This document shows positions 1 through 52,267 of a stretch of DNA of 52,267 nt, one piece after another. Location: NCBI GenBank assembly GCA_014193395.1, contig BJHT01000011.1, positions 1 through 52,267 on the forward strand, given 5' to 3'. Source of the stretch: Verrucomicrobiota bacterium (GTDB lineage Bacteria > Verrucomicrobiota > Verrucomicrobiia > Limisphaerales > BJHT01). The notes under the pieces were generated by a model that searched no databases, was not told the DNA's origin, and saw nothing but the letters and a program-made list of their open reading frames with translations. A program made the position numbers and the translations under genes. Positions within the stretch are counted from its first letter, which is position 1. Each line of letters starts with the position of its first letter.

Positions 1-1887
1 CGTGAGGGGCTGGCGTTTGCCGAAGCGGAGGTCTTGCTGGCGGCGGAGGATTTCCAGGCGCTGTTCTTCGCTGGCGGCGGGGTCGTTGGCGCGCTGGGTG
101 AGGACGGCGAGCTGGCGGTCGATGAAATCGTTGCGGAGGCGGAGCATCACGTCGAGGAGCTGGCGGGGCGGGTCGGGGATGGGGCGGGCGGTGGTGGCGG
201 CTTCGGCGAGGAGCTGCTGGAGGGCGGGGTTTTCGAGATTCGACATGAGCGTGGCGACGCTCTGCCACGAGTTGGCGGCGTGGGCTTCGAGGCGGTGCGT
301 GACGAGGGTTTGCGCGCCGGGATTGGCGAGCCAGGTGGGATCGAAATGCGCGGCGAGGGACTCGAGGAGTTCGTCGTGATTGAAGAGGAGTTTGAGCAGC
401 CAAAATTCGAGGGGCGACGGGCGCGGCAGTTCGGGTTCGGGCGGCAGGGCGGCCTCGGTTTCGGCGGCGCGTTCGCGCGGAGTGGAGCGGGCGGGCGTGG
501 CTTTGCGAAATTCCGCGCGCGCGGCATCGGGCGCGACGCCGAGGCGGAGCGCGGTCTTTTGCGCGTATTTATCGACGAGGACGTTGTTGCCGGTTTTGAG
601 GATGCCCTCAGCCATGGCGTTGAGGACGGCGAGGCGGCCTTTGTCGGTGGTGATGTCGTTCGTGGCGCAGAGGCGCGTGAGGTAGTAATCGAAGAAGCCT
701 TCGGCGCGGTCGATGACGGCTTTGAAGGCGTCGCCGCCGTGGGCCTTGATGAAGCTGTCGGGATCGTGCGGCGCGGGGACGATGGCGACGCGGATGGCGA
801 AACCGGAGGCGAGCAGGCTGTCGAGCGAGCGGACGGTGGCTTTCTGGCCGGCGTTGTCGGAGTCGAAGCAGAGGACGACTTCATCGACGTAGCGTTTGAG
901 GATGCGCGTGTGGTCGCTGGTGAGCGCGGTGCCCTGCGGCGCGATGACGTTTTGCACGCCGGCCATGAAACACGCGATGAGGTCGAGCTGGCCTTCGCAG
1001 ATGATCGCGTAGCCGGCGTCGAGGAGGGCGCGCTTGGACTTGTCGAGGCCGAACATGACCTTGCCCTTGGTGAAGATCGGGGTCTCGGGCGAGTTGACGT
1101 ACTTCGCGGTCTTCTCGTCGCCGGTGAGGATGCGGCCGCTGAAGCCGGTGACGCGGCCTTGTTCGTCGCAGATCGGAAACATGAGGCGTCCCCGGAAGCG
1201 GTCGTAAAACTGGCGGGTCTGGGGTCTGGGGTCTGGGGTCTGGGGCCGGGGATTGGGGTCTGGGGATTGGGGTCTGGCGTCTGGGGAGGCGGTGCCCGGG
1301 CCGGGCGCGTTCGTTTTGCGGATGATGAGGCCGGCTTGCGCGACAAGGTTGAGGTCGAATCCTTTGCTGACAGCCCAGTTGACGGTGTCGTCCCAAGCGT
1401 CGGGCGCGGCGCCGCGGCGGAAGCGTTTCACGGCGTCCTCGGAGACGCCGCGTTTGGCGAGGTAATCGCGGGCGAGCTGGCCGGAGGCTTCGTTGGCGAG
1501 GGCGCTCTGCCAGCGCAGGGTGATCTGCTCGTGGATTTTGTAGAGCGTGTCCTTGACCGCGACGTATTGCTGCTGGCCGGGCGATTGCGTGGTCTCGATG
1601 GGAATCTTGGCGCGCTCGGCGAGGCGGCGGACGGCGTCAGGGAAGGGGATGTTCTCGAATTCTTTGACGAAGCTGAAGACGTCGCCGCCCTTGTGGCAGC
1701 CGAAGCAGTAGAAGATTTGTTTCTGCGGATTGACGTTGAAACTGGGGGACTTCTCTTTGTGGAACGGGCACAGGGCCGTGAAGTTCGCGCCAGCGCGCTT
1801 GAGCGGCAGGTAGCCGTTGATGATCTCGACGATGTCGCTGGCCGCGCGGATGCGGTCGAGCAGGGTGGGATCGAAGAAGCCGGCCAT
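1..1887 (-). CDS. dnaG: DNA primase DnaG, C-terminus beyond window
   Basis: Synthesises the RNA primers for DNA replication. The frame is open from an ATG at 1887 to the window edge (629 codons), so only the far C-terminus is missing. The N-terminus has the CHC2 zinc ribbon (C40, H43, C61, C64), followed by the RNA-polymerase core with the YDRFRGRLMFPI motif. The TOPRIM domain has E298 in CEGQLD and D342/D344 in CFDSDNAG. The helicase-binding region follows. Odd feature: about residues 202-224, just before YDRFRGR, are a Pro/Asp/Gln-rich repeat encoded by a run of GGGTCTG units. That stretch is not part of normal primases. The gene follows cvpA by 42 bases and is probably co-transcribed with it. 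Confidence 0.96.
   Translation of the reverse strand, partial: MAGFFDPTLLDRIRAASDIVEIINGYLPLKRAGANFTALCPFHKEKSPSFNVNPQKQIFYCFGCHKGGDVFSFVKEFENIPFPDAVRRLAERAKIPIETTQSPGQQQYVAVKDTLYKIHEQITLRWQSALANEASGQLARDYLAKRGVSEDAVKRFRRGAAPDAWDDTVNWAVSKGFDLNLVAQAGLIIRKTNAPGPGTASPDARPQSPDPNPRPQTPDPRPQTRQFYDRFRGRLMFPICDEQGRVTGFSGRILTGDEKTAKYVNSPETPIFTKGKVMFGLDKSKRALLDAGYAIICEGQLDLIACFMAGVQNVIAPQGTALTSDHTRILKRYVDEVVLCFDSDNAGQKATVRSLDSLLASGFAIRVAIVPAPHDPDSFIKAHGGDAFKAVIDRAEGFFDYYLTRLCATNDITTDKGRLAVLNAMAEGILKTGNNVLVDKYAQKTALRLGVAPDAARAEFRKATPARSTPRERAAETEAALPPEPELPRPSPLEFWLLKLLFNHDELLESLAAHFDPTWLANPGAQTLVTHRLEAHAANSWQSVATLMSNLENPALQQLLAEAATTARPIPDPPRQLLDVMLRLRNDFIDRQLAVLTQRANDPAASEEQRLEILRRQQDLRFGKRQPLT
1215..1283. 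repeat. Heptamer tandem repeat inside dnaG (GGGTCTG units)
   Basis: Ten tandem units read on the plus strand: four GGGTCTG, one hexamer GGGCCG, then GGGATTG, GGGTCTG, GGGATTG, GGGTCTG and GCGTCTG. Nine heptamers plus one hexamer make 69 bases, exactly 23 codons, so the dnaG frame survives. The G-tracts (GGGG every 7 bases) could also form a G-quadruplex on the plus strand. Confidence 0.9.
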
Positions 1888-1929
1888 GGCGGGAGGACGC
1901 GGTGGGCGCGCGGGGAACGCCGGGGACGC

Positions 1930-2586
1930 CTACTTCTTGGCCGTGGCGGTGATGATCTCGTCCACGGGATCGCGGGCCTTCTTTTTCTCGGCGTCCTCGG
2001 TTTTCAGAAATGGTTCGTAGCGCACCGGCTCGATGAGGTGCTGGCCCAGGTGTTGGTGGATGAATTTGCCGGACATGGATTTTTCAAAGATTTCCTCCTG
2101 AACTTTGCCCAGGTCGGGGAAGAAGGTGGAACCTAATTCGGCGAGTTGTTTTTTGCGGGCGAGGTTCGCCTCCTCGGCGGTGACGAGGCGGGCGCGGGTC
2201 AGGGAGAGCGCGGCGAGGATGATGGCGGCGTGGATGAGCAGGCCGGCCAACATGCCGAGGGGATATTCCATGCGGCCGAAATAATCGCCGCTGAGAAGTT
2301 TTTCGCTCATGCCGTCCTCGAGGCGGGCAATGACGAGCTTGAGCACGCCGCCGACAAGGAGGAAGCCGATGACGTTGGCGGCGACAGAGCTGACTTGGAG
2401 ATGCGGCTGCAGCCAATGGCCGATGGGCCGGTAGAGGAGCGTCCCGAGGAAGACGGTGCCGAGCCACTGGAGCAGTTCGAGCAACTGAGCGGAGACGCCC
2501 TTCGTGCGGCCGCGGATCAGTCCGACCCAGAGCAGTAGCAGTACTGCCCCGTCGAACCAGGCGAGATTGAATCCTTCCAGGTTCAT
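1930..2586 (-). CDS. cvpA: CvpA-family membrane protein
   Basis: CvpA proteins are inner-membrane proteins linked to colicin V production and envelope stress; their exact activity is unsettled. The 218-residue product has about four hydrophobic segments in its first 150 residues (around AVLLLLWVGLIRG, WLGTVFLGTLLY, VIGFLLVGGVL and LAGLLIHAAIILA) and the RGRTKG sequence typical of CvpA after the first. The tail of about 70 residues is charged and soluble. The ATG at 2586 (MNLEGFN) is chosen because upstream codons run into a palindromic repeat. It lies 42 bases ahead of dnaG and is probably in the same transcript. Confidence 0.82.
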   Translation of the reverse strand: MNLEGFNLAWFDGAVLLLLWVGLIRGRTKGVSAQLLELLQWLGTVFLGTLLYRPIGHWLQPHLQVSSVAANVIGFLLVGGVLKLVIARLEDGMSEKLLSGDYFGRMEYPLGMLAGLLIHAAIILAALSLTRARLVTAEEANLARKKQLAELGSTFFPDLGKVQEEIFEKSMSGKFIHQHLGQHLIEPVRYEPFLKTEDAEKKKARDPVDEIITATAKK

Positions 2587-2647
2587 GTCAGCAGCGGCGG
2601 GGAGCGCCGGGTGGGCTGTGGGCGCAACGATTTGGCCGCGGCGAATG

Positions 2648-2745
2648 GCACCACCGTCGGAGCGGGGCGTTTCGCCCCGCACGGAGACCGGTTCGCCACG
2701 CGGTCACCGGGTCGGGTTCCGGCGCGGGGCCGCCGTCCGGTGGTG
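2648..2745. repeat. Intergenic imperfect palindrome
   Basis: The arms are 2648-2660 (GCACCACCGTCGG) and 2733-2745, inverted with about one mismatch. An inner hairpin at 2662-2680 pairs GCGGGGCG with CGCCCCGC. It fills part of the 400-bp gap between cvpA and the TPR lipoprotein gene, where no gene is seen. Confidence 0.65.
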
Positions 2746-2889
2746 CGATCCCGATGGCGGCGGCCAGTTTCATGTCTCGGTGGTGCGTGAGCTGCCGCGC
2801 GGCGCGACACTCCTTCCGCCTCTGATAATCGACAGATGGCGGGGGAACCTGAGCGGGGAACGAGGCGCGGGAATTTTCGACGACACGGC

Positions 2890-2962
2890 CGTAGCCGCCG
2901 AGGTGACGAGGCGGAGCGCTGCGAGCGCGTTGGCCGTCCGCCTCCTCACGTCGGCGGCTACG
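2890..2962. repeat. Intergenic palindrome (CGTAGCCGCCG family)
   Basis: Arms of 26 bases at 2890-2915 and 2937-2962 are inverted copies with two or three mismatches. They begin and end with CGTAGCCGCCG and CGGCGGCTACG, around a 21-base loop. It lies 25 bases beyond the TPR gene stop codon and may act as a transcript-end hairpin, but no T-tract follows. Confidence 0.8.
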
Positions 2963-2986
2963 GGGCTGGTCGGGGCGGCGGCGCGC

Positions 2987-5200
2987 TCAGTGTTCCTTCA
3001 GCCACGCACGGATGCTGGCGGCTTGGGAATGGTTGGGGTTGAGCAGGAGGACGCGGTCGTAGTGTTCGCGCGCGAGCTGGGGCTGGCGGAGTTGCTGGGC
3101 GTAGAGATTGGCCAGCGCGAAGTGGCCTTGAACATCGCGGGGTTCGTCGGCGAGGGCGCGGGTGAGTTCGGTGGCGGCGTCCTGGTGGTGGCCGCCTTTG
3201 CGCAGGGCGATGGCGAAATTGTAGCGGGTGTTGGCGGCGCGGGGATTGATCGCGAGCGCGTTTTCAAAGGCCATGAGGGATTCGGCGAGATTGCCGGAAT
3301 CGTAGGCGAGGGTGCCGAGGTTGTGCTGCGCCTCGAAGAAGGCGGGATCAAGGCTGACGGCGGAACGATAGCTTTGCAGGGCTTGCACGGTGTCGCCCTG
3401 TTTGTGCGCAGCCGAGCCGCGGAAGAAATGGGTCTCGGCCTCGGCGCGATTGCCGGGCACGGGGCGCGACGGATTGCGGTAGCTGTAGCGCGGGGTCGCG
3501 ACGGGCGGCGCGGAGGCGGGCACCGGCACGATCGCGGGCTTCGGCGGCGTGGGCGGGGTGATGACCGCGACGACGGCGGGCGAGGGTGACTTGGCGGTGG
3601 AGGCGGCGGTCGCGGTGGCGGCGGGAGAGCGACGGGGCGCGTTAAGATCCAGCGGAGTCACGGCAGGCGGGGTCTTGGGCTTGGAGCGGAAGAGATTTAC
3701 GGGATTGTTCCGCGCCCAGAAGCCGGGACGGTCGGGGGCGGCTTGGGTGATTTTTACGCGTTCGGCTTGCGGGACGTATTGCGTGGTGTCGATGACGGGC
3801 GGTGGTGTCGGTGGCACCGCTGGTGTTGGAGGCATCGGATTCGCGCGCGGCAAGCTGGGCACGGGCGCGGGCACGGACGGCGTAATGGTCGTGGTGCGGA
3901 ACACCACGGGCGGCGGACTCGGCGGTGGAATGAAAGCAGTGACCGCGGGTGGCGCGGGCGGGGTGGGCGGCGTTGGTGTCGGAGGAACGGGAACCGGTGG
4001 CGGCTCGAAGTTGCGGGCGGTGGGGACGGCGGAAACCGGCGGGGGAAATTCCGTGGAGCGGACGCGGCTGATCTCGGGGTCAAAGCTCGGAGCGGGCTTG
4101 CGCGGGACGGGCACTGCGACGATCGGCGTTGGCGGCGGCGGTGTGGGAGCGGGCGTGGGCGTGGGCGGCGTGAAGCGGGCGACATCGGAGACTACTGGCT
4201 TGGGTGGCGAGGGCGGCGCGGGCTTGGCGGGCGTGGTGACGGTCGCCACGCGGATCTCGCTCGTGGACGGTTCCGGCTTGGGCGTCGCCAGTGCCGGTGG
4301 CGTGATGACGAGCGGGCGCACGGCGGAGGTGACGGTGTTGCTGCCTTTGGTGAGAAGATTGGTGGAGATTTGCACCTGCGCGACGGCGGCGGGTGGAGTC
4401 GGGCGCGGGGCGGGGGCGAGCTCGCGTTCGAGGCTGGTGGCGAGTTCTTGCACGGCGGCCCAGTTGGCCGGGCGCGGTGTCACGGCGAGGTATTCCCGAT
4501 ATTTCGCGAGGGCAAAGCGGCGGGCTTCGAGGGTGCGAACCGGGAGATATTGATGATAGAGGAGCGCGAGATTCAGCAGCGCCGGAGCGTAGTTGGGCTG
4601 GATTTGCAGCGCGGACTGGAAGAACGGGAGCGACTCTTTCAAATGCCCGCGCCGGAGCTGGATCATGCCGAGGGTGTTGTGCGCCTCGGGCAGGCGTGGG
4701 TTCAGCGAGAGGGCCTGTCGCACGCTGCGGTCGGCGACGTCGTATTGCTGGAGGCGGACCTGCGCGGCACCGAGCTTGAGCCAGCCTTCGGGGTCGCGCG
4801 CGTTGAGATTGATGTAGCTCATCAACTCGTTCTGCGCGGCGGCGGGTTGGTTGCTGTCGAGGAGCGCGCAGCCCAGGTTGTAGCGGACGGAAACGAGATT
4901 CGGATCGAGCGTCAGCGCGCGGCGATAAGCGCCGATGGCCTCGGTGTGAAAGCCCGCGCCGTGATAGGCAAGGCCGAGGTGATTCCACGCCTGCGGGTTC
5001 TTGGGGAGATGGCGCGTGGCGTCCTTGAGCGGTTCGATGGCGGCGGCGGGTTTGCCTTCGCGAATGAGGCGCTCCCCTTCGAGCAGGGCTTTGGGTCCGG
5101 GAGGTCCGCAGGCGGTCAGGAACACGAGTGCGCCGGCAAGGAGGGCAGGGCACACGACGCCCCTTTTTTGTATGGTCACGATGTTCACGGTTGGTAACAT
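2987..5200 (-). CDS. TPR-repeat lipoprotein with long proline-rich linker
   Basis: An exported scaffold-type protein of unknown partner, 737 residues. The ATG at 5200 gives a hydrophobic leader ending in lipobox LTAC with C31 as the likely lipidated residue. Residues about 40-260 carry five or so TPR motifs (for example NPQAWNHLGLAYHGAGFHTEAIGAYRRAL is typical of the class). About residues 265-575 are a low-complexity Pro/Thr/Ala linker, and residues 580-737 carry four more TPRs. A longer open frame upstream is rejected because it would cover the DUF362 gene on the other strand. The GTG codons at 5185 and 5176 are alternative starts, but the ATG keeps the whole leader. Confidence 0.82.
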   Translation of the reverse strand: MLPTVNIVTIQKRGVVCPALLAGALVFLTACGPPGPKALLEGERLIREGKPAAAIEPLKDATRHLPKNPQAWNHLGLAYHGAGFHTEAIGAYRRALTLDPNLVSVRYNLGCALLDSNQPAAAQNELMSYINLNARDPEGWLKLGAAQVRLQQYDVADRSVRQALSLNPRLPEAHNTLGMIQLRRGHLKESLPFFQSALQIQPNYAPALLNLALLYHQYLPVRTLEARRFALAKYREYLAVTPRPANWAAVQELATSLERELAPAPRPTPPAAVAQVQISTNLLTKGSNTVTSAVRPLVITPPALATPKPEPSTSEIRVATVTTPAKPAPPSPPKPVVSDVARFTPPTPTPAPTPPPPTPIVAVPVPRKPAPSFDPEISRVRSTEFPPPVSAVPTARNFEPPPVPVPPTPTPPTPPAPPAVTAFIPPPSPPPVVFRTTTITPSVPAPVPSLPRANPMPPTPAVPPTPPPVIDTTQYVPQAERVKITQAAPDRPGFWARNNPVNLFRSKPKTPPAVTPLDLNAPRRSPAATATAASTAKSPSPAVVAVITPPTPPKPAIVPVPASAPPVATPRYSYRNPSRPVPGNRAEAETHFFRGSAAHKQGDTVQALQSYRSAVSLDPAFFEAQHNLGTLAYDSGNLAESLMAFENALAINPRAANTRYNFAIALRKGGHHQDAATELTRALADEPRDVQGHFALANLYAQQLRQPQLAREHYDRVLLLNPNHSQAASIRAWLKEH

Positions 5201-5212
5201 TGCGCCATTAGA

Positions 5213-6286
5213 GTGACAAGTAACCCTGCCAGCAAATCCAATATTCGTGGCCTTCTCGCCGCCATTGCCGCTTTGGGCTGCCTGACAGGCGGCGTGCGGC
5301 CGACGACGGCTGGCGTCGTGCCGGCGCCGGTGGCGGCGGCGCAGGTGCAGGCGCGCGTGATCATTGTGCAGGATGCCGGGGCGTCGGAGACGTTTGCGGT
5401 CAATGCGGCCGTGGTCCGGAGACTGGTGCAGCGGGGCCTGGTCGGCATCACGCGCAAGCCGGACGCGACTTCCGCGTGGCGCAGCCTGGTGTCCGCGAAA
5501 GATGTCGTCGGCTTCAAGGTGTACTCGAATCCCGGACCGGCCAGCGGCACGCGGCCCGCCGTGGTCGCGGCGCTGGTGGAGAGCCTCATCGCAGCGGGGC
5601 ATCCCGCGCGGCAGATCGTGATCTGGGACCGCTACGAATCGGATCTGCGGGCGGCGGGATATTTTGAACTGGCCGCGCGCTACGGGGTGCGGGTGAAAGG
5701 TGCGAATGAAGCGGGCTATGACGAAAGCCAGTTTTACGAATCGCCGTTCATCGGCCAGTTGATCTGGGGGGATCTCGAATTCCGGCGGCAGGGCGGTTTC
5801 GTCGGCCGCAAATCCTTTGTCACGAAACTGCTCACCGGGGACATTACGAAGATCATCAATGTGACGCCGCTGCTGAATCACAACCGCGCCGGCGTGACCG
5901 GGGCGCTGGTCAATCTCGCGCTCGGCAGCGTGGACAACAGCCATCGCTTCGAGGTCGATGCCGAGCGGCTGGCCACGGCGGTGCCCGAGATTTTCGCGAT
6001 GGTGCCGGTGGCCGACCGCGTGGTGCTGAATGTGGTGGACGCGATCTTCTGCCAGTATTTCGGCGAGCACCGCTCGCTGCTGCATTACTCAACGGCGCTC
6101 AATCAACTCCGCTTCAGCACGGACCCGGTGGCGCTGGATATTTTATCGCTGGAGGAGCTGGACCGGCAGCGGTTGCGCGCGGGTTCGCCTGTCGGCAAGA
6201 AGCGGCTCGAGCTGTATTACAACGCGTCGTTGCTTGATCTGGGTGTGAGTGAACTGCAGAATATCCGCGTGGAAAACGCGCCGTGA
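5213..6286 (+). CDS. DUF362 domain protein
   Basis: DUF362 proteins are conserved in bacteria and archaea and often carry or neighbour iron-sulfur domains; their reaction is unknown. The 357-residue product has a hydrophobic N-terminus resembling a signal peptide (about residues 12-27). The DUF362 hallmarks follow: VVGFKVYSNPGPASGTRP, then AGHPARQIVIWDRYESDLRAAG, then TGDITKIINVTPLLNHNRAGVTGALVN, and late DAIFCQYF. The GTG at 5213 starts 12 bases from the divergent TPR gene start. No cysteine-rich ferredoxin tail is present. Function is not assigned. Confidence 0.8.
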   Translation: MTSNPASKSNIRGLLAAIAALGCLTGGVRPTTAGVVPAPVAAAQVQARVIIVQDAGASETFAVNAAVVRRLVQRGLVGITRKPDATSAWRSLVSAKDVVGFKVYSNPGPASGTRPAVVAALVESLIAAGHPARQIVIWDRYESDLRAAGYFELAARYGVRVKGANEAGYDESQFYESPFIGQLIWGDLEFRRQGGFVGRKSFVTKLLTGDITKIINVTPLLNHNRAGVTGALVNLALGSVDNSHRFEVDAERLATAVPEIFAMVPVADRVVLNVVDAIFCQYFGEHRSLLHYSTALNQLRFSTDPVALDILSLEELDRQRLRAGSPVGKKRLELYYNASLLDLGVSELQNIRVENAP

Positions 6287-6429
6287 GCGGAGCACGCCGC
6301 GGCGGGCGGTGGCATTCGGGGAGAGATAAATCACGCGGTCGCGACAAGGGGGGAAGGCGGTGGGAGATGCCGGGGTCCGAACTTTTCCTGCCCTCTTGGC
6401 TTTCGCTTCAACCGCGTCGCTGCCGGACC

Positions 6430-9078
6430 TCACGGTGTCTTGAGTCGGAAGAAGCGCGGGCCACCGGTGGCGTCCAGCGTGAGCGAGTGGTACACGACGG
6501 CATTGTTCGTCACGAGAACGGGCGGGGGATTCACGTCGAGCCACGCGGGCGCGGTGCCGAGGTTGGTCGTGGATTGCAGGAGGAGGGTCACGGGCGCGAG
6601 GACGCGGGGCCAGGTGATTTCAACGTTCGCAGAGTCCGGCAGGAGGCGCGCGGAAAGTGTGCGCTGGGCGGTGCTCATGACGGCGATGAGCGATTGCGAA
6701 AGATTGTCGGCGGGGCGTGTGTCGCCTTCGAGCGCAGAGACGCTGACTTGATGAAACGCCACGCCGGCGGGGGTGTTGAAGACGGTGAGGGTGATGGTCG
6801 CGGTGGCGGCGTTGGAGAACACGCCGAGCGTGCAGGTTAATCTTCCGTTGCTGAACGAGTAGGCACCGACGCTCGACGTCGCGGAGACAAACTGCATTCC
6901 TGCGGGCAGCGTGTCCTGCACGGTGACGCCGGTGACGGTCGAGGGACCGCGATTGGTGACGGTGATGAAAAACGTCGCGGGCTGGTTTTGCAGGAAGACG
7001 GGGGGCGCGTTGGAGGTGGTGATGACGAGGTCGCTCGGGCGCGTGACGAGGAAGGTCGCGGTGCTGGTCGTGGTGCCGTCGGCGTTGGCCACCTGGAGGG
7101 TTCCGGTGGTTGCTCCGGCGGGGACGGTCGCGGTGAGCTGGGTGGGGGAATTGATCGTGAACGCGGCGGCGGTGCCGTTGAAGCGCACGGCGGTGGCGCT
7201 GGAAAAATTCTGCCCTTGCAGCACGACAGCCGTGCCCGCCGGTCCCAACGTAGGCGCGAAATTATCCAGTCGCGGCAGCACGGTGAACGCACCCGCGCTG
7301 TAGATGACGCCGCCGGGCGTGGTCAGCACGAGCGGACCGGTCACGGCATTGGTCGGGACCGTCGCGGCGAGCTGGCTCGCAGAGTTGACGGTGAACGGCG
7401 CGGCGATGCGCGTGCCGTTGGTGCTGGTGAAAGTCAGCGAAGTCGCGGCCGTGAAATTGGTGCCGGTGATGGTGAAGACCGTGCCGGCCACGCCGCTGGC
7501 GGGGGAGAAAGTGGTTAGCCGCGGCGGCGCAAAAAACGTCGCGCCGCTCGTGCCCGTGCCGGCTGGCGACGTGATGCTGATCGGCCCGGTGAGCGCCCCC
7601 GGCGGCACGTCCACGCGGAGTTGCGAATCCGCCGTGACGGCGGCTCCGGTGGCCGGCACGCCGTTGAAGAGCACGCCGGTGGCGATGGTGAAATTGATGC
7701 CGGTGATCGTGACCGACGTGCCGCGCGGGCCGCTGCCGGGTGTGAACCCGAGGATGAACGGCGCGGCTCCGGTGACGAAAAAATTGCCCGTCGTGGTCGT
7801 GCTGCCGGCCGTGGTGGTCACGCTGAGCGGGCCGGTGGTCGCGCCGTTGGGAACATGCGCGACGATCTGTCCCGGGGCCGTGGCCACGGCGCTTGCATCG
7901 GTGACGCCGTTGAATTTAACCACCAGTCCGCCCGCCGCCAGATTCAGGCCGCTGATCAAAATGGGAGTGCCCGCCGCCCCTGCTACGGGCGCGAAGCTCG
8001 TGATCAACGGTCCGGCGCCCGTGATGAAATTGGTGACGCTCGTGCCGGTGCCCGCGGCGGTCGTGACGGAGATGGGGCCGGTGGTTGCGCCGGCAGGAAC
8101 GAAGGCCTGGATGGAGTTTGCCGCCAACGCGGAGTACGCGGCGGTGACGCCGTTGAATTTCACCACCGTCGTGCCGCCGAGAAAATTGAGGCCGTGGATC
8201 ACCACCGCGTCGCCGACCGCTCCGAGCGTGGGGAAAAAGTCGGTGACGATGGGCTTGGTGCCGGTGACAAAGTTCTGCGCGTTCGTGGCGGTGCCGCCAC
8301 TGGTGGTGACGGTCAGCGGGCCGGTGGTGGCGTTCGCCGGAACGACGACGCTCAACTGCGTCCCCTGCCCGGTGAGCGTGACACTCGTGGCCGCGACGCC
8401 GTTGAACCGCACGGTGAGCGCGCCGGAAAAATTTGCGCCGTAAATCGTGACGATGTTCCCCGGTGCGGCGGCCAGCGGCACCACGTCGGTGATGACCGGC
8501 TGCGACGACGCGAGAAAATTCGCGACGCTGTCCACGCTGCCAACCGTGGTCACGACGGTGATCGGGCCGTCCGTCGCGCCGGTCGGGACGGTGGCGAGAA
8601 TTTGTTTTTCCGCGGTGACGCTGAATGTCGCCGCCGTGCCATTGAAACGGACGGCGGTGGCGTTGGTGAAGTTGGCGCCCGCGATGACGACGGGCGTTCC
8701 GGGCGCGCCCAGCGGCGGCGAGAACGTATCGAGACGCGGGGGCACGGTGAAATTCGCGGTGCTGTTGCCAACGCCAGAGGCGTTGCTCGCGTAGAGACGG
8801 CCGGAGGTCGCCGTCACGGGCACGACGGCGAGCAGTTGGTTGACGCTCAGGGCGGTGAAATCGGCGAGCGCGTCGTTGAACCGCAACTGGGTCGTGGTGG
8901 AAAAGCCGCTGCCATTGATGGTGACAATCGTGCCCGGCGGGCCGCTGGCGGGCGTGAACGACGTGATGACCGGCACCTGCGCGACCGCGATTCCGAGGCA
9001 CGCGATCCAACTCAGCCAGAGGCCGCAACAGCGGCGCAGGTCGGTCAGCACCGAGGTCAGGGGATCGAGAATGCACAT
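6430..9078 (-). CDS. Exported multi-TIG surface protein with DUF11 domain
   Basis: An exported 882-residue protein. The ATG at 9078 (MCILDPL) precedes a hydrophobic segment ending near AVAQ (residue 34). Eight IPT/TIG immunoglobulin-like repeats of about 80 residues follow, each starting with a pattern such as PVITSFTPASGPPGT and a later GxxF. About residues 681-785 are a DUF11 domain (PVFLQNQPATFFITVTNRGPS). The last 80 residues match the FFRL-type C-terminus common in verrucomicrobial secreted proteins. A surface or adhesion role is inferred from the domains. The frame upstream to 9204 reads through a palindromic repeat and is not included. Confidence 0.85.
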   Translation of the reverse strand: MCILDPLTSVLTDLRRCCGLWLSWIACLGIAVAQVPVITSFTPASGPPGTIVTINGSGFSTTTQLRFNDALADFTALSVNQLLAVVPVTATSGRLYASNASGVGNSTANFTVPPRLDTFSPPLGAPGTPVVIAGANFTNATAVRFNGTAATFSVTAEKQILATVPTGATDGPITVVTTVGSVDSVANFLASSQPVITDVVPLAAAPGNIVTIYGANFSGALTVRFNGVAATSVTLTGQGTQLSVVVPANATTGPLTVTTSGGTATNAQNFVTGTKPIVTDFFPTLGAVGDAVVIHGLNFLGGTTVVKFNGVTAAYSALAANSIQAFVPAGATTGPISVTTAAGTGTSVTNFITGAGPLITSFAPVAGAAGTPILISGLNLAAGGLVVKFNGVTDASAVATAPGQIVAHVPNGATTGPLSVTTTAGSTTTTGNFFVTGAAPFILGFTPGSGPRGTSVTITGINFTIATGVLFNGVPATGAAVTADSQLRVDVPPGALTGPISITSPAGTGTSGATFFAPPRLTTFSPASGVAGTVFTITGTNFTAATSLTFTSTNGTRIAAPFTVNSASQLAATVPTNAVTGPLVLTTPGGVIYSAGAFTVLPRLDNFAPTLGPAGTAVVLQGQNFSSATAVRFNGTAAAFTINSPTQLTATVPAGATTGTLQVANADGTTTSTATFLVTRPSDLVITTSNAPPVFLQNQPATFFITVTNRGPSTVTGVTVQDTLPAGMQFVSATSSVGAYSFSNGRLTCTLGVFSNAATATITLTVFNTPAGVAFHQVSVSALEGDTRPADNLSQSLIAVMSTAQRTLSARLLPDSANVEITWPRVLAPVTLLLQSTTNLGTAPAWLDVNPPPVLVTNNAVVYHSLTLDATGGPRFFRLKTP

Positions 9079-9158
9079 CGCGGCCGGCAGACTAGCCGCG
9101 GGATTTTTGCCGTGAAATAGGGAAGAACCTGAGCGCAGCCCGGACCCCGAATGGAATC

Positions 9159-9282
9159 GCCGCAAAAAGCGCAAAAAGACGCAAAGAGTAGCGCAGGCGA
9201 GCAAACCTGGGCGGAATGAAATAGTTCCGCGCCTACCGGTAAACCCTTTGTCCCTTTTGCGTTTTCTTGCGTTCTTTGCGGC
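9159..9282. repeat. Intergenic palindrome (GCCGCAAA family)
   Basis: Left arm 9159-9188 has repeated CGCAAAAAG-type units. Right arm 9246-9282 is the inverse, ending CTTTGCGGC. The loop is about 57 bases. It sits in the leader or promoter region of the TIG protein gene, downstream of the sigma factor terminator. Confidence 0.78.
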
Positions 9283-9326
9283 AATCTTCGGAGTTCAGGT
9301 TCTTTTGCGGCTTCATCAATCCAACA

Positions 9327-9354
9327 AAAAAGCCTGAACCACTCGGTTCAGGCT
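9327..9354 (-). terminator. Rho-independent terminator of the sigma factor gene
   Basis: On the minus strand, GCCTGAACC, loop GAGT and GGTTCAGGC (9333-9354) form a perfect 9-bp stem, followed by TTTTTT (9327-9332). It lies about 30 bases past the sigma factor stop codon. Confidence 0.92.
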
Positions 9355-9382
9355 CTGCTTCCAGATTCGCCCGGAGAAACGC

Positions 9383-10477
9383 TCATGCCGCCAGCGACAT
9401 TCTTTCGAGGCGGTTGATTTTGTTCCGCAGCTTGCGCAGCGCGATCTCCTGAATCTGCCGGATGCGTTCGCGGGTGACGCCGAACTTCATGCCGACTTCC
9501 TCGAGGGTTTTCTCGTCGTCGTCGTCCAGCCCGAATCGATAGCGCAGGATGGTCGCTTCGCGCGGGTTCAAGGTCAGGACCATGCGGCGGACCATGTCGC
9601 AATTGGTTTTCTCTTCGTATTCGCGATACGGGTTTTCAGCGTTCTCATCGGGCACGACGTCGGCAAGCCGGTTGGAATCTTCGTCGCTGCCCAGATTCGC
9701 ATCGAGCGGCGCAGGCGTGGCAGCCGAGCGACGCAGCTCGGCGATGCGATCGGCGGTGGTGGCCAGTTCGTCGGCCAGTTCGGCATCGGTGGGTTCGCGA
9801 CCGAGCAGTTCCTGCAATTTCACGGTCGTGCGGCGGAGATGAAACAGCTTGTCCACCACATGCACGGGCAGGCGGATGGTCTTGGACTGATTGGCCAGCG
9901 CGCGCTTGATGGCCTGCTTGATCCACCACGCCGCGTAGGTCGAGAGCTTGGCGCCCTTCGAGGGATCGAAGCGCTCGACCGCCTTCATGAGGCCGATGTT
10001 GCCTTCGCTGACGAGGTCGAGCAGCGGCACGCCGTAGTTTTCGTAGTCGCGGGCGATTTTGACCACGAGACGGAGGTTGGCCTTGATCATGTGTTCCCGA
10101 GCCGCCTTGTCGCCGCGCTTGATGCGCGCGGCCAGGTCGATTTCGTCCTGCACGGTCAGCAGCGGGGTCTCGGCGACTTCGCGCAAATAGAGATTAAACG
10201 CGGTGCTGCCATCGTAGGTGCCGCGCACGATCACGGGTTCAGACGGGAGCACGCCCTCGCGCCCGAACCGGGGCGCGGGTGCCGACAGCACGACCGGAGC
10301 GACCACCGGTGCCTTGGCTTCCGAGCGGGCGCGTTTTGCGACCCGCTTCCGCACGTTTCGCCGCACCGACACCTTGCCTCGTCGGCCGCTGCGCACGACG
10401 ACTTTCGCCTTCGGAGTGCGAGCCACCACCCGGCCGCCCGCTCGCTTGCCCAATTCGGTTTCAATGAGGTGTTTCAT
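9383..10477 (-). CDS. RNA polymerase sigma-70 factor (RpoD/SigA type)
   Basis: Directs RNA polymerase to promoters of the -10/-35 class. The 364-residue protein has a basic Arg/Lys/Val-rich head (about residues 15-60). Region 1.2 is LYLREVAETPLLT. Regions 2.1-2.4 include NLRLVVKIARDYENYG, DLVSEGNIGLMKAVERFD and STYAAWWIKQAI. Region 3 follows, and region 4 ends with FGVTRERIRQIQEIALRKLR. The ATG at 10477 has AGGAAAG four bases upstream; a TTG at 10495 is less likely. It is short for a primary sigma because region 1.1 is missing, so it may be a group-2 factor. It is monocistronic with its own terminator. Confidence 0.92.
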   Translation of the reverse strand: MKHLIETELGKRAGGRVVARTPKAKVVVRSGRRGKVSVRRNVRKRVAKRARSEAKAPVVAPVVLSAPAPRFGREGVLPSEPVIVRGTYDGSTAFNLYLREVAETPLLTVQDEIDLAARIKRGDKAAREHMIKANLRLVVKIARDYENYGVPLLDLVSEGNIGLMKAVERFDPSKGAKLSTYAAWWIKQAIKRALANQSKTIRLPVHVVDKLFHLRRTTVKLQELLGREPTDAELADELATTADRIAELRRSAATPAPLDANLGSDEDSNRLADVVPDENAENPYREYEEKTNCDMVRRMVLTLNPREATILRYRFGLDDDDEKTLEEVGMKFGVTRERIRQIQEIALRKLRNKINRLERMSLAA

Positions 10478-10616
10478 AAACTTTCCTATGCTCAAGTTTC
10501 AGTCTGCGTAATACCGTCATAGTTGTTGACCACTTGGAAAAGAAAGTATTCAAGAATCGCCGTCAGGCGAACTCCGTAAGGTGGGGACGGTAGGGCGAAG
10601 GGAACCGGGGGGAAGA

Positions 10617-11225
10617 TCAGGCCGCCATAGCCAGCTTGGCATCAAGCAGATGCAACGCGACCGTGCCGAGACTGCGCAGCGAGGATGGGTCGTTTTCGAT
10701 CCGCGCCTGGGTGAGCGCGCCCTCGAAATAACTGAACAACCAGCGGGCTTTCAGGCCGGCATTGTCGCCCGCAACACTGCCCTCCTCCTGGGCGTCGCGG
10801 ATGGCCGACTCGAAGAAGCGGATGTAGCAGTTGACCAAGGACAGAACCTTTTTGCGGATCTTTTCATCCCGCGTGCAGACCTCCGAGCCGAGGTTGAACA
10901 ACGGACAACCGAGGACGTAGCCGCATTCTTTTTGCAGCTTCTTCTGGCATTGATAGACGTGCTCGAAAAAATTCTGCAGCCGGTCCAACGGCGAATGATT
11001 GCGGGAAAACATCTCGGCCAAAACCGGCTGGCGGGCCTGCCAGTCCGCTTCCAAACTGGCCACCGCTAGTTCGGATTTGTCGTCGAAGAAATGGTAGAAA
11101 CTCCCCTTCTGGACCTTGGCCCGGCGGCAGATCGCGTCCACCGTCACTGCACCATAGCTCTGCTCCCAGATTAGGCCTTTGGCCGCTTCCAGCAGGCGTT
11201 CTTTTGCATCGCTGACTCGTCCCAT
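10617..11225 (-). CDS. TetR/AcrR-family transcriptional regulator
   Basis: A one-component repressor of 202 residues. The N-terminal helix-turn-helix (ERLLEAAKGLIWEQSYGAVT through RRAKVQKGSFYHFFDDKSEL, about residues 8-55) is typical, with the KGSFYHFF recognition helix. The C-terminal ligand domain contains four cysteines around KECGYVLGCPLFNLGSEVC, seen in a TetR subgroup that senses electrophiles or small organics; the ligand is unknown. ATG at 11225 (MGRVSDAK). No regulated transporter or oxidoreductase is adjacent, so the target cannot be named. Confidence 0.88.
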   Translation of the reverse strand: MGRVSDAKERLLEAAKGLIWEQSYGAVTVDAICRRAKVQKGSFYHFFDDKSELAVASLEADWQARQPVLAEMFSRNHSPLDRLQNFFEHVYQCQKKLQKECGYVLGCPLFNLGSEVCTRDEKIRKKVLSLVNCYIRFFESAIRDAQEEGSVAGDNAGLKARWLFSYFEGALTQARIENDPSSLRSLGTVALHLLDAKLAMAA

Positions 11226-11324
11226 TTGCCGCGCAGCGTAACGAACGCCACAGCCCGCCACAAGGGGCAATCCGGCTAACGCGCTCTATTGCAACAACGT
11301 TGGCGGGGAGGACGCGCTCACCGG

Positions 11325-13226
11325 TCAGTTGCGCAGCGCTGGCGGCGTGGGAGCAAAACTCCGAAACGTGATGCCGTCGTTCGCGGTCTTGGCGCCAAAC
11401 ACGGTGAAGTGAAAATAGCGCGCCACCGCTTCAAACGGCGGCAACAGCGTCGGGTCGAGCCACTCGCGGAAACCGCGCTCGACGGTGCGCCCGCCCATGC
11501 TCGGCAGCGGGTTGAACGACAGCAACGCATCCAGCGCCGCCGGATCTTTCTTCATCGCCTCGAAGCTGAGCCGAATGCTTTCGCTCTGGTTTTCGTAGCC
11601 AAACCAGCCCGTGTCCGTGCCGCCGACTTTTTGCGCCGCCTCCGCCAGGCCGGCCGTTTCCCGCAGCGATTTGCCCGTCGCCTCGCCGGTGCGCAGATAT
11701 TCCTCGAGTGCCCCGCCATCCGTCGCCATCGCGACATACGCGCCGCTGGCGGCGAAATGCAGTGCCAGCGCTTGCGGCTTGCCGCGCTCGAAGCCGGTCA
11801 TCGGGATCATCTTCAGGGAATAAATTTTGCGCCCGAGAAACTCGCGCTCGGCCACCGGCTCGGAACTGAGCAGCGCCGAACCCGTTCGCAGCGCCTGCAC
11901 GAGCAGCTCCGGTTTCGGCGAGCCGATGAGATTGATCGCCGGCGGCGAATTCAAATCCTCCAGCCGGCTGCTGCGCGGCACCTTTTCGTAATGCACCAGA
12001 TCATTGCCCAGGTTGCCGATGAGCTGTTTGCGCAGATCGAAATTCGGATCGCGATCCTTCCCCGCCGCCTCCATCACGAACTTCACCACGCCCGCCATCG
12101 CCGGAGAAAACTCGTTCAAGATGGTCTCGATCGCGGCCCACGCCTTCTGCCCATCCTGCCGCCAGCGCGAGAACTTCACCACGTCCGCCGCGACGAATGC
12201 GGGCGGCGCGGCTTCCTTCGGGTCCATCGCCAGAATCTTCAGCAGGCCCTTGCGCGTCGCCTCGGGCGCATCCAGATACACCGTGCCCAGCGTCCCATCG
12301 GGCGAATGGTTCAGGCTGAACGAAATGCTCTTCAGCGCGTTCAGGCCGAACGCCTGCATCATCTTCTCCGGCTTCGGCGCGAGCGGATTCGCCGGCCGGC
12401 CGCCGTCGCCGGACTCCTGCGCGAGCAAGTCATTGATGACCTGGAAATTGGCCCAGCCGAACGCCAGCGAATCGCGGAAGAGCGAGTTGTAAATGCTCTC
12501 GAACTCCGGTCGGTCCGCCAGCACCGGCAGCAAGCCGCCCGCGTGCCCGATCAGCACCTTCTCGAAATCCTTCGGGTTGTTTCCCACCAACAGCAGCGAC
12601 CCGAGCTGGCCCACGGAAATCTCGTGCTTCTTTTCCGCGCCCTTGGCCGGCGCGCCCTCGGGGTCCGGCTTCGTGCTCTTGAATCCCGGGAGCGCCTTTT
12701 CGAACGGCCGCTTGAGGTCCTCCGACGAGATGACCAGCGTGATGATCTCCATGTCGCGAACGCGGTCGGTCTTCAGCGGCTTGCCGTTCTCGAGCCATTT
12801 CTTCTTCAGTTCCGCGAGGTTCTTGCGGACCTGCTCGGTCTTGTCCCGGCTGTCGAGCAACACCAACCAAGAGCTTTGCCCCGCGCCCTTCTCACCGCGC
12901 TGAAACCCCGTGATGGCGTACGTCACCTGGCCCTGCAACAGCTCGGCGTAGTCGCTCAGTTTCACGCCCAGTTCCTTCTCCAACGGCGCGATCACCTCGG
13001 CCTTGAAACGCGTCTCGAACTTCTCCGTGAATTTGCGCATCGCCGGATCGCGCCACAGTTGCGCCATCGAAAAATCCTTCCACGCCGCCGTGGCCTTCGC
13101 CCAGTCGGGCACGGTAACAATGGCCGCGGTATCGGCGGGCAGCAGCCGCTCGGCGGACGTGACGGCCCCGCGGGCCAGCGGCGGGACACAGAGCAAAAGC
13201 GCGGAGAGAACGAGGTGAAGTTTCAT
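11325..13226 (-). CDS. Exported DUF3352-like protein of unknown function
   Basis: A 633-residue protein with a signal peptide (MKLHLVLSALLLCVPPLARG, cleavage about residue 20) and no obvious membrane anchor afterwards. It begins LLPADTAAIVTVPDWAK, the opening seen in DUF3352 and related Planctomycetes/Verrucomicrobiota periplasmic proteins. Two related halves are suggested by repeated LLPADT/DVVHYEK-like openings and AALDALLSFNPLP endings, but this is a reading by eye. No catalytic motif was recognised. It stands alone between the TetR and protease genes. Confidence 0.7.
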   Translation of the reverse strand: MKLHLVLSALLLCVPPLARGAVTSAERLLPADTAAIVTVPDWAKATAAWKDFSMAQLWRDPAMRKFTEKFETRFKAEVIAPLEKELGVKLSDYAELLQGQVTYAITGFQRGEKGAGQSSWLVLLDSRDKTEQVRKNLAELKKKWLENGKPLKTDRVRDMEIITLVISSEDLKRPFEKALPGFKSTKPDPEGAPAKGAEKKHEISVGQLGSLLLVGNNPKDFEKVLIGHAGGLLPVLADRPEFESIYNSLFRDSLAFGWANFQVINDLLAQESGDGGRPANPLAPKPEKMMQAFGLNALKSISFSLNHSPDGTLGTVYLDAPEATRKGLLKILAMDPKEAAPPAFVAADVVKFSRWRQDGQKAWAAIETILNEFSPAMAGVVKFVMEAAGKDRDPNFDLRKQLIGNLGNDLVHYEKVPRSSRLEDLNSPPAINLIGSPKPELLVQALRTGSALLSSEPVAEREFLGRKIYSLKMIPMTGFERGKPQALALHFAASGAYVAMATDGGALEEYLRTGEATGKSLRETAGLAEAAQKVGGTDTGWFGYENQSESIRLSFEAMKKDPAALDALLSFNPLPSMGGRTVERGFREWLDPTLLPPFEAVARYFHFTVFGAKTANDGITFRSFAPTPPALRN

Positions 13227-13457
13227 GGAATTATGGAAACGGTTAAAAAAGTCGAACGGATGAATTGGTGAAGCGTGAAAAGGTTAAAGGGTTAAGAAGC
13301 AGCAGTGAGTTCGGGCGAGTTCGGCATTTCACGCGCTGGCGGTTCCCCTGTTTATTCCGCCCGCTCGGAAGCCAGTCGAAACGATTGCGGCGCTGGATTT
13401 CTGGTTCACACGGGTGCCGGGGAGGTGAAAAATTGCGGACGACCACAACCCGGCCGC
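13227..13457. other. Gap without recognised gene
   Basis: 231 bases between the DUF3352-like gene and the protease gene. It contains a short run GGTTAAAGGGTTAAG at 13279-13293, which may be one arm of a degenerate repeat; no matching arm was found. No terminator or RNA was recognised. Confidence 0.5.
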
Positions 13458-14459
13458 TCAAGATTTCTTCGGCGTCTTCGGCTCCTTCGATTCCTTCGCC
13501 TCTTTGATGCGGCTGGGCGGTTCGAGATAGCGGTAGGCATTGCTCGGATTGTCGTTGTCGTAGGCGTAGGCCACGCGGTGATCGAGGAAGTATTTCACCG
13601 ACTCGACGGGAATCGCGAACCCGAGACCCTCGCCAAACGTGATCTTCATGTTCGTCACGCCCACCACTTCGCCGCGCATGTTGAACAACGGCCCGCCGCT
13701 GTTGCCGGGATTGATCTGCGCCGTGGTCTGCAAATAAAGCGCGCCCTGCATCTGCCGCGTCTTCGTGCTCACGATCCCCTCCGTCACCGTGCGCTCCAAT
13801 CCGAGCGGGCTGCCGATCGCGAACACCCGTTCGCCCACCGCCAGCACATCCGCATCGCCCAGCCGCACGCTCTTGAATTTCGGCGCGTCCTTGTCCGTGA
13901 TCTGCAACAGCGCCAGGTCCGCGAACTTGTTCATCGCCACGATGCGAATCTGTTTGAAACTCGTGCGCTCCAGCGACGCGCCCTTCTGGTGATACACCTC
14001 GACGGAAATCTGCGTCTCTCCCTCGATCACATGGAAGTTCGTGATGAGATAACCCTCTTCATTCAGGATAAACCCCGACCCCAGCCCGCCCGGCGTCCGC
14101 ACCTGCACCACCGCCTCGCCCAACTGCGCCACCTGCTCCCGCACGCTGCGCTCGGCCGGCGGCGTCACGTTGATGCTGTAAAGCTCGCGCCTGGTCTCCG
14201 TCGCCGCCGCACCGCCGACCACGCGCTTCGGGCCGTTCGTGCCCTCGGCCGCCGCGCCGTCACCGCGCACCGTTTTGACAATGTGTGTGCGGGGAATCGC
14301 CAGCACTGTGAAGCCGAGATCAACAATCACCTGGTCGGATTTCTCCGCCAGAATCTTGCCCGTCACCCCCGCGCGATCCCGCAACTGCACCTCGTCGCCG
14401 CGCGACGCGAAGGGGAGGCAGACACAAGCCGCCAACAATAAGGAAATCCGTGAAGACAT
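13458..14459 (-). CDS. Exported trypsin-like serine protease (HtrA/S1C family)
   Basis: A periplasmic or secreted protease of 333 residues with a signal peptide (residues 1-21). Residues about 22-65 form a small beta domain (VQLRDRAGVTGKILAEK). The S1C catalytic domain spans about 105-310 with triad H143 (TNFHVIE), D181 (FADLALLQI) and S254 (NPGNSGGPL). No PDZ domain follows, unlike DegP; the tail is a short Lys/Glu-rich stretch. A role in protein quality control or regulated cleavage is inferred from the family. The gene appears to be transcribed alone. Confidence 0.9.
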   Translation of the reverse strand: MSSRISLLLAACVCLPFASRGDEVQLRDRAGVTGKILAEKSDQVIVDLGFTVLAIPRTHIVKTVRGDGAAAEGTNGPKRVVGGAAATETRRELYSINVTPPAERSVREQVAQLGEAVVQVRTPGGLGSGFILNEEGYLITNFHVIEGETQISVEVYHQKGASLERTSFKQIRIVAMNKFADLALLQITDKDAPKFKSVRLGDADVLAVGERVFAIGSPLGLERTVTEGIVSTKTRQMQGALYLQTTAQINPGNSGGPLFNMRGEVVGVTNMKITFGEGLGFAIPVESVKYFLDHRVAYAYDNDNPSNAYRYLEPPSRIKEAKESKEPKTPKKS

Positions 14460-14655
14460 GCGCGGACGCTAAGCCCCGCCCTTTTCAAAAACAAGCGGGC
14501 TTTCCTCGGCCCCAGAAGCGCGGGCGGCATCAATCGTCTTCTGCGCACTCACACCGACCCTGCGGAATAACTTGCGCCTCCGCTCCCCTTCCCCGTCTGC
14601 GGTCTCCCCGAAACTGCGGGAGAAAAACCGTGCTGTCCCCGCCGCCGTCCCCGGG

Positions 14656-14937
14656 TCAGTTCGCGAACCGTAGCAACGAAAACACCACGCCCGCCATCAC
14701 CCCCAACAACACGAGCACCAACAGCACGCCGACGCAGCCCGCCTTGGCTGGCGTCGCCGTGAATTTCTCCGGCGAACTGGCCCGCAGTTCCGCCTCCAGC
14801 TTCTCGATGGCGTCCTTCGCGTCCTTCAGCCCGGAGTTCGTCTGGTCGCGGTAAATTTTGATCGCCGCGATTTTCTGGCCCGCGAACAGCGCGCGCTTGA
14901 TCTGCTCAATCTTGGGTTCAGGCGTTGGCGGATTCAT
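14656..14937 (-). CDS. Small membrane protein with ribosomal L7/L12 C-terminal-like domain
   Basis: 93 residues. The central IKIYRDQTNSGLKDAKDAIEKLE (about residues 25-47) matches the L7/L12 C-terminal fold, where GLKEAK is the hallmark. A single C-terminal membrane helix follows (GCVGVLLVLVLLGVMAGVVFSLL, about residues 67-89). Proteins of this build occur in several bacteria without known function; they are not ribosomal because the N-terminal dimerisation part is missing. ATG at 14937. Confidence 0.78.
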   Translation of the reverse strand: MNPPTPEPKIEQIKRALFAGQKIAAIKIYRDQTNSGLKDAKDAIEKLEAELRASSPEKFTATPAKAGCVGVLLVLVLLGVMAGVVFSLLRFAN

Positions 14938-15042
14938 GCGGCTTGCGGGTGTTTCATTTCGACTCCACCGACGCCTCCCGTCGGCTTCGTTCGTGCCATG
15001 CTCATCGCCAATGTCAGGAACATTTGCTCAGGTTGTGCGCGC

Positions 15043-16377
15043 TCACTGCGGCACCAGCTTGAACACCTTCCCCGTCTCGCCTTCCAGACCGCGGCCGTCG
15101 TTGGTCATCACGTATAGTTCCCCGTCCGCGCTCTCGCCCAGCGCCACGATGCACTTGTTCAACTGCCCGTCCGGATGACTCGCCAGCGGCAGCAGCTCGA
15201 TCTTCCACGGCTTGTTCGAGCCCGTCTCGGGCCGCGTCGCCACATACACCGCGCCGTCCGACTTGGTCCACATCCGCGACCAGTCCGCGAACACATATTT
15301 GCCCGTCAGATGCGGGATCGCCTTGCCGCGATACACATAGCCGCCCGTGATGCACGTCCCGCCCGCGTCGGTGTCCTTCGGGAAACCCTTCGCGTTTTTG
15401 TAAACAATCGCCGGGTCCACAAACGGCCGGCCCTCGGCATCCTTTTCCGCCATCGTCTCCGGCTTCTTCAACGGCGCCTTCGGATCAAACCCCTCCATCC
15501 CCTCGCGCAGATTCCAGCCGTAATTGCCACCCTTCACGATGATGTTCACCTCCTCGAAGCGGCTCTGCCCGACGTCCGCGACAAACAGCTCGCGCGTCCC
15601 GCCGCGATCAAACGACAGCCCCCACGGATTGCGCAGCCCGAACGCATAAATCTCCGGCTTCGCCTTGCTGTTCCCGACAAACGGATTGTCCTTCGGCACG
15701 CTGTACGGATTCCCCGAGTCCACGTCGATGCGCAGGACTTTTCCGAGATGCGTCGTCAGGTCCTGCCCGTTGCCCTGCGGCGGATGACCGAGGCCCACGT
15801 CGCTGCCATTGCCGCCGTCGCCCACGCCGAAATAAAGGAACCCATCCGGTCCGAACGCCATCCGCCCCGAGTTGTGATTCGCCTGCGGCTCGTCGATCTG
15901 CAGCAGCAGTTTTTCGTACGCCGGATCGGCCTGCGAACGGTCGTTCGGCAGCGTGCGAAACTCCGACAAATGGCTCGTGTGATCCCACTTCTCCGGCCCG
16001 CCCGCCCGCAGGGGCGCGCTGTAGTAAATGTAGAACTTCCCGTTGTCGTTGAACTTGGGGTGCAGCGCGATGCCCAGCAGCCCGCGCTCATCAAACCCGT
16101 TTTTCAGTTTCGTGACCTTCGGCCGCAGATCGAGAAACACCTTCGCCGGCCCATCCTTCGACAGCAGCTTGATCACACCGATCTGATCCCCGACCAGCAC
16201 TCGCCCCGAGCCATCCTCGAACGGAATCAAATTGATCGGTGAAACATACCCTTCGGCCACCAGCCGCAGGCCCACCGGCTTGGGTGTCTGCGCGGACACC
16301 GACGCCACGTTGAAGAAAAAAACGGCGGCCACAGCCAGGCCGACGCGAACGAAGTTGCAGAGCGAAAGAGGAATCAT
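15043..16377 (-). CDS. PQQ-dependent sugar dehydrogenase (glucose/sorbosone dehydrogenase family)
   Basis: A secreted beta-propeller enzyme of 444 residues, predicted to oxidise a sugar or aldose in the periplasm with PQQ as cofactor. A signal peptide ends near SVSAQ (residue 30). The propeller contains family motifs: DERGLLGIALHPKF, the catalytic-His region EPQANHNSGRMAFGPDGFLYFGVGDGG, the Arg motif YAFGLRNPWGLSFD, and ITGGYVYRG near the end. No PQQ synthesis genes are in the window. Some homologues act on other sugars or are enzymatically uncharacterised, so the substrate is open. Confidence 0.88.
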   Translation of the reverse strand: MIPLSLCNFVRVGLAVAAVFFFNVASVSAQTPKPVGLRLVAEGYVSPINLIPFEDGSGRVLVGDQIGVIKLLSKDGPAKVFLDLRPKVTKLKNGFDERGLLGIALHPKFNDNGKFYIYYSAPLRAGGPEKWDHTSHLSEFRTLPNDRSQADPAYEKLLLQIDEPQANHNSGRMAFGPDGFLYFGVGDGGNGSDVGLGHPPQGNGQDLTTHLGKVLRIDVDSGNPYSVPKDNPFVGNSKAKPEIYAFGLRNPWGLSFDRGGTRELFVADVGQSRFEEVNIIVKGGNYGWNLREGMEGFDPKAPLKKPETMAEKDAEGRPFVDPAIVYKNAKGFPKDTDAGGTCITGGYVYRGKAIPHLTGKYVFADWSRMWTKSDGAVYVATRPETGSNKPWKIELLPLASHPDGQLNKCIVALGESADGELYVMTNDGRGLEGETGKVFKLVPQ

Positions 16378-16557
16378 GCCCGCAGACTAGCAACCGCCCC
16401 CACCGACACAAGACCGCTCCGCGAAAATGTCACGCCCTGCGCGCGACGCTTCCTCCGCTCGCATTCCCCGGCCCAACTCTGCCGCACTCACGAACCACTG
16501 CGCCCGGCCCTCCACGCTGGGCGTCTGCCGTGCAAGTGTCGGGCATCTCCCACGGCT

Positions 16558-16669
16558 CCTTCCCGCTCTGCGTTCCTTCCGATCTCTGCGGTGTTTTCGG
16601 GAAACGCTCCGACCGGGGTGGCGGGGAATGGAACACCGCAGAGATCGGAAGGAACGCAGAGCGGGAAGG
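16558..16669. repeat. Perfect 38-bp inverted repeat
   Basis: Arms 16558-16595 and 16632-16669 are exact inverted copies over 38 bases (CCTTCCCGCTCTGCG opens the left arm; CGCAGAGCGGGAAGG closes the right). They surround a 36-base loop. It lies in the 452-bp gap between the PQQ enzyme and TauE genes, which holds no other recognised feature. Confidence 0.95.
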
Positions 16670-16829
16670 GGGCGGAAGCGCGCGCCGCGTTGCTCACGAC
16701 GGAGGCGGTCGGAGTTTTGTACCCGCCCTCGCCGCTCCCCGCGTTTTGCGTTGGTTGCGGCCCCGCCGCCCTGAGTTCATCGTCTCTCTCTCCGGTCCAA
16801 AAGCATCGGCTCGACTGCGGCGTTCGCGC

Positions 16830-17630
16830 TCACCGCAGCAGTTTCACGAGCTGCGAGTGGAAGATCAGCTCGATCCCGGTGAGGAATGTCAGCACGTACA
16901 CGAACCGCAGGAACAGGCGCTCGGAGAACCGGCGGTTGAGCCACACGCCGAGCCAGACGCCCACGGGCACAAGCGGAAAAAACAGCAGGCTAAGCCACAG
17001 CGTTTCGCGGGTGATGATCGCGTGCGGCACCAGCACGGAGAGGTTCGTCAGCTCGCGGTCGAGCAGGAAGAACGGCATCTTGATCCAGTTGATGCAGGTG
17101 AACATCAGCACGGTCGTTCCCACGTAGATTTCCTTGGGCAGTTTCTGCGGCATCACAAACACTGCGACGACCGGCCCGGCCCCGTGCGCAAATGTCGAGG
17201 TGATGCCCGCGCCGATGCCACACGGAATGCCGATCGCATGGCTGGGAGAAAACGCGCCCTCCGCCTGGAAGATTTTCTCCTTCACGAGCTGGAACACGAC
17301 GAACAACACCGCCAGCACGCCGATGCAGACCTGAAGCTGCTGCGGCGAGAACCGGCCGATGAGCTGCACGCCGATCACCACGCCGATCACCACGCCGGGC
17401 AACAGATACACGAGGTTCTTTTTCTCCCATTTGCCCCAGTAGTGATAGAGCGAGAAGGCGTCGCCGGCGCACAGCAGCGGGAGCAGGATGCCGATGGCGT
17501 CCTTCGGTCCGAACGCGAACACGCACAGCGGCGTGGTCAACATGCCCAGCCCGCCGCCGAACCCGGCCTTCGAGAGACCGATGAACGTCACCGCAATCGC
17601 CGCCACGAGAATGTTGGTCCAGTCGGACAT
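16830..17630 (-). CDS. TauE/SafE-family membrane permease
   Basis: A 266-residue integral membrane protein with about eight hydrophobic segments, of the family that exports sulfite or other organosulfur anions. Hallmarks are FIGLSKAGFGGGLGMLTTP near the N-terminus and GAGITSTFAHGAGPVVAVFVMPQ in the middle. The ATG at 17630 (MSDWTN) is chosen because codons upstream run through the GGCGAAT repeat and a palindrome. No sulfur-metabolism gene is adjacent, so the substrate is unknown. Confidence 0.88.
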   Translation of the reverse strand: MSDWTNILVAAIAVTFIGLSKAGFGGGLGMLTTPLCVFAFGPKDAIGILLPLLCAGDAFSLYHYWGKWEKKNLVYLLPGVVIGVVIGVQLIGRFSPQQLQVCIGVLAVLFVVFQLVKEKIFQAEGAFSPSHAIGIPCGIGAGITSTFAHGAGPVVAVFVMPQKLPKEIYVGTTVLMFTCINWIKMPFFLLDRELTNLSVLVPHAIITRETLWLSLLFFPLVPVGVWLGVWLNRRFSERLFLRFVYVLTFLTGIELIFHSQLVKLLR

Positions 17631-17642
17631 GCGCGGATGATG

Positions 17643-17670
17643 AATGGCGAATGGCGAATGGCGAATGAAG
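17643..17670. repeat. Heptamer tandem repeat (AATGGCG units)
   Basis: Three exact AATGGCG units and a diverged fourth (AATGAAG), directly upstream of the TauE-family start codon. A matching inverted arm was not found. Confidence 0.85.
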
Positions 17671-17722
17671 AAAGAGGAGCGCAAGGAGCGGTCCTCCCCG
17701 GAGCTGCAATGCCCGCGCTGGT

Positions 17723-17829
17723 GGAGTGCGGCCGTCCCCGGCCGCAGCGATGTCCGTTCGCGCGGGGGCCGTGTTTTTTTCACGCACCACCGCGATCCAC
17801 CCCGCTGCGCCCGAGGACGGGCGCACTCC
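17723..17829. repeat. Intergenic palindrome (GGAGTGCGGCCGTCC family)
   Basis: Left arm 17723-17749 and right arm 17803-17829 are inverted 27-mers with about four mismatches. It ends 18 bases before the stop codon of the large exported protein. The same arm sequence recurs at 37609-37765 and, more loosely, at 43561-43670. Confidence 0.82.
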
Positions 17830-17846
17830 GGCGCTTCGCGCACTCG

Positions 17847-19793
17847 TCACTCAAACTCCACCTCGGCCACCGTGTACACCAACAGGCGCGGCACGGTGAA
17901 GCGGGCGGTCGCGCCGGTCGTGGTGAAGGGCAGCGGGCCGGTGGTCACGTCGCTGTCGGGTGAGCGGAGGCGCACGTTTTTCACGCGGCGGCCGGGGGCA
18001 AGGGGCAGTTCGATGGTGAGGTTTTCGCTGAGGATCGGCTTTTCGTCCTGCGGTCCGCGGCCCGCGCTGGGCGCGCCTTTCGCGGGTTCCTCGCGGTCGT
18101 AGTTCACGAGGTGGACGAATTTCCGGTTGCCAGTCGGCGCATCGAGAACCGAGACGGCCACTTTCCAACTGCCCGTGCGGTGCGTGACGCGCGCGAGCTC
18201 CTGCGGCTGCCATCCGTCGGCGGCGGGCGGTTCGGCGGGGAGTGCGGGGACGCGAGTGCCCTTGAATTCAGCGAGCAGTTTTTTCGCATCAGCGCTCAAC
18301 GCGGATTCATCCACGCACGCGAGGGCGGCGCGGCCGCGCAGGTGTTCCGCGGACAGGCGATCGTCGGGCACGATGTCGAAGGCGTAGCCCGCGCGTACCA
18401 GCAGTTTTCCCAGCGTGCGAAACCGCGCGACGGGCGCGATGTCGCCGAGGTGAACGGCGCTGCGCGGATAGAGCAACAGCAGCTCAGCGGCGGGTTGCGC
18501 GCCGAGAAAAATGTCGCGCTGCTCGCGGGCGAAACGGAAGTAACTCGCCAGCGCCGTGCGGCCGGCGGGATTTTTGAAGGGCGCGTAAAAACCAAGGCCG
18601 CCGCCTGCATTCGCCAGCCCTTCGGCAATCGTCGCGCGCGTGCGGGTCTGCTCGTATTTGCCGAGCACGAACGGCTTCGGTCCGAACGCGCCGCGGATAT
18701 AGCGCAGTTGCAACGTGCCGTCGCCGAGATCGCCGTTGGCCAGATCGGTCTGCGACGCGGCGTTGCCGGTGCTGTACCAGAGATAATCTTCGCCGCGTCC
18801 CCAGAGGTCGCCGGGCAGCACGCAGCGTTCGTCGCCGTTGATTTGATTGAACGCGCCGAGGTGATTCCATTGCGCGATCAGCAGGTCCGGCTTGAGCGAG
18901 CGGCCGTAGCGGAGCAGCACGTCGTCGAAGGCCTCCTTGAGCGCGAGCTGCGTCCAGCGCAGCGCGGCCAGACGAAAGGGAGTGGTCTGCTTCGGATCGT
19001 GCCACGACGGGATGTCGGTGAAGACGTGGGTTTTCAGATCGGCGATGGCGAAGCGCGCACGCAAATCCGCGGCGGTGTAATTCGTCGCGAGATGCTGGCG
19101 GAAACCGGCGACGCAGAATTCGCACAGGCAGTCGCGGCGGTAGAAGTAATTCGCGATCAGGCCGTCCACGCCGCGCGCGATGGCGGACTTCGCCATCGCC
19201 TTCACGCAGGTGCGCCACTTGGGATTGTTCAGGCAGCCGTGGTACTCGGGCCAGCCGCCGATCTTGTAGGAGTGCGTGGCCACGAGCTGTCCCGCCGCGT
19301 CGCGCTGCAACATCTCGGTCGGATCGGCGCACGGCTTCGGGCCGAACTCGGCCTCGTTCCAGCCCTTGTCGTACCACTCGAAGAACCCGGCCTTTTTCGC
19401 CGGATCGCCGAAGATGAAGGTCATGTTGAAATGGCCGACGACCTTCGAGCCGCGGCTGTGAACCTCGCGGTTCAACTGGGCGAACCAGTCGCCGCATTCC
19501 TTCGTGCCCTGCACCGGCAGATGCGCCGGGTAACCCTTGTAGAACGGCGTGTGCGCGAGGCTGTAAAAGGTGAGGCCGTAAAAGCCGACCTGTGCGATCT
19601 CGGGCCGCGCCTCGCCGAGGAAGTCCAGATATTCGGGCGTGGCATAGTCGGTCCAGTGCGCGACGAGCGTGTTGAACCAGCGGTTGGTCTCGGCCGCGCG
19701 GGTGTGGTCGGCGGTGGCGAAGAGGAGGAGCAAGCCGAGCAACAGGCGCAGCGCGAGGATGGGGGCGGAGTGGGCAGGACGCTCGGGTTTCAT
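17847..19793 (-). CDS. Large exported protein, possible glycoside hydrolase-like TIM barrel
   Basis: 648 residues with a signal peptide ending around RAAE (residue 34). The core resembles (beta/alpha)8 glycosidases of verrucomicrobial polysaccharide-degrading sets. It shows alternating predicted strands (VGFYGLTFYS, VVGHFNMTFIFG, DGLIANYFYRR, LLIAQWNHLG) and conserved acidic and aromatic residues, including YFYRRDCLCEFC, a cysteine-rich stretch. A C-terminal beta domain (about 560-648) ends TVPRLLVYTVAEVEF, as in glycosidases with a trailing beta-sandwich. The family is not recognised with certainty and catalytic acids are not assigned. ATG at 19793 (MKPERPAH). Confidence 0.6.
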   Translation of the reverse strand: MKPERPAHSAPILALRLLLGLLLLFATADHTRAAETNRWFNTLVAHWTDYATPEYLDFLGEARPEIAQVGFYGLTFYSLAHTPFYKGYPAHLPVQGTKECGDWFAQLNREVHSRGSKVVGHFNMTFIFGDPAKKAGFFEWYDKGWNEAEFGPKPCADPTEMLQRDAAGQLVATHSYKIGGWPEYHGCLNNPKWRTCVKAMAKSAIARGVDGLIANYFYRRDCLCEFCVAGFRQHLATNYTAADLRARFAIADLKTHVFTDIPSWHDPKQTTPFRLAALRWTQLALKEAFDDVLLRYGRSLKPDLLIAQWNHLGAFNQINGDERCVLPGDLWGRGEDYLWYSTGNAASQTDLANGDLGDGTLQLRYIRGAFGPKPFVLGKYEQTRTRATIAEGLANAGGGLGFYAPFKNPAGRTALASYFRFAREQRDIFLGAQPAAELLLLYPRSAVHLGDIAPVARFRTLGKLLVRAGYAFDIVPDDRLSAEHLRGRAALACVDESALSADAKKLLAEFKGTRVPALPAEPPAADGWQPQELARVTHRTGSWKVAVSVLDAPTGNRKFVHLVNYDREEPAKGAPSAGRGPQDEKPILSENLTIELPLAPGRRVKNVRLRSPDSDVTTGPLPFTTTGATARFTVPRLLVYTVAEVEFE

Positions 19794-20170
19794 GAAGTGC
19801 GGCGAGTTCACCGCCTGGCGGGCGCGTTGGCAAGCGCGGGCGTTGAATTCGTGCGCCCCGGAAAAAGCGCCGGAGAACTGGCGCAGGCCGAGACGTTGGC
19901 GCGCTGGCGGACCGGCCCGGAGGTCGGGCTGGCTGTGTCTATGCAGTCGTAGATGCCGTGAGGACCACAGGGCTGCGGAGCCGCACCGCAGCGGCCCCGA
20001 ATCCTCGCAGGCACCCGTTGGAATCAGCGGCGTCCCATGCGCCAACCCGCTGCGGCTGGTGCTCCGCGCACACAGCCGCCCTCGGAAAAATTCTCGCAGC
20101 GCACGAGGATTTTGTCCCTGCCTTGGCTGTCGAGCCGCATGCGGAGAAATGTCGTCAATGCTCTACGCTT

Positions 20171-20447
20171 CGTCCCGGAGGGACTCCGCAGGATATTAGC
20201 CGGGGGCAAGCCCGCGCAGCGGGCGCGGCCCCCGGTTCCGCCGCCAAACGGGTCATGCCCCAGCGGGGCATCGCAGAAGTTTTTGGGCGGTGTCCTTCCC
20301 GCAGCATTGCCGCCACCCCTCGTCGCTTCCGGCCATTTTCTTCGATGCCCCGCTGGGGCACGGAGCCACGGGGCGGGGTTTCCGGGGGCGGCGTCCGCTG
20401 GGGCGGACTTGCCCCCGGCTAATCTCCTCCGGCGTCCCTCCGGGACG
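20171..20447. repeat. Nested 277-bp palindromic element
   Basis: Outer arms of 45 bases (CGTCCCGGAGGGAC... at 20171-20215 and its inverse ending at 20447) differ at about five positions. Inside, GCCCCAGCGGGGCATCG (about 20257) and CGATGCCCCGCTGGGGC (about 20343) form a second inverted pair. It occupies the middle of the 767-bp gap between the exported protein gene and pyrD, which otherwise shows no gene. Confidence 0.85.
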
Positions 20448-20560
20448 GGGACCGGGCGTCCCTACCCGCGGTGCGTACGCGGTGCGGAGGTGGTCAGAGT
20501 ATTCCGCCGCCCCCTTCCCGGTTCAGACGCTGCGCCCGGGCCGGGCGCGCTCCCGGGGCG

Positions 20561-21682
20561 TCAGGCGTGGATTCCGCGGGCCTGAGAAAACTGGTGGAAG
20601 CCGTGGGTGGAGAGGCGTTCGCGCAGGCCGCAGACGATGGCGCGGGCGACGCCGGGGCCTTCATAGACCATGCCGCTGTACACCTGCACGAGTGATGCGC
20701 CGGCGGTGATTTTCTCCCAAGCATCAGCGGCGGTGAAGATGCCGCCGACGCCAATGATCGGGAGCTTCCCGTGCGTTTGCCGGTAGAGGTGGCGGACGAC
20801 CTCGGTGCTGCGGGCGCGCAGGGGGCGGCCGCTCAGGCCGCCAGCTTCGGCGTAGGTGCGCCGCGCTTTTTCGTCGGTGGTAGCGGGGCGGGCGATGGTG
20901 GTGTTGGTGGCGACGATGCCGGCGAGCTGGCGCGGGCCGGCGAGGGCGAGGATTTCATCGAGCGCCTCGAAGGAGAGGTCGGGCGCGACTTTGACGAGGA
21001 TGGGCTTCGGGCCGCGCGAGGGTGCGATGGCGTGGGCCTGCTCGGAGTTCACTTGCTGGACGGCGGCGAGGACGTCGTCGAGCGCGGATTTGTCCTGGAG
21101 CTGGCGGAGGTTGGGGGTGTTGGGCGAGCTGACGTTGACGACAAAAAAATCGGCGAAGCGCCAGAGCACGCGCAGGGAGTTCGCATAATCGTCGGCGGCC
21201 TTTTCGAGCGGGGTGATTTTGGATTTGCCGAGGTTGATGCCGACGGGGTGGTCGGGCCAGCGGCCGAGCGTGCGCCATTCCGCAAGCTGGCGGGCCATTT
21301 CCTCAGCGCCGGGATTGTTGAAGCCCATGCGATTGACGAGCGCGCCGTCGGCCACCGCGCGAAACATCCGCGGCGGCGGGTTGCCGGGTTGCGCGTGCCA
21401 GGTGACCCCGCCGAGTTCGCTGAAGCCGAAGCCGAACGACGGCCAGATGGGCGCGGCGTCAGCGTGTTTGTCCATGCCCGCGGCGAGGCCGACAGGGTTC
21501 GGAAAACGGAGGCCGAAGAGTTCGACGGGCAGCTCGGGCGCGCCGAAAAACTCGGCGGTGACATCGCACAGCAGCTCGCTGCGGCTCAGGCGGCAGAGAG
21601 TTTCGATGGTGCGGTCGTGGATGCTTTCCGATTCCTGCACAAACAGGAACGGGCGCAGGCAGGTGCGGTAAAACCAGCTCAT
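20561..21682 (-). CDS. pyrD: Dihydroorotate dehydrogenase (quinone), class 2
   Basis: Oxidises dihydroorotate to orotate in pyrimidine synthesis, passing electrons to membrane quinone. The 373-residue length and an N-terminal amphipathic region (MSWFYRTCLRPFLF) are those of class 2. FMN and substrate motifs are present: NPVGLAAGMDK (about 62-72), NRMGFNN, NVSSPNTPNLR with catalytic S186, KVAPDL, ATNTT and GVGGI. It stands alone, not beside other pyr genes. The C-terminus ends about 100 bp from the nested palindrome. Confidence 0.96.
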   Translation of the reverse strand: MSWFYRTCLRPFLFVQESESIHDRTIETLCRLSRSELLCDVTAEFFGAPELPVELFGLRFPNPVGLAAGMDKHADAAPIWPSFGFGFSELGGVTWHAQPGNPPPRMFRAVADGALVNRMGFNNPGAEEMARQLAEWRTLGRWPDHPVGINLGKSKITPLEKAADDYANSLRVLWRFADFFVVNVSSPNTPNLRQLQDKSALDDVLAAVQQVNSEQAHAIAPSRGPKPILVKVAPDLSFEALDEILALAGPRQLAGIVATNTTIARPATTDEKARRTYAEAGGLSGRPLRARSTEVVRHLYRQTHGKLPIIGVGGIFTAADAWEKITAGASLVQVYSGMVYEGPGVARAIVCGLRERLSTHGFHQFSQARGIHA

Positions 21683-21768
21683 GCGCGTGAGTTAGCCACG
21701 GATGAAACGGGGAGGGAACAGGGATTTTTGCAGTGCGCGTTGCGTGGTGGGAAAGCGCGCGCGGGGCG

Positions 21769-21962
21769 AAGCTCCAAGAACAAAGCTCAAAGCTCAAGGG
21801 AAGCATCAAGCTCCAGTTTCAGCGTGTCGCCGTTGGGCTTTTGGAGCGTGGATCGGTTTGGATTCCCAGTAACGGGTGAGCAAAAAAAACCTGTCGGCCA
21901 GCGTGCGCTGGAGCTTGGGTCTTGGACCTTCCCTTGAGCTTTGAGCTTTGTCCTTGGAGCTT
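21769..21962. repeat. Paired AAGCTCA heptamer element, copy 1
   Basis: Left arm (21769-21814) is made of AAGCTCC/AAAGCTCA-type 7-mers; right arm (21909-21962) is their inverse (TTGAGCTTTGAGCTTTG). They enclose about 95 unique bases. Other copies are at 30720-30915 and 44291-44465. Confidence 0.85.
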
Positions 21963-22011
21963 TTTTCCCCGCGTCGATCTGTGGTGGCGTCGGCGGTTTT
22001 CGAAGGAAAAT

Positions 22012-22041
22012 AGTTAGAGCCTCCTCACGCCGTCTCCTACA
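22012..22041. repeat. Half element of the GGAGACGACG family
   Basis: The 30-base sequence AGTTAGAGCCTCCTCACGCC... ending in GTCTCCTACA matches the right arm of the palindrome at 39619-39712 with about five differences. No left arm is seen here. It abuts the stop codon of the repeat protein gene (22048). Confidence 0.8.
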
Positions 22042-22047
22042 ACGGGA

Positions 22048-24516
22048 TTATTTTTTCAGCAGCCGGGCCTTCACGTCGGCGGGGAGCTGGGATTGTTGAA
22101 TCCAGGTGGTGGCGGCGGGTTCGTCGGTGCGGAGCCAGTTGCGGGCGACGGCGGCGAGGCGCTGGTCGCGGGTCTCGGGATTGCTGATGGTGGCGGCCCA
22201 TTGGAGGGCGTTGGCGGGATCGCTGGCGGCGACGGTCTGGGCGTAGGAGCCGATGGCGGGGTCGCGGTCGGCCCCGGCGGGCAGGGTCTGAATCCATTGG
22301 GCGGTGGCGGCGGGATCTTGCTGCGCCCATTGGCTGGCGACGCTGGTGAGGGCGTCGGTGCGCGCGGTGCCGGCGGGGAAAACGCTGACCCAGAGGGCGG
22401 CTTTGTCGGGCTCGCTGCGCGCCCACGCGGTGACGACATTTTGCACGGCTTCATTGCGGCCGGGGCCGTTGGGAAGCGAGGCGACGAAGGTGGCGGCGGC
22501 GTGCGGCGATTGCTCGGCCCAGGCGGCGCTGATGCTGGCGATGGCTTGGGAACGTTGCGCGCCGGCGGGGAGCTGGGTCGCCCAGGTGACGGCAGCGGTG
22601 GGATCGTTGCCGGCCCAGGTGACGAGAATGTTTTCGAGCGCGCCGTGGTTCGCCTCGTTGCGCGGCAGCGTGAGGGCGAAGGCGGCGGCGGCGGGGGCAT
22701 CGCTCTCGGCCCATTGCTGGCTGACTTCGGTGAGGGCGCGGGCGCGGGAGGGTTCGTCGGGGAGTTGGCGCGCCCAGTTCATTGCGCCCTCGACATCCAC
22801 GCCGGCCCACTGCGCGGCGATGTTGCCGATGAGGTCGGCGCGCAGATTGCCGGGCGGCAAAGCGGAAACAAATTTGGCGGCGGCCTGCGGATCGTTGGAG
22901 GCCATCTGGCTGGCGATGCTTTGGAGGGCTTCGCGCTGGCCCTGGCCGGCGGGAAGTTTCTGCGCCCATGCGGCGGCGGCGTCGGGATCGGCCTGCGCCC
23001 ATTGCGCGGCGACGGTGCCAAGCAGGCCGTTGCGCTGCGGACTGGTGGGCAGGGACAAGGCCCAGTCGGCGGCCTGTTCGGGGCGTTGTTGCGCAAGCTG
23101 GTAGAGGATGCCTTGCGCGGCGTCGCGCTGGGCCGGGGCGGGAAGGGTCTTGAACCAGGCCGTGGCGGCGTCGAGATCGGTGACGGCCCACGAGGAGGCG
23201 ACGGCGTTCAGGAGGCTGGTGGTGGCGGTGCCGGCGGGCTGGGTTTGCACGTAGGCGGCGGCGGCGCGCGGATCGCTGGCGGCCCAGGTGGAGACGATGT
23301 TTTGCAGCGTGTTCTGCCGCATCTGGGTGGCGGTGATGGACTGGGCCCAGGTGAGCGCGGCGTTGGGATCGGACTGCGCCAGGGCGGTAGCGATACTGCC
23401 CGCGGCGGCCTGTTTGGCGCGGCCTTCGGGGAGTTGTTTCACCCACGCGGCGGCGGCGTTGGGATCGGCCCCGGCCCACTGGGAGACGACGGTGTTCACG
23501 GCGTCGAGCTGGCCCTGGGCGGGGCTGAGGGTGAAGGCGAGCTCGAGCGCGGTCTTGGGATTGGTGGCGCCAAGCTGGGCGCAGACGGCTTGGACGGCGC
23601 TGCGTTTGCCATTGCCCTCGGGCAGGCTCTGCACCCACGCGGTGGCGGCGGCGGGATCGCGGCCGGCCCATTGCGACGCGATGCTGCTGATCGCGCCATC
23701 GCGCTGCGGGCCGGCGGGAAGTTCATTGAGCGCGCGGCTGGCGGCGGCGGGATCCTGCGCGGCCCAGTTGCCGAGGATGAGTTCGGCGACGCCTTCGGGG
23801 TCGCGCGGGCCTTCGCGGCTGCGGAGGGCGTTGTGTTGTTTGAGGAGTTCGAAGGCGGCCTGGGGGTCGAGCGTGGCGAGGGTCTGGGCGACGGCCTGAA
23901 TGGCCTGAATGCGCGCGGGTCCGGCGGGCAGTCGCGCGGCCCACGCGGAGGCGGCGGGCGCGTCACTGGCGGTCCAAGTTTCGAGAATACTGCGGATCGA
24001 ATTTTGGCGTTCGCTGAGATTGCTCAATCCCTGGGCGTGGTTGATTGCGGCCACGGGATCGCCGTCGGCCCAGCGGGCGAGGAGATACTGGATGAAGCTG
24101 GCGCGCAGATCGGCCTGGGGAATGGCGCGGGCGTGGGCGAGGGCGGCGGGCACGTCGGCGGGCGCGAGGCTGGCGGCGAGTTCGGCGAGCGTGCCCTGGC
24201 GCTGGTCGGCAGGGGACTCGCGGAGCGCGCTCTGGATGCGCGCGGCGAGGTCGCCGGCGGGCAGGCTGGCGACGCTGGCCGCGGGATTGGATTTGGCGGC
24301 GCGGGCGGGGATGGGCGCGACGCCAGGGGTGGTTGGTTGGCTGGCGGTGGGCGTGGGCGGGCGTTTCGCCCTGGGATTGGAATCGGGATTGGGATCGCGA
24401 TAAGGGATTTCGGCGCTGTGCTGGGAGGGGCGCACGAACTGACGGTCCAGGAGAATTCCCGCGAGCGCGCCGATGGCGAGCAGGGCGGCGGCGAGGAGCG
24501 GTGGTGGCCAGCGCAT
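22048..24516 (-). CDS. Exported protein of tandem about 39-residue helical repeats
   Basis: 822 residues. Residues 1-24 are a signal or membrane anchor (LLAAALLAIGALAGILL). A Pro/Ala-rich linker runs to about residue 80. From about residue 85 to the end there are about 17-18 tandem repeats, each with a core like WAxxDPxAAxxWxxxLPxGxxRxxA. The repeats are clearly related but diverged. A superhelical scaffold is inferred from the periodicity, comparable to TPR/HEAT-type repeats. No enzyme motif is seen. ATG at 24516 (MRWPPPL); codons above it lack a start-site context. Confidence 0.85.
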   Translation of the reverse strand: MRWPPPLLAAALLAIGALAGILLDRQFVRPSQHSAEIPYRDPNPDSNPRAKRPPTPTASQPTTPGVAPIPARAAKSNPAASVASLPAGDLAARIQSALRESPADQRQGTLAELAASLAPADVPAALAHARAIPQADLRASFIQYLLARWADGDPVAAINHAQGLSNLSERQNSIRSILETWTASDAPAASAWAARLPAGPARIQAIQAVAQTLATLDPQAAFELLKQHNALRSREGPRDPEGVAELILGNWAAQDPAAASRALNELPAGPQRDGAISSIASQWAGRDPAAATAWVQSLPEGNGKRSAVQAVCAQLGATNPKTALELAFTLSPAQGQLDAVNTVVSQWAGADPNAAAAWVKQLPEGRAKQAAAGSIATALAQSDPNAALTWAQSITATQMRQNTLQNIVSTWAASDPRAAAAYVQTQPAGTATTSLLNAVASSWAVTDLDAATAWFKTLPAPAQRDAAQGILYQLAQQRPEQAADWALSLPTSPQRNGLLGTVAAQWAQADPDAAAAWAQKLPAGQGQREALQSIASQMASNDPQAAAKFVSALPPGNLRADLIGNIAAQWAGVDVEGAMNWARQLPDEPSRARALTEVSQQWAESDAPAAAAFALTLPRNEANHGALENILVTWAGNDPTAAVTWATQLPAGAQRSQAIASISAAWAEQSPHAAATFVASLPNGPGRNEAVQNVVTAWARSEPDKAALWVSVFPAGTARTDALTSVASQWAQQDPAATAQWIQTLPAGADRDPAIGSYAQTVAASDPANALQWAATISNPETRDQRLAAVARNWLRTDEPAATTWIQQSQLPADVKARLLKK

Positions 24517-24660
24517 AAATGAAAGTGGGTGGCGGGTCGGGTGACGGGTTCGCGCCGACGGTGTTGGCGCCGCGCGCGGGTTAGTGTGGTCCGGCGGAAA
24601 ACCTGTGTGCAAGTCAGGCTAGGGATGCGCGCGGCGGTGGAAAGGGAATTTTGATAATGT

Positions 24661-25159
<499 letters not shown>

Positions 25160-25768
25160 GTTGTGGACGTGCGTAGGCGCCGGTCGTGGAGCCGGGGCCT
25201 CCGGGTTACGGGCCGTTGGTGAGACGGGCAATCTTGGGCGGATTTCGCCGAGTCTGGCCGGGCAGGAAAGCGTGAAAAAAACTCCTCGGGTGGCGTTTCG
25301 CCGGGCGGCGCGTTTCAACTTTACTCGGACCGCATAACTACTGAGTCTGCCGTGGGCATCGGGCAGGGGCGCGATGCCCTTTTTGCCGCCAAAATTGCCC
25401 GAAAACAAAAGAAAGCGCGCCGGTGAACAACTTGTGGATAACAGATAATATCTTCTCCTCGCCCGGCGCGGAGGCTTTCTCTACAACAGTCGGCACCGTG
25501 CAATGCCCCTAGTTCTTACCTCATTTTTCGCCGGCCAGACCCGGGGTCGTAACCCAAAGTCGTAAATGATTGTAAATGAGGCGGTTGTTCTTCAGATTCT
25601 AAATTCCGGCAGGTCGGTCGGCCGGCGGGGCGGCGGCGGGCGGGTGTGGCGGAAAACGATGGCGGATCGCGGGCGGAGTCGGTAAACGAATTGTTACAAA
25701 CGAGTTACGCGGGGCGGTGAATAAGCGGGCAAACTGGCGGTGAATTGACGGTGAAAGCATCTGGCGAA
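25160..25768. other. Non-coding region upstream of dnaA, possible replication-origin segment
   Basis: About 600 bases without a gene. It includes one perfect DnaA box (25433-25441) followed by AT-richer sequence (ACAGATAATATCTTC). From 25560 there are AT-rich stretches such as CGTAAATGATTGTAAATGAG and GAATTGTTACAAAC. Only one exact box was found by eye, so an origin is possible but not shown; dnaA autoregulation would explain the same site. Confidence 0.4.
25433..25441 (-). promoter_or_regulatory. DnaA box (TTATCCACA)
   Basis: TGTGGATAA on the plus strand is a perfect TTATCCACA on the minus strand, about 330 bases before dnaA. Confidence 0.8.
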
Positions 25769-27145
25769 ATGGAACTTCCGTTGGAAAAAATTTGGGACAC
25801 GGCGCAGCACCAATTGCGCACGATGCTCAGCCCGGACATTTACAAACTCTGGTTCGCGCCGCTGCGAATCGGGGCGCTGGCGGGCGACGCCGTTTCGGTG
25901 TACGTGAACGATGATTTTTGCCGCGTCTGGTTGACCGACAATTATTCGAGCCTGCTCCAGGATGTCCTGATGCTCGCGTCGGGCCAGGAGTTGCAGGTGA
26001 AATTCGTGGTTGATGCCACCAAGACCAACGGCCATGTGCCGGCAGCGGCGGCCACCGCCGCGGCGGGAAATGGCAAGCCCAAGGAAGTCTCCAGCGTGGT
26101 GGACCGGGAGTTCGCTGCGGGCGAACCGCTCTTCAATCCGAAGAGCGTCTTCGACACGTTTGTCGTCGGTGCGAACAACCAGTTCGCCCACGGCGCGGCG
26201 ATGGCCGTCGCTCAGTCGCCGGGCAAATCGTACAATCCGCTCTTCATTTACGGCGGCGTCGGGCTGGGAAAGACCCACCTGCTCCACTCCATCGGCAACT
26301 ACGTCGTGGCGCACAAAAAGGGCGCGCGCGTCGCCTACGTTTCCTCCGAGAAATTCACCAACGAATTCATCGACGGCATTCAGAACAACCAACTCGTCCG
26401 CTTTCGCAAAAAATACCGGCACACCGACGTGCTGCTCATCGACGACATCCAGTTTCTCGCGGGCAAGGAGCGGATTCAGGAGGAATTTTTCCACACGTTC
26501 AACGCGCTGCACGAGGGCCACAAACAGATCGTGATGACCTGCGACCGGCCGGCCAGCGAGATTCAGAATCTCGAGCATCGCCTCGTCTCGCGCTTCGAGT
26601 GGGGCCTGGTCACCGACCTGCAGCCGCCGGATGTCGAGACGCGCCTGGCGATCCTCCGCCGGAAGGAGCAGGTGATGGGCGTGCACTTGTCCGAGGATAT
26701 CATGAACTTCCTCGCCAACCGCATCCGCACGAACATCCGCCGGCTCGAGGGCGCCCTCATCCGCGTGGCGTCCTTCGCGTCGCTCACCGGCAAGAAGCTC
26801 ACCATCGAGATTGTCGAGAATCTGTTGCGCGAAGTGCTCAACGAAGAGGGCCGCTACACGATCAACATCGAGTTCATCCAGCGCAAGGTGGCCGAGCATT
26901 TCGACATCCGCCTCGCCGACATGACCAGCAAGCGGCGGCCCGAAAACATCGCCTTCCCGCGGCAGGTCGCGATGTATCTCTCGCGCCAGCTCACCGAAAG
27001 CTCGCTCAACACCATCGGCGATGCCTTTGGCGGCCGCGACCACGGCACCGTGCTCCACGCGTGCAAGCTGGTGAAAGGCCGCATGGAAGTGGACGCGAAC
27101 GTCCGCCAGCAGGTGAGTTTTCTGGAGAAGCAATTGCAGCGGTAG
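25769..27145 (+). CDS. dnaA: Chromosomal replication initiator protein DnaA
   Basis: Binds DnaA boxes and melts the origin. Start: the ATG at 25769 (MELPLEKIW) is preferred; a GTG at 25751 and a TTG at 25745 are in frame and would add six or eight residues. The 458-residue product has domain I (to about 85), a short linker, the AAA+ domain with Walker A GGVGLGKTHLLH and Walker B VLLIDDIQFLAGKE, and domain IV with the DNA-binding signature GGRDHGTVLHACKLV. The usual neighbour dnaN is not next; glnB lies upstream and ileS downstream on the other strand. Confidence 0.97.
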   Translation: MELPLEKIWDTAQHQLRTMLSPDIYKLWFAPLRIGALAGDAVSVYVNDDFCRVWLTDNYSSLLQDVLMLASGQELQVKFVVDATKTNGHVPAAAATAAAGNGKPKEVSSVVDREFAAGEPLFNPKSVFDTFVVGANNQFAHGAAMAVAQSPGKSYNPLFIYGGVGLGKTHLLHSIGNYVVAHKKGARVAYVSSEKFTNEFIDGIQNNQLVRFRKKYRHTDVLLIDDIQFLAGKERIQEEFFHTFNALHEGHKQIVMTCDRPASEIQNLEHRLVSRFEWGLVTDLQPPDVETRLAILRRKEQVMGVHLSEDIMNFLANRIRTNIRRLEGALIRVASFASLTGKKLTIEIVENLLREVLNEEGRYTINIEFIQRKVAEHFDIRLADMTSKRRPENIAFPRQVAMYLSRQLTESSLNTIGDAFGGRDHGTVLHACKLVKGRMEVDANVRQQVSFLEKQLQR

Positions 27146-27229
27146 CGGTGCGGCGCGCTCGGTGCCCGGCGGGCGAGGAGATGATCCGGTTGTCAACCAT
27201 CGGCGCGAACGGCAGCGCCGCCGCACCGC
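27145..27229. repeat. Palindrome at the dnaA stop codon
   Basis: Left arm 27145-27159 (GCGGTGCGGCGCGCT) and right arm 27214-27229 are inverted with one or two mismatches. It starts at the last base of the dnaA stop codon and has no T-tract. Confidence 0.6.
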
Positions 27230-27314
27230 AGTGCTTCGGCGGTTGGGAATCGCGGGACGGAGCCGGGGGGGCTCGTGGGGCAGCGACTTATCCGGGCCGC
27301 GCTCTGCCGAGGCT

Positions 27315-27403
27315 GGGTAGGGCGCGGTGTCCTCACTCCGTCGTCGGCCACACTGGCATGGCCTCGGCGCTAGCCGGCGCGGTGAGGACACCGCGCCCTA
27401 CCC
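27315..27403. repeat. Palindrome of the GGTAGGGCGCGG family, intergenic copy
   Basis: Perfect 22-base arms at 27315-27336 (GGGTAGGGCGCGGTGTCCTC...) and 27382-27403, with a 45-base loop. The arms match the element inside ileS at 28871-28942. It lies in the gap between dnaA and the DUF4926 gene. Confidence 0.95.
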
Positions 27404-27412
27404 ACCGACGGT

Positions 27413-27730
27413 TCACGCCACCAAACGGGCCGCTTGCAGTTCGCGGGCGTGAGGGATGTCGCGGGTCTGGAGCGGACGGACTTGGGTGTGCTCCAACGTC
27501 AGCAGTGCGACGGTGTGACCGTCGTAGCCGACAAATTCCACTTCAAAGGCCGCGCCATTCCCATGCACCAACACGGCGGTGCCCACGTCGCCGCGCACCA
27601 GCCCGTGGGCCGGGAGGTCGCAGGTCAGCGCCACGGCGTCCAGTTCGTTGATGGGGTTCAAGATTTGGGCAATGTGGGTGCGCCGTTCCGAAACGAAGCG
27701 CAGCACAGCAGCTTCATTCCGTCGCCTCAC
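27413..27730 (-). CDS. DUF4926 domain protein
   Basis: 105 residues if it starts at the GTG at 27730. Residues about 30-88 match DUF4926: ELDAVALTCDLPAHGLVRGDVGT, then FEVEFVGYDGHTVALLTLEHTQVRPL. The family is small and of unknown function. The GTG overlaps the ileS stop codon by four bases (GTGA), suggesting translational coupling. The stretch between the GTG and the domain (about 25 residues) may be read-through; an in-frame TTG at about 27652 could be the real start. Confidence 0.72.
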   Translation of the reverse strand: MRRRNEAAVLRFVSERRTHIAQILNPINELDAVALTCDLPAHGLVRGDVGTAVLVHGNGAAFEVEFVGYDGHTVALLTLEHTQVRPLQTRDIPHARELQAARLVA

Positions 27731-30633
27731 GCCGGGGATGCGCTCACCGCCTCGACGCAGCGCGGGCACAGCGTCGGGTGCGCGGGGGTGAGGCCGACGG
27801 CGAGTTCCCAGTGCCAGCAGCGTTCACATTTCTGGCCGGCGGCTTTGAGGATGACGGTGCTGGTGGCGTCGGCGTCACCATTGGCGTTGGTGTGAATTTC
27901 GAGCTGCGAAATGTTGAGGAGTTCGCGCAGGGCTTCGGCGTGGGTTTTGCCGTCGGTGAAGAGCGGGCCGGAGCCGTTGAGGATGGCCTGGGCGTCGAGG
28001 GCTTTGCCGATTTCCTTGGCCTGCCGGGCTTTTTCGAGATGCGGGAGAACCTGCACGCGGAGGAGGAAGAGTCCCTCCCACGCGGATTGTTCGGCCGCGG
28101 AACGAGGGAATGGCCGGGGCTGCCAGGTCGAGGCGTGGACCGAGGGCGCGGGTTTGCCGGGAATGAAATCCCACGCCTCATCGGCGGTGAACGCGAGCAG
28201 CGGCGCGAGCATCTGGCTCAAACCGATGACGAGGCGGTGCAGCGCGGTCTGCGTTGAGCGGCGGCGCGGCGAATTCGCGGGGTCGGTGTAGAGCCGGTCT
28301 TTGACGGCGTCGTGGTACATCGAACTGAGTTCGACCGCGGCGAACTGGCTCAGGCGCTGATAGACAACGTGGAATTCGTAGGCGTCATAGGCCTTGATGA
28401 TGTCCACCTCCAGCTCGGCGAAGCGCCCGAGAATCCAGCGGTCGAGGCCGGTCAGCTCGGCGTCGGCGACGCTGTGCTTGGCCGGGTCGAAGTCGTAGAG
28501 ATTCGAGAGTTGGTAGCGCAGGGTGTTGCGGAGGAGGCGGTAGGTCTCGGCGACTTTTTCGATGCGGTCGTCACCGACCCAGATGTCGCCGCGATAATCC
28601 TGCGATGCGACCCAGAGGCGCACGACGTCGGCACCGAACTGGTTCACGTAGCGGTCGGCGGTCTCGGGTTTTTCGTAGGTGGACTGCGCGGACTTGGAGA
28701 CTTTTTCTTTTTGCTTCGGATCAATCTTGCTGGCTTTGACCATGAAGCCGTGGGTGAGCACGGTTTTGAACGGGGCCGCGCCATTGCCCGCGAGCGAGAG
28801 GAGCAGCGAGGACTGAAACCAGCCGCGGTGCTGGTCGGAGCCTTCGAGATAAACATCGGCCTGCCAGAGGCAGGGCGCGGTATCCTCACCGCCCCGATCT
28901 TTGGCGGACGCTTGCGGCGCGCTGAGGACAACGCGCCCTACCGTGTGTTGAAGTTCGGTTCGCCGCATCAGCACCGCGCGGCTGGAGCTGCCGGAGTCGA
29001 TCCACACGTCAAGCGTGTCGGCGGATTTCGCGACAGCGGCGGGGCCGGTCCAGCCGGCGGGTTGCACGAGCGCCCAGAGTTCGGCGGCGTTTTTTTCGAA
29101 CCACACATTTGAGCCGTGCTGCTCGATGAGCGCGGCGACGGAACGCACAATGCGGGCGTCGAGGAGTGGATTGCCGGACGCGTCGTAGAACGCCGGGATC
29201 GGCACGCCCCACGAGCGCTGGCGCGAGATGCACCAGTCGGGGCGGGTCTTCACCGCGCCTTCAATGCGGTTCTTGCCCCAGTCGGGAATCCAGTGGACGC
29301 GGTCGATCTCGGCGAGGGCTGTCTCGCGAAATGTTTTTCCACCGTGCTCGTGGTCGATCTTGATGAACCACTGGTCCATCGCGCGGAAAATCACGGGCGT
29401 CTTGCTGCGCCAGCAGTGCGGGTAGCTGTGGTGGTAATTCTCCTGATGCAACAGCGCCGTGCGCACGCGGAGTTCGTGGAGGACGGCGTTGTTCGCGTCG
29501 CTCTGGCCGTGCTTTTCAAGGATCGACTTGCCGACCATTTCGGCGGGCAGTTGCTGCTCGCGCGGCAGGTCATCGGTCGGCGTGAGACAGCCGTTGTCAT
29601 CGACGGGCGAGTAGATGGGCAGCCCGACCTGACGGCCGAGTTGATAGTCCTCCATGCCGTGGCCGGGCGCGATGTGAACGAAGCCCGTGCCCGTGCTGTT
29701 CTCGACAAAGCCGGCGGGAAAGAAGTGTCCGGTGCGCGGGCAGAAAGGATGCTCGTAAACCAGCGTCGCGAGCTCGTCGGCGCTCGCCGTGCGGGTGATC
29801 TGATAACTGCTCCAGCCGCACTTTTTAGAAACCGCTTCCAGCAGCGCGTCGCACACCAGATACGTCGCGTCGTCGGCCTGCACGTAGGAGTAGAAAAAGC
29901 TGGGATTGAAGGCGACGGCGAGATTCGCGGGCAAGGTCCACGGCGTGGTGGTCCAGATGATGACGTAGGTGTTCGGCTCACCCTGCAAGCGGTAGCGCAC
30001 ATACACGCTCTGGCTCACGTGATCGGCGTATTCCACCTCCGCCTCGGCCAGCGCGGTGCGGCACGGAATGCTCCAATACACGGGCTTTTTCCCGCGATAG
30101 ACAAAGCCCTGCTCGACGAGATCCGCGAACAGGCGCAGTTCGTCGGCTTCGTATTCCTTGTTGAGCGTGAGATAGGGATTCGCCCAGTCACCGAGCACGC
30201 CGAGGCGTTTGAACTGCGTACGCTGGATGTCGATGTATTTGCGCGCGTAAGCCTCGCAGGCGGTGCGGATGGTCGCGGGATCGGCGGCGGTGTTGCCGGC
30301 CTTGCGCATTTCCTGGCTCACCTTGAATTCGATGGGCAGCCCGTGGCAATCCCAGCCGGGGACGTAGGGTGCATCAAACCCGCGCAGGGATTTGTATTTG
30401 ATGATGATGTCCTTGAGAATTTTGTTGAGCGCCGTCCCGATGTGGACATCGCCATTGGCGAAAGGCGGGCCGTCGTGCAGCACAAATTTCTCGGCCCCTG
30501 CGCGCGCTGCGCGGATGGTGTCGTAGAGGTCGGCCGCCTGCCATTTCTCGAGGCGTTGTGGTTCGCGCAGGACGAGGTCCGCCTTCATGGGGAAGTCGGT
30601 TTTAGGCAGGTTGAGTGTGTTTTTATAGTCCAT
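27727..30633 (-). CDS. ileS: Isoleucyl-tRNA synthetase
   Basis: Charges tRNA-Ile; 968 residues. The HIGH motif appears as GDVHIGTALNKILKD, preceded by FVLHDGPPFANG; the KMSKS motif is KEKVSKSAQ. The editing domain contains WTTTPWTLPANLA. The C-terminal zinc ribbon has CERCWHW and CPRC. The anticodon-binding domain is intact. Odd feature: residues about 564-588, between SGSSSRAV and ADVYLEGSDQHRGW in the catalytic fold, contain about 24 extra residues encoded by a palindromic repeat. E. coli IleRS has about 18-20 residues across this interval, versus 43 here. The gene is divergent from mpl and coupled to the DUF4926 gene. Confidence 0.97.
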   Translation of the reverse strand: MDYKNTLNLPKTDFPMKADLVLREPQRLEKWQAADLYDTIRAARAGAEKFVLHDGPPFANGDVHIGTALNKILKDIIIKYKSLRGFDAPYVPGWDCHGLPIEFKVSQEMRKAGNTAADPATIRTACEAYARKYIDIQRTQFKRLGVLGDWANPYLTLNKEYEADELRLFADLVEQGFVYRGKKPVYWSIPCRTALAEAEVEYADHVSQSVYVRYRLQGEPNTYVIIWTTTPWTLPANLAVAFNPSFFYSYVQADDATYLVCDALLEAVSKKCGWSSYQITRTASADELATLVYEHPFCPRTGHFFPAGFVENSTGTGFVHIAPGHGMEDYQLGRQVGLPIYSPVDDNGCLTPTDDLPREQQLPAEMVGKSILEKHGQSDANNAVLHELRVRTALLHQENYHHSYPHCWRSKTPVIFRAMDQWFIKIDHEHGGKTFRETALAEIDRVHWIPDWGKNRIEGAVKTRPDWCISRQRSWGVPIPAFYDASGNPLLDARIVRSVAALIEQHGSNVWFEKNAAELWALVQPAGWTGPAAVAKSADTLDVWIDSGSSSRAVLMRRTELQHTVGRVVLSAPQASAKDRGGEDTAPCLWQADVYLEGSDQHRGWFQSSLLLSLAGNGAAPFKTVLTHGFMVKASKIDPKQKEKVSKSAQSTYEKPETADRYVNQFGADVVRLWVASQDYRGDIWVGDDRIEKVAETYRLLRNTLRYQLSNLYDFDPAKHSVADAELTGLDRWILGRFAELEVDIIKAYDAYEFHVVYQRLSQFAAVELSSMYHDAVKDRLYTDPANSPRRRSTQTALHRLVIGLSQMLAPLLAFTADEAWDFIPGKPAPSVHASTWQPRPFPRSAAEQSAWEGLFLLRVQVLPHLEKARQAKEIGKALDAQAILNGSGPLFTDGKTHAEALRELLNISQLEIHTNANGDADATSTVILKAAGQKCERCWHWELAVGLTPAHPTLCPRCVEAVSASPA
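28871..28942. repeat. Palindrome inserted in frame in ileS
   Basis: Arms 28871-28889 (CAGGGCGCGGTATCCTCAC) and 28923-28942 (TGAGGACAACGCGCCCTACC) are inverted copies with two or three mismatches. They match the arms at 27315-27403. The segment is 72 bases, 24 codons, which fits the excess length of this IleRS. Confidence 0.9.
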
Positions 30634-30719
30634 CGCAGCAGCGGTTAAAGAGCGGCGACGCTAACAGGGGGAAGCGGGTTATCAAGGTTTCGGTGCGCGG
30701 CGACGGGAGAGCGGGAGCG

Positions 30720-30915
30720 AAGTTCCAAGTTCAAAGCTCAAAGCTCCAGGGAAACACCAAGCTCCAGGGCCAAGCTCCAACCAAGCTTCACAAAACACGT
30801 CTGGTGCGGTGGTCCTTCGCGATCCACCGCATCATTCACCCCCTCGTCCCGGCCGTCTTGGCCCTTGAACCCTCTTGGTCCTTCCCTTGAGCTTTGAGCT
30901 TTGTCCTTGGAGCTT
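30720..30915. repeat. Paired AAGCTCA heptamer element, copy 2
   Basis: Left arm 30720-30788 has units AAGTTCC, AAGTTCA, AAGCTCA, AAGCTCC. Right arm 30856-30915 is the inverse. It fills the 357-bp gap between the divergent ileS and mpl genes, so promoters for both must sit in or around it. Confidence 0.87.
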
Positions 30916-30990
30916 CCACTTCGCCCCCTTCGTTCTGCCGGTCCGGCAATCCATCCTTCTCTCCTGCGCTGATTGTTTCATCATCCGCCG

Positions 30991-32418
30991 ATGATTTCGG
31001 AAATTGAATCGGTGCATTTTGTCGGGATTGGCGGGACGGCCATGGCGGCGGCGGCCGTGGCGATGCTCGAGCGGGGCTACCGGGTGAGCGGCTCGGATCA
31101 GAATGTCTATCCGCCCATGTCCACGTTTCTGGCCGAGCGCAACGTGCCGGTGCTGACGCCTTACGCCGAGGCCAACCTCGCGCACCAACCCGACCTCGTG
31201 GTGATCGGCAACGCGATTTCGCGGGGCAACGTCGAGGCCGAGGCGGTGCTCGAACGCCGGCTGCGTTACTGCTCGCTGCCCGAGTTGTTGAAGGAGTTTT
31301 TCATCCGCGGAAAACGCTCGCTCGTGGTGAGCGGGACGCACGGGAAAACGACGACCACCTCGCTGCTGACGTGGGTTTTCGAGCACAGCGGTTTGAACCC
31401 TAGCTATCTCATCGGCGGCATCCCGCGCAATCTCGGGCAGGGCGCGCGCTTCACCGACAGCGACTGGTTCATCATCGAGGGCGACGAATACGACACGGCG
31501 TTTTTCGACAAGCGCAGCAAGTTCGTCCACTACCTCCCCGAGGTGGCGATCATCAATAATCTCGAGTTCGATCACGCCGACATTTTTGAGAATCTGGGCG
31601 CGGTGCAGACGACGTTTCGGCGCCTGATTCAGGTCGTGCCGCGCAACGGATTGGTGCTCGCCAACGGCGACGACGCCAACCTCGAGCCACTGCTGGACGT
31701 GAAGTTTTGTCCGGTCCGGCGCTTCGGCCTCGACGGGGGAAATGACACGCGCGCGGTGGACCTCGAACTCGGCGGGTCGTCGTCGTCGTTCACCGTCGGG
31801 GCCACGCGTTTCCAGCTCGGAATGACGGGGGAACTCAACGTGCGCAACGCGCTGGCGGTCATCGCCTGCGCGCGGCATTGCGGCGTGAGCGATGCGAAAA
31901 TCCAGGCGGCGTTTGACACGTTCACCGGCGTGAAGCGGCGGATGGAGGTCCGCGGCGAGCGGGACGGCGTGGCGGTGGTGGATGACTTCGGGCATCACCC
32001 GACAGCGATCCGCGAGACGCTCCGGGCGCTGCGGCTGAAGTTTCCCGGGCGACCCTTGTGGGCGGTCTTCGAGCCGCGGTCGAACACGACGCGGCGGAAT
32101 GTTTTCCAGCGGGAACTCGCCGAAGCCCTGGCCCTTGCCGACACCGTGGTAGTTGCCGAAGTCGCGCGCCTCGAACTGCTGGCCCCCGCCGAGCGGCTCG
32201 ATCCGGCCCGGCTCATGGATGATCTCCGCGCCGCCGGCCGGTCCGCCGCCTATCTCGAGAACGTGGCTGTCATCGTGCCGCACATCGCCAGCGGTGCCCG
32301 GCCCGGCGATGTCGTGTGCGTTTTCAGCAACGGTGGTTTCGGCGGCATCCACACGGCGCTCCTCGACGCCTTGACCGCACGGGCTGCCGGCCGCGACCGG
32401 AGCGCAGCGCAAAGCTGA
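30991..32418 (+). CDS. mpl: UDP-N-acetylmuramate:L-alanyl-gamma-D-glutamyl-meso-DAP ligase Mpl
   Basis: Recycles peptidoglycan by rejoining murein tripeptide to UDP-MurNAc. The 475-residue protein starts HFVGIGGTAMAAAAVAML, the Mur ligase N-terminal nucleotide-binding motif; GTHGKTTTTSLL is the ATP loop. EGDEYDTAFFDKRSKFVHY is the Mpl-type signature that sets it apart from MurC. The late DDFGHHPTAI motif is also present. ATG at 30991 (MISEIES); an upstream TTG is rejected. No other mur gene adjoins it. MurC is the alternative call but less likely. Confidence 0.9.
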   Translation: MISEIESVHFVGIGGTAMAAAAVAMLERGYRVSGSDQNVYPPMSTFLAERNVPVLTPYAEANLAHQPDLVVIGNAISRGNVEAEAVLERRLRYCSLPELLKEFFIRGKRSLVVSGTHGKTTTTSLLTWVFEHSGLNPSYLIGGIPRNLGQGARFTDSDWFIIEGDEYDTAFFDKRSKFVHYLPEVAIINNLEFDHADIFENLGAVQTTFRRLIQVVPRNGLVLANGDDANLEPLLDVKFCPVRRFGLDGGNDTRAVDLELGGSSSSFTVGATRFQLGMTGELNVRNALAVIACARHCGVSDAKIQAAFDTFTGVKRRMEVRGERDGVAVVDDFGHHPTAIRETLRALRLKFPGRPLWAVFEPRSNTTRRNVFQRELAEALALADTVVVAEVARLELLAPAERLDPARLMDDLRAAGRSAAYLENVAVIVPHIASGARPGDVVCVFSNGGFGGIHTALLDALTARAAGRDRSAAQS

Positions 32419-32483
32419 ACCTCCGCACTGCGATGGAGGCGACGGGCGCGCGGACCGCCGCAACGCCCGCCTGCAACGGTGGG

Positions 32484-33032
32484 TCAGAATTTGACCCCGA
32501 ACATCACCGACACCCTGTGGAAGCGTTCGGAATTCTGAATGTCCGCCCACGCCGTGCGGTACACCGCCTTCGCGAAAAACGTGCTGTTGATGTCCCACCG
32601 CAGGCCGGCGCCGACCTTGTAGGACAGGGCGGATTTGGAAATCGTGCCCTGGCTGCCATCGTAATTATCCACGCCCACGCCGCCGGTCAGGAACGGCGCG
32701 ATCGGCCCTTGGAAGAGGTAGGCGTCGAGGTTGACGTGGGCGGAGATGTGGGTGGCGTCCGTGTTAAAGGTTGCCGAGCCCTTCTCGATCTTCACCTTCG
32801 AGAACACCACGTCGGTGTTCACGTTGAGGTGATCGGTCAGGTTGTAGCCGAGGCCAAGACCACCGCCGAAATCCTTGCCGAACTTCAGCAGCCCGGACTT
32901 GTCCGAGCCTGCCCACTGGCCGACGGCGAACGTTTCAAACTTGTGCGCGCGATGGAAATCTTCGGCCGACACCGCCGGGGCGCCGACGATCAGGAGGGAA
33001 GCTGCGAGCGAGAGGAACTTCGTTGGGTTCAT
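32484..33032 (-). CDS. Outer-membrane beta-barrel protein
   Basis: 182 residues with a signal peptide (MNPTKFLSLAASLLIVGAPAVSAE, cleavage about 23). The remainder alternates short amphipathic strands with turns (GGGLGLGYNLTDHLNVNTDVVF, AHVNLDAYLFQGPIAPFLTGGVG, SYKVGAGLRWDINSTFFAKAVYR) and ends in the aromatic-terminated strand VSVMFGVKF. This pattern matches small eight-stranded barrels. The ligand is unknown. It converges with mpl (65-bp gap). Confidence 0.78.
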   Translation of the reverse strand: MNPTKFLSLAASLLIVGAPAVSAEDFHRAHKFETFAVGQWAGSDKSGLLKFGKDFGGGLGLGYNLTDHLNVNTDVVFSKVKIEKGSATFNTDATHISAHVNLDAYLFQGPIAPFLTGGVGVDNYDGSQGTISKSALSYKVGAGLRWDINSTFFAKAVYRTAWADIQNSERFHRVSVMFGVKF

Positions 33033-33389
33033 GATGTGAGGGTTTGGTGGTTTGCTGCGCCAGGCCATGATCCCGCTCGGCGGGCACGGCGACTGGCTGT
33101 TGGTTCGGCGCGGAGAATAGGCTCGCCGGAATCGAAGACAAGCCTGCCGTCGGCGGCGTGCGGCGCGCGTGCGCTTCCCAGTTTTCCGCACCGATCGGGG
33201 CGCGTTGGCGCAGTCCCGCATGGACGACCGAAAATTGCCCAGCACTTCAGTGCTGGGCTGGGGACGGGAACCAGAGGGGCTGCCAGCAACTGCGATGCGC
33301 CCCTGATTCGCCGCTTGGAATTTAGGCTGCCCTCACCCCTCGCGCCGCGTATTCTCGCCTCGTCCGAAACTCACACCAACAACCCGCGC
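33033..33389. other. Gap between divergent genes
   Basis: 357 bases between the barrel protein and the next membrane protein. Apart from the small hairpin at 33238-33257, no repeat, RNA or terminator was recognised; it must hold two promoters. Confidence 0.5.
33238..33257. other. Small perfect hairpin
   Basis: CCCAGCAC, loop TTCA, GTGCTGGG, in the gap upstream of two divergent genes. An operator or hairpin is possible; no protein is implicated. Confidence 0.5.
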
Positions 33390-34013
33390 ATGTCCGCCCA
33401 CTCACTCAGCTCCCGCGAGGGCAAAGGCGAAGCCCATTCCGGCGAACCGCACCCCGCGCCCCGGCCCGTGCGACCCATCCACGTCCATCCCAACCGCATC
33501 GAAATCACGCTGCGCGACCTCAGCCAGCTCTTCAACTCGATGGATCCCTCGCCGTTTCACGAGAAGGACCTCGACGACGACGCGGTGGAATTCATCCTCA
33601 GTTGGGCGCAGGAATTTCCCCTCACCGAGCCGGTCTCCCTTGTTCTCCACCTTCAGCAACTGCCCGCCACCGGCGATCCGCGCGAACTGATCAAAACCGC
33701 GATCCACAACTACTTCGCCTACCGCGCCAAGCTGAACTCCCTCGAGTTCAAACGCCTCCTCGAGCAGGGCCGCACGAGCTTGGCCATCGGCTTGGTTTTC
33801 CTGGCCGGCTGTTTGTTGACCAGTGAACTGTTGATCCATGTACAAAGCAGCACCTGGGCGAAAATCATCCGTGAAAGCCTCACCATCGGTGGCTGGGTCG
33901 CCATGTGGCGTCCCATGCAAATCTATCTCTACGACTGGTGGCCTCTGCGTCGCCGCGGAAAAATTTACCAAAAGATGAGCCGCATGGACGTGGAGGTCCG
34001 CCAGACGCTGTGA
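33390..34013 (+). CDS. Conserved membrane protein, unknown function
   Basis: 207 residues from the ATG at 33390 (MSAHSLSS). The first 120 residues are soluble and acidic (HEKDLDDDAVEFILSWAQEFP). Two close hydrophobic segments follow at about 127-150 (LAIGLVFLAGCLLTSELLI) and 160-180 (TIGGWVAMWRPMQIYLYDWWPL). The C-terminus is basic. I do not recognise a named family. Its reading frame extends far upstream but only this part is protein-like. Confidence 0.72.
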   Translation: MSAHSLSSREGKGEAHSGEPHPAPRPVRPIHVHPNRIEITLRDLSQLFNSMDPSPFHEKDLDDDAVEFILSWAQEFPLTEPVSLVLHLQQLPATGDPRELIKTAIHNYFAYRAKLNSLEFKRLLEQGRTSLAIGLVFLAGCLLTSELLIHVQSSTWAKIIRESLTIGGWVAMWRPMQIYLYDWWPLRRRGKIYQKMSRMDVEVRQTL

Positions 34014-34022
34014 GGCCGCCGC

Positions 34023-34159
34023 GTGGGGCAGGCGTCCCCGGCTGCCGGTTCGCGGGGCATCCCTGCTCCGCGTTCCTGCTTTCGACTCGCCACCGGTCGG
34101 GCGGAGGAACGGGCGGCAGGGATGCCGCCCGAACCGGCAGGCAAGGATGCCTGCCCCAC
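34023..34159. repeat. Intergenic palindrome (GTGGGGCAGGC family)
   Basis: Arms of 44 bases at 34023-34066 and 34116-34159, inverted with about seven differences, around a 49-base loop. It fills most of the gap between the membrane protein and aminotransferase genes. Confidence 0.85.
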
Positions 34160-34234
34160 ACCGGCGGCGCACCGCGCCAAGTTTCCTGTTCCCATCCGCC
34201 GGTGAATCCGCTTCATTGTGCGCCTCTTATTTCG

Positions 34235-35416
34235 ATGACTACGCCATTTGACCCGCAAACATTCGTCGCCGCGCATGTGGCGGGCATCCCCCGCTCCGGC
34301 ATTCGCGAGTTTTTTGACATTGTCCAGAGCCAGAAAGAAGTGATCTCGCTCGGCGTCGGCGAGCCGGATTTCGTGACGCCGTGGCACATCCGCGAGGCGG
34401 CCATCTACGCGCTGGAACGCGGCCGCACCGGCTACACCTCCAACCTCGGTCTGCTCAAGCTGCGTGAGGCCATCAGCGTGAGCCTGCAAAAACATTTCCA
34501 CGTCAGCTACGATCCCAAGACGCAAATCCTCATCACCGTCGGCGTGAGCGAGGCCCTCGACATAGCCCTGCGCGCTCTCATCAATCCCGGCGACGAAATC
34601 ATTTATCACGAGCCGTGCTACGTGAGCTACGGCCCGAGCGTGACGCTCGCCCACGGCGTCCCTGTCGCGGTGGCGTGCCGGGCGGAGGATCAGTTCGCCG
34701 TCACCGCCGAGGCCATCGAGCGGGCGATCACGCCGCGCAGCAAGGCGCTGATGCTGAATTTCCCGACCAATCCCACCGGCGGCACGATGACCCGCGCCGA
34801 GTTGGAGAAAATCGCCGCCGTCGTCCAGCGGCATAATCTCATCGTGCTCACCGACGAGATTTATTCGGAACTCACCTTCGAGGGCGAACACGTCAGCATC
34901 GCGGCGCTGCCCGGCATGGCGGAGCGCACGATTTTCCTTCACGGTTTCTCGAAGGCGTACGCGATGACCGGCTTCCGCATCGGCTACGCGTGCGGCCCGG
35001 TCGCGCTGATCGAGGCCATGATGCGCATCCACCAATATGCGATGCTCTGCGCCAGCATCATCAGCCAGGAGGCCGCCCTCGAGGCCATCCAGGCCGGCGA
35101 ACCCGACACCACCGCCATGCGCGACCAATACCGCGTGCGCCGTAATTTCATCGTGAACGCCCTCAACGCGATGGGCCTGCCGTGCCATCTGCCGCGCGGC
35201 TCCTTCTACGCCTTCCCGTGCATCCGCTCGACCGGCCTGACCTCGAAGGAATTTGCCCTGCGCCTGCTGCAGGAGGAAAAGGTCGCGTGCGTGCCCGGCG
35301 GCGCGTTCGGTGCGAGCGGCGAGGGCTACCTCCGCTGCTGCTTCGCCACCAGCCTCGAGCAACTCCAGGTCGCCGCCGAGCGCATGGCCGGCTTCGTCCA
35401 GCGCGTGCGGAAGTAG
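34235..35416 (+). CDS. Class I/II PLP-dependent aminotransferase
   Basis: A cytoplasmic transaminase of 393 residues. The PLP lysine is K240 in FLHGFSKAYAMTGFRIGYA; other hallmarks are SLGVGEPDF, GYTSNLGLLKLREAIS, NPTNP-type LNFPTNPTGG and LTDEIYSEL. It resembles the aspartate/aromatic/alanine transaminase group (PatA/AspC-like). The substrate cannot be set from sequence. ATG at 34235; upstream codons read through a palindrome. It is not in an operon with biosynthetic genes. Confidence 0.93.
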   Translation: MTTPFDPQTFVAAHVAGIPRSGIREFFDIVQSQKEVISLGVGEPDFVTPWHIREAAIYALERGRTGYTSNLGLLKLREAISVSLQKHFHVSYDPKTQILITVGVSEALDIALRALINPGDEIIYHEPCYVSYGPSVTLAHGVPVAVACRAEDQFAVTAEAIERAITPRSKALMLNFPTNPTGGTMTRAELEKIAAVVQRHNLIVLTDEIYSELTFEGEHVSIAALPGMAERTIFLHGFSKAYAMTGFRIGYACGPVALIEAMMRIHQYAMLCASIISQEAALEAIQAGEPDTTAMRDQYRVRRNFIVNALNAMGLPCHLPRGSFYAFPCIRSTGLTSKEFALRLLQEEKVACVPGGAFGASGEGYLRCCFATSLEQLQVAAERMAGFVQRVRK

Positions 35417-35471
35417 CGCGGCTGGAGTACGCCCGGCCCCGCCGTCGCCGAATGCCGGACAGAAGAGACCG

Positions 35472-35560
35472 CTAACCGGCACTAATGGGAAAAGCACCCC
35501 GCTTCGTTCGCCGGCGGCCGCTCGAATCGTTTCCCATTAGTGCCAGTTAGTGCCGGTTAG
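35472..35560. repeat. Intergenic palindrome (CTAACCGGCACTAATGGG family)
   Basis: Left arm 35472-35492 and right arm 35530-35560 are inverted. The right arm repeats the TTAGTGCC unit (TAGTGCCAGTTAGTGCCGG). It lies in the gap between the convergent aminotransferase and ABC ATPase genes. Confidence 0.82.
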
Positions 35561-35590
35561 TGGTTCTAAATCCCCCGCCCCGCCCGGTGC

Positions 35591-36577
35591 TCACCGCGCG
35601 AAAATCTGCCGGATGATGTCCTCAATCGGCACCTCCTGGATGTCGATGTCCGTCACCGGCAGTTCGTCCAGCAACGCCTTGCACGCGGGGATCACGCGGT
35701 CGCGCTTCACTTTCAACCGGATTTGCCCCGCGTTGCGCTCCACGACCTCGCCATACTTCGACAGATTTTCAGAACTCGTCGCCGCCACCGCTCCGCCGCA
35801 CTGGATCGTCACGATCTTGAAATCGACAAACCGGTCCAGCACCTCCGCGAGCTGGCCGTCGAAAAAAATCTTCCCCTTGTCGATGATGATGACCCGCCGG
35901 CACAGCTCCTGGATGTCCGCCATGTAGTGGCTCGTGAGCAGGATGGTCGTCTTGCGCGTGGCATTGTGATGGCGCAGAAACTCGCGCACCGTTTTCTGCG
36001 ACACGACATCCAGCCCGATGGTCGGCTCGTCGAGGAACAGCACCTTCGGCTGGTGCAAGAGCGCGGCGATCAACTCCATCTTCATCCGCTCGCCCAGCGA
36101 CAACTCGCGCACCATCACGTTTAGCTTGTCCTTCACTGCGAGCAGCTCCGTCAGCTCCGCGACCGTGCGCTCGAAGGACGCGCGGGGAATGCCATAGATC
36201 GTGGCGTTCAGTTCGAGCGAATCCCGCGCCGGCAGATCCCACCACAACTGGTTTTTCTGCCCGAGCAACAGCGCGAACTGCCGCCGATACGCGTCGTCGC
36301 GCTCCCATGGCACATGGCCCAAAACGGTCGCCGTGCCGCGGGTCGGATACAACAGGCCCGCCAGCATTTTCAGCGTCGTGGTCTTGCCCGCGCCGTTCGG
36401 TCCGAGGAAGCCGACCAGCTCTCCTTCCGCGACCGAAAAACGCACGTCCCCGACCGCCGTCACCTGCTCGTAATCGCGCTTGAACAGTCCCCGCACCGCC
36501 CCGCGCAAGCCGGGCTGCTTCTGATACGTGCGATAGGTCTTGGTCAATCCCTCGACCTGGATGACGGGTGCGGACAC
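35591..36577 (-). CDS. ABC transporter ATP-binding protein (ABC-2 exporter type)
   Basis: The ATPase of an ABC-2 exporter, 328 residues. Walker A is GPNGAGKTT (59-67), the Q-loop LLLGQKNQLWWDLPARDS, the signature ELSLGERMKMELIAALL (a variant of LSGGQ seen in this subfamily) and Walker B VLFLDEPTIGLD. The C-terminal 90 residues form a regulatory extension. It starts with GTG at 36577. No membrane permease is next to it, so it would need a partner elsewhere or is an orphan. Confidence 0.92.
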   Translation of the reverse strand: MSAPVIQVEGLTKTYRTYQKQPGLRGAVRGLFKRDYEQVTAVGDVRFSVAEGELVGFLGPNGAGKTTTLKMLAGLLYPTRGTATVLGHVPWERDDAYRRQFALLLGQKNQLWWDLPARDSLELNATIYGIPRASFERTVAELTELLAVKDKLNVMVRELSLGERMKMELIAALLHQPKVLFLDEPTIGLDVVSQKTVREFLRHHNATRKTTILLTSHYMADIQELCRRVIIIDKGKIFFDGQLAEVLDRFVDFKIVTIQCGGAVAATSSENLSKYGEVVERNAGQIRLKVKRDRVIPACKALLDELPVTDIDIQEVPIEDIIRQIFAR

Positions 36578-36639
36578 GCGGCGACGCTGGCAGGCGAGCC
36601 GGCTGAAAACAATCCCCGAGCCGGTTGAATCGTTGCGGC

Positions 36640-37548
36640 TCAGCGGCGGTTCAGTTTGCGGTCATTCCGTTCCGCCTGTCGGCGCACCAGGCTGACCATT
36701 TGCCGCCAAGCCGGCGCGAGGAAGGCGGGGGAGTGCAGGCTTTCCTCGGCGTATTTCCGGGTGGCCTGGGACAGGTCGAGGTCGGCCACGAGGACCGCTT
36801 CGTGCTGGTTGTCGGCCAGGCGCAGGACGCGGCTGTCGGGGGCGACGATTTTGGAGTCGCCGGCGGACCATTTGCCGCCGCCCTGCGGACCGACGGAGTT
36901 GGCGAACACATAGTAGATCGCATTCTCAAACGCGCGCACCGCGATGCCGTCGCGACCAGCGCGTTTTCGGCGCGAAACGGCAAGCTCGTCGAGGCCCGCG
37001 TTGGGATGAAAGAGCACCTTCGCGCCGGCCATCACCGCCAGGCGCACCAGTTCGGGATAGCGCCGCTCGTGGCAGATGATCGCGGTGGCGGGCACGCCAT
37101 CGAGCGCAAACAGCGCGATGGAATTGCCGGGGCGAAAGAACCGCCGGTCGCCCGCGGTGAGCTGGCATTTCGCGTAGCAGTGGACGATCTCGCCGCGACG
37201 GTCGAAGACGACGAGACAGTTTTCGAGCCGACCGCTGCGAAACACCGGCGAGCCGACGAGCACGTTGATCTGATGCGTCGCCGCCAGTTCTCCAACGCGC
37301 TCGAGCGCCGTGCGCATTTCCGCCGGCCGCAGTCGGGAAAAGTCGCAGGCGTAGCCCGTGGTCGCGCATTCCGGAAACAGCACCACGTCGGCGCGCCGCC
37401 GGACCGCGTGGCGGATGGCCGTCTCGATCTTCGCCAGATTGCCCGCGAGGGTCGCCGCGAACTGCATCTGCACGGCGGCGACGCGTTGGACGGTAGGCTC
37501 CGGCGTCGCTGGGTTGCGCGGGGAAAGTGGCGTTGGCTGCGGCTTCAT
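36640..37548 (-). CDS. Carbon-nitrogen hydrolase (nitrilase superfamily)
   Basis: A cytoplasmic amidase-like enzyme of 302 residues. The Glu-Lys-Cys triad is visible: E60 (LFPECATTGY), K127 (CYAKCQLT) and C159 (AIICHERRYPE). Substrates for the superfamily range from amides and nitriles to N-carbamoyl compounds; which applies is not known. ATG at 37548 (MKPQPTPL); codons further upstream run into the repeat cluster at 37609-37765. Confidence 0.9.
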   Translation of the reverse strand: MKPQPTPLSPRNPATPEPTVQRVAAVQMQFAATLAGNLAKIETAIRHAVRRRADVVLFPECATTGYACDFSRLRPAEMRTALERVGELAATHQINVLVGSPVFRSGRLENCLVVFDRRGEIVHCYAKCQLTAGDRRFFRPGNSIALFALDGVPATAIICHERRYPELVRLAVMAGAKVLFHPNAGLDELAVSRRKRAGRDGIAVRAFENAIYYVFANSVGPQGGGKWSAGDSKIVAPDSRVLRLADNQHEAVLVADLDLSQATRKYAEESLHSPAFLAPAWRQMVSLVRRQAERNDRKLNRR

Positions 37549-37608
37549 CGCGCCCCGAGCATCTCTGGCGGCGACGGTGCGGCAATGCTTTTTCCGGGGA
37601 AGCAAGCG

Positions 37609-37765
37609 TGTGCGGACGTTGCTGCGGCCGAGGACGTCCGCACTCCGCGATCGCGCTGGAGTGTGCCCGTCCCCGGGCGCAGCGCGGTGGAGCGCGGTGA
37701 GGCGTTGTTCGATCCGAGGCCCTTGTGCGTGCGGACGCCGCTGCGGCCGAGGACGTCCGCACTCC
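37609..37765. repeat. Triple copy of the GTGCGGACG...CGTCCGCACTCC palindrome
   Basis: Copies at 37609-37646 and 37730-37765 read the same way (GTGCGGACG, CTGCGGCCGAGGACGTCCGCACTCC) and are each near-palindromic. A third, inverted copy is at about 37658-37684. It shares arms with 17723-17829. It lies between the divergent hydrolase and Sel1 genes. Confidence 0.88.
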
Positions 37766-37925
37766 GGAGCCGGCTTCCGCCGTTCGCCAACAGCTCCGGA
37801 ATTCGCGGCGTTGGCGGCCCGCGGGAGAAGTGCCCTTGACGGTGTTCGGGGTGGCACCCACCATCCCGCCGCGTTGAGCCGTCGGGCGAAAGGCCAGTCG
37901 TGGCGGCGTTACATTCCCATCAAAC

Positions 37926-39596
37926 ATGAAGCGTTGCACTTGCACCCGTCGATTGCCGGGGCGTTGGATTTGGATCTTGGTTGCCGTGCTGGGCGCGGGG
38001 CTGCTCGTGGAGCGCGGGGTGGCGCAGGCGCCGCCGGCCGGCGCGTCGGCGGTGAATTGGGCGACCAAGACGATGGACGAAATCCGGCAGGGGGCCGATC
38101 GCGGGGATCCGGTGGCGCAACGCGTTTTGGGCAATGCCTGCCTGACCGGCCAGGGGATGCCGCAGAATCTGGCGCTGGCGGTGCAGTGGTTTCGCAAGGC
38201 GGCGGATCAAAAGGATGCTTTGTCGCAATTCGCCATCGGCATGCTGCACGACGAGGGCAAGGGTGTGCCGCAGGATCGCAAGGAGGCGGCGCGCTGGTTC
38301 CGGCTCGCGGCCGATCAGGGCCTGCCGGAGGCGCAGTATAATCTCGGGGTTTGCTACGCCGAGGGCGAAGGCGTCGCGAAGGACGAAGTCGAGGCGGTGA
38401 AGTGGTTCCGCAAGGCCGCCGAGCAGAAGGATGTGCAGGCGCAGGCGTATCTCGGGCTGGCGCTGCGCGAGGGCAAAGGGGTCGAGAAAAATCCGGCGGA
38501 AGCGGCGAGCTGGCTGCGGCGCGCGGCGTACAACGGTGACATGGTGGCGCAGTTTTTCCTCGGCATGATGCACCGCGACGGCGACGGCGTGGCGAAGGAT
38601 TTGCCCGACGCGATCAAGTGGGTGCGGCGCTCCGCGGAGGCGGGCTACGCGGAGGCGCAGTATTTCCTCGGCACGGCGTATTTCAGCGGTGAAGGACTCG
38701 AGAAGGACCAGGCCTCGGCGGTGCAATGGTTTCAAAAATCGGCGGCGGGCGGGCATCCGCGCGCAATGGCCGCGCTCGGGCAGGCGTACGGAAAAGGTGA
38801 GGGCGTCAAGGCCGACGCAGCGGAGTCGCTCAAGTGGTACCGGCAGGCGGCGGAGAAAGGCGATGCAAGCGCGCAGTATCAGCTCGGGCTGGCTTATCAG
38901 AGCGGGCGCGGTGTGAACGCCGATCCGGCCGCGGCGCAGCAGTGGTTGCAGAAAGCGGCCGACCAGGGGCATCCGCAAGCCCGGGCGATGGTGGCGGCCG
39001 CCGGTGCCGGTCCCGGTCCTTTGGCCAGCAGACCGGTGCCCGCCAATCCCAGTACCAATGCCATGATTAAGACCTTTCCGCCCCCGCCCGGCGTGCGCGA
39101 GGTGCGGGCGCCAGAGGCGAGCGCGTTTCCCGCGCCGCCCTCGCCGGGTGGCACGGCACCAAAGCCGTTGCCGACGACGACCACGCCCGAGGCAAACCCG
39201 GAGAATCCCCCAACCTCGGCGGCGGGCAAACCGGAGCGTGGTGCGGGCAGTGACCGGTTGGCGGGTCTGTCGTTCGGCGGCGAGCAGCGCTACAACCTGT
39301 CGGCCCTGCTGGCGATGCTCGCGGTCGCGTGCGGCGTGATGGGGGTCACGGGCGTGATCGCGTTCGTGTTCGTTCGTGGCCGCCTGGCGAGCCTGCAGCA
39401 GGAGCTTCAGGAAACGAAATACGAACTGGCCAAGGCGAACGTCAGCCTCGAGACCATCCAGCGCACGGTCGAAGAAATGGCGCTGGAAGCGCAGTTGCAT
39501 GCACCTGATGCGAACGCCCGCACCGGTGCCGGCCCGGCCACACCACGGCAGCCGGAACCGGTGTCGTTCCGTCCGCAGCGTGCGCGGTCGGTGTGA
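37926..39596 (+). CDS. Sel1-repeat protein with membrane anchor
   Basis: 556 residues. Residues about 13-33 are a signal or anchor. Residues about 50-360 hold about nine Sel1-like repeats, each with a pattern such as AxWFRKAAxQGxxxAQYNLGxxYxxGxGV. A Pro/Ala/Thr-rich linker follows (about 360-445), then a hydrophobic segment (ALLAMLAVACGVMGVTGVIAFVFV, about 458-481) and a charged coiled-coil tail (LQQELQETKYELAKANVSLETIQRTVEE). A scaffold role is inferred. No partner is adjacent. Confidence 0.85.
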   Translation: MKRCTCTRRLPGRWIWILVAVLGAGLLVERGVAQAPPAGASAVNWATKTMDEIRQGADRGDPVAQRVLGNACLTGQGMPQNLALAVQWFRKAADQKDALSQFAIGMLHDEGKGVPQDRKEAARWFRLAADQGLPEAQYNLGVCYAEGEGVAKDEVEAVKWFRKAAEQKDVQAQAYLGLALREGKGVEKNPAEAASWLRRAAYNGDMVAQFFLGMMHRDGDGVAKDLPDAIKWVRRSAEAGYAEAQYFLGTAYFSGEGLEKDQASAVQWFQKSAAGGHPRAMAALGQAYGKGEGVKADAAESLKWYRQAAEKGDASAQYQLGLAYQSGRGVNADPAAAQQWLQKAADQGHPQARAMVAAAGAGPGPLASRPVPANPSTNAMIKTFPPPPGVREVRAPEASAFPAPPSPGGTAPKPLPTTTTPEANPENPPTSAAGKPERGAGSDRLAGLSFGGEQRYNLSALLAMLAVACGVMGVTGVIAFVFVRGRLASLQQELQETKYELAKANVSLETIQRTVEEMALEAQLHAPDANARTGAGPATPRQPEPVSFRPQRARSV

Positions 39597-39618
39597 TCGC
39601 ATCAGCTCTCCCAATCTT

Positions 39619-39712
39619 TGTAGGAGACGACGTAAGGAGACTCTGACCTTTTCTGCGCGAGGGGCGCCTTCGGACAAAAGGAGGTTAGAGTCTCCTCGCG
39701 TCGTCTCCGACA
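39619..39712. repeat. Palindrome of the GGAGACGACG family, complete copy
   Basis: Left arm 39619-39652 (TGTAGGAGACGACG...) and right arm 39676-39712 are inverted with several mismatches. The right arm matches the half element at 22012-22041. It sits between the convergent Sel1 and dprA genes. Confidence 0.85.
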
Positions 39713-39740
39713 AGGCGGGGCCGCACGCATTCCGCCTGCT

Positions 39741-40862
39741 TCAGCGCGCGCGAACGAACACCTTTCCCGGAAGCTGCTTCGTCAACCGCTTCATCTCGAG
39801 GCTCAACAGCGCGACGGAGACGGCGCTGCTCGGCAGGCCGCTGGCGCGGGTGATTTCGTCGATGGAGATTTCCTCGGCGGCGGGGATCGCGGCGTAAACA
39901 TTCTGTTCGTTTTCGGAGAGCGCGGGCGCGGGCGGAGCCGCTGTTTCGGACAGGCAGGTGATGTCGGACGGGGTGCGGTTGGTGGGCGGGAAGAGGTATT
40001 CGAATTCGCTCAGAATGTCCTCGGCGCTTTCGCAAAGCTTGGCCCCTTTTTTGATCAAGTCGTGGCAGCCCTTGCTGCGCGGGGAATCAATGCGGCCGGG
40101 CACCGCAAATACCTGCCGCCCGTTTTCCACCGCCATGTTCGCCGTGATGAGCGCGCCGCTGGTGAGGTTGGCCTCGACGACCACGGTGCCGAGCGCCATG
40201 CCCGCGACGATGCGGTTGCGAATGGGGAAGCTCTGTTTGTCCGCCGGCCGGTTGAACGGAAACTGCGTGATCACCGCGCCCGTGGCCGCGATGCGCTCGA
40301 ACAGTTCGGCGTTCTCAGCCGGAAACACCAGGTTGATGCCCGTGCCGAGCACCGCGATCGTGCGGCCCTTCGCGGCCAGCGCGCCCAGATGCGCCGCGGT
40401 GTCGATGCCGCGCGCGCCGCCGCTGACCACGGTGACCCCGGCGTAAGCGAGTTGGTAGGCGAAGCGCCGCGCGGTCTCGATGCCGTAGCTCGTCACCTGC
40501 CGCGAGCCCACCACGGCGATCGGATTTTTGTCCCGCGCACTCAGCGAACCGCGGACATAGAGAACAATGGGGGGATCGTATATCTGCCGCAGCAGCTCGG
40601 GATATTCCGCGTCCTCGGCGATCACCACCGAGCAGCCGTACTCACGGATGCTCTGCAATTCGCCGCTGAGATCTACGGTGCTCTCCCAACCGGCGATGGC
40701 GGCGGCGGTGTCCTCACCGATGCCGCGGACCTGCTGGAGGCTCGCCTTGGAGGCGCGGAGAATCGCCGGCGCGTCGCCGAAGTGTTCGAGCAACTGCCGC
40801 ACCCGCACCGGGCCGACGCCCTCGATCAGGTTCAGCGCGATGAAGGCTTCGCGGGAATCCAT
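39741..40862 (-). CDS. dprA: DNA processing protein DprA
   Basis: Binds incoming single-stranded DNA and loads RecA during natural transformation. The 373-residue protein has a helix-hairpin-helix-like N-terminus (LNLIEGVGPVRVRQLLEHF), the Rossmann fold with AVVGSRQVTSYG and VSGGARGIDTAAHLGAL, FPIRNRIVAGMALGTVVVEA, and a C-terminal winged-helix domain (about 310-373) present in many DprA homologues. No other competence gene is adjacent. Confidence 0.95.
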   Translation of the reverse strand: MDSREAFIALNLIEGVGPVRVRQLLEHFGDAPAILRASKASLQQVRGIGEDTAAAIAGWESTVDLSGELQSIREYGCSVVIAEDAEYPELLRQIYDPPIVLYVRGSLSARDKNPIAVVGSRQVTSYGIETARRFAYQLAYAGVTVVSGGARGIDTAAHLGALAAKGRTIAVLGTGINLVFPAENAELFERIAATGAVITQFPFNRPADKQSFPIRNRIVAGMALGTVVVEANLTSGALITANMAVENGRQVFAVPGRIDSPRSKGCHDLIKKGAKLCESAEDILSEFEYLFPPTNRTPSDITCLSETAAPPAPALSENEQNVYAAIPAAEEISIDEITRASGLPSSAVSVALLSLEMKRLTKQLPGKVFVRAR

Positions 40863-40928
40863 GGGCGTGGGCGCGCGGTGCGGAGGGTTCGGTGCGGCGG
40901 CGGTAGCGGCGGGGGGTTCGCGCGCTCG

Positions 40929-42242
40929 CTAAACCTTCGGCTCCCAGCCCGAACGATACTCGCGGCCCCAGAGTTTTTCGGCGGCGGGATCGTTGAGGAT
41001 GTGGCCGTTCTTCGGGTCGATGTCGAGCGTGTGGCCGGTGCGATACGCGATGTTGCCGAGGTGGCACATCAGCGAACCTTTCTGCACGTCGGTAATGTCC
41101 GAGTTCAGTTTCTTATCCTCGCGAATCGCGTCGGCGAGATTTTGAAAATGCGGCACGTCGCTGGCCGGCGCGGTCTTCTTGTCGATCACCTTGCCGTTGA
41201 GATCGTAGATCGTGTACTCGTTGCCGCCGCTCATCGTCATCGAGCCTTTGTCGCCGTAGAAGGACACGAACGGCAGCGCGTCGCCCTTTTCGCCCTTGCG
41301 CGGATTGCAACTGCTGACATCCCATGACACGCCGCAGTGGCCGAAGTCGAACACCGCCGCGCCGGTGTCGGGCGTTTCCTGATCATCCTGATGATGATAC
41401 CGGCCGCCGACAAAACTGACGCGGCGCGGAAAATCCACGCCCAACCCCCAGCGGCACACATCGAGCGCGTGGATGCCGTTGTTGGCCAGTTCGCCGCCGC
41501 CGTAGTGCCAGTGCCAGTGCCAGTTGTAATGAAGGAGATTGTCCTTGAACGGCCGCTCCGGCGCGGGTCCCTGCCACAGCTCCCAGTTCAACCACTCGGG
41601 CATCGGCGCGGGCTTGCCCTTGCCGATCGAGGGCCGTCCCCCGCTGTAATAACTGCGCGAATACCGCAGCGGCCCGATGTCCCCGGCGCGCAGGCGCTGA
41701 ATGCCCTCGATCACGATCGGATAGCTGCGGCGCTGGTTGCCCATCTGCACCTTGCGTTTGTATTTGATCGCCGCGGCGACGATCAGCTCGGTCTCGCGAC
41801 AATTGTGGCTGCCGGGTTTTTCCACGTACACATGCTTGCCCGCCTGCATCGCGAGGATGGCGGCGGGCGTGTGCCAGAAATTCGGCATCGCGATGGAAAT
41901 CACATCGACCTGCTTGTCCTCGAGGATGCGGCGGAAATCATCCACCGCCTTCACCGGCGGCTGCGTGAGCTGCTTGCTGGCGACCGTGTCCGTGACGCGC
42001 TTGGCGCCGCCGGCCGCGCGCCGCGTGTCCACGTCGCACACGTAGCCGACCTCGACGCCCTTGACCGCCAGATGCCCCGCGACATGCGCCATGCCGCGCG
42101 ACAAACCGATGACGCCCGCCACGATGCGGTTGCCGGGACTGTCCTGCCCGCGCACGGCGGGCAGGATGCTGAAGGTCGCCACGGCGGCGGACGCGGTCGC
42201 GGAGCGGGAGACAAACTGCCGGCGGTTGAGCGGGGTTTTCAT
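40929..42242 (-). CDS. TAT-exported Gfo/Idh/MocA-family oxidoreductase
   Basis: 437 residues. The N-terminus NRRQFVSRSATASAAVATF is a twin-arginine signal, so the folded enzyme is sent to the periplasm, as in many verrucomicrobial members. The Rossmann fold is VAGVIGLSRGMAHVAGHLAVKG, followed by the EKP motif (HVYVEKPGSHNC). The C-terminal domain has the histidine-rich NWHWHWHYGGGELANNGIHALD. NAD(P)-dependent sugar or polyol oxidation is likely from the family; the substrate is unknown. ATG at 42242. Confidence 0.9.
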   Translation of the reverse strand: MKTPLNRRQFVSRSATASAAVATFSILPAVRGQDSPGNRIVAGVIGLSRGMAHVAGHLAVKGVEVGYVCDVDTRRAAGGAKRVTDTVASKQLTQPPVKAVDDFRRILEDKQVDVISIAMPNFWHTPAAILAMQAGKHVYVEKPGSHNCRETELIVAAAIKYKRKVQMGNQRRSYPIVIEGIQRLRAGDIGPLRYSRSYYSGGRPSIGKGKPAPMPEWLNWELWQGPAPERPFKDNLLHYNWHWHWHYGGGELANNGIHALDVCRWGLGVDFPRRVSFVGGRYHHQDDQETPDTGAAVFDFGHCGVSWDVSSCNPRKGEKGDALPFVSFYGDKGSMTMSGGNEYTIYDLNGKVIDKKTAPASDVPHFQNLADAIREDKKLNSDITDVQKGSLMCHLGNIAYRTGHTLDIDPKNGHILNDPAAEKLWGREYRSGWEPKV

Positions 42243-42468
42243 GAAGTGGTGCGGTGGTTTTTGGTGAAAATCGGGACGCACACTTTTGAAAAACGGGTGC
42301 GCATTAAACAAGCGCAATCTGAAACGTGTCCCGCTGGACCACCACGCGGCCAGGCAAACTGCGCCGCGCGCCGGGATATGCCCTTGAGTCCATGCGGGGC
42401 TTCTGTTTCGGTTGCCACTCCCCGGCGACCGGATGGATTCGCTGCGCCGGGAAAACCAGAATTTGCGC

Positions 42469-43497
42469 ATGACTGCTTACGAAAAATTACAGATCGCCCT
42501 CCGGGCCGAGCCGAAGAAATGGCTGGTGACCGGGGCCGCCGGCTTCATCGGTTCCAATCTCGTCGAGGCGCTGCTGAAGCTCGAACAGAACGTGGTGGGT
42601 CTCGACAATTTCGCGACCGGCAAGCGGGGGAATCTGGCCGAGGTGCGGCGGCTCGTGAGCGCGGAGCAGTGGCGGCGGTTCCAGTTCATCAAGGGTGACA
42701 TTCGCAAGGGCGCGGCGTGTCAGCAGGCGTGCCAGGGCGTGGATTACGTGCTGCACCAGGGCGCGCTGGGGTCGGTGCCGCGGTCGATTGCGGAGCCGCT
42801 GAACAGCCACGAGAGCAACGTGAACGGCACGCTGAACATGCTGCTCGCCGCGCGGGATCAGAAGGTGCGGACGTTCGTGTTCGCCTCGAGCAGCTCGGTG
42901 TATGGCGATCATCCCAAGCTGCCGAAGGTGGAGGGCGTCGAGGGGAAGCTGCTGTCGCCGTATGCGACGACCAAGGCGGTGAACGAGTTGTACGCGGATG
43001 TGTTCGGGCGCGTGTATGGGCTGCCGACCGTGGGGCTGCGTTATTTCAACGTGTTCGGTCCGCGGCAGGATCCCGAGGGCGCGTATGCGGCGGTGATTCC
43101 GAAATGGCTGGCGGCGTTGCTGCAGGGCGAGCCGGTGCGGATCAATGGCGATGGCAAGACCAGCCGCGACTTTTGCTACGTGGCGAATGTGGTGCAGGCG
43201 AATCTGCTGGCGGCGACGGCAACGAAGCCCGCGGCGCTGAACCAAGTTTACAACATCGCCGTCGGCGCGCGCACGACGCTGAACGACTTGTTCGAGCTGC
43301 TGGTGGACGGCCTGAATCCCGCGCTGCCCGCGGCACAACGGCCCAAGCCGGTGTACTCGGATTTTCGCGCCGGCGACGTGCGGCACTCGCATGCGGACAT
43401 CAGCAAGGCGAAGCGGTTGCTGGGCTACCGGCCGACGCATCGTATCGACCAGGGGCTGCGCGAGGCGATGGTGTGGTATCGGGAAAATGTGGGGTGA
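42469..43497 (+). CDS. NAD-dependent sugar-nucleotide epimerase, WbpP-like
   Basis: An extended SDR enzyme of 342 residues, closely resembling WbpP/TviC-type UDP-N-acetylhexosamine 4-epimerases. Motifs are [10 protein letters not shown] (NAD binding, about 21-30), [43 protein letters not shown], and the catalytic SPYATTK with Y165 and K169. Also conserved are [23 protein letters not shown] and [12 protein letters not shown]. It would supply UDP-sugars for surface polysaccharide, though no glycosyltransferase adjoins it. ATG at 42469 (MTAYEKLQ); upstream codons are less protein-like. Confidence 0.9.
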
Positions 43498-43560
43498 CGG
43501 CGGGCGAGTGGTGACGGTGGAGTGACGGAAAAATCCGCGCGCGGCGCAGCCGCAACCCAC

Positions 43561-43670
43561 GGAGCGCGCCCGGTCCCCGGTCGCAGCGGCAACATCGGAG
43601 CCGAGAGGCTTGGGTTTTCTCACGCCGTCGCAGGTTCGAAGCCGCTGCGGGCGGGGACCGCCCGCGCGCC
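43561..43670. repeat. Palindrome related to the GCGGCCGTCC family
   Basis: Left arm 43561-43590 and right arm 43641-43670, inverted 30-mers with about six differences (GGTCCCCG and CGGGGACC cores). It lies between the convergent epimerase and Nudix genes. Confidence 0.75.
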
Positions 43671-43679
43671 GGAAAAAAT

Positions 43680-44240
43680 TCAGCCCCCGCCCGTCACCCC
43701 GCGCCGCCACAGATCGAAGTGGTACAGCGCCACCACGACGAGCGAGTGGCCGATGCGCCCCTGCGCCACGAGGCTCGGGATGGTTTCGACCGGCACCAGG
43801 CGCGTCACGAGGTCCTCGCCGCTGTCGAATTCGACCGCGTGTTCGCGGCGGCAGTTTTGGACCAGCACGGTGTAGCAGGTGTTGGTCATGATCGCCGGGT
43901 TGGCATAGACCTGCGCGAGGATTTGCGCCGGGTCGCCGACGTAGCCGGTTTCTTCGCGCAGCTCGCGCAGACCGCCGGCCAGCGGTGAGGCGTCGGCGCG
44001 ATCAATCAGGCCGCCGGGAATCTCCAGTTCCACGGTGTTGGACCCGTGCCGATATTGCTCGACCATCACAAGCTCCTGATCCGGCGTCACGGCCACGACG
44101 TTCACCCAGTTGGGACAATCGAGGACAAAGAAGTCGTGCTCGCGCCCCGTGCGCGGCGAAATCTTCACGTCGCTGCGCAGGTTGAAAATGCGGAAGTCGC
44201 CGAGCGGCCGGGTGCGGATTTGCTGCCAGGGTTTGATCAT
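43680..44240 (-). CDS. Nudix hydrolase, ADP-ribose pyrophosphatase-like
   Basis: 186 residues. The Nudix box reads GGLIDRADASPLAGGLRELREETGY, with the REL..EETG core. The usual first Glu of the G-x5-E element appears to be Asp and the loop is one residue longer, so activity is likely but substrate choice is uncertain. The preceding strand NVVAVTPDQELVMVEQYRHG is typical of ADP-sugar hydrolases. ATG at 44240 (MIKPWQQ). The longer frame to 44306 is not needed. Confidence 0.85.
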   Translation of the reverse strand: MIKPWQQIRTRPLGDFRIFNLRSDVKISPRTGREHDFFVLDCPNWVNVVAVTPDQELVMVEQYRHGSNTVELEIPGGLIDRADASPLAGGLRELREETGYVGDPAQILAQVYANPAIMTNTCYTVLVQNCRREHAVEFDSGEDLVTRLVPVETIPSLVAQGRIGHSLVVVALYHFDLWRRGVTGGG

Positions 44241-44290
44241 AAAAACTTTCGGGTTCTCGGCGGTTTTTGCGTGGGGTGAGGGGTGAGGAA

Positions 44291-44465
44291 AAAGCTCAAA
44301 GCTCAAAGTTCAAAGCTCAAGGGAAGCCGCCAAGCATCAAGCCTCCAATTGGAGCCTCGCGAGATTCGCTGCGTGACGGGCATGAAAACCGAGGTCGCTG
44401 GCCGCTGCACATGGAGCTTGGTATCTGGAGCTTTCTTTGAGCTTTAGGCTTTGAACTTTGAGCTT
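44291..44465. repeat. Paired AAGCTCA heptamer element, copy 3
   Basis: Left arm 44291-44347 (AAGCTCA, AAGCTCA, AAGTTCA, AAGCTCA) and right arm 44412-44465 (TGAGCTT, TAGGCTT, TGAACTT, TGAGCTT). It ends directly at the stop codon of the small gene at 44466. Confidence 0.87.
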
Positions 44466-44681
44466 TCACAACCCGCGCTCCTTCGCCGCCCAGCCCTGGC
44501 GCAGCAATCCGAGCAGATGCGCAAGCGCCTGCTCGTAGGTACGGCCTTTCAACGCGCTCAACTGCCGCGCCCGTTTGTCGAGCTGGGCGGCCATCTCCGG
44601 TGCCTTCTCCGCCGGACAGCCGAGCGCGATGAGCACGGGCGCAAGCTGGGCGGGTGCGAGAGCGGTTTGGGCGGGGTCCAT
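44466..44681 (-). CDS. Small hypothetical protein
   Basis: 71 residues from the ATG at 44681 (MDPAQTAL), mostly helical and Ala/Leu-rich (QLAPVLIALGCPAEKAPEMAAQLDKRARQL). No family is recognised. The ATG lies directly beside the T-tract of the cyclophilin terminator, and no ribosome binding site is visible. A real but unnamed gene is possible; a spurious ORF cannot be excluded. Confidence 0.5.
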   Translation of the reverse strand: MDPAQTALAPAQLAPVLIALGCPAEKAPEMAAQLDKRARQLSALKGRTYEQALAHLLGLLRQGWAAKERGL

Positions 44682-44720
44682 AAAACAAAAAGCGCGGGTG
44701 GAGCCAGGCCCCACCCGCGC
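44682..44720 (-). terminator. Rho-independent terminator of the cyclophilin gene
   Basis: On the minus strand, GCGCGGGTGG and CCACCCGCGC form a perfect 10-bp stem around a 9-base loop, followed by TTTTTGTTTTA. It lies about 20 bases past the cyclophilin stop. Confidence 0.9.
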
Positions 44721-44738
44721 GGTTGAAAAGGCAGGCGC

Positions 44739-45338
44739 TTACTTGATCGAGTCGGCGGGCACGATCTTGATGCTCTCGACGTTCATGCGTTTGGCCGGCA
44801 CGTCGCGCGCGCCGACCGGAGTGGTGGCGATCTTCTCGAGGACGTCGTCCCCTTTGATCAGCTTGCCGAACGCGGTGTACTGCTTGTCGAGGAAGCGCGG
44901 GTCGCCGTGGCAGATGAAGAACTGGCTGCCGGCGGAATTCGGGTCCGACGAGCGGGCCATTGAGAGGACGCCGCGGGTGTGCGCCTTGTCATTGAACTCG
45001 GCCTTGATCTGATGCCCCGGACCGCCCGTGCCCCAGGCGCCCTTCTTGGCTTCGTCCTTCGTGTTCGGATCGCCGCCCTGGATCATGAAGCCCTTGATGA
45101 CGCGGTGGAAACAGGTGCCGTCATAAAAGCCCTTCTTGGCGAGCGTCTTGAAATTCTCGACGTGGCCTGGCGCCACCTCGGGCCAGAATTCGAGGACCAT
45201 TTCACCTTCGGATGTCTTGAGGACAGCGACTTCTTTTGCGTTCACGGGTTTCGTTTTTTCTTTTTTGGTTTCCTGACTAAAAGCGCCGCCTGCACTCAAG
45301 AGCAGGCAAAGCGTGCTGGCTATAATAGCGTTTTTCAT
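44739..45338 (-). CDS. Exported peptidyl-prolyl isomerase, cyclophilin type
   Basis: Accelerates proline isomerisation during folding of envelope proteins. 199 residues with a signal peptide (MKNAIIASTLCLLLSAGGAFS, cleavage about 21), then a Lys-rich stretch and the cyclophilin fold: MVLEFWPEVAPGHVENFKTLA, FYDGTCFHRVIKGFMIQGGDP, SMARSSDPNSAGSQFFIC, and LDKQYTAFGKLIKG. The active-site Arg is in FHRVIKGFMIQGGDP. Own terminator downstream. Confidence 0.95.
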   Translation of the reverse strand: MKNAIIASTLCLLLSAGGAFSQETKKEKTKPVNAKEVAVLKTSEGEMVLEFWPEVAPGHVENFKTLAKKGFYDGTCFHRVIKGFMIQGGDPNTKDEAKKGAWGTGGPGHQIKAEFNDKAHTRGVLSMARSSDPNSAGSQFFICHGDPRFLDKQYTAFGKLIKGDDVLEKIATTPVGARDVPAKRMNVESIKIVPADSIK

Positions 45339-45393
45339 AGGGCGGCAGTTAATGCCACGGGCGAAAACTGAAGTCACGAAAAGAATGGGCGGG

Positions 45394-45512
45394 CGTGAGG
45401 CGTGATCAGCAAACCGTGATGCGTGACCTGAAAGCGGTGGGTGAGGCCGGCAGGCGGGAGCAGGATGCAGAAGGTGGAGATCATGTTTCACGCGTCGCGC
45501 ATCACGCATCAT
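45394..45512. repeat. Paired GTGATGC heptamer element, copy 2
   Basis: Left arm 45394-45430 (GTGAGGC, GTGATCA, then GTGATGC, GTGACCT). Right arm 45481-45512 (CACGCGT, CGCGCAT, CACGCAT). About 50 bases between. Same family as 24661-24740. Confidence 0.82.
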
Positions 45513-45596
45513 TTCCCCCCCAACACCCTTGCCCCGTCGCATCCCTTCGCCTAACCATCGCTTGAATCACTTCCTGCTCTGAACACTGCCGCAAGC

Positions 45597-46343
45597 ATGA
45601 CGCCCCATCCCACTTCCAATCCCACCGGCGGGGCCGCGGCGCAGTTCGCCGAGACCCACTGGAGCCTCGTGCTGGCGGCGCGCACCACCTCGCCGGAGGC
45701 CGCGGCGGCGCTGGCCGGACTGTGCCAGGCGTATTGGTATCCGCTTTACGCGTTTGTCCGGCGGCAGGGAAACAGTCCGCACGACGCGCAGGATCTCACC
45801 CAGGAGTTCTTCGCGCGGCTGCTCGCCAAAAATTATCTCGCCGACGTGGACCGCGCCAAAGGCCGCTTCCGTTCGTTCCTCCTCGCCTCGATGAAGAACT
45901 TCCTCGCCAACGAATGGGACCGCGCCCGTGCGCAAAAACGCGGCGGCGGCGACACCGTCCTCTCGCTCGATGCCACCGCCGCCGAATCCCGCTACGCCCT
46001 CGAACCCGCGGACCACGCCTCGGCCGACAAGCTCTACGACCGCCGCTGGGCGCTCACGCTCCTCGACCGCGCCATCGGCCGCCTGCGCGATGAATTTGTC
46101 CGCGACGACAAGGCCGCGCTGTTCGATGAACTCAAGTTCGCCCTCACCGGCGACAAAGCCGACGCCTCGCACGCCGCCGTGGCCGCCCGGCTGGGGATGA
46201 CCGAGGGCGCGGTCAAGGTCGCCGCGCACCGCCTCCGCAAGCGCTACCGCGAACTGCTGCGCGCCGAGATCGCCGAAACCGTCGCGACCCCGGCGGAAGT
46301 GGACGAGGAACTCCGGCAACTGTTTGCCGCCCTCGGCGGCTGA
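45597..46343 (+). CDS. ECF-like sigma-70 factor associated with a Ser/Thr kinase
   Basis: 248 residues. Region 2 is CQAYWYPLYAFVRRQGNSPHDAQDLTQEFFARLLAKNYLADVDRAKGRFRSFLLASMKNFLANEWDRA, the form seen in planctomycete and verrucomicrobial sigma factors linked to protein kinases. Region 4 has AAVAARLGMTEGAVKVAAHRLRKRYRELL. No anti-sigma factor is visible. The kinase gene follows 301 bases downstream on the same strand, so a sigma/kinase signalling pair is inferred. Confidence 0.88.
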   Translation: MTPHPTSNPTGGAAAQFAETHWSLVLAARTTSPEAAAALAGLCQAYWYPLYAFVRRQGNSPHDAQDLTQEFFARLLAKNYLADVDRAKGRFRSFLLASMKNFLANEWDRARAQKRGGGDTVLSLDATAAESRYALEPADHASADKLYDRRWALTLLDRAIGRLRDEFVRDDKAALFDELKFALTGDKADASHAAVAARLGMTEGAVKVAAHRLRKRYRELLRAEIAETVATPAEVDEELRQLFAALGG

Positions 46344-46419
46344 ACCGCAGCCCCGCCCGCCCGTTGGTTGCCCCGCTTCTCCGACGCGCCCGCTGTTGAG
46401 CCGGCCCCGAATTTGGGCT

Positions 46420-46479
46420 GCCGAATGGGGACTGACGAATCGGGGCGGAGTTCGCCGGTCCCTTCCCCATTCGTCAGTC
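46420..46479. repeat. Short palindrome between sigma and kinase genes
   Basis: GACTGACGAAT (46430-46440) and ATTCGTCAGTC (46469-46479) are inverted; flanking GAATGGGG and CCCCATTC extend it. The loop is 28 bases. Confidence 0.75.
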
Positions 46480-46592
46480 CAACCTCGGCTGCCCCCTCCC
46501 GCGCGATTCGGTTGCCGAGCGGACGCTCCGAGTCCATCATCCGCCATCCCATTGCGCCGAAAGTGTGCTGAAAGTGATCCGAAAGATTTTCT

Positions 46593-46622
46593 GTAACCTT
46601 CCCCGAAAAATTCTTCTGTAGC
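46593..46622 (+). promoter_or_regulatory. Possible ECF-type promoter upstream of the kinase
   Basis: TGTAACC (46593-46599), 17-base spacer, CTGTAG (46617-46622), 22 bases ahead of the kinase ATG. The -35-like AAC core is typical of many ECF promoters. Prediction by eye. Confidence 0.3.
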
Positions 46623-46644
46623 GGGTGAAACGAAAAACACTGTT

Positions 46645-49600
46645 ATGGAAACGACTCGTCTCTGTCCCGAATGCCAGACCCCGCTGCCCGCTGACGCCCC
46701 CGCCGGCCTGTGTCCGCGCTGCCTGCTCCAGCAGGGCGCGCTGCGCGATTCCGCCTCCGCGCCCACCGAGCCGCCGCGCCGCGCCAAAGGCCCGCCGGTC
46801 GCGCCGCCGCTCGCCGATGTGGCCGCGCGGTTTCCGCAGTTTGAGGTGCGCAAGCTCATCGGCGTGGGCGGGATGGGCGCGGTGTATGAGGTGCGGCAGC
46901 TGCAGTTGGATCGCATCGTCGCGCTGAAGGTGATGCTGCCGGAGGTCTCCGATGATCCCAAGTTCGCCGAGCGCTTCAGCCGCGAGGCCCGCGCGCTGGC
47001 CAAGCTGAATCACCCGAACATCGTGGCGGTGTACGATTTCGGGCAGGCCGGCGACTGGTTCTATTTCGTGATGGAGTTTGTCGATGGCGCGAACCTGCGG
47101 CAGACGATGCGCGCGGGCCGGCTCACCGCGGCGCAGGCGCTGGCCATCGTGCCCAAGCTCTGCGACGCGCTGCAGTTCGCGCACGACGAGGGGATCATGC
47201 ACCGCGACATCAAGCCGGAGAACATCCTGCTCGACAAAAAGGGCCGCGTGAAAATCGCCGACTTCGGCCTCGCCAAGCTGCTCGGCGCGGAGCCGGACGA
47301 TCACTCGATCACCGTGACCGGCGTGGGCATGGGCACGCCGCGCTACATGGCCCCTGAGCAGCTCGAGAACGCCAAGTCCGTCGATCACCGCGCGGACATC
47401 TATTCCCTCGGCGTGGTTTTTTACGAAATGCTGACGGGCGAACTGCCGCTGGGCCGTTTCGATCCGCCGTCGGCACGGGTGCAGGTGGACGTGCGCCTTG
47501 ACGAGATCGTCCTCAAGGCGCTCGAGAAAAGCCCCCAGCGCCGCTACCAGCAGGCGAGCGAGGTGAAGTCGCAGGTCGAGAACGTGGCGAGCAGTCCGCC
47601 GATCGCACCGATCGTGCCGACAGCCTCACCTATTCCAGCGCCAGCCGGGCAAGAGAATCCGGTCGTCGCCTTTACGCGCTTCGCAACCACCCCGCAGCCG
47701 GGCTATCTCCGGCAGGTCGGAATTCCGAGCTTGATTCTCACCGCCGTCTGGATGGTGGTGAACTTCGTCGTCATGTTCGTCGTGCCGCAGGCAAACCAGG
47801 CTGTGCGCACCCTCGTGCTGGGCGCGGGGCTGCTCGGCATCCCGCTGGGACTTCTGATCCTGTCGTTGCGCTGGGCGGTACGCCGCGGAAGGCAGCCCGC
47901 ATTACCGGTTGACAGTTCCCCGGCGAACCCGGCGGCAAAGCCGTCGCAGCGCAACCTTCTCTCGGCGGCCCTCGCGGTGCTCTGCCTCTTCGGGTTTTTC
48001 TTCGGCTTCGCCTTTAACGCGAAGAGGACGGCGACCGAAGCGGGGCCGGTGGAAATCCTCACCATCGGCGCGCTGGACCCGCTCTACATCAAGGAGAGCG
48101 GCCCGTCGGGTTTCCGGTCCAGCCTCAATTTTTTTTCGTGGTCCTCCTTCGCCGTGATGGTTGCGGGCGTGTCGCTCAGCGCGCTGTTCCGGCTCGGGAA
48201 GGAAGACCAAGGCAAGGCGCCGCGGGATTCGGCGTGGTGGCGCACATGGTGGAAGCAAGTGGGCATTTGGGGCGGATTGGTGCTCATCGCGTGCATCGTT
48301 CGCACCGCGCTGAATCCGGAGAAAGTCTTGCAGCCGCCCGGCGACCGCACGGTGGCCTCGAGATTTGCGCAGCTATTTAACTCCGGCCCGGAAATTCGCG
48401 TGGATCGCTCGCAGCTTCCCGCCACCGCCACTCCCGGCCGGCGCGATTTCGCCTTCACGTTCAACGCGCCGTCCAACCACGTGCTCAATGTGTGGCTGGA
48501 GTTTTGGAAGGACGGCAAGCTGGAGATTCCCACCAGCTTTAGCGAAAGCTACCTGCCTGCGCGCGGTGATTCGGTCCGCGGCGGGTTGCACCTCATCACG
48601 CAGGACGGCGACATGGCGGGCGTGGGTAGCGCGGGCCAGATGCGGTTCGATTGGGCCCTGAGCCGGCACGCCCGGGTCGTGAGCGACATCTCGAAACTCG
48701 ACAGCAAGTCCACCAGTTCCTCCGGCCGGTGGCGCACCAACGTCTTCAAGGAACTCTCGACGCGGGGCAGCTCCTCGGCGCAAGTGAGCTGGGATGACCA
48801 ATCCGCCCCCACCGTGTGGCGGCCCAAGCCCGGTGAAGTCACCACCGTGCTGGCGTGGACCGCGCACGCGGGCAAGTCGGTCAGTTCGTCCGACCTGAAG
48901 TGGACGGAGGAAGGCTTGGCCAAGGGCACACCAATGGTGGCGATCCTGCTGCGCGTGCGCTTCGACCCGGTCACGCCCGGCGAGTTGAGCGTCGCGCCGA
49001 TGACCAAGAAGGCCACGATCAACGCGAAGAACCGCGGGTCGCTGGGCGGAACGGAACGCCGGCCACTCGACGCCGATCCAGCCAAGCCCCCCGCAGCCGC
49101 CAGTGCGCTGACCCAACCCTTCATGATCGGACTGAGCGGTCCGGAATTGACGACCGAAGCCATCACGAAGCTGAAGCTGTCGAAGCTCCAGACCGACGAG
49201 ATCAACCGCATCGTGGTGACGTATCACCGCGACTACCTAGCACTTCAACGGCGGCACTCGAAGGTCGGCAAGGACGCCGCCGGACGGATCCTGGTCACGA
49301 TTGAGCCATTCTACGACGAGTGCCTCGCGCTCGCGCAGCGCCTGCAAACGGAACTCGGCGGTATCGTGGACCCGGCGCTGCTGCCGGTGGTCAGGAATGG
49401 CGAGCTGCCTTTCCAGATTTTCAACTGGGGCGGCGCGTGCAACGAAACCATCACGCTGTGGAAGGATGGGGAGAAATATTTCGTCGAGGAAAAGCTCACC
49501 GCGGCGCCGGGCCACCCGCGCGACCCGTTCACGTGCAACATCTCCGGCCCGAAGCTCGAAGAGATTCCTCCGCAGTTTCGGATTTACTGGCGGGAGGACG

Positions 49601-51090
49601 GAGCAAAGCCGGAGCTTCCGACAAAGCCCATCGAGCCGCAAATCCCGCGACAGGGAACCTTCAACATCCAGCAGGAGCGCTCGCAGCTTCCCGCGACGGC
49701 CACGCCCGGTCGGCAGGATTACGCGTTCAAGTTTTCCGGCCCCAAGGATCACACGCTGAACGTGTGGATGGAGGTCTGGCAGGAGGGAAAGATGGAATGG
49801 GTGAGCAATTTCGATTTCGAGGCCAAGCCACAAGCCGGTGAGCCGCTCGCAGCTGGGCTCACGCTGACGGCGATAGGTGGGGACGCGGCGAGCAAGGAGA
49901 GCAAAGGAAAGACGCGGCTCCACTGGGCGATGTCTTGTTCCGGCAGCGAGGGCAAAATCCAGACGGCGAATGCGCTGATCCCGGACCTTTCTGCGGGCAT
50001 GGGCGCGACCTATTCGACGTGGGACCGCCAATTGAAGCCGCTGAATCCGCGGTCCGGCGAGACGGTCACGGTGCTCGGTATCACGGGCTACAAGCTCTCC
50101 AATTTCCGCTCCGCCATGACCGGCCTCACGGAAGCCGATCTGCTCAAGCGCGGGCCGAATGCGGCGGTGCTGGTCCGCGCGCGGTTCAGCCCGGCGCGTC
50201 CGGGGCAACTCAGCGACGCTGTCGGTCTCGACACCAAAGTCAGCGACCAGGCCTTCGCTCGGCGGACATTTGCGCAGTTCGAAATCAGCAAGCAGCTCGG
50301 GGTTGACTTGAGCAACTGCCAGACGCGGACGGAGGCGCACGCCGCACTGGTCGCCGCTGCTTCCACACCCGATGGCAGCGCGCGGGCGGCGCAGATGGTC
50401 GATGAATTAGGGTCGGACGGCATCGGCTATGCGGACCATTTCAAAATGGTTGCCGAACCCCTGCTCGCGATGTGGTGGAAGCTGCGGAAGAAGGAGCCCA
50501 CGACGGCGGAGGAAGTCGTCACCTTGCTGGAAAACTTCATCACCGCCCTGAACGGCCCGGGAAGCCATTCGGTCTGGTGGAACCACGGCGAGCCGATCAC
50601 CAAGTGGGCCGAAGGCCCGTCGCTCAACGACAGTTTTGCCAAGAAGCTGAAACTGACCAAGCTGCAGGTGGACGAGGTCAACAAGCTCTTCAAAAAGTAT
50701 GCGGACGAAGCGAAGGCCCTGAGCCGGCGGCACACGAAGGTCACGAAGAATGACCAAGGCCACGTGATCATCAACGTCGAGCCCTACTCGAATGAATGCC
50801 TCGAACTCGCCCGCAAGATGGTCGCGGAATTGGGCGGCATCGTGACGCAGGACATCGTGCCCGCGGTCAAAGTCGGCGCTCTTCCCACGGCGATTTTCGG
50901 CAATGCCGGCGAGTGTCGCGAGACCACCGTGCTGAAAAAGGACGCGAAAGGAGTCTATGTCATCGAAATCAGCAGGTCGGATTGGGTGAATGCGCATGGC
51001 GCGGGCGCCGGCAACAGCACGACCTCTTGGGGCAGCCAGGACATCGATCTAGCCTTCGGGAGTTACAAGATGTATTGGAGCGGAGAGTGA
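46645..51090 (+). CDS. Ser/Thr protein kinase with zinc ribbon and duplicated C-terminal modules
   Basis: 1481 residues. N-terminal zinc ribbon with C7, C10, C23, C26. Kinase domain (about 65-330): Gly loop GVGGMGAVYEV, K95, catalytic D188 in MHRDIKPEN, D206 in IADFGLAK and APEQL. A membrane part follows (about 355-560, five predicted helices). Two pairs of modules are then visible. Module A at about 588-785 and 1012-1200 both start RSQLPATATPGR. Module B at about 842-985 and 1334-1481 both contain KLKLxKLQxDEVNK-type sequence and RRHxKVxK. The modules are extracytoplasmic by topology but their ligand is unknown. A conserved ECF-like sigma gene is upstream. Confidence 0.92.
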   Translation: METTRLCPECQTPLPADAPAGLCPRCLLQQGALRDSASAPTEPPRRAKGPPVAPPLADVAARFPQFEVRKLIGVGGMGAVYEVRQLQLDRIVALKVMLPEVSDDPKFAERFSREARALAKLNHPNIVAVYDFGQAGDWFYFVMEFVDGANLRQTMRAGRLTAAQALAIVPKLCDALQFAHDEGIMHRDIKPENILLDKKGRVKIADFGLAKLLGAEPDDHSITVTGVGMGTPRYMAPEQLENAKSVDHRADIYSLGVVFYEMLTGELPLGRFDPPSARVQVDVRLDEIVLKALEKSPQRRYQQASEVKSQVENVASSPPIAPIVPTASPIPAPAGQENPVVAFTRFATTPQPGYLRQVGIPSLILTAVWMVVNFVVMFVVPQANQAVRTLVLGAGLLGIPLGLLILSLRWAVRRGRQPALPVDSSPANPAAKPSQRNLLSAALAVLCLFGFFFGFAFNAKRTATEAGPVEILTIGALDPLYIKESGPSGFRSSLNFFSWSSFAVMVAGVSLSALFRLGKEDQGKAPRDSAWWRTWWKQVGIWGGLVLIACIVRTALNPEKVLQPPGDRTVASRFAQLFNSGPEIRVDRSQLPATATPGRRDFAFTFNAPSNHVLNVWLEFWKDGKLEIPTSFSESYLPARGDSVRGGLHLITQDGDMAGVGSAGQMRFDWALSRHARVVSDISKLDSKSTSSSGRWRTNVFKELSTRGSSSAQVSWDDQSAPTVWRPKPGEVTTVLAWTAHAGKSVSSSDLKWTEEGLAKGTPMVAILLRVRFDPVTPGELSVAPMTKKATINAKNRGSLGGTERRPLDADPAKPPAAASALTQPFMIGLSGPELTTEAITKLKLSKLQTDEINRIVVTYHRDYLALQRRHSKVGKDAAGRILVTIEPFYDECLALAQRLQTELGGIVDPALLPVVRNGELPFQIFNWGGACNETITLWKDGEKYFVEEKLTAAPGHPRDPFTCNISGPKLEEIPPQFRIYWREDGAKPELPTKPIEPQIPRQGTFNIQQERSQLPATATPGRQDYAFKFSGPKDHTLNVWMEVWQEGKMEWVSNFDFEAKPQAGEPLAAGLTLTAIGGDAASKESKGKTRLHWAMSCSGSEGKIQTANALIPDLSAGMGATYSTWDRQLKPLNPRSGETVTVLGITGYKLSNFRSAMTGLTEADLLKRGPNAAVLVRARFSPARPGQLSDAVGLDTKVSDQAFARRTFAQFEISKQLGVDLSNCQTRTEAHAALVAAASTPDGSARAAQMVDELGSDGIGYADHFKMVAEPLLAMWWKLRKKEPTTAEEVVTLLENFITALNGPGSHSVWWNHGEPITKWAEGPSLNDSFAKKLKLTKLQVDEVNKLFKKYADEAKALSRRHTKVTKNDQGHVIINVEPYSNECLELARKMVAELGGIVTQDIVPAVKVGALPTAIFGNAGECRETTVLKKDAKGVYVIEISRSDWVNAHGAGAGNSTTSWGSQDIDLAFGSYKMYWSGE

Positions 51091-51097
51091 AATTCCG

Positions 51098-51202
51098 ATG
51101 ACCACGCCCCACGAACCGCGCGCCCCGTTCACCTTCAACATCTCCGGCCCGGAGCTGGAAAAGATTCCCGAGCGGTTTCGGATTTACTGGCGCGAGAATT
51201 GA
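51098..51202 (+). pseudogene. Leftover fragment of a kinase module B
   Basis: A 34-codon reading frame starting MTTPHEP, eight bases after the kinase stop codon. Residues FTFNISGPELEKIPERFRIYW match the end of module B1 in the kinase (FTCNISGPKLEEIPPQFRIYW) at most positions. It looks like the tail of a lost or additional module copy. Translation is possible but not shown. Confidence 0.72.
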
Positions 51203-51217
51203 ATCGCGCGTGCGGTT

Positions 51218-51871
51218 ATGGACACGAGACACAGCTCCTGCTTCGCGCTGCAACTGCTAGGCTTCCGCTCGTGGTTCTGGTCGCTCGCGGCGCTTGTGCT
51301 CGTGCCCGCGGCGATTTACGTGCCGCGGCCCGGCGATCTCCCGGAGCCAAAAGCTGCGGTGGAAATTTTTCAACCGATGCTATTGCTCACACCGGAGGGC
51401 GGATCGCATCGATTCGTCGGCTATCTCGATGGCGAGTGGAAGAAGTTCAAGCCGGTGTATGCGGTGACCCGAATGGTGACGACGCGGCAGGAAGTCACAC
51501 GCACGTTTGGGCGGGGTTCACAACGCGGCGTGAGCTTCGGCTTCTTCCAGCGTGCGGGAAGCTGGTGCTACCAGCTCGTCACGCATCGCCTCGACTGGAA
51601 AGCCGGCGATCCCGGTCCGATGGAAATCCCGCCCGCGGAGGTGCAGAAACTCCGCCCGATGATCGTGGCGGAATTGGATCGCATCCAGCCCGGACAAGGT
51701 CGGGCGCTCAACCGGCTGCTCGACGACGGCGCAAAGACCACCACCACCGTGTGCTGGCAGAACGGAGTCGTGCTGCTCGCCTGGCTCTCGCTGCCGCTCG
51801 CGGCGGTGGCGCTGCTGCTCCGGGTGCTGGCGGCGTTCTTCCAGGAAAGCAGACCTCATACCCAACCATGA
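51218..51871 (+). CDS. Membrane protein of unknown function in the kinase cluster
   Basis: 217 residues with hydrophobic segments at about 13-33 (LLGFRSWFWSLAALVLVPAAIYV) and 180-207 (WQNGVVLLAWLSLPLAAVALLLRVLAAFF). The loop between is mostly soluble and includes WKKFKPVYAVTRMV. I do not recognise a family. The ATG is 16 bases after the module fragment, and the stop overlaps the next gene by four bases (ATGA), so the two are probably co-translated. Confidence 0.7.
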   Translation: MDTRHSSCFALQLLGFRSWFWSLAALVLVPAAIYVPRPGDLPEPKAAVEIFQPMLLLTPEGGSHRFVGYLDGEWKKFKPVYAVTRMVTTRQEVTRTFGRGSQRGVSFGFFQRAGSWCYQLVTHRLDWKAGDPGPMEIPPAEVQKLRPMIVAELDRIQPGQGRALNRLLDDGAKTTTTVCWQNGVVLLAWLSLPLAAVALLLRVLAAFFQESRPHTQP

Positions 51872-52176
51872 ACGCAAAACACATATCGATCATTATCCTC
51901 GCCTGCTGCTCGATCCTCGCCGTGGCAGGTTGCAACGTGAAAACCACCGGCCGCTCCGAGCTCACCGCCAGCAGCGGCGGCCGGGACATTCACGTGGTCG
52001 CCGACGGCGGCGCGTGGGTGGGTCCGGCGGAGGACAAATTCACCGTGAAACTGCCGGGGCACGAGCTTGTGATCGGGAAGGAGGAGTTGCTCGTGGACAA
52101 GAAAGTGGCCGCGAAGGTTCCGGCGGGCGCGAAGAAATTCGGTTCATCCGAGAAGTTTGTACCTAGAGTGGTGTAA
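51868..52176 (+). CDS. Lipoprotein, 3' end replaced by an insertion sequence
   Basis: 102 residues. The leader MNAKHISIIILACCSILAVAGCNV has lipobox AVAGC. The mature part contains GGRDIHVVADGGAWVGPAEDKFTVKLPGHELVIGKEELLVDKK. The last 11 codons (from GSSEKF) lie beyond 52141, inside sequence that codes the transposase end on the minus strand, so the original C-terminus has probably been cut. Function unknown; its place suggests a role with the kinase cluster. Confidence 0.75.
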   Translation: MNAKHISIIILACCSILAVAGCNVKTTGRSELTASSGGRDIHVVADGGAWVGPAEDKFTVKLPGHELVIGKEELLVDKKVAAKVPAGAKKFGSSEKFVPRVV

Positions 52177-52267
52177 AGATAGGAGCTTGAGGATGAAGAA
52201 GTTCTCGTCGTTGAAGCCATAGGAACGCTTGGTGAGCGTCTTGATCTTGTTGTTGATGCCTTCGAGT
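52141..52267. mobile_element. End of an ISL3-like insertion sequence, runs off the window
   Basis: The left boundary is judged to be about 52141 (GGTTCATCCGAG), where the lipoprotein frame changes character and the transposase stop codon lies within the terminal sequence. The other end is outside the window. A GGTTCATCC-type terminal repeat is compatible with ISL3-like elements. Confidence 0.6.
52144..52266 (-). CDS. Transposase C-terminus, ISL3/IS204-type, partial
   Basis: The last 40 codons of an ISL3-like transposase. The window shows LEGINNKIKTLTKRSYGFND, then ENFFILKLLSLHHSRYKLLG and a stop at 52144. EGINNKIK followed by YGF and LHxxxY at the end are characteristic of ISL3-family DDE transposases. 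The start lies beyond the right edge. Confidence 0.82.
   Translation of the reverse strand, partial: LEGINNKIKTLTKRSYGFNDENFFILKLLSLHHSRYKLLG

Follow-up and report, generated by a model that had tools for sequence, protein, structure and literature searches.

The window analysed here is the whole stretch of 52,267 nucleotides from contig BJHT01000011.1 of a Verrucomicrobiota bacterium. A codon-model gene call places 37 genes in it, with 86.5% of the sequence coding and 13.5% non-coding. Two neighbouring minus-strand genes, one of the glucose/sorbosone dehydrogenase family (PF07995, positions 15043–16377) and one of the TauE/SafE family (PF01925, 16830–17843), are separated by 452 bp, close to the 450 bp given in a sequence-only reading of this DNA. 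The gap harbors the perfect inverted repeat on which that reading commented. Its left arm (16558–16595, 38 nt) and right arm (16632–16669, 38 nt), both given on the plus strand, are complementary at all 38 positions and flank a loop of 36 nt (16596–16631, plus strand). At 95% complementarity the arm pair extends to 43 nt (16553–16595 and 16632–16674). Comparison within the family described below defines a 28-nt core arm, CTCTGCG-N11-CTCTGCGGTG, which is common to the different loop families and lies at 16566–16593 on the plus strand, with its second copy at 16634–16661 on the minus strand. By this core definition the loop measures 40 nt (16594–16633). The hairpin is enclosed by a longer repeat of about 327 bp, termed S1, to which copies from other loci align over 16463–16789; it comprises a B flank (16463–16557) and an A flank (16670–16789), both on the plus strand. 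The loop of the window copy belongs to the S1 family and stands in the minority orientation relative to these outer flanks.

The earlier expectation of an extremely stable RNA stem agrees with the predicted folding, in which a 151-nt stretch reaches −109.6 kcal/mol (z −9.5) and none of 200 shuffles folds as well. As DNA, the 96-nt core of the hairpin is predicted at −42.9 kcal/mol (z −11.0). Twelve other inverted pairs with arms of at least 18 nt within 400 bases of each other were counted in the window. They are 80–100% complementary, in line with the statement that most other elements here have diverged, and the sole other pair with 100% complementarity has arms of only 19 nt.

The window inverted repeat is one copy of a dispersed, hairpin-forming repeat family. 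A 122-base query returned at least 84 matches in its own genome (G000; hits on both strands included, 40 candidates out of 125 scored), and it also matches the sister genome G001, another genome of the same genus. A covariance model built from 40 copies found at least 149 matches in G000 and at least 65 in G001, again on both strands together and after scoring, per genome, 150 candidates out of about 4,700. Searching the own genome for the arm pattern with up to two mismatches gave 90 forward and 87 reverse matches, 177 altogether, against none on either strand for the control pattern. For the exact inner arm pair, G000 gave 56 occurrences and G001 gave 15, compared with none for the control.

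The arms are nearly always paired. Among 200 distinct arms read (up to four substitutions), 197 have an inverted partner (up to six edits) within 130 bases, compared with 3 of 200 false partners in shuffled segments; this is not a random sample, as most loci were fetched for paired hits. The three unpaired arms are found in L157 (position 699), L177 (2074, minus strand) and L192 (424). Six arms that seemed single have partners starting 79–86 bases away, and their hairpins are not among the 93 distinct hairpins read for the comparisons below (76 in G000 and 17 in G001). The reading of these 93 required no more than six substitutions per arm, which missed for example L154, L155, L163 and L169, and one duplicate was removed.

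All 93 hairpins carry an arm close to CTCTGCGTYYCTTCCNATCTCTGCGGTG, composed of two CTCTGCG heptads and a more variable middle. Their loops measure 38–61 nt and form families that bear no visible similarity to each other. The S1 family is represented by 48 copies with a loop of about 40 nt, of which some, including L099 and L100, are assigned only loosely. In most cases S1 hairpins have the repeat blocks A and B on either side, and some hairpins form tandem arrays that include their flanks. By the codon-model gene call, 92 of the 93 hairpins lie between genes, and the exception is found in the array of L087. At that locus (6560–7070) a tandem duplication takes in the hairpin and a coding gene's 3′ end, with the gene end preceding each of two hairpins.

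The recurrence of the hairpin also bears on whether it is a fold-back artefact of sequencing or assembly, the outcome that the sequence-only reading had named as its refutation. For the hairpin itself, though not for the orientation of its loop, such an artefact can be excluded, because dozens of places in its own genome carry it and it is also present in a separately assembled sister genome, in some cases at orthologous positions.

In the sister genome, the orthologs of the two genes that flank the window hairpin are 91% and 93% identical and are located on different contigs. No hairpin is found within 1.5 kb of either ortholog. The comparison with a sister strain, which had been suggested as a check, thus reveals a presence/absence difference at the window hairpin together with a break of synteny. 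At the place of L013, both neighbour genes match in G001, with other sequence in place of the hairpin. Among the loci fetched in both genomes, six places carry the hairpin in both (L047/L025, L049/L014, L160/L086, L161/L150, L162/L088 and L163/L154). Tandem unit numbers differ at two of them, with 1 versus 3 units at L160/L086 and 1 versus at least 2 at L162/L088. The shared orthologous hairpins, together with the differences in presence and unit number, indicate that the family is old and at the same time subject to turnover. Neither of the two places tried in the sister genome, L013 and L018, yielded a clean empty site, and at L018 only one side matched a unique G001 contig. Two G001 loci contain S1 flanks without the hairpin; part of the flank is missing as well and the junction is imprecise. 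A recent origin, one of two explanations offered earlier for the perfect arms, is not needed, because hairpins occupy orthologous places in two species whose neighbouring DNA is 84–93% identical and the window loop differs from the S1 consensus at 5 of 40 positions.

Arms and loops diverge at different rates. Across 43 S1 copies with a 40-nt loop, 3.1% of arm sites differ from the consensus versus 10.2% of loop sites; identifying hairpins through their arms biases this set toward conserved arms. Among five orthologous pairs, differences affect 19 of 280 positions in the arms and 49 of 216 in the loops (p = 4e-7, which serves only as a guide since the sites are linked). This count took five of the six shared hairpins, leaving out L163/L154 because its loops do not align; only the first of the three units of L086 was used, and the loop of L014 was reversed before comparison.

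Moreover, the two arms of a hairpin resemble each other more closely than arms drawn at random. Over the 93 hairpins, the arms differ at 1.67 of 28 positions, versus 2.50 under random pairing (0 of 2000 shuffles as low). The same holds within the S1 family (1.38 versus 1.74 mismatches, 1 of 2000 shuffles) and outside it (1.98 versus 2.65, 0 of 2000). Identical changes are present in both arms of an S1 hairpin in 11 cases, compared with 3.0 under shuffling (a number as high was reached in 0 of 2000), and at L047/L025, an orthologous pair, the two arms share changes at two positions. Perfect 28-nt core arms are found in only 24 of the 93 hairpins. The other early explanation, active repair between the arms, gains support from the within-hairpin likeness, from the coupled changes and from the near-perfect arms of the flipped-loop copies described below, the last of which is possibly an assembly artefact.

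The loop can stand in either orientation relative to its surroundings. With respect to the A and B flanks, 33 S1 copies have their loop one way and 8, including the window copy, the other way, with 7 of the 48 unclassable. Copies classed by both flanks divide 23 versus 3. At the orthologous place L049/L014, the two genomes carry opposite loop orientations; the orthology is anchored on one side only, because the own-genome contig ends at the L014 hairpin. A second loop family, with a loop of 57 nt, divides 12 versus 1, with 2 of 15 unclassable and with three of the 12 majority copies being units of one tandem array. Its single flipped copy has perfect arms.

Flipped S1 copies average 0.25 arm mismatches versus 1.61 in the remaining copies (p = 0.007 by permutation; 0.014 when L047 is excluded), a link that was sought after the data had been seen. 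Counted the other way, 6 of 16 classable S1 copies with perfect arms are flipped, versus 2 of 25 with imperfect arms (Fisher p = 0.04). The flipped loops themselves are not less diverged (4.6 versus 3.7 differences of 40). A flipped loop between near-perfect arms is the pattern that arm–arm exchange would be expected to leave, and the window copy would fit it. The link between flipped loops and perfect arms may also come from short-read assembly, as identical arms make the loop orientation ambiguous for short k-mers; the window copy, with its perfect arms, is not immune to this ambiguity. L014 and L050 are flipped and carry one arm mismatch each, so that both are largely immune to the ambiguity and the flip itself is hard to dismiss. 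On a tree built from the flanks, the eight flipped copies need 7 changes (bootstrap 6–7; shuffled mean 7.5), and thus they do not cluster. The flank tree is poorly resolved, with 6 of 38 inner branches starred and the starred branches forcing only one change, and given this weakness a single origin of the flip is possible.

We interpret the window inverted repeat as a copy of a gene-less hairpin repeat, interspersed throughout the genome, which works in the manner of a REPIN or a miniature inverted-repeat element and whose arms are homogenised by an arm–arm exchange that at times flips the loop. We put the probability of this reading at roughly two in three. It builds on the observed dispersion of the family, its intergenic placement, its conserved arms with dissimilar loops, its presence/absence differences between sister genomes and its tandem arrays. 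The exchange is demonstrated in part, by coupled arm changes, by loops in both orientations and by one case of opposite orientation at orthologous loci. As proposed, the unit would be a short loop, free in sequence, enclosed by two inverted copies of the roughly 28-nt conserved arm, and would have spread between genes as a hairpin, often together with its longer flanks, as in the S1 repeat at 16463–16789. Duplication of the longer unit would be an alternative route of spread, because many copies share flanks beyond the hairpin. Exchange between the arms, probably by gene conversion or by template switching through the hairpin, would equalise them and would at times invert the loop; the window copy, which combines the minority orientation with perfect arms, would be a product of such an event. 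Mobilisation would presumably be provided in trans by a transposase or by a replication-linked process.

Related hairpins are found beyond the genus. Among 194 further genomes sampled from the order, 14 match the covariance model at an E-value of 1e-4 or better. Ten of these loci were read. Five of them contain both heptads (groups f27 and f4), three are looser and two (L197 and L202) are not of this kind. The five with both heptads (L194, L195, L199, L200 and L201, one base off in L195 and L201) show mid-stem changes that compensate each other. At L199 (1354–1921), from another genus of the order, at least four hairpins with the CTCTGCG...CTCTGCGGTG arm architecture are arranged in tandem with a spacing of about 147 bases. 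A search for the exact arm-pair pattern in GTDB contigs, a set that may omit records of the own genome, gave 17 stretches, of which 14 come from the assembly of G001. The other three (a Neomarinimicrobiota bin, BMS3Bbin13 and Shimia) were set aside, as they look unrelated by eye. Viral contigs contain no stretch with the exact arm-pair pattern. A pattern search across the phylum matched 2 of 387 genomes and says little, because most of the family falls outside the spacer limit of 40 that was used. We found no relevant literature on pieces of the arm or on palindromic repeats of Verrucomicrobia among openly licensed PMC papers. A bolder version of our interpretation sees in these hairpins a RAYT-independent class of mobile hairpins, with arms of the form CTCTGCG-N10/11-CTCTGCGGTG, lineage-specific middles and at least three family groups in the order (f1, f4 and f27), in which the stem is renewed by loop-flipping arm exchange and the loop orientation records the exchanges. 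We advance this version tentatively and regard it as possible rather than probable.

The dispersal could also be secondary, with the hairpin being a passenger of longer intergenic repeats that are spread by ordinary recombination or segmental duplication. Most S1 copies do share the A flank, the B flank or both (41 of 48 are classable by their flanks), the tandem arrays duplicate flanks and in L087 even the 3′ end of a gene, and synteny is broken at the window copy. Against such passive spread, the arm is shared by hairpins whose loops and flanks are dissimilar, the S1 loop is found without S1 flanks in L013 and L018, and the arms are better conserved than the loops that lie between them. We therefore hold passive spread to be unlikely, if still the strongest of the competing accounts.

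The family might instead be a true REP/REPIN family that is mobilised by a RAYT-like Y1 transposase encoded in the genome. Passages of PMC3116915 (Bertels and Rainey 2011) describe REPINs as inverted REP doublets around a spacer, which are extragenic and form tandem clusters that include flanking sequence. The family resembles this description: a conserved short element occurs as an inverted doublet around a variable spacer, forms a hairpin, and is present in many extragenic copies, some of them in ordered tandem clusters with flanks. The own genome has eight Y1_Tnp matches. The last decamer of the arm, CTCTGCGGTG, is present exactly in the Y1 locus L107 (1268–1277), about 230 bases from the Y1 match and within the spacer of a different inverted pair, and it occurs with one mismatch in a further Y1 locus, L111.

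However, the full arm is absent, at up to seven substitutions, from all 17 Y1 transposase loci of the two draft genomes (8 own and 9 sister, with about 1.5 kb of flanks), and the five own Y1 loci inspected carry different inverted repeats. According to passages of PMC2817692, a pair of inverted cognate REPs carrying a GT(A/G)G head always flanks a RAYT gene. We accordingly did not assign the family to REP/REPIN: neither strand of the arm contains a GTAG or GTGG head, the arm has no palindrome of its own, and no RAYT flanked by the element was found among the 17 loci. In addition, the arm is longer than a REP and contains two CTCTGCG heptads, the predicted fold of a single arm is no more stable than that of shuffled sequences (z −0.7 and −0.5), few arms are single (3 of the 200 read), and loops occur in both orientations. 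Mobilisation by a cognate RAYT therefore seems to us rather improbable.

A different interspersed palindromic family occupies 20171–20447 of the window, including 20256–20360, with the sequences CGTCCCGGAGGGAC...GCCGGGGGCAAGCCCGC and TGCCCCAGCGGGGCA, and recurs in many loci. It resembles the inverted repeats around the Y1 transposase gene of L109, and it is possibly the real REP family of this genome.

Selection on a functional RNA or on a transcript-end hairpin could likewise maintain the stem. Across loci and between species the stem stays conserved as the loops drift, and changes are matched in both arms. Yet the hairpins show no preference for gene ends, so that their placement lends no support to the processed RNA suggested earlier. 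Of the 84 hairpins flanked by two genes, 57 have codirectional neighbours, 14 convergent and 13 divergent ones; the corresponding counts for the window's own gaps of at least 150 bases are 11, 3 and 5. No Rfam family reaches its threshold over 16300–16900, where matches below threshold are mainly to plant and animal microRNA hairpin models. We consider a selected RNA very unlikely. An intrinsic terminator was rejected: the window hairpin has no terminator-like site with a T tract after its stem, which together with the orientation counts argues against termination.

The interpretation as a mobile hairpin whose arms exchange also invites comparison with other small repeats. Bacterial MITEs are short non-coding elements with inverted terminal arms that occur in many copies. 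The hairpin family shares the terminal inverted repeats; unlike MITEs, it has no clear target-site duplication, no autonomous parent was found, and the internal sequences of its loop families are dissimilar. No clear target-site duplication was found among the 93 hairpins: a flush direct repeat of at least 3 bp is present at the hairpin ends in 1 of 93, flush 2-bp repeats in 9 versus 3.6 expected, and loosely placed repeats of 4–5 bp in 8 versus 3.8 (expectations from shuffled flanks). The true ends of the element are uncertain, because the flanks are shared. Furthermore, no gene-bearing long-range arm pair was seen among the matches listed (about 100 of 177) and the arms read.

The flipping of the loop has a parallel in plastids. 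The small inversions of chloroplast genomes, for which PMC12928735 and PMC5492656 cite Kim and Lee (2005), likewise combine an inverted-repeat stem with a loop that flips. Passages of the two citing papers describe stems of 8–24 bp inverted repeats and loops of up to about 50 bp, whose orientation changes between related genomes. The plastid inversions are single-locus features, whereas the hairpins described here form a dispersed bacterial family with a shared stem. Intrastrand triplex repeats (PMC4666352) were also considered for comparison.

Hairpin repeats shape bacterial genomes, and the reason why their arms stay paired can seldom be tested. This family offers many copies in two sister genomes, a measurable coupling between arms and loops in both orientations. 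If the flips are true, the family can be used to tell stem selection apart from a physical exchange between the arms. In addition, perfect inverted repeats in draft genomes may conceal an ambiguous loop orientation.

Two further features of the window were observed. Inverted repeats of AAAGCTCAAAGCTC-type units are located at 21758–21973, 30719–30916 and 44298–44466 and represent another intergenic family; a stretch of the same type is found in the sister genome at the place where the L013 hairpin is missing. At 33212–33257 on the minus strand, the Rfam family Acido-Lenti-1 (RF01687) matches over a CCCAGCACTGAAGTGCTGGG hairpin with 39.4 bits, above its threshold of 37.

Follow-up and report, generated by a model that had tools for sequence, protein, structure and literature searches.

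A REPIN-type repeat in frame in verrucomicrobial ileS, at a loop of isoleucyl-tRNA synthetase repeatedly occupied by repetitive DNA

The isoleucyl-tRNA synthetase (IleRS) gene ileS of a verrucomicrobium carries, in frame, a palindromic repeat of the REPIN type, and as relatives have repeatedly gained other repeats at the same codon, the loop encoded there acts as a landing spot for repetitive DNA. The window, i.e. the entire stretch of 52,267 nucleotides that was analysed, is contig C11 of a metagenome assembly (G000; 7.9 Mb in 730 contigs, with 5.8% contamination) whose named relatives are Pedosphaera, Limisphaerales and other Verrucomicrobia, and the ileS gene of the window provides the only full-length IleRS match in this genome. 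The features relevant to the repeat are the following:

27727..30633, minus strand: ileS, isoleucyl-tRNA synthetase of 968 aa, a single open frame with the Pfam domains tRNA-synt_1, Anticodon_1 and zf-FPG_IleRS
28869..28942, minus strand: in-frame REPIN made up of two inverted GTAG-type REPs and coding for V565-C588 (VGRVVLSAPQASAKDRGGEDTAPC), recognised by sequence, repeat family, folding and pLDDT
28916..28942, minus strand: 5' REP of the ileS insert (coding sense), GGTAG plus the imperfect hairpin GGCGCGTTGTCCTCAGCGCGCC, recognised as direct repeat D2 against the intergenic copy (93%)
28869..28896, plus strand: 3' REP of the ileS insert (inverted), GGCAG plus GGCGCGGTATCCTCACCGCCCC, recognised as repeats I2/D5 against the intergenic copy (89-90%)
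27315..27403, no strand: intergenic copy of this REPIN family, placed between dnaA and ileS, with perfect 22-bp arms, recognised by repeats and BLAST and having an orthologous counterpart in the congener G001

On the coding strand the 74-bp insert reads GGTAGGGCGCGTTGTCCTCAGCGCGCC-spacer-GGGGCGGTGAGGATACCGCGCCCTGCC, with its GTA in codon phase 0, and it preserves the frame and contributes 24 residues (565-588). In its 3' REP the GTAG has changed to GCAG and the hairpin is partly decayed, the GTAG at the other end being intact, and the RNA of the insert is computed to fold at -51.5 kcal/mol as compared to -35.7 +/- 3.3 in shuffles (z = -4.7). A preliminary description of this DNA had reported a palindrome in frame in ileS at 28871-28942, an unusually long interval in the catalytic fold of the enzyme, and arms matching those of a perfect palindrome with 22-bp arms at 27315-27403 beside dnaA. 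All three observations hold: the palindrome lies inside one open IleRS frame and extends from 28869 to 28942, its arm sequence is the same as that of the intergenic copy, and the DVW..RGW interval comprises 64 residues in the IleRS of the window as opposed to mostly 42-50 in those members of the order in which no insert is apparent, and to 36-40 in most cases from other phyla. It had also been held that this reading would fail if the 24 residues were common to related IleRS proteins; the relatives are without these residues, so that the reading stands on this point. With the insert excluded, the dN/dS of ileS between G000 and G001 is 0.063, and the gene is therefore under strong purifying selection.

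With respect to the remainder of the genome, a search for the arm and a count of coding against intergenic copies, both of which had been proposed in the preliminary description, revealed a dispersed family. A 19-bp arm with at most three mismatches has 31 matches in contrast to five for a reversed control pattern, and 72 BLAST matches of the family are found at E <= 1. Most of the sites are inverted REP pairs of 72-85 bp, consisting of GTAG, a hairpin (GGCGCGGTG TCCT CACCGCGCC or variants), a spacer, and then the reverse ending in CTAC. The family thus displays a GTAG beside a short hairpin, two inverted REPs making a larger hairpin, and a dispersed, mainly extragenic distribution, and judged by this anatomy the ileS element is to be classified as a REPIN, i.e. 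as a dimer of GTAG-class REPs. An Rfam search at the ileS copy gave no match, and a sub-threshold match of the intergenic copy to mir-4854 was dismissed, as any long hairpin can match in this way.

To separate coding from intergenic copies, 3-kb loci for a sample of 28 sites were inspected together with their Pfam matches, and a coding frame was accepted only on the basis of Pfam domains or a clear protein context, long open reading frames in the GC-rich G000 genome being mostly spurious. Three of the 28 sites are clearly coding and lie in frame in recognisable proteins, namely in ileS, in mfd, where the copy sits between the UvrB-interaction and CarD domains and is orthologous between G000 and G001, and in a DNA methylase gene, downstream of the domain of that gene. 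In addition, one single REP of the family directly follows an AcrB domain near the end of the gene, and the remaining inspected sites show no supported coding frame across the element. The genome G006, whose ileS site is occupied by another REPIN family, has in-frame copies in glnS and in a gene for a DinG-like helicase as well as a single REP in pheT. In-frame copies are, accordingly, a minority, yet a recurrent one in tRNA synthetases and repair/helicase genes, in agreement with what Di Nocera et al. reported for other species. In G006, one REPIN family is present in three tRNA synthetase genes, namely ileS, glnS and (as a single REP) pheT.

The G000 genome contains eight Y1-transposase matches, two of which resemble REP-associated tyrosine transposases (REP_Tyr_transpos), one of them above the NCBIfam cut-off. 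Among the inspected transposases of this incomplete assembly there was no RAYT/TnpA-REP gene flanked by the GTAGGGCGCG family, the flanks being formed by other REPs. A RAYT gene in the flank is common, yet orphan families can do without one, and the assignment to the REPINs therefore rests on the anatomy of the element. At three loci of G000 (L185 on G000:C234, L182 on G000:C82 and L188 on G000:C134), REP-associated or Y1 transposase genes are flanked by their own GGAG-tagged hairpin copies (e.g. GGAGGCGACAGCTTGTCGCCTC), and these hairpins constitute REP families separate from that of ileS.

Among the 137 genomes of order members in which the loop was read, a palindromic insert is found in 15 (10 genera) and a 7-bp tandem array, e.g. 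of CCGCACT or ACTCAAA, in 27 (13 genera), figures that are not unbiased frequencies since the genome sampling favoured long inserts. All 15 palindromic inserts reach or exceed the maximum palindrome score (11) of 840 shuffles, two of them equalling it, and ten of the 15 begin with a GTA, GTG or GCA codon directly after E-L-x-H-x. They comprise several REPIN families, including GTAGGGCGCG, GTAGGGACG, GTAGGACAGGC and GT(A/G)GCGC types. In a FastTree reconstruction from 152 sequences with the loop left out, a tree with many weak branches, about 14 changes are required to account for the palindrome state of 15 tips, and 17 to account for the heptad state of 27 tips.

The IleRS of G001, the other member of the genus that was compared, is 94% identical overall to that of G000, and the insert region is not meaningfully alignable. 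At the same codon, G001 carries a different REPIN (GGTAGGGACGGGCTTCC...GGCCGCGCAGCAGCGCGGCCCTACC), half-elements of which type are found throughout G001 and parts of which are also repeated in G000. Aligned to each other, the two inserts score at most as high as the top one of 200 shuffles and are for this reason not regarded as diverged forms of a single element. A third REPIN family, with 46 matches in its own genome, is present at the ileS site of G006, and the congeners G070 and G139 harbour unlike REPINs at a matching position between near-identical flanks. Neither a strain of the G000 species with an empty site nor a target duplication at the ileS insert was found.

In at least two carrier genomes, the heptad units of the loop arrays recur as repeats at other places. 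In cyanobacteria, STRR heptanucleotide repeats likewise form 7-bp tandem arrays dispersed in the genome; the loop arrays are likened to them by description, whereas units and phylum differ. A literature search for heptad repeats in Verrucomicrobia found none. In the window itself, heptanucleotide arrays of the same kind as those in the ileS loop of other genomes reside at 1215-1286, 17642-17667, 24661-24694 and 44291-44320 (GGGTCTG, GAATGGC, GTGATCC and AAAGCTC, respectively), and a 35-bp stretch at 44292-44326 that includes the last of them is identical in G001. The IleRS of G100 (L374, G100:C77:18300-19900) is longer by about 117 residues in this loop, and 86 of the additional residues match IleRS 211-296 in the editing-domain region with 38% identity (E = 4e-20), an apparent internal duplication. 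Also, some public records that bear the title Klebsiella pneumoniae or Akkermansia muciniphila contain IleRS genes of this verrucomicrobial order and are apparently mislabelled.

An AlphaFold2 model of IleRS, built from a 52-sequence alignment, has a mean pLDDT of 91.9, with only residues 566-586 below 50, and a fold search with the protein confirmed the IleRS fold. In the model the insert is located between a short helix (559-561) and the strand 592-598 leading to GSDQHRGW; relative to the Staphylococcus aureus enzyme, the insert falls near residues 546-547. The insert had initially been placed beside the active site, and in sequence it is indeed near the motif; the model, however, shows a disordered loop before the strand that precedes EGSDQHRGW. 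Because the active-site motif is at the far end of this strand, the added residues most likely protrude on a side facing away from the catalytic pocket, as suggested by the class I Rossmann topology. Since many kinds of DNA fill the same loop in relatives, the insert is best seen as sitting in a permissive loop and not as intruding into the catalytic centre.

Insertions of at least 12 residues in 94 full-length IleRS proteins are found mainly at residue 431 (25 genomes) and in the 564-589 loop, and many of the inserts at residue 431 are palindromic or contain heptads. REPIN-like palindromes, some of them with a central heptad array, are seen at residue ~431 in L077, L274, L276, L341 and others; in the IleRS of the window this loop (about 29335-29345) is unoccupied.

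We consider it quite probable that selfish REPINs land genome-wide and that those inserted in frame are retained by selection where a surface loop tolerates them, the ileS loop having been refilled repeatedly. A REPIN, as a non-autonomous mobile repeat, would have inserted in ileS at codon phase 0, its movement most likely being a single-strand transposition by a HUH transposase of the TnpA-REP/RAYT type; such enzymes of other species cleave and transfer REP strands in vitro (PMC8266576). REPINs, heptanucleotide arrays and even a domain fragment would arise or land throughout the genome and the gene-breaking ones would be purged by selection, while in-frame insertions would survive in the ileS loop and in the second loop near residue 431, so that the former becomes occupied again and again across the order. 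The insert may be nearly neutral for IleRS, which would tolerate it because the added residues protrude, disordered, from a surface loop (from the helix end at ~561 to the strand at 592). Finally, one occupant of the loop could be replaced by another REPIN, be it by replacement proper or by deletion and new insertion.

However, the co-location of elements at exactly one codon exceeds what is expected from the simple tolerance of an 8-residue loop, and this exact reuse might possibly reflect fold tolerance, a target preference or an in-place exchange of REPINs. A tentative alternative hypothesis assumes that the loop ancestrally held a REPIN in several lineages and that elements were exchanged in place, either through a transposase that acts at their GTAG/CTAC termini or through REPIN recombination. 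In favour of this scenario are the two congeneric pairs with palindromes at matching positions (G000/G001 and G070/G139), both of which differ in the element and match closely in the flanks, the start of ten of the 15 elements directly after E-L-x-H-x, and the intergenic and mfd REPINs, which are still orthologous in G000 and G001, so that the turnover looks specific to the ileS site. Yet most relatives have short, palindrome-free loops, the carriers are scattered on the tree, heptad arrays often fill the loop instead, the same genera included, and the position may be set by fold tolerance. It is rather doubtful that the loop of IleRS is a site dedicated to exchange, with REPINs swapped in place at one codon by transposase or recombination; if true, an essential enzyme would, throughout a bacterial order, contain a peptide cassette that is encoded by such elements and turns over fast.

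It seems improbable that the hairpin has been retained for a function at the RNA or DNA level, e.g. to slow the ribosome in ileS or to tune mRNA stability. While the strength of the mRNA hairpin (z = -4.7, see above) and the RNA roles suspected for REPs (PMC3733652) would be in line with such a function, most relatives are without the hairpin, the occupants vary in sequence, many of them are heptad arrays with no comparable hairpin, and the arms of the ileS copy are partly decayed. Very unlikely is an ordinary hypervariable protein loop whose codons are palindromic by chance and which involves no mobile DNA: length and sequence do vary across the order, but this reading is contradicted by the many intergenic copies that the insert DNA has in its own genome (in G000 and likewise in G001 and G006), and the palindromes score above shuffles. 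An assembly artefact in which a repeat was misjoined into ileS is hardly credible, as despite the 730 contigs and 5.8% contamination of G000 and the misjoins that repeats provoke, the reading frame continues unbroken across the insert, 15 genomes assembled separately show events of this kind, and a misjoin would not resume the same gene at the same codon on the far side.

REPINs and GTAG-class REPs are characterised by a GTAG tag with a hairpin, by two inverted units, and by a dispersed and mostly intergenic location (PMC3116915, PMC3733652, PMC8266576). The ileS element has the same anatomy, but differs from the known REPIN/RAYT systems in being coding, in residing in an essential gene, and in having no cognate transposase among those inspected. 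In-frame GTAG REPs as such are already known, with examples from a verrucomicrobium and from tRNA synthetase genes. In the study of Di Nocera et al. (2013), in-frame GTAG/CGTC REP dimers coding for 20-30 residues were most numerous in the verrucomicrobium Opitutus terrae, and in other species intragenic REPs were seen in repair genes and in genes for aminoacyl-tRNA synthetases as well (PMC3733652). In the preliminary description the element had been compared to the RPEs, ~150-bp palindromic elements of Rickettsia that lie in frame in unrelated, often essential genes (PMC10969869), and taken for a similar element of new sequence in an unrelated phylum. It is indeed a palindromic repeat of mobile type lying in frame; its anatomy, however, is that of a GTAG REP dimer, a class already reported in genes, and only three of the 28 inspected copies are clearly coding. 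The likeness to the RPEs is one of behaviour only.

A REP at about the same site in two species has been described for recB of Xanthomonas (PMC3733652). Whereas this case concerns one gene in two species, one codon of the essential enzyme IleRS has been filled independently across at least ten genera, both by REPINs of several families and by unrelated tandem arrays, which is new. New, too, are the two congeneric pairs whose members carry unlike elements at this position. With two insertion-tolerant loops of IleRS now mapped, the ileS loop represents a natural replicated experiment on selfish DNA becoming protein, by which target choice versus selection and the origin of protein segments from mobile DNA are made directly testable.
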